Assembly: GCA_955652715.1 (NCBI GenBank)
Contig: CATPBS010000006.1
Span: forward strand, 1 to 11,032
DNA: 11,032 nucleotides
DNA from: an uncultured Candidatus Udaeobacter sp.
GTDB taxonomy: Bacteria; Verrucomicrobiota; Verrucomicrobiia; Chthoniobacterales; UBA10450
Reading direction: 5' to 3'
This document shows, piece by piece, positions 1-11,032 of this stretch. The position numbers and the translations under genes are program-made. Below the pieces are notes generated by a model. That model saw only the letters and a program-made list of their open reading frames with translations. It did no database searches and was not told the DNA's origin. Within the stretch, counting starts at the first letter, position 1, and each line of letters starts with the position of its first letter.

Positions 1-184
1 ATTCTACCACCTGTCCAACAAACTTGTCGCTCTGGAATGGGAAGCAGATATGCATGACATCGCATTGGGACACCGATCCAGGCAGATTGATGTCGACGCC
101 GAAGGTTTGATGCTTGCTCTTAACGATCTCCATCAATGCTTTGCCGACCTCTCCGAGACCGACGACGATCACAATTTGCTTCAT
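1..184 (-). CDS. NAD-binding sugar dehydrogenase-like protein, N-terminal part (runs off the left edge)
   Basis: The first 61 codons of a minus-strand gene starting at the ATG at 184-182. The N-terminus is a Rossmann fold: a hydrophobic strand followed by GLGEVG at residues 9-14, and an acidic residue (Asp31, in FGVDIN) at the end of the second strand, which usually marks preference for NAD over NADP. DVMHICFPF at residues 46-54 comes early, so the nucleotide-binding region looks more compact than in classic UDP-GlcNAc 6-dehydrogenases (WbpA/WecC), which share this general architecture. It follows three nucleotide-sugar genes, so a role in sugar-nucleotide oxidation is plausible, but the catalytic part is outside the window. 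No Shine-Dalgarno is visible upstream; an 8-bp tandem repeat array lies 24 bases upstream of the start. Exact substrate unknown. Confidence 0.7.
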   Translation of the reverse strand, partial: MKQIVIVVGLGEVGKALMEIVKSKHQTFGVDINLPGSVSQCDVMHICFPFQSDKFVGQVVE

Positions 185-208
185 GGCTCGGGCAGAAGAC
201 GGTGGTTC

Positions 209-244
209 CGTTGAATCGTTAAACCGTTAAATCGTTAAAGCGTT
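209..244. repeat. 8-bp tandem repeat array, consensus CGTTAAAN
   Basis: Four consecutive octamers plus a half unit fill most of the 72-base space between the aminotransferase stop (257) and the next start (184). Units begin at 209, 217, 225 and 233, with CGTT at 241-244. The first unit has G instead of A at its fifth base, and the last base of each unit varies (T, C, T, G). A two-unit relic in the opposite orientation occurs at 4713-4728. This looks like a member of a short intergenic repeat family rather than a terminator: it lacks dyad symmetry and a T-tract. Confidence 0.85.
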
Positions 245-256
245 GCGCTTTCACCT

Positions 257-1405
257 TTAACCGTGGCGCTCTGCCAGTTGACCTTCGATCCCTAAGGGGT
301 TTTCAGATTTTTGAAAAAAGCTGTCGATATGTTCGACCACGAACTCAATCATTTCGTCTGTTATCTCCGGATAGATGGGCAGCGACAGAATGCATGATTG
401 GTTGGCGTAAGCCACTGGGAAATCGGCCGGCTCGTGGCCGAGATAGGCGTAAGCAGGATAAAACGGTAACGCTTTTGGATAATTCAAGACCGTTGCAACG
501 CCGGCATCGGTAAGATGCTTTCTTAAGGAGTCGCGCTTTTCGGTGCGGATAACGTAGAGGTGATAAACGTGCTCGCAGCCCGCAGCGACTTCCGGCTTGC
601 CGATATCGCCGACGCCTTCCAGGAAGTGATCGTACTTTGCCGCCACGCGTTGCCGCGCTTTCGTCCAGGCGGAGAGATGAGGCAATTTGACGTTGAGGAT
701 CGCGCCTTGGAATCCATCCATGCGGCTGTTGATCCCTTCCATGACGTGCTCGCCTTTGCCGCCGTGACGCGCGAAGGTTGTCATCCAATCCGCCAGACGG
801 TCGTCATTGGTCACAGCGCATCCGGCATCCCCATACGCACCCAGGTTTTTGCCTGGATAAAAGGAAAAGGTCGCAACGTTGCCAAAGGTTCCGACAAACT
901 GGCCTTTGTACTTGGCCAAATGCGCCTGCGCGCAATCTTCAATTACCCAAAGTTTATGCTTCCGGGCGATCGCCATAATTGGGTCCATGTCGGCCGGTTG
1001 CCCGTAAAGATGGACCGGAATGATTCCGACCGTGGCAGGTCTGATCTTTCTTTCGATATCGGCGGGATCAATCGTGAAGGTTTCCTCATCCGTGTCGCAG
1101 AACACGACCCGGCCGCCGGCCTGCGTTATCGTCTCGGATGTTGAGATCCAGGAATGGGCCGACGTGATGACTTCATCGCCCGGTTTCACGCCCAAGGCGC
1201 GCATCGCAATGTAAAGCGCGTCCGTGCCGTTTGCGCACGAGACGCAACGTTTCACGCCAAGCGCTCGCGCCCATGCCTCCTCGAAAGCGTCCACGTACGG
1301 CCCGCGAATGAAGGCAGACTGGGCGATCACGTCGGCAATGGCTTTGTCAATCTCTTGTTTGATCGTCAGATATTGCGCGTGCAGATCAACGAAGGGGATT
1401 TTCAT
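257..1405 (-). CDS. DegT/DnrJ/EryC1/StrS-family PLP-dependent sugar aminotransferase (WbpE/WlbC-like)
   Basis: A 382-residue fold-type I aminotransferase that would transfer an amino group, usually from glutamate, to a keto group of a nucleotide sugar in the cytoplasm. Visible hallmarks are the PLP-phosphate loop NGTDAL (59-64), the ring-stacking/aspartate segment IEDCAQAH (155-162, Asp157 and Gln160), and the Schiff-base lysine Lys186 in FSFYPGKNLGAYGDAG. Length fits the family (about 360-390). Together with the Gfo/Idh oxidoreductase and the acyltransferase nearby, it matches the WbpB-WbpE-WbpD route to UDP-2,3-diacetamido-2,3-dideoxyglucuronate, where the oxidoreductase supplies the 3-keto sugar. 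Substrate assignment is inference; other DegT enzymes act on the 4-keto or other positions. Only six bases separate its ATG from a heptamer array, and the leader is pyrimidine-rich with no Shine-Dalgarno. Confidence 0.93.
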   Translation of the reverse strand: MKIPFVDLHAQYLTIKQEIDKAIADVIAQSAFIRGPYVDAFEEAWARALGVKRCVSCANGTDALYIAMRALGVKPGDEVITSAHSWISTSETITQAGGRVVFCDTDEETFTIDPADIERKIRPATVGIIPVHLYGQPADMDPIMAIARKHKLWVIEDCAQAHLAKYKGQFVGTFGNVATFSFYPGKNLGAYGDAGCAVTNDDRLADWMTTFARHGGKGEHVMEGINSRMDGFQGAILNVKLPHLSAWTKARQRVAAKYDHFLEGVGDIGKPEVAAGCEHVYHLYVIRTEKRDSLRKHLTDAGVATVLNYPKALPFYPAYAYLGHEPADFPVAYANQSCILSLPIYPEITDEMIEFVVEHIDSFFQKSENPLGIEGQLAERHG

Positions 1406-1411
1406 GGCGCA

Positions 1412-1481
1412 GACGGAGGACGGATGGCAGATGGCCGAGGACAGAGGTCAGATGTTGGAGGATGGAGGACGGAAGAGCGAT
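1412..1481. repeat. Degenerate 7-bp tandem repeat array downstream of the four-helix-bundle gene
   Basis: Ten consecutive heptamers in perfect 7-base register, consensus on the plus strand G-A/G-C/T-G/A-G-A-G/T (for example GACGGAG at 1412, GACGGAT at 1419, GATGGAG at 1461). The last unit is weakest and ends at the first base of the four-helix-bundle stop codon (1481-1483). The other edge is six bases from the aminotransferase start (1403-1405). The purine-rich strand is the plus strand, opposite to the array at 1886-1920. Heptameric STRR sequences of heterocystous cyanobacteria are a structural analogue; relationship is not implied. Confidence 0.85.
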
Positions 1482-1867
1482 TAACCGGACTGTTTACAGA
1501 ACTTTTCAGGCTTGGCCATCATAGTTCCAAGCATTTGGCCAATCCTTGAGCATTTTTCTAACAAGCCCCTCCACGTCTCTTCGGAGATGTAGTTGCAAGC
1601 CGCGGCTGTGTCTAACCAATGCTGAGATTCGGCCTGTTCGCCATCTGCATCAGTCAGCTTGCTGACAAAGTGGGCGAGATAACGTCGCTTTTGCCAAGCC
1701 TCGGATATATTGGCTCCGATTGATCTTGACGCTCTCCGGACTTGGTCGGTCAAGGCATAACGCTCTTCCGCTGGGAATCGTTTGGAGGCTTCGAAGATTT
1801 CTTGTTGAACTTCAAATGCCAGCTTGTAGACCCGCAGTTCCTTGAAGCTCGATATCTTCTCACTCAT
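1481..1867 (-). CDS. Four-helix bundle protein of the S23 / 23S rRNA intervening-sequence protein family
   Basis: A 128-residue all-helical protein with the family signature in order: FKELRVYKLAFEV (8-20) in helix 1, YALTDQVRRASRSIGANISEAW (37-58) with the conserved Q-x-R-R-A and S-I-x-x-N-I-x-E-A pattern, and FVSKLTDADGEQAE (67-80) in helix 3. This family (Pfam 23S_rRNA_IVP, TIGR02436) was first seen inside rRNA intervening sequences; a relative, Avd, assists diversity-generating retroelements. No reverse transcriptase or rRNA is present here, so neither role is supported. It interrupts an otherwise sugar-nucleotide operon, has no evident link to polysaccharide synthesis, and is flanked on both sides by 7-bp arrays that take up the rest of the intercistronic space. 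The leader before the ATG is A-rich with no well-spaced Shine-Dalgarno. Confidence 0.9.
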   Translation of the reverse strand: MSEKISSFKELRVYKLAFEVQQEIFEASKRFPAEERYALTDQVRRASRSIGANISEAWQKRRYLAHFVSKLTDADGEQAESQHWLDTAAACNYISEETWRGLLEKCSRIGQMLGTMMAKPEKFCKQSG

Positions 1868-1885
1868 TTCTTTTGTCTTTGCTTC

Positions 1886-1920
1886 TCCGCCATCAGTCGT
1901 CGGTCATCAGTCGTCAGGCT
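1886..1920. repeat. 7-bp tandem repeat array upstream of the four-helix-bundle gene
   Basis: Five heptamers in register: TCCGCCA at 1886, TCAGTCG at 1893, TCGGTCA at 1900, TCAGTCG at 1907 and TCAGGCT at 1914. The array ends six bases before the acetyltransferase stop codon (1927-1929). Its purine-rich strand is the minus strand, so relative to 1412-1481 the two arrays lie in inverted orientation around the four-helix-bundle gene. Units of the two arrays resemble each other in spacing and purine pattern but are not identical. Confidence 0.8.
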
Positions 1921-1926
1921 GCTGCT

Positions 1927-2388
1927 CTAGAGACGGCGCAGCAGCCGGGCTGGATTGCCCGCGTAAATGCCGGAAACGGTAATATCCTTGGTAACAACTG
2001 CGCCGGCTCCGATGACCACTTGATCACAGATCGTGACCGGGAGGATCGTGGCATTTGTTCCGATACTCACACGATTGCCAAGTTTGGTTGGCCGCCAGAG
2101 CTGCGGTTTTCCGGCAGGGCCACCGGTGACGAACGGATCATTAATAAACATCGCGCCATGAGAAAGGAAGCAGTCGTCCCCAATCGTGACCAGATCGCAG
2201 ATGAACGAGTGGGATTGAATCCGGCACCGCTTCCCGATGGTTGCTCCCTTTTGTATCTCAACGAAAGGTCCGATGAAAGTCTCATCGCCGATTTCACAAC
2301 CATATAAGTTTGTCGGTTCTATGACGGTGACATTTGCACCGAACTTCACGTTGACGAACCCGACCGTGCGGCGCCTAGCTGGATTCAT
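1927..2388 (-). CDS. Left-handed beta-helix (hexapeptide) N-acetyltransferase, WbpD/WlbB-like
   Basis: A 153-residue acyltransferase made almost entirely of hexapeptide repeats: IGDETFIGPFVEIQKGATIG (33-52), then IGDDCFLSHGAMFINDPF and VSIGTNATILPVTICDQVVIGAGAVV, closing with a typical GNPARLLRRL tail. Such proteins form trimers with acetyl-CoA bound between prisms. Neighbours suggest it N-acetylates the amino group installed by the DegT aminotransferase on a UDP-sugar (UDP-3-amino-GlcNAcA to UDP-2,3-diacetamido sugar), as WbpD/WlbB do; this is inference. Its ATG overlaps the oxidoreductase TGA by four bases (ATGA), indicating translational coupling and the same operon. It is somewhat shorter than typical WbpD (about 190 residues). 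A general sugar O- or N-acetyltransferase is the alternative. Confidence 0.9.
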   Translation of the reverse strand: MNPARRRTVGFVNVKFGANVTVIEPTNLYGCEIGDETFIGPFVEIQKGATIGKRCRIQSHSFICDLVTIGDDCFLSHGAMFINDPFVTGGPAGKPQLWRPTKLGNRVSIGTNATILPVTICDQVVIGAGAVVTKDITVSGIYAGNPARLLRRL

Positions 2389-3422
2389 ACCGCAGAACTC
2401 TGACGGATGGCCTGGCCGTTCAGCGGTCGCGCGCGCTCGAGGATCGAAACGACAGTTCGCGCGTGGTTGAGCCCAGTGAGTGGTTCGCGTGAATTACGGA
2501 TGCAGTCGGCGAAGTGTTCCGCCTCGACGCGGAGCGGTTCCGCAAACTTGACCTCCGGTATCAGAATATCGCCGCTCCGATAGTTGAACTGCGAAACCCG
2601 CGGACTATCGAAATCCATGTTTTCACCAAGTATCGCCTTCCGGTCAATTCCCTTGTCGTAAATCGTGATCTTGTCTTCGGCTATGTCGTCATAAACGACC
2701 ATCTTGCGCGAGCCGACGACAATCATTTTTCGCACCTTTTGAGGATCCAGCCAACTGACGTGAATGTTAGCGATAACTTTATTCGGGTATTCAAGACTCA
2801 GGAAGACGACATCGTCGATTCCATCCTGCATATAAGCCATGCCTTGTCTGGAAACCGAGACCGGCTCCGGGTTCCCAAGCCAGTATTGGATAATGCTGAT
2901 ATCATGGGGCGCGAAATTCCAGAGGGCATCGATGTCGGCACGGATACGGCCCAAGTTAAGGCGCTGACTGTAGATGTAGCGGATCTCTCCCAATTCGCCC
3001 GCGTCGATCAGTTGCTTCACGTAACGCACGGCAGCGTTGTAAATGAAAGTGTGTCCCGTCATGACGACAAGATTTCGCTCGGCAGCGCGTTTCGAGAGTT
3101 CATCGACCTCGGCAACTTTCGTCGCGAGCGGCTTCTCTACGAAAACGTGTTTGCCGGCGTCGAGGACTTGATTAGCGAGTGAGAAGTGACTTGCGGCGGG
3201 TGTCGCAATCACCACGCCATCAACGCTGGGATCGTCGAGAACAGTCTGATGCGTCTCGATCGCGCGGCTGAGAGGGAAATTTGACTCCACAAAGCCGCGG
3301 CGTTCCGCGCTCGAATCCACCACGTACTTGACCGTGCACCCAGGCAAGGCCGAGAAGTTGCGCAGGAGATTCGGGCCCCAATAGCCACATCCGAATTGGG
3401 CAAGGACTAAATTTGGTAGCAT
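2385..3422 (-). CDS. Gfo/Idh/MocA-family NAD-dependent oxidoreductase (WbpB/WlbA-like)
   Basis: A 345-residue two-domain dehydrogenase. Residues 5-125 form a Rossmann fold with GCGYWG (11-16); VFVEKPLA (93-100) holds the family EKP motif with Lys97; APHDISI (171-177) carries the histidine-aspartate pair expected in the active site. The C-terminal half is the usual alpha/beta substrate domain. WbpB/WlbA oxidise the 3-hydroxyl of UDP-GlcNAcA to a ketone for a partner PLP aminotransferase. The downstream acetyltransferase (overlapping by 4 bases) and the aminotransferase fit that pathway. There is no Shine-Dalgarno: the leader reads CCTCCTTTCTGTC before ATG, and an 8-bp arm containing the start codon is repeated in inverted form upstream. 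Alternative: another sugar-nucleotide or inositol-type dehydrogenase. Confidence 0.93.
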   Translation of the reverse strand: MLPNLVLAQFGCGYWGPNLLRNFSALPGCTVKYVVDSSAERRGFVESNFPLSRAIETHQTVLDDPSVDGVVIATPAASHFSLANQVLDAGKHVFVEKPLATKVAEVDELSKRAAERNLVVMTGHTFIYNAAVRYVKQLIDAGELGEIRYIYSQRLNLGRIRADIDALWNFAPHDISIIQYWLGNPEPVSVSRQGMAYMQDGIDDVVFLSLEYPNKVIANIHVSWLDPQKVRKMIVVGSRKMVVYDDIAEDKITIYDKGIDRKAILGENMDFDSPRVSQFNYRSGDILIPEVKFAEPLRVEAEHFADCIRNSREPLTGLNHARTVVSILERARPLNGQAIRQSSAV

Positions 3423-3472
3423 GACAGAAAGGAGGTCGAAGGAAAAACGAGAAGGACTAGGAGCCTGTCATG
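3420..3472 (-). promoter_or_regulatory. Perfect 8-bp inverted repeat enclosing the oxidoreductase leader and start codon
   Basis: CATGACAG at 3420-3427 and CTGTCATG at 3465-3472 are exact inverted copies separated by 37 bases. In the minus-strand transcript the downstream arm contains the AUG of the oxidoreductase (3422-3420), so pairing would hide the start codon. The upstream arm also contains an AUG that would open a four-codon ORF (Met-Thr-Gly-Ser, then TAG). A long loop makes the structure weak on its own, and the arms do not extend beyond eight pairs. Function is speculative. Confidence 0.3.
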
Positions 3473-3516
3473 AACTTGCGTCGATCTTGTGGTTGGCCGT
3501 GACAGGGCGGTTGCGG

Positions 3517-3672
3517 CTATTCGTTAGCCGTCTCGCCTTTGTCGCGTTCTCTCGATTCCTTCCAGTCCTTCGCGCGCTTGTCGATCTCCGACTTAGGTGT
3601 GCTTACCACCTTTTTCGCAAGCTCACGGAATCGCTCAAATGGCGCCTCGCTCGTTGGTCTTTTACGTTCCAT
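3517..3672 (-). CDS. Short charged helical protein, 51 residues, unknown function
   Basis: ATG at 3672-3670, TAG at 3519-3517. The protein has the pattern APFERFRELAKKVVSTPKSE (residues 9-28) followed by a highly charged helix ending GETANE. It resembles a widespread type of short hypothetical protein with an F-E-x-F-x-x-L-A-x-x-V-V-x-x-P-K-x-E core; some such proteins sit beside small toxin genes, but no toxin is recognisable here, so I do not assign an antitoxin role. It starts three bases after the stop of the membrane protein upstream, so the two are likely cotranslated. The region from its stop to the next gene start (3423-3516) holds no other ORF I trust; the inverted repeat at 3420-3472 lies there. 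Confidence 0.6.
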   Translation of the reverse strand: MERKRPTSEAPFERFRELAKKVVSTPKSEIDKRAKDWKESRERDKGETANE

Positions 3673-3675
3673 CGC

Positions 3676-4611
3676 CTAAGGGTTGGCCTCGCTATAGAAT
3701 TGTCTGCGCGCTTGGCTAAGGTCCTTTGTTTCTCCAACATGAAGCAATCTTGGTTGTACGGATTGCGAGCCTCCTGTCAAGACCTTAATTGGCCGTACAG
3801 CTTTATTACCAAGAATGTCCGTTACATTAAAACGTGCTTCTTTTCCGCTTTCCAAACCGGCTTCAGGGGCCTCGACAAAGACCCAGCCTCTAACCGTATG
3901 ACGAGGTTCAAGGTCTTTGTTTGCAATCATATAATCAAATGTGTCTTGTTCTATATTAGATCGACGTGTTTGCTTCATATCATTGGTACGACCACGATTA
4001 TAAACATGGCCGCTGTGCGCGTCGATAGTAACAAGTCTCACCCACTCTTGTTTGCCATTCAGTACCTCGATCGAATAAGAGTCGATCATTATAGGTGCGT
4101 CACCTAAATTAGTGAATCGAATGTATAATATACCATTAATTGGCGATGCAATTATTGATCCTTTTTTGTCACCGTGTATCATCCAAAAATTTTCATCCAT
4201 AGATTTGCGGTGTAGCCATCCAGCTTCCACAGCGACTGTAAAGTCCAGGTTAGGTGGTGCAGTTTTAGAGGTTGATGGTGTTGAGATTTCGGACGGCTTA
4301 GGTGCCGGAGCGATTTGTCTAATCAGCGCAGGCCATACAATCCAGCAGAGAGTGGTTATTCCGGCGCCGAACCCAAGCCACATGCCTCGTAGGTCCTTCA
4401 TGAAGTAATAGCCAATCGACGGAGCCAGTATTAATAGAGCTATGCTAACGACTATGTTTTGCCCCCAAGAGTGAGTAAAAAGATCATGAGAAACGCTTTT
4501 GAAAATATTCCCCCAATTGCAGGATGGGTTAATGGGATTGCTGTTGGGCATCGGAATCCTTATCGGCCTCGTTCTGGGCATCCTCGTCCACAAATAAATG
4601 TTACCCTTCAT
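3676..4611 (-). CDS. Hypothetical two-helix membrane protein with soluble C-terminal domain
   Basis: Up to 311 residues. Two probable transmembrane helices (about 52-69 and 76-97, rich in I, L, W, G) are followed by a Pro/Ser/Thr linker (100-121) and a soluble, probably beta-rich domain (122-311) with segments such as LYIRFTNLGDAPIMIDSYSI and RGWVFVEAPE. I do not recognise the family. The start is uncertain: the first 30 residues are Arg/Pro-rich, and Met21 (ATG at 4551-4549) has AAGGA five bases upstream, making it a better start than 4611. The gene is AT-rich relative to its neighbours: hand counts give 32% GC for 3901-3960 and for 4081-4140, versus 65% for 5341-5400 in the next gene. This suggests acquisition by transfer. 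It is followed three bases later by the 51-residue gene. Confidence 0.7.
   Translation of the reverse strand: MKGNIYLWTRMPRTRPIRIPMPNSNPINPSCNWGNIFKSVSHDLFTHSWGQNIVVSIALLILAPSIGYYFMKDLRGMWLGFGAGITTLCWIVWPALIRQIAPAPKPSEISTPSTSKTAPPNLDFTVAVEAGWLHRKSMDENFWMIHGDKKGSIIASPINGILYIRFTNLGDAPIMIDSYSIEVLNGKQEWVRLVTIDAHSGHVYNRGRTNDMKQTRRSNIEQDTFDYMIANKDLEPRHTVRGWVFVEAPEAGLESGKEARFNVTDILGNKAVRPIKVLTGGSQSVQPRLLHVGETKDLSQARRQFYSEANP
4532..4597 (+). CDS. Candidate 21-residue hydrophobic peptide antisense to the membrane protein's 5' end
   Basis: ATG at 4532 with AGGA seven bases upstream, TAA at 4595-4597. It encodes one glycine-zipper-like helix (starts MGLLLGIGI, ends GILVHK). Fifteen of the twenty codons after the ATG end in G or C, unlike the AT-rich coding of the overlapping minus-strand gene, whose reading of the same bases is an unconvincing Arg/Pro-rich stretch. 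If the minus-strand gene starts downstream of here, the two would be divergent neighbours. It may equally be chance or a remnant of a longer protein's membrane anchor; the frame is open only back to a TGA at 4487-4489. Confidence 0.25.
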   Translation: MGLLLGIGILIGLVLGILVHK

Positions 4612-4671
4612 TTTATGCTGTCTGCCACGCCTCGGGCTGGGGGGCCATCACCGCCCTCTGCCGCAATGAGC

Positions 4672-4686
4672 TTTGCGTATCGCAAA
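4672..4686. other. Short perfect hairpin (6-bp stem, 3-base loop) between genes
   Basis: TTTGCG at 4672-4677 and CGCAAA at 4681-4686 form a perfect stem with loop TAT, 37 bases beyond the stop of the 550-residue gene (4723) and before the start of the next. No T-run follows on the minus strand, so it does not qualify as an intrinsic terminator. The rest of 4612-4722 shows no gene. Confidence 0.35.
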
Positions 4687-4712
4687 CCCTTTCCCACAAT
4701 GCCACCGCAATG

Positions 4713-4728
4713 CTTTAACGCTTTAGGC
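4713..4728. repeat. Two-unit relic of the octamer repeat, inverted relative to 209-244
   Basis: CTTTAACG (4713-4720) and CTTTAGGC (4721-4728) are the reverse complement of the CGTTAAAG-type unit. The minus strand from 4720 reads CGTTAAAGCATTGCG, differing by one base from CGTTAAAGCGTTGCG at 233-247. The relic overlaps the stop codon (4723-4725) of the 550-residue deacetylase-like gene, so it also encodes that protein's last residue. Confidence 0.5.
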
Positions 4729-6375
4729 AGCGATCAGAACCTGGTCTGATTTGTCGATTGTGAAGTCCTCGAATGCTGCGCTCCGCGAGTGAGGGAGGTT
4801 GTCCTTTGAAGCGCGGCCGTTATATACCCTCACTGTTAATGGCGGAAGATCAGCGGCGGTTCGCTCAGTAGCTAACTGCACCCGGATGCTTCCATCCTGT
4901 GTGACTCTGGCGAACGATGTCGCGCGCCGCTTGCGAAACCACGAGACGCTTTGCGCCGCTGTGGCAAACCAGGGTGTCCTCGCGCGCAAGTCGTGGAGCA
5001 GAGTCACATACGGGTCGCCCCATAACCTTTCGGGCCCAAGACTCCGGTCATGCCAGTTAATGGTGAGGACACCGCCGAATCTTGTCGCGTTCTCGATCAA
5101 CGGCAGCATTGCAGCGCCAGCCTGCTCGTCGGACAAGTTCATGTACGACGGATAAAACAGCGCCGTGTCCATGATGTGCAATGGGAGTTCCAGTAAATGA
5201 TCGACGTTGGGATGTTTGAAGACTTGATTAGTTCCTGCGCGATATCCGATCGTTTCGTTGTAGCCAAACGTTGAGTCATAGGAGAAGCCGGCTTTCTCGA
5301 TCGTCAATGGCGCCTGCGAATTGAAGTAAAGCCAGTGCATCCGAACGCCGATCTCGACCGTTCCCGTGATCTCCTGGATGCGCTCGCGCTCATCACGACC
5401 CTTTGCGCTATCGCGCCACGCGTCGATGCCGTGGACAGCGATTTCGCTATTGGCGGAAAGCAGCTTCTTTAAGTCATCCGCAATATCGGCCGAAGCGTAG
5501 CGCGAGGCGCGGTTTGCTCTTGTTCGACCGTGAGAATCAACGCCCGCGTCCCCCTTTGTCGGAATAACAAAGAAGGTCGAGGCAAGATCCCTTTCCAGCT
5601 TCAGGTAGCGATCGAGCTGGTTCCAGAAGTCTTTCGCAAGTCCAGCGAACACCAGGGGCAGGGAAAGCGCTGCCTTCCAATTGACAGCTACCTGCCGAAG
5701 AGACCTCCTTCCTCGACAAAAGTTGATGACTGATCCAACCAGCGCTCGGTAAAGAAAACCAAACATCGTGCGGTCACACTTATGATAGCGCACGCGCGGG
5801 TGATCGACGTCATGAGTGAGGCACACTATAAAGCGATGTCCTGCGGGGACAGGAAGTATCTCGACGAAAGCCACTCCCTGGCTAACGATCAGCTCGCGGA
5901 GCAGGGAGATGTGGAGTTCCAGTGTGGGTATGCTAGCGAATTCTGCTGGTTGGCCCTTTGTTAAGAGGTGGTGGACTTCTTCAAACAAATCGAAGCCTAG
6001 ACGCACCACCGCTTGGGCGCCAGATACCATCGAGACAGCAGCGGCCGAGTTTGTTCCCTCGTGACAGAGGACCTTGTTGCCCTGGCCTTCGAAGAGAAGG
6101 CAGCTTCCATAAATTGGCATTCGTTCACCGTGAAAAGAAACGAAATCGTGTCCGTGAACGGACCACGTCTTTATTCCTCGGCATTGCTCGAATGCTTGCT
6201 GCTGCGAGCCATAAAGCAAAAGCAGCCTGGCGCTGTTCTCTGGAACCAGGCTGTTTGAGCAGAGTAGAACATCGTACCGGGTTCCCGGGCGGCAGAACTC
6301 CCAGGGCGTCTTAAACAACTCAAAGAACTCGACAATAGTGGAATGTTTAGTCCCATTGACAACAACACCGATCAT
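4723..6375 (-). CDS. Polysaccharide deacetylase-like (NodB/CE4-type fold) protein, 550 residues
   Basis: An N-terminal domain of about 175 residues, which I cannot name, precedes a TIM-barrel-like carbohydrate-esterase region. Visible motifs: LTHDVDHP (186-193), corresponding to the metal-binding aspartate motif of CE4 enzymes; EIAVHGIDAW (311-320) with His315; RMHWLYF (345-351); YDSTFGYNETIGYRAG (366-381); and TINWHDRSLG (438-447). The usual H-x-x-x-H is not present: the residue four after His315 is alanine, so the metal site is unusual or the activity altered. No signal peptide is evident, suggesting a cytoplasmic or peripheral role. Start ATG at 6375; only a weak GGA is near. Other members of this type occur in exopolysaccharide clusters; removal of acetyl groups from the glycan or its precursor is inferred from family only. 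Confidence 0.8.
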   Translation of the reverse strand: MIGVVVNGTKHSTIVEFFELFKTPWEFCRPGTRYDVLLCSNSLVPENSARLLLLYGSQQQAFEQCRGIKTWSVHGHDFVSFHGERMPIYGSCLLFEGQGNKVLCHEGTNSAAAVSMVSGAQAVVRLGFDLFEEVHHLLTKGQPAEFASIPTLELHISLLRELIVSQGVAFVEILPVPAGHRFIVCLTHDVDHPRVRYHKCDRTMFGFLYRALVGSVINFCRGRRSLRQVAVNWKAALSLPLVFAGLAKDFWNQLDRYLKLERDLASTFFVIPTKGDAGVDSHGRTRANRASRYASADIADDLKKLLSANSEIAVHGIDAWRDSAKGRDERERIQEITGTVEIGVRMHWLYFNSQAPLTIEKAGFSYDSTFGYNETIGYRAGTNQVFKHPNVDHLLELPLHIMDTALFYPSYMNLSDEQAGAAMLPLIENATRFGGVLTINWHDRSLGPERLWGDPYVTLLHDLRARTPWFATAAQSVSWFRKRRATSFARVTQDGSIRVQLATERTAADLPPLTVRVYNGRASKDNLPHSRSAAFEDFTIDKSDQVLIAA

Positions 6376-6426
6376 TTCCGAGCGAAGAGGGTTGATGGGA
6401 CCCCGCTTGGTAGATAGTCCCAGGCT

Positions 6427-6546
6427 CTAATGGATGTTCTTGCCCTTACTCTTTCTTTTGTGGTGCTCATCAGAACTGGGGTGTTGGAGCACGATCAGGA
6501 GGACGAGTAAGAGTAAGAGACAGAGAGCGTCCACAGTATTTGCCAT
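6427..6546 (-). CDS. Small single-pass membrane protein, 39 residues
   Basis: ATG at 6546-6544, TAG at 6429-6427. Residues 7-19 form a leucine-rich helix (ALCLLLLLVLLIV), followed by a short turn and a basic, hydrophilic tail (HHKRKSKGKNIH), giving an expected N-out/C-in topology by the positive-inside rule. The ATG lies four bases after the stop of the deacetylase-GT4 fusion, the spacing expected of a cotranslated partner. No homologue is recognised. The remaining bases up to the next start (6376-6426) show nothing else. Chance is the main alternative because the ORF is short, but the sharp hydrophobic/basic segmentation and tight spacing support it. Confidence 0.5.
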   Translation of the reverse strand: MANTVDALCLLLLLVLLIVLQHPSSDEHHKRKSKGKNIH

Positions 6547-6550
6547 CCGT

Positions 6551-8755
6551 CTAAAGAAGTTTGCCAATAGAATTCAGCAAGGTGAGCCGCTCGCGGCTCC
6601 ATGTATGCGAAAGGTAAACTGCCTGACCGCGCTTCACCGTTTCGGCCACTTCAACCGGATGAGAATAGGCGAATTCAATTTTTCGCGCGAGGTCGTCCGG
6701 ATTCCCGAGCTCGAAAAAGATCAGGTCATTGTCGCCGAAGTAGTCCTGAATGCCCTTTGTTTTGGGGGCAATCACCGGTTTCGCGAGTGCCAGGTATTCG
6801 AAGATGCGCGTGGGCGTATTGATCTCAGTAAAGATGTTGCGGTGGTTGGGGATAATCCCGAGGTCGCAATCCTTGATTGCCTCGACGATCTCTTTGAGAT
6901 TGCGAACGCCGAGGTAATCGACATTTCTGTCGAGTCCCCGTTGCTGGGCCCATTCCATCACTTTCTCGAAGAAGTCTGTTCGCTTACCGCAAACCCTCAG
7001 CCGAACAGATGGAATGTTTTTCCTCACCTTTTCCAGGGATTCCAAGGCCAGGTCGAAACCGTTCCGGCGAACTAACGAGCCGTGATAAAGAATCACAAAA
7101 GGCTTAGACCCATTGCCGTTTTTTACATGCACGCGGCAAACATCTCCGGACTGGAAGCGGAAGACCTCGTCATCAGGCGAATTGATTACGACTTTGATCT
7201 TATCCTGCTGACAACTGCGCGAAGAGTAGATCTTCTTGCATGCGAGATTCACGGTCAGCACGAGATCCGCGAAGTGGATACTCCACTTCTCCAGTCGCTT
7301 CAACACGAGCACGCTGAAGCTGTCCTCCGACAGCTTGAAGATCGTCTGCATCAGCTCGGGCATGGGATCATGCAAGTCCAAAATGACCTTTGCGCCGAGG
7401 AATTTCGGGATGATCGCACCGAAAACGAGGACGTCCGGCATGTTATGCACATGGACGAGATCGTACCGGCGAGTAAGTGATCTCGAGGCGAGGTAGAAAA
7501 ATGAGGTTAAGACAAACGCGGCATACTGGCCAATGTACCCGAGCTTGCCGCCACGATGGCGCTTCAACCGGACACGTGTGACGTTGATACGGCCGTAAGT
7601 CTCACGTGCCGGCTCACCATCGCCATCACGCAGGCAGATGAGGTCAATGTTAGCGCCCTGGGCTGCTAATGCCTCGGCCGCTCTTCTGGGCCGAGGATCC
7701 GCAGGATAGTGCGAGAAGAGCAGGACTGCGACGCGTCTGCCGCGCAGCCGGCGAATTTTCGGGGAGGCGAGATCGTCACATTTGCGGACGCTCGCTCTAG
7801 AGGAACGAATTTGGATGAAGTGTCCCGCTACTTCCTGCGGGAGAGCATGCCAGTATTCGCCTGCATACTTGGTTTTGACGTAAGTGAGGAACTCGCGGTA
7901 TAACGCAGCGGGATACTCCTTTGCCGTCTGCGGCGAACCGCCGAAAGACATGTAATCTGGGTGCGTATCGAGAAGGACCATCCCTCCATGCTCTGCGATC
8001 CAATCAAGCTTTTGCATCCAGATCTCCGGAGTGGTTTCGCGCAACAACAGGAACAGGGTTGAATCCTGCGGCAGAGTGTACGGAAGTTCGACGTAGCCGG
8101 GTTGGGCGCTAGCGGAGCGATTGGTGATTTGTGATTCGTGATTCGTACCCGGTTGAGGAACCCAGAAGGGAAAGATCGTGTGACGGCCCTCGGGCTGAGG
8201 CTCGAATGGATCCGTATCGAATGTCGATGCATCGTATGCAATCTTCAACTCGTGCAACCAGTCCAGCTTGTGCAACATGAACGCCGATCTAAATCCTACC
8301 GCTCCCCAGTCAGCGAGGTAGCGGTTAATGCTAACCGCTTTCCGCCTGAACTCCCTTTCGGATTGATAGAGCCGCCCGTCGTGTCGAAGATCGTGGATCC
8401 CTACCTCAAAGCCATTTTGCGCCAGTTCCTCTCTTAGTTCACGAGGATCCCGGTAGTCCCCTTCGGGAACAAAGTTGAATGAGGAGCGAAACCCGAACTC
8501 CAGGTCGAGCTGCATCAGCTCCCGGCACTTCCGCAAACCAACTGCACTTTCCACATCGTGCGTCAGCACAAGAGCGAATTTCTTGCCGTCGGGCCAGCCC
8601 GGCCAGTCTTCAGGCAGCTGTTCCGAGCCTGGCATGATCGGCCACACATTCGTGGCGCGCTCACGAGCACGCGCCGCGATGCGGCGCCGCACCCTCGTTC
8701 GGATGGGCCGCGGGATGAGCGGCTTTAGCCCGTAATAAATTCTATTGCGTAACAC
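6551..8755 (-). CDS. Fusion of polysaccharide deacetylase-like domain and GT4-like glycosyltransferase
   Basis: 734 residues starting at a GTG (8755-8753); I see no convincing Shine-Dalgarno. The first ~310 residues are a CE4-like domain: LTHDVES (64-70, Asp67), FNFVPEGDY (93-101), GIHDLRHDG (119-127) with the H-x-x-x-H pair His121/His125, YDASTFDTDPFEPQ (174-187), and LLDTHPDYM (261-269). Residues ~340-734 are a GT-B glycosyltransferase: VAVLLFSHYPADPRPRRAAEAL (342-363), DLVHVHNMPD (432-441), LDLHDPMPEL (459-468), LYHGSLVRRNG (556-566) and the donor-site segment TPTRIFEYLALAKPVIAP (647-664). The first glutamate of the classic E-x7-E is not at the usual spacing. Likely role: sugar addition from a nucleotide donor on the inner membrane surface, plus editing of acetyl groups on the same glycan. 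Residues 204-213 are encoded by a heptamer array, apparently an in-frame insertion between conserved blocks. Confidence 0.9.
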   Translation of the reverse strand: MLRNRIYYGLKPLIPRPIRTRVRRRIAARARERATNVWPIMPGSEQLPEDWPGWPDGKKFALVLTHDVESAVGLRKCRELMQLDLEFGFRSSFNFVPEGDYRDPRELREELAQNGFEVGIHDLRHDGRLYQSEREFRRKAVSINRYLADWGAVGFRSAFMLHKLDWLHELKIAYDASTFDTDPFEPQPEGRHTIFPFWVPQPGTNHESQITNRSASAQPGYVELPYTLPQDSTLFLLLRETTPEIWMQKLDWIAEHGGMVLLDTHPDYMSFGGSPQTAKEYPAALYREFLTYVKTKYAGEYWHALPQEVAGHFIQIRSSRASVRKCDDLASPKIRRLRGRRVAVLLFSHYPADPRPRRAAEALAAQGANIDLICLRDGDGEPARETYGRINVTRVRLKRHRGGKLGYIGQYAAFVLTSFFYLASRSLTRRYDLVHVHNMPDVLVFGAIIPKFLGAKVILDLHDPMPELMQTIFKLSEDSFSVLVLKRLEKWSIHFADLVLTVNLACKKIYSSRSCQQDKIKVVINSPDDEVFRFQSGDVCRVHVKNGNGSKPFVILYHGSLVRRNGFDLALESLEKVRKNIPSVRLRVCGKRTDFFEKVMEWAQQRGLDRNVDYLGVRNLKEIVEAIKDCDLGIIPNHRNIFTEINTPTRIFEYLALAKPVIAPKTKGIQDYFGDNDLIFFELGNPDDLARKIEFAYSHPVEVAETVKRGQAVYLSHTWSRERLTLLNSIGKLL
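8119..8146. repeat. 7-bp tandem array inside the deacetylase-GT4 coding region
   Basis: Four heptamers of the form GATTNGT in register (8119, 8126, 8133 and 8140; third and fourth identical). They encode residues 204-213 (TNHESQITNR) of the minus-strand fusion protein, in a loop between the conserved FPFWVPQ and GYVELPYTLPQ blocks. Twenty-eight bases is not a multiple of three, so flanking bases must have been gained or lost to keep the frame. Confidence 0.85.
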
Positions 8756-8869
8756 GAGGTATTGCGAGTTCGGCTGGTCGCGCTAAGAGACACTACAACC
8801 CTCCGAGGAACCAGGAGCGACCGCCTGCAAGAATTGCGACCACAGTGCAGCCGTTATGAATGCATTCGA

Positions 8870-10837
8870 TCAAGATTCAGCATCGAGCCACTTCGGAACG
8901 TAGGAACGCGCCTTGTTAACCACCACCGCAACATTGTCTCGCTCCGCGACCAACTTCCCGTAGCCGCGCTTTATAAGCTCGCGATTGTTTTTTTCCGCCT
9001 CGACCACGAGCAAAAGCTTGTCCATGAAAGCAGCCATCCCCGACGTGGGACTCGTCTGGCTTAGCGGAGGCATGTCGAAAATGATGTAGTCGAAGTCACT
9101 CGCTTTTAGATTTGGCATCATGTCGAAGAATTTTTTCAAGCCGAGCTGCGCCGGCCCAGTTTTGGGTGATCCCACGGTAGCCAGATAGAGATTATCCGCA
9201 GCCGAGGCGATCGCACTGTGTCGCTCGAGAGCTGCGTTAAGAGAATGCGCAGGCTTGCCCTTGAAGAACGGGTGAACGTCCTCGGGGCCCAGGTTTATAT
9301 CGACGAGAAGGACCTTACCGTCATTGGTTTCCGAAAGTGAGGCAGCGAGCCCGGCGGCGATGGTGGAAGCTCCCGCTGCTTCTGAAAAGGCGGCAATACC
9401 CACGAGCTTCGGTTTATGCGTCAAATGTTTGAGTTCGAAATAAAGACCGAGGCGATCCCGAATTGCTTCACAATACGGCCGGATGAAATGGCCGGCCTCC
9501 CAGGGCGCCAACTTAGAGTGGTGCGGTCTCGTTGCGAGTGCTCCCGGATTCGCCGTTGAATCATTCGGAGGCAAGGCCAAATGGCCGTTCCGGGCGGCGG
9601 AATACGGTATGGAGAGCATGAGCGGAATGTGCAACTGCGTCTCCAACTCGAGCGGCCGTCTAACGGTCCGGTTCAAGACCGATCCCCTTAACAACGCGAG
9701 CGCTATACCCAACGCTGCCCCTCCGCCAGCCAGTCCCATGGCAATCTTATCACGCTTTGTGGTTGCCAGAATGGGCGGGGAGGGCCGCTGGACGGCGCTA
9801 ATGTTGGGCATCTTGGAGGGGTCCAAAGCCTCGTCGATGCGCGCCTTTTCGAGCGTTGCCGCGAAATACTTGTAATTCGCTTCGTCTATCTCCCGCTTCC
9901 GCTCCAATTCTTCAATTTGCGGCCTCAGCTCCGAAAGCTGCTTCATTCTCTGCTGAATATCGTAAAGCCGGGACTTAAGTGTCTCGACTTTTGCCTGGAT
10001 ACCGGCAACACGAGCTCGTTCAGATACGGGGCTTTTTTCAGATAGCTGGCTTTTTGTTCTCCACGTCTTTGACTTGTTCTCCGCCACCTGTTTAACAAGC
10101 GCTTGGTGTTCGGCCAGCTCCGCCTCGGCGGCATTAAGCTCTTCCTGGGTTTTCGCCGCCTCGGTAGTAAGAGCCGTTGAGCCTTCTTTAAGCGAGACAA
10201 TCCCCGTCTTGTCCCTCAGCGACTTTAAGGCATCCTCCATTTGGTTTAAGCGCGTTCGAACCTGATCGGTTTGTTGGGTTACGAAATCGAAGGCACCAGC
10301 GGAGCGGTGCACTTCAAGATGCTTGATGAAATAACGACTCAACAGTTCCTGCAAAACGAGCGTCGCGATCTGCGGATCACGGTTCTTATAGGATACCAAA
10401 ATGATGTTGCTTCCCTTGTTAGAAATCACTTTCAAGCCCAAACTAATGCTGCGAGCCGCGTCACTTTCTGTTGCCGACGCTCCAGAAAGCGGCAGCAATC
10501 GTTTGAGACCGATCGCCTGGGCGACTTGCACGGCCAGATCCCAACTGGTCAGAATCTCCATTTCAGCGCCGATCACTTTATCCGTTGTGTCGTTCAACGC
10601 GGTCGCGGCTTTCTCTGCCTCGATCGGGTCGACGGCGCTCCTTTCCAAAACATAGCGCACCAGCAACTTGGCCTGGGACTCGTAGACAGGCGGATAGAGA
10701 AAATAAAACGCCGCCGCGGCGATGATGCCTACCACCGCGCAAAGCATGATCATTCGCTTGTGCTTGAACAAAGCGAAGAGGATGTTGCTCAGGTTCAGCC
10801 CGGAGTGTTGTTGCGTTTCCCGTCGGATTTCAGCCAT
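8870..10837 (-). CDS. Wzc/ExoP-like polysaccharide co-polymerase with degenerate BY-kinase domain
   Basis: 655 residues: cytoplasmic N-terminus; TM1 about 29-48; a periplasmic Wzz-type chain-length domain with a long coiled coil (about 185-330); the proline motif ISAVQRPSPP (346-355) before TM2 (about 366-383); then a P-loop domain. Canonical bacterial tyrosine kinases carry G-K-S/T in Walker A; here the segment reads SEAAGASTIA (485-494) with Ala490 in place of lysine. The A' motif is LLVDINLG (510-517) and Walker B YIIFDMPP (584-591). The C-terminus has one tyrosine (Tyr646) rather than a tyrosine cluster. It therefore looks like a structural co-polymerase with a pseudokinase controlling chain length and export. 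Start ATG at 10837 has AAAGG at a good distance, overlapping the upstream gene's stop. The 114 bases after its stop (8756-8869) show no gene. Confidence 0.93.
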   Translation of the reverse strand: MAEIRRETQQHSGLNLSNILFALFKHKRMIMLCAVVGIIAAAAFYFLYPPVYESQAKLLVRYVLERSAVDPIEAEKAATALNDTTDKVIGAEMEILTSWDLAVQVAQAIGLKRLLPLSGASATESDAARSISLGLKVISNKGSNIILVSYKNRDPQIATLVLQELLSRYFIKHLEVHRSAGAFDFVTQQTDQVRTRLNQMEDALKSLRDKTGIVSLKEGSTALTTEAAKTQEELNAAEAELAEHQALVKQVAENKSKTWRTKSQLSEKSPVSERARVAGIQAKVETLKSRLYDIQQRMKQLSELRPQIEELERKREIDEANYKYFAATLEKARIDEALDPSKMPNISAVQRPSPPILATTKRDKIAMGLAGGGAALGIALALLRGSVLNRTVRRPLELETQLHIPLMLSIPYSAARNGHLALPPNDSTANPGALATRPHHSKLAPWEAGHFIRPYCEAIRDRLGLYFELKHLTHKPKLVGIAAFSEAAGASTIAAGLAASLSETNDGKVLLVDINLGPEDVHPFFKGKPAHSLNAALERHSAIASAADNLYLATVGSPKTGPAQLGLKKFFDMMPNLKASDFDYIIFDMPPLSQTSPTSGMAAFMDKLLLVVEAEKNNRELIKRGYGKLVAERDNVAVVVNKARSYVPKWLDAES

Positions 10838-10847
10838 AGTCTAACCT

Positions 10848-11032
10848 TTAGTCGAGATGCGGGTAGATCATTGAGCCCGCCAGTCGGTTGAGGGCCAATG
10901 GCAACCTGCCAAAGATCCTTGTGTGGAACCCGGAGTCATGGGGGGCTGCAACTAAGCACTGCCGGCCCAATGGATCAACCCGGAAGTAACCGATTGTTTC
11001 TTCCTCCGTGCCCCACGAAAGCTTGAACCGTC
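10848..11032 (-). CDS. C-terminal end of a probable FemAB/CelD-like GNAT protein (runs off the right edge)
   Basis: About 61 codons, open across the whole edge and ending at TAA (10850-10848). The tail contains RFKLSWGTEEETIGYFRVD and ends with RLPLALNRLAGSMIYPHLD. The FKLSWG block and a final LP-x-x-x-N/R-L-x-G-x-x-Y-x-H-L helix recall the C-terminus of GNAT-type acetyltransferases (Acetyltransf_6/CelD, FemAB-like) found in exopolysaccharide and exosortase-associated clusters. The catalytic part is outside the window, so the assignment is tentative; that this frame is coding is well supported because the other two minus frames contain stops here. It lies ten bases before the co-polymerase gene, suggesting one transcript. 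Confidence 0.6.
   Translation of the reverse strand, partial: RFKLSWGTEEETIGYFRVDPLGRQCLVAAPHDSGFHTRIFGRLPLALNRLAGSMIYPHLD

Follow-up and report, generated by a model that had tools for sequence, protein, structure and literature searches.

An IVP gene between inverted heptamer arrays in a Candidatus Udaeobacter genome: a probable copy of a small, widespread mobile element

In an uncultured Candidatus Udaeobacter sp., a gene for a four-helix-bundle protein of the IVP (S23) family lies between two sugar-pathway genes and is bordered on both sides by tandem arrays of 7-bp units. An earlier note on this DNA had proposed that the gene and its arrays form a mobile-like cassette, which raises the question of whether the block moves as a unit and what its arrays are. 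We analyzed the window, i.e., the whole stretch of 11,032 nucleotides (contig C6 of a 1.98-Mb assembly that is 69% complete), and compared the block with sites in the same genus, in cyanobacterial plasmids, and in genomes of many phyla. In our judgment, the block is probably a copy of a small mobile element that is widespread and consists of an IVP gene between inverted tandem-array ends (Table 1).

TABLE 1 Features of the inserted block and its flanks in the window
Feature	Position	Strand	Basis
Inserted block as a whole, probable mobile element with array, IVP gene, and inverted array	1406..1926	-	G048 comparison
Left period-7 array, ~9 units, consensus GACGGAG, downstream of IVP gene	1412..1476	+	Shuffles, Tandem Repeats Finder
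Left terminal inverted-repeat arm, 28 nt	1412..1439	+	Best inverted local alignment, 21/28 identical
IVP/S23 four-helix-bundle gene, 128 aa	1481..1867	-	PF05635, 3e-30
Right terminal inverted-repeat arm, 28 nt, upstream of IVP gene	1885..1912	-	Inverted local alignment
Right period-7 array, ~3.5 units	1893..1917	+	9/5000 shuffles
DegT/DnrJ/EryC1 aminotransferase gene, flanking, host DNA	257..1405	-	PF01041, 6.7e-105
Hexapeptide acetyltransferase gene, flanking, host DNA	1927..2388	-	PF00132, 7.6e-20

The central open reading frame (ORF) belongs to the 23S_rRNA_IVP family by its PF05635 score of 105 bits, against a cut-off of 33.8, and it also touches bAvd (PF22296) at 5.6e-9, below the cut-off of that profile. 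The left array scored 20.5, a value equalled by none of 5000 simple shuffles, and the right array, which is short and weaker, scored 8.0; Tandem Repeats Finder reported the left array and not the right one. The placement of the gene between two heptamer arrays was thus confirmed. Their distance from the neighboring genes, given earlier as six bases on each side, is indeed 6 bases on the left, from the aminotransferase start, and about 6 to 9 bases on the right, to the acetyltransferase end, depending on where the last unit is cut. The arrays also face opposite ways, as had been claimed: the best inverted match between the two sides spans 28 nt (4 × 7) with a score of 14, which was reached in 8 of 1000 shuffles, versus a score of 6 in the same orientation. 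The pairing of the arms is real but degenerate in the window copy, and it is clean in many relatives. Pfam matched nothing in the element except IVP/bAvd, and no DDE, HUH, tyrosine recombinase, or serine recombinase domain was found there.

The next gene beyond the acetyltransferase gene encodes a Gfo/Idh/MocA protein (Pfam), and two ORFs of the sugar gene cluster, at 3676-4611 (311 aa) and 4723-6375 (550 aa), had zero Pfam matches at E 0.001. Other repeats in the window are an octamer array (CGTTAAAC/CGTTAAAT) at 208-246, beside the aminotransferase end, to which matching stretches are scattered at dozens of places in the genus, and four GATTCGT heptamers at 8119-8146 within a deacetylase/glycosyltransferase fusion ORF (6551-8755).

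We searched positions 1-3422 of the window against 35 genomes of the genus, its own genome included. Both flanks of the junction were found in eight other genomes, seven of which (G048, G015, G017, G043, G016, G018, and contig C224 of G023) lack the gene and have 14 to 83 nt between the aligned flanks; we inspected six of these seven junctions base by base. In G048, the closest relative, the flanks aligned on both sides (896/1084 and 426/461 identical), and window positions ~1414 to ~1906 remained unaligned. Because the flanks are 83 to 92% identical, the ends of the block are uncertain by several bases. Occupied and empty states therefore both exist at this exact acetyltransferase-aminotransferase junction, the alignment by which the earlier note had proposed to judge mobility. 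A conserved gene order, which the note had named as an argument against mobility, was not seen for the insert, since seven of the eight genomes lack the gene. The window element shares terminal inverted repeats and the existence of occupied and empty sites with insertion sequences.

The eighth genome, G045, carries the same insert with both arrays kept and 318 nt of the gene missing. Its gene remnant is 66/69 identical to the window, closer than its flanks (868/1148 and 363/458), and thus the occupied segment looks to have been exchanged more recently than the neighboring genes. Short period-7 arrays stand without the gene at the junctions of G048 (5/2000 shuffles) and G017 (4/2000), and the alignment of G043 enters the left array as far as 1442, its own array not being significant (137/2000). 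No significant array was present there in G015 (1506/2000), G016 (400/2000), or G018 (1902/2000). From the arrays in G048 and G017 and the G043 alignment, it follows that arrays may outlive, or sometimes precede, the IVP gene. In some of the gene-free genomes, the gene may have been lost.

To examine another site in the genus, we searched the 35 genomes with the IVP element of locus L026 (genome G003). Sorted from their junctions, the 30 loci comprised 3 occupied (G003, G014, and G021), 18 gene-free, 4 with a different insert, and 5 incomplete ones. The gene-free loci have 5 to 154 nt between the flanks, and 16 of the 18 keep nothing of the gene; L193 keeps 53 nt of the IVP gene end, and L202 aligns 9 nt into the gene. 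A period-7 array was significant in none of these 18 loci (fewest shuffles, 47/500). At the loci with a different insert, a PDDEXK_3/GxxExxY gene stands between inverted CGCAGATTT-type repeats; a profile search confirmed this gene in G007, G013, and G023 and not in G001.

A protein search yielded 30 plasmid records with an IVP relative, and we examined six cyanobacterial ones. In all six, inverted heptamer arrays flank the IVP gene on both sides, the left array being long in L174, and the neighbors are working gene sets: cas6/cas4, two ribonucleotide reductase genes, and a TrbI/VirB10 gene. Three hypothetical Nostoc genes, here called A, B, and C, overlap by 1 base or lie 2 to 3 nt apart in L299, L302, L304, and L306. 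A 417-bp IVP element sits between A and B in pNsp_a of strain ATCC 53789 and in pC052_D of strain C052, and another IVP element (506 bp, AAAAGGG heptamers) sits between B and C in pNsp_c of ATCC 53789. Against insert-free plasmids, the flanks of the inserts are 303/336 to 294/296 identical (90 to 99%), and the A/B gap without the insert holds no array. Since significant period-7 arrays are missing from this gap and from the gene-free loci of the L026 site, they arrive with the gene. Two further flank comparisons, L176 with L306 and L305 with L299, placed the gap elsewhere and were left out. In three comparisons of IVP inserts, 0, 1, and 3 bases at the ends were ambiguous as to target duplication. 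Furthermore, in the cyanobiont N6 of Peltigera, the IVP gene of the A/B gap is split by a 182-bp element with heptamer arms. The proposal of a mobile cassette is thus largely supported by occupied and gene-free states at the window junction, at the L026 site, and in the Nostoc plasmids.

Several of the plasmid loci deserve mention in themselves. Within a type I-D CRISPR locus of Anabaena sp. 90, an IVP gene with long 14-bp arrays separates cas6 from cas4 (L174, 1968-2336), and a Dolichospermum plasmid (L298) with flanks 98% identical has no IVP gene between cas6 and cas4, as judged from annotation and from six frames by eye. A consulted excerpt of an earlier survey already lists IVP genes in cas loci (PMC3936711). 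In a Nostoc edaphicum plasmid, an IVP element lies in opposite orientation between the ribonucleotide reductase beta and alpha genes (L178, 1995-2363). Nested heptamer-ended inserts occupy one gap between two hypothetical genes in Nostoc plasmids (L176, 1216-1478; L302, 1030-1360).

The Nostocales element of 182 to 184 bp that splits the IVP gene carries no gene of its own, its longest stop-free stretch being 60 codons, and it matched 98 places in 43 plasmid records, 28 of which hold a place covering at least 80% of it. In Calothrix brevissima, a 184-bp copy splits a plasmid rarA gene; two uninterrupted genes (1698/1800 and 1697/1800 identical) indicate a clean insertion with zero target duplication. 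The sequence WTAA follows on the right in all 11 readable right ends of 12 loci (GATAA in 8, GTTAA in 2, and ATTAA in 1), the left flanks of the copies differ, and in the rarA pair ATAA is present in the uninterrupted gene too. Short, gene-less, multicopy, with shared ends and clean insertion, the element has the marks of a MITE. Over 33 nt, its left arm shows no difference from the left arm of an IVP element of Trichormus variabilis, and the best interpretation is therefore that it is a non-autonomous relative of such an element. The earlier note had pictured a minimal non-autonomous element in which the repeats and the helical protein go together; the latter part stood, whereas IVP elements look gene-bearing, and the gene-less relative was found in cyanobacteria.

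We further asked how general the association of gene and arrays is. PF05635 was found in 32 of 39 genomes (own included), with up to 13 matches each. In 20 stretches of these genomes, the 26 kb lying no farther than 500 bp from an IVP gene contain 12 period-7 arrays, compared with 5 in the other 338 kb. From named genomes of many phyla we then collected 80 IVP loci (the best 80 among at least 583), and around these 51 period-7 arrays lay in the 74 kb within 300 bp versus 82 in 1.11 Mb elsewhere. Other periods from 4 to 13 gave 0 to 14 arrays each near the gene, period 8 being the one with 14. Among these best 80 loci, arrays stood on both sides in 38, on one side in 11, and on neither in 31, including both archaeal (Methanophagales) loci; at random positions of the same loci, both-sided arrays occurred in 12 of 2951 cases. 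A few of the 31 array-negative loci show period-8 repeats by eye, and period-8 arms were seen by eye in L096, L113, L123, L137, and L139. In a separate locus count, 42 loci represented 38 distinct places. At the level of whole genomes, array density did not clearly separate IVP-bearing from IVP-free genomes (4 arrays in 540 kb of three IVP-bearing genomes versus 2 in 660 kb of three without an IVP match), and several inverted array pairs without IVP, 4 to 2400 bp apart and with mixed contents, were present in genome contigs.

The two arrays of a locus are related to each other by inversion. The consensus heptamers of the 38 array pairs match at 6 to 7 of 7 positions when inverted in 27 cases and directly in 3, and 72 of 1406 cross-locus pairs have an inverted match. 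In a test free of any assumed period, in which the upstream sequence was aligned with the inverted downstream sequence in 78 loci (two were dropped for short flanks), 41 loci exceeded the 99th percentile of cross-locus pairs, a level exceeded by 7 of 800 such pairs. The arms of these 41 loci have a median length of 37 nt and lie a median of 22 nt from the start codon and 3 nt from the stop. As judged from their sequence, the ends of the element are terminal inverted repeats made of tandem arrays, often of about four heptamers (28 nt). In the 37 of the 80 loci that have a strong array, the upstream heptamer on the coding strand is G-rich (mean, 2.4 G and 0.7 C), with cyclic AGT in 20 and cyclic ACT in 5; protein similarity does not predict the heptamer in these loci (Mantel r, 0.071; 982/5000 permutations). 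Since the arms agree with each other and not with the protein, what is recognized is more likely their pairing and spacing than their sequence.

The PDDEXK_3/GxxExxY family was compared with the IVP family under one null, the 99.5th percentile of simply shuffled flanks, with PIN genes as a control. Inverted arms above this level were found in 29/38 IVP, 27/30 PDDEXK_3, and 1/28 PIN loci. This null replaced, for all three families, an earlier one of cross-locus pairs, by which 18/38 IVP loci and none of the PDDEXK_3 or PIN loci stood above, the 99th percentile of cross pairs being very high in the latter two, which made that null uninformative for them. By eye, the PDDEXK_3 arms are often about three units of 9 to 10 bp, and the array test at period 9 was positive on both sides in 2/30 and on one side in 9/30. 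At period 7, the corresponding counts were 10/38 and 20/38 for IVP and 0/29 and 1/29 for PIN. Two unrelated small gene families thus share one architecture, apparently each with its own period. The enrichment of 7-bp arrays around S23-family genes, which the earlier note had expected if repeats and protein belong together, thus holds against far sequence, random positions, and the PIN control. As to the PDDEXK_3/GxxExxY loci themselves (L183, L198, L203, L207, and L209-L238), some copies are partial or have stops, and in other species such an insert occupies the intergenic gap that holds the IVP element at L026.

Structures of IVP/S23 proteins have been solved since 2006, and their function is, to our knowledge, not known. 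An AlphaFold model of the L020 protein (11 sequences) has four helices with a pLDDT of 92.6, and Foldseek related it to Xcc0516 (2gsc, TMt 0.97), BT_0352 (2rld, 0.86), and, at E 0.006 to 0.02, the Avd protein of the Bordetella phage diversity-generating retroelement (4dwl, 0.89 at E 0.006; 8ub7, 0.84). Xcc0516 forms a homopentamer ring according to the consulted part of PMC4990558. Pfam found no catalytic domain in the IVP element, and thus the mobility enzyme may be something else.

How the element might move can be sketched. The IVP element inserts as one piece, and the insertions that we read lie in the spaces separating protein genes. IVP may bind the paired arrays, either as a DNA hairpin or as an RNA stem of the transcript, and IVP rings could bring in or help a strand-transfer or copying enzyme. 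The lack of target duplication together with the fixed WTAA, both seen in one cyanobacterial gene-less family and not in the window's element, would speak for a single-strand or copying mechanism rather than for a DDE transposase, and the likeness to Avd makes an RNA-based copying route conceivable. In the transcript, the arms might close a stem around the IVP message that RNase III could cut; such a cut, as in the 23S rRNA intervening sequence, would make insertion beside working genes tolerable. Comparison between sites showed insertion as a block, mutually inverted arms, and a gene-less relative with shared ends, and it showed zero target duplication for the gene-less relative only.

Other explanations have to be weighed against this reading. 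That the element is real but passive, with ends moved in trans by an unrelated enzyme, such as an HUH transposase of the IS200/IS605 type or a reverse transcriptase resident in the host, and with IVP as a passenger or accessory, is quite possible, though we would not give it an even chance. The match of IVP to IVP/bAvd only, its predicted all-helical fold, the spread of the gene-less relative, the lack of covariation between heptamer and protein, and the zero duplication with a WTAA flank, which resembles IS200/IS605 target use, all fit a passenger. However, one protein family accompanies the element across many phyla, and hosts would need a compatible enzyme everywhere; besides, several IVP polar residues are nearly invariant, although some of this conservation was built in by a search pattern that overlapped the region.

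Whether the arrays were there first, as ordinary intergenic heptamer repeats beside which a resident IVP gene with a preference for repeat-rich gaps inserted, is a question that G048 and G017 raise by their short arrays without the gene, and heptamer repeats are common in the intergenic DNA of several bacteria in the consulted parts of PMC4692102 and PMC4679880. We regard this as unlikely, since pre-existing repeats are not expected as inverted copies at both ends, and neither the 18 gene-free loci of the L026 site nor the Nostoc A/B gap holds a significant period-7 array. Still less credible is the idea that regulation or termination of transcription explains the arrays, which would be conserved together with a gene that relatives lost rather than gained: G045 did lose gene material while keeping both arrays, and L193 retains a gene end, but the arrays pair best across the gene, the window site is gene-free in seven congeners, the gap at L026 takes more than one kind of insert, and an IVP gene has itself received an insert. 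Chance or composition, with short arrays everywhere, could appeal to the short right array of the window; it is refuted by the excess of period 7 over every other period near the gene and by the rarity of the pattern at random positions (12/2951) and in the PIN family (1/28).

We thus return to the reading of the block as one copy of a mobile IVP element. A wider proposal, for and against which we see about equal grounds, is that such elements form a hitherto unrecognized, widespread class of minimal transposable elements with inverted short-period array ends and a single gene other than a known transposase, in which period and pairing are read. It covers IVP rings with period 7 (sometimes 8) and GxxExxY PD-(D/E)XK proteins, often with period 9 to 10. 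Within this proposal, both arms change together and the protein does not track their sequence, and the machinery would therefore read period and pairing, not sequence. If true, the class would explain the origin of solitary bacterial heptamer repeats and of 23S rRNA intervening sequences. IVP/S23 proteins and heptamer repeats would be tied together, the protein as a mobile-element gene and the repeats as its ends or remains, adding a mobile-element class without a recognized transposase that is found in many phyla. Annotators would be warned that a gene labeled "S23 ribosomal protein" within an operon can be an insertion. To earlier ideas on such sequences our comparison adds that the pattern is general outside rRNA, that the ends are arrays, that sites with and without the insert exist, and that a relative lacks the gene.

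Among known systems, REPtrons consist of a RAYT (HUH/Y1 transposase) gene flanked by inverted REP sequences, which are local palindromes. The IVP element likewise has a single small gene between inverted short repeats, plus dispersed gene-free repeats, but its protein is a helical bundle in place of the HUH/Y1 transposase, which Pfam did not find, and its repeats are tandem arrays. IS200/IS605 elements make no target duplication and insert beside a short fixed target, and the gene-less element resembles them in its zero duplication and fixed flank, whereas TnpA and TnpB are absent from the IVP element. The diversity-generating retroelement protein Avd (4dwl, 8ub7) has the same fold, with a weak profile match of the window IVP; unlike in those retroelements, no reverse transcriptase was detected among the 8 window ORFs (Pfam, E 0.001). 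Three 23S words had no exact match in the loci up to L314.

Heptanucleotide tandem repeats (TAACTGA, GGGAATC, and GGGGAYT) were described as mostly intergenic in cyanobacteria and other bacteria, among them Beggiatoaceae, Bacteroidetes, and Xanthomonas, and their origin and mechanism of spread were given as not known (PMC4679880, PMC4692102; consulted in part). They resemble the window arrays in their 7-bp units and mostly intergenic position, but the consulted parts treat them as regulatory or G-quadruplex sequences and do not report inverted pairing around an IVP gene; one of the two speculates that a repeat-binding protein could be the mobile element. Words beginning with "S23" or "four helix" do not occur in the main texts of these papers, and the consulted parts of the open-licence PMC literature do not link IVP genes outside rRNA to heptamer arrays. 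The published repeats may be remains of such elements.

The closest likeness is to the intervening sequences of 23S rRNA, which share with the window element the protein family, a gene between terminal inverted repeats, 28-nt arms, and heptamers. They sit in helix 45 of 23S rRNA, whereas the window copy lies outside the 23S rRNA gene, between protein genes of a sugar pathway. According to the consulted part of PMC4990558, which does not tie heptamers to IVP genes outside rRNA, the Coxiella intervening sequence has an S23p ORF whose start codon is preceded by three GACAGAT heptamers and one GACAGAA, a 28-bp terminal stem, and excision by RNase III, and intervening sequences were earlier thought to be remnants of transposition or mobile elements with an ORF for mobility. 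By this analogy, the Coxiella intervening sequence looks like the same element in another place, and 23S rRNA would be one of its landing sites.
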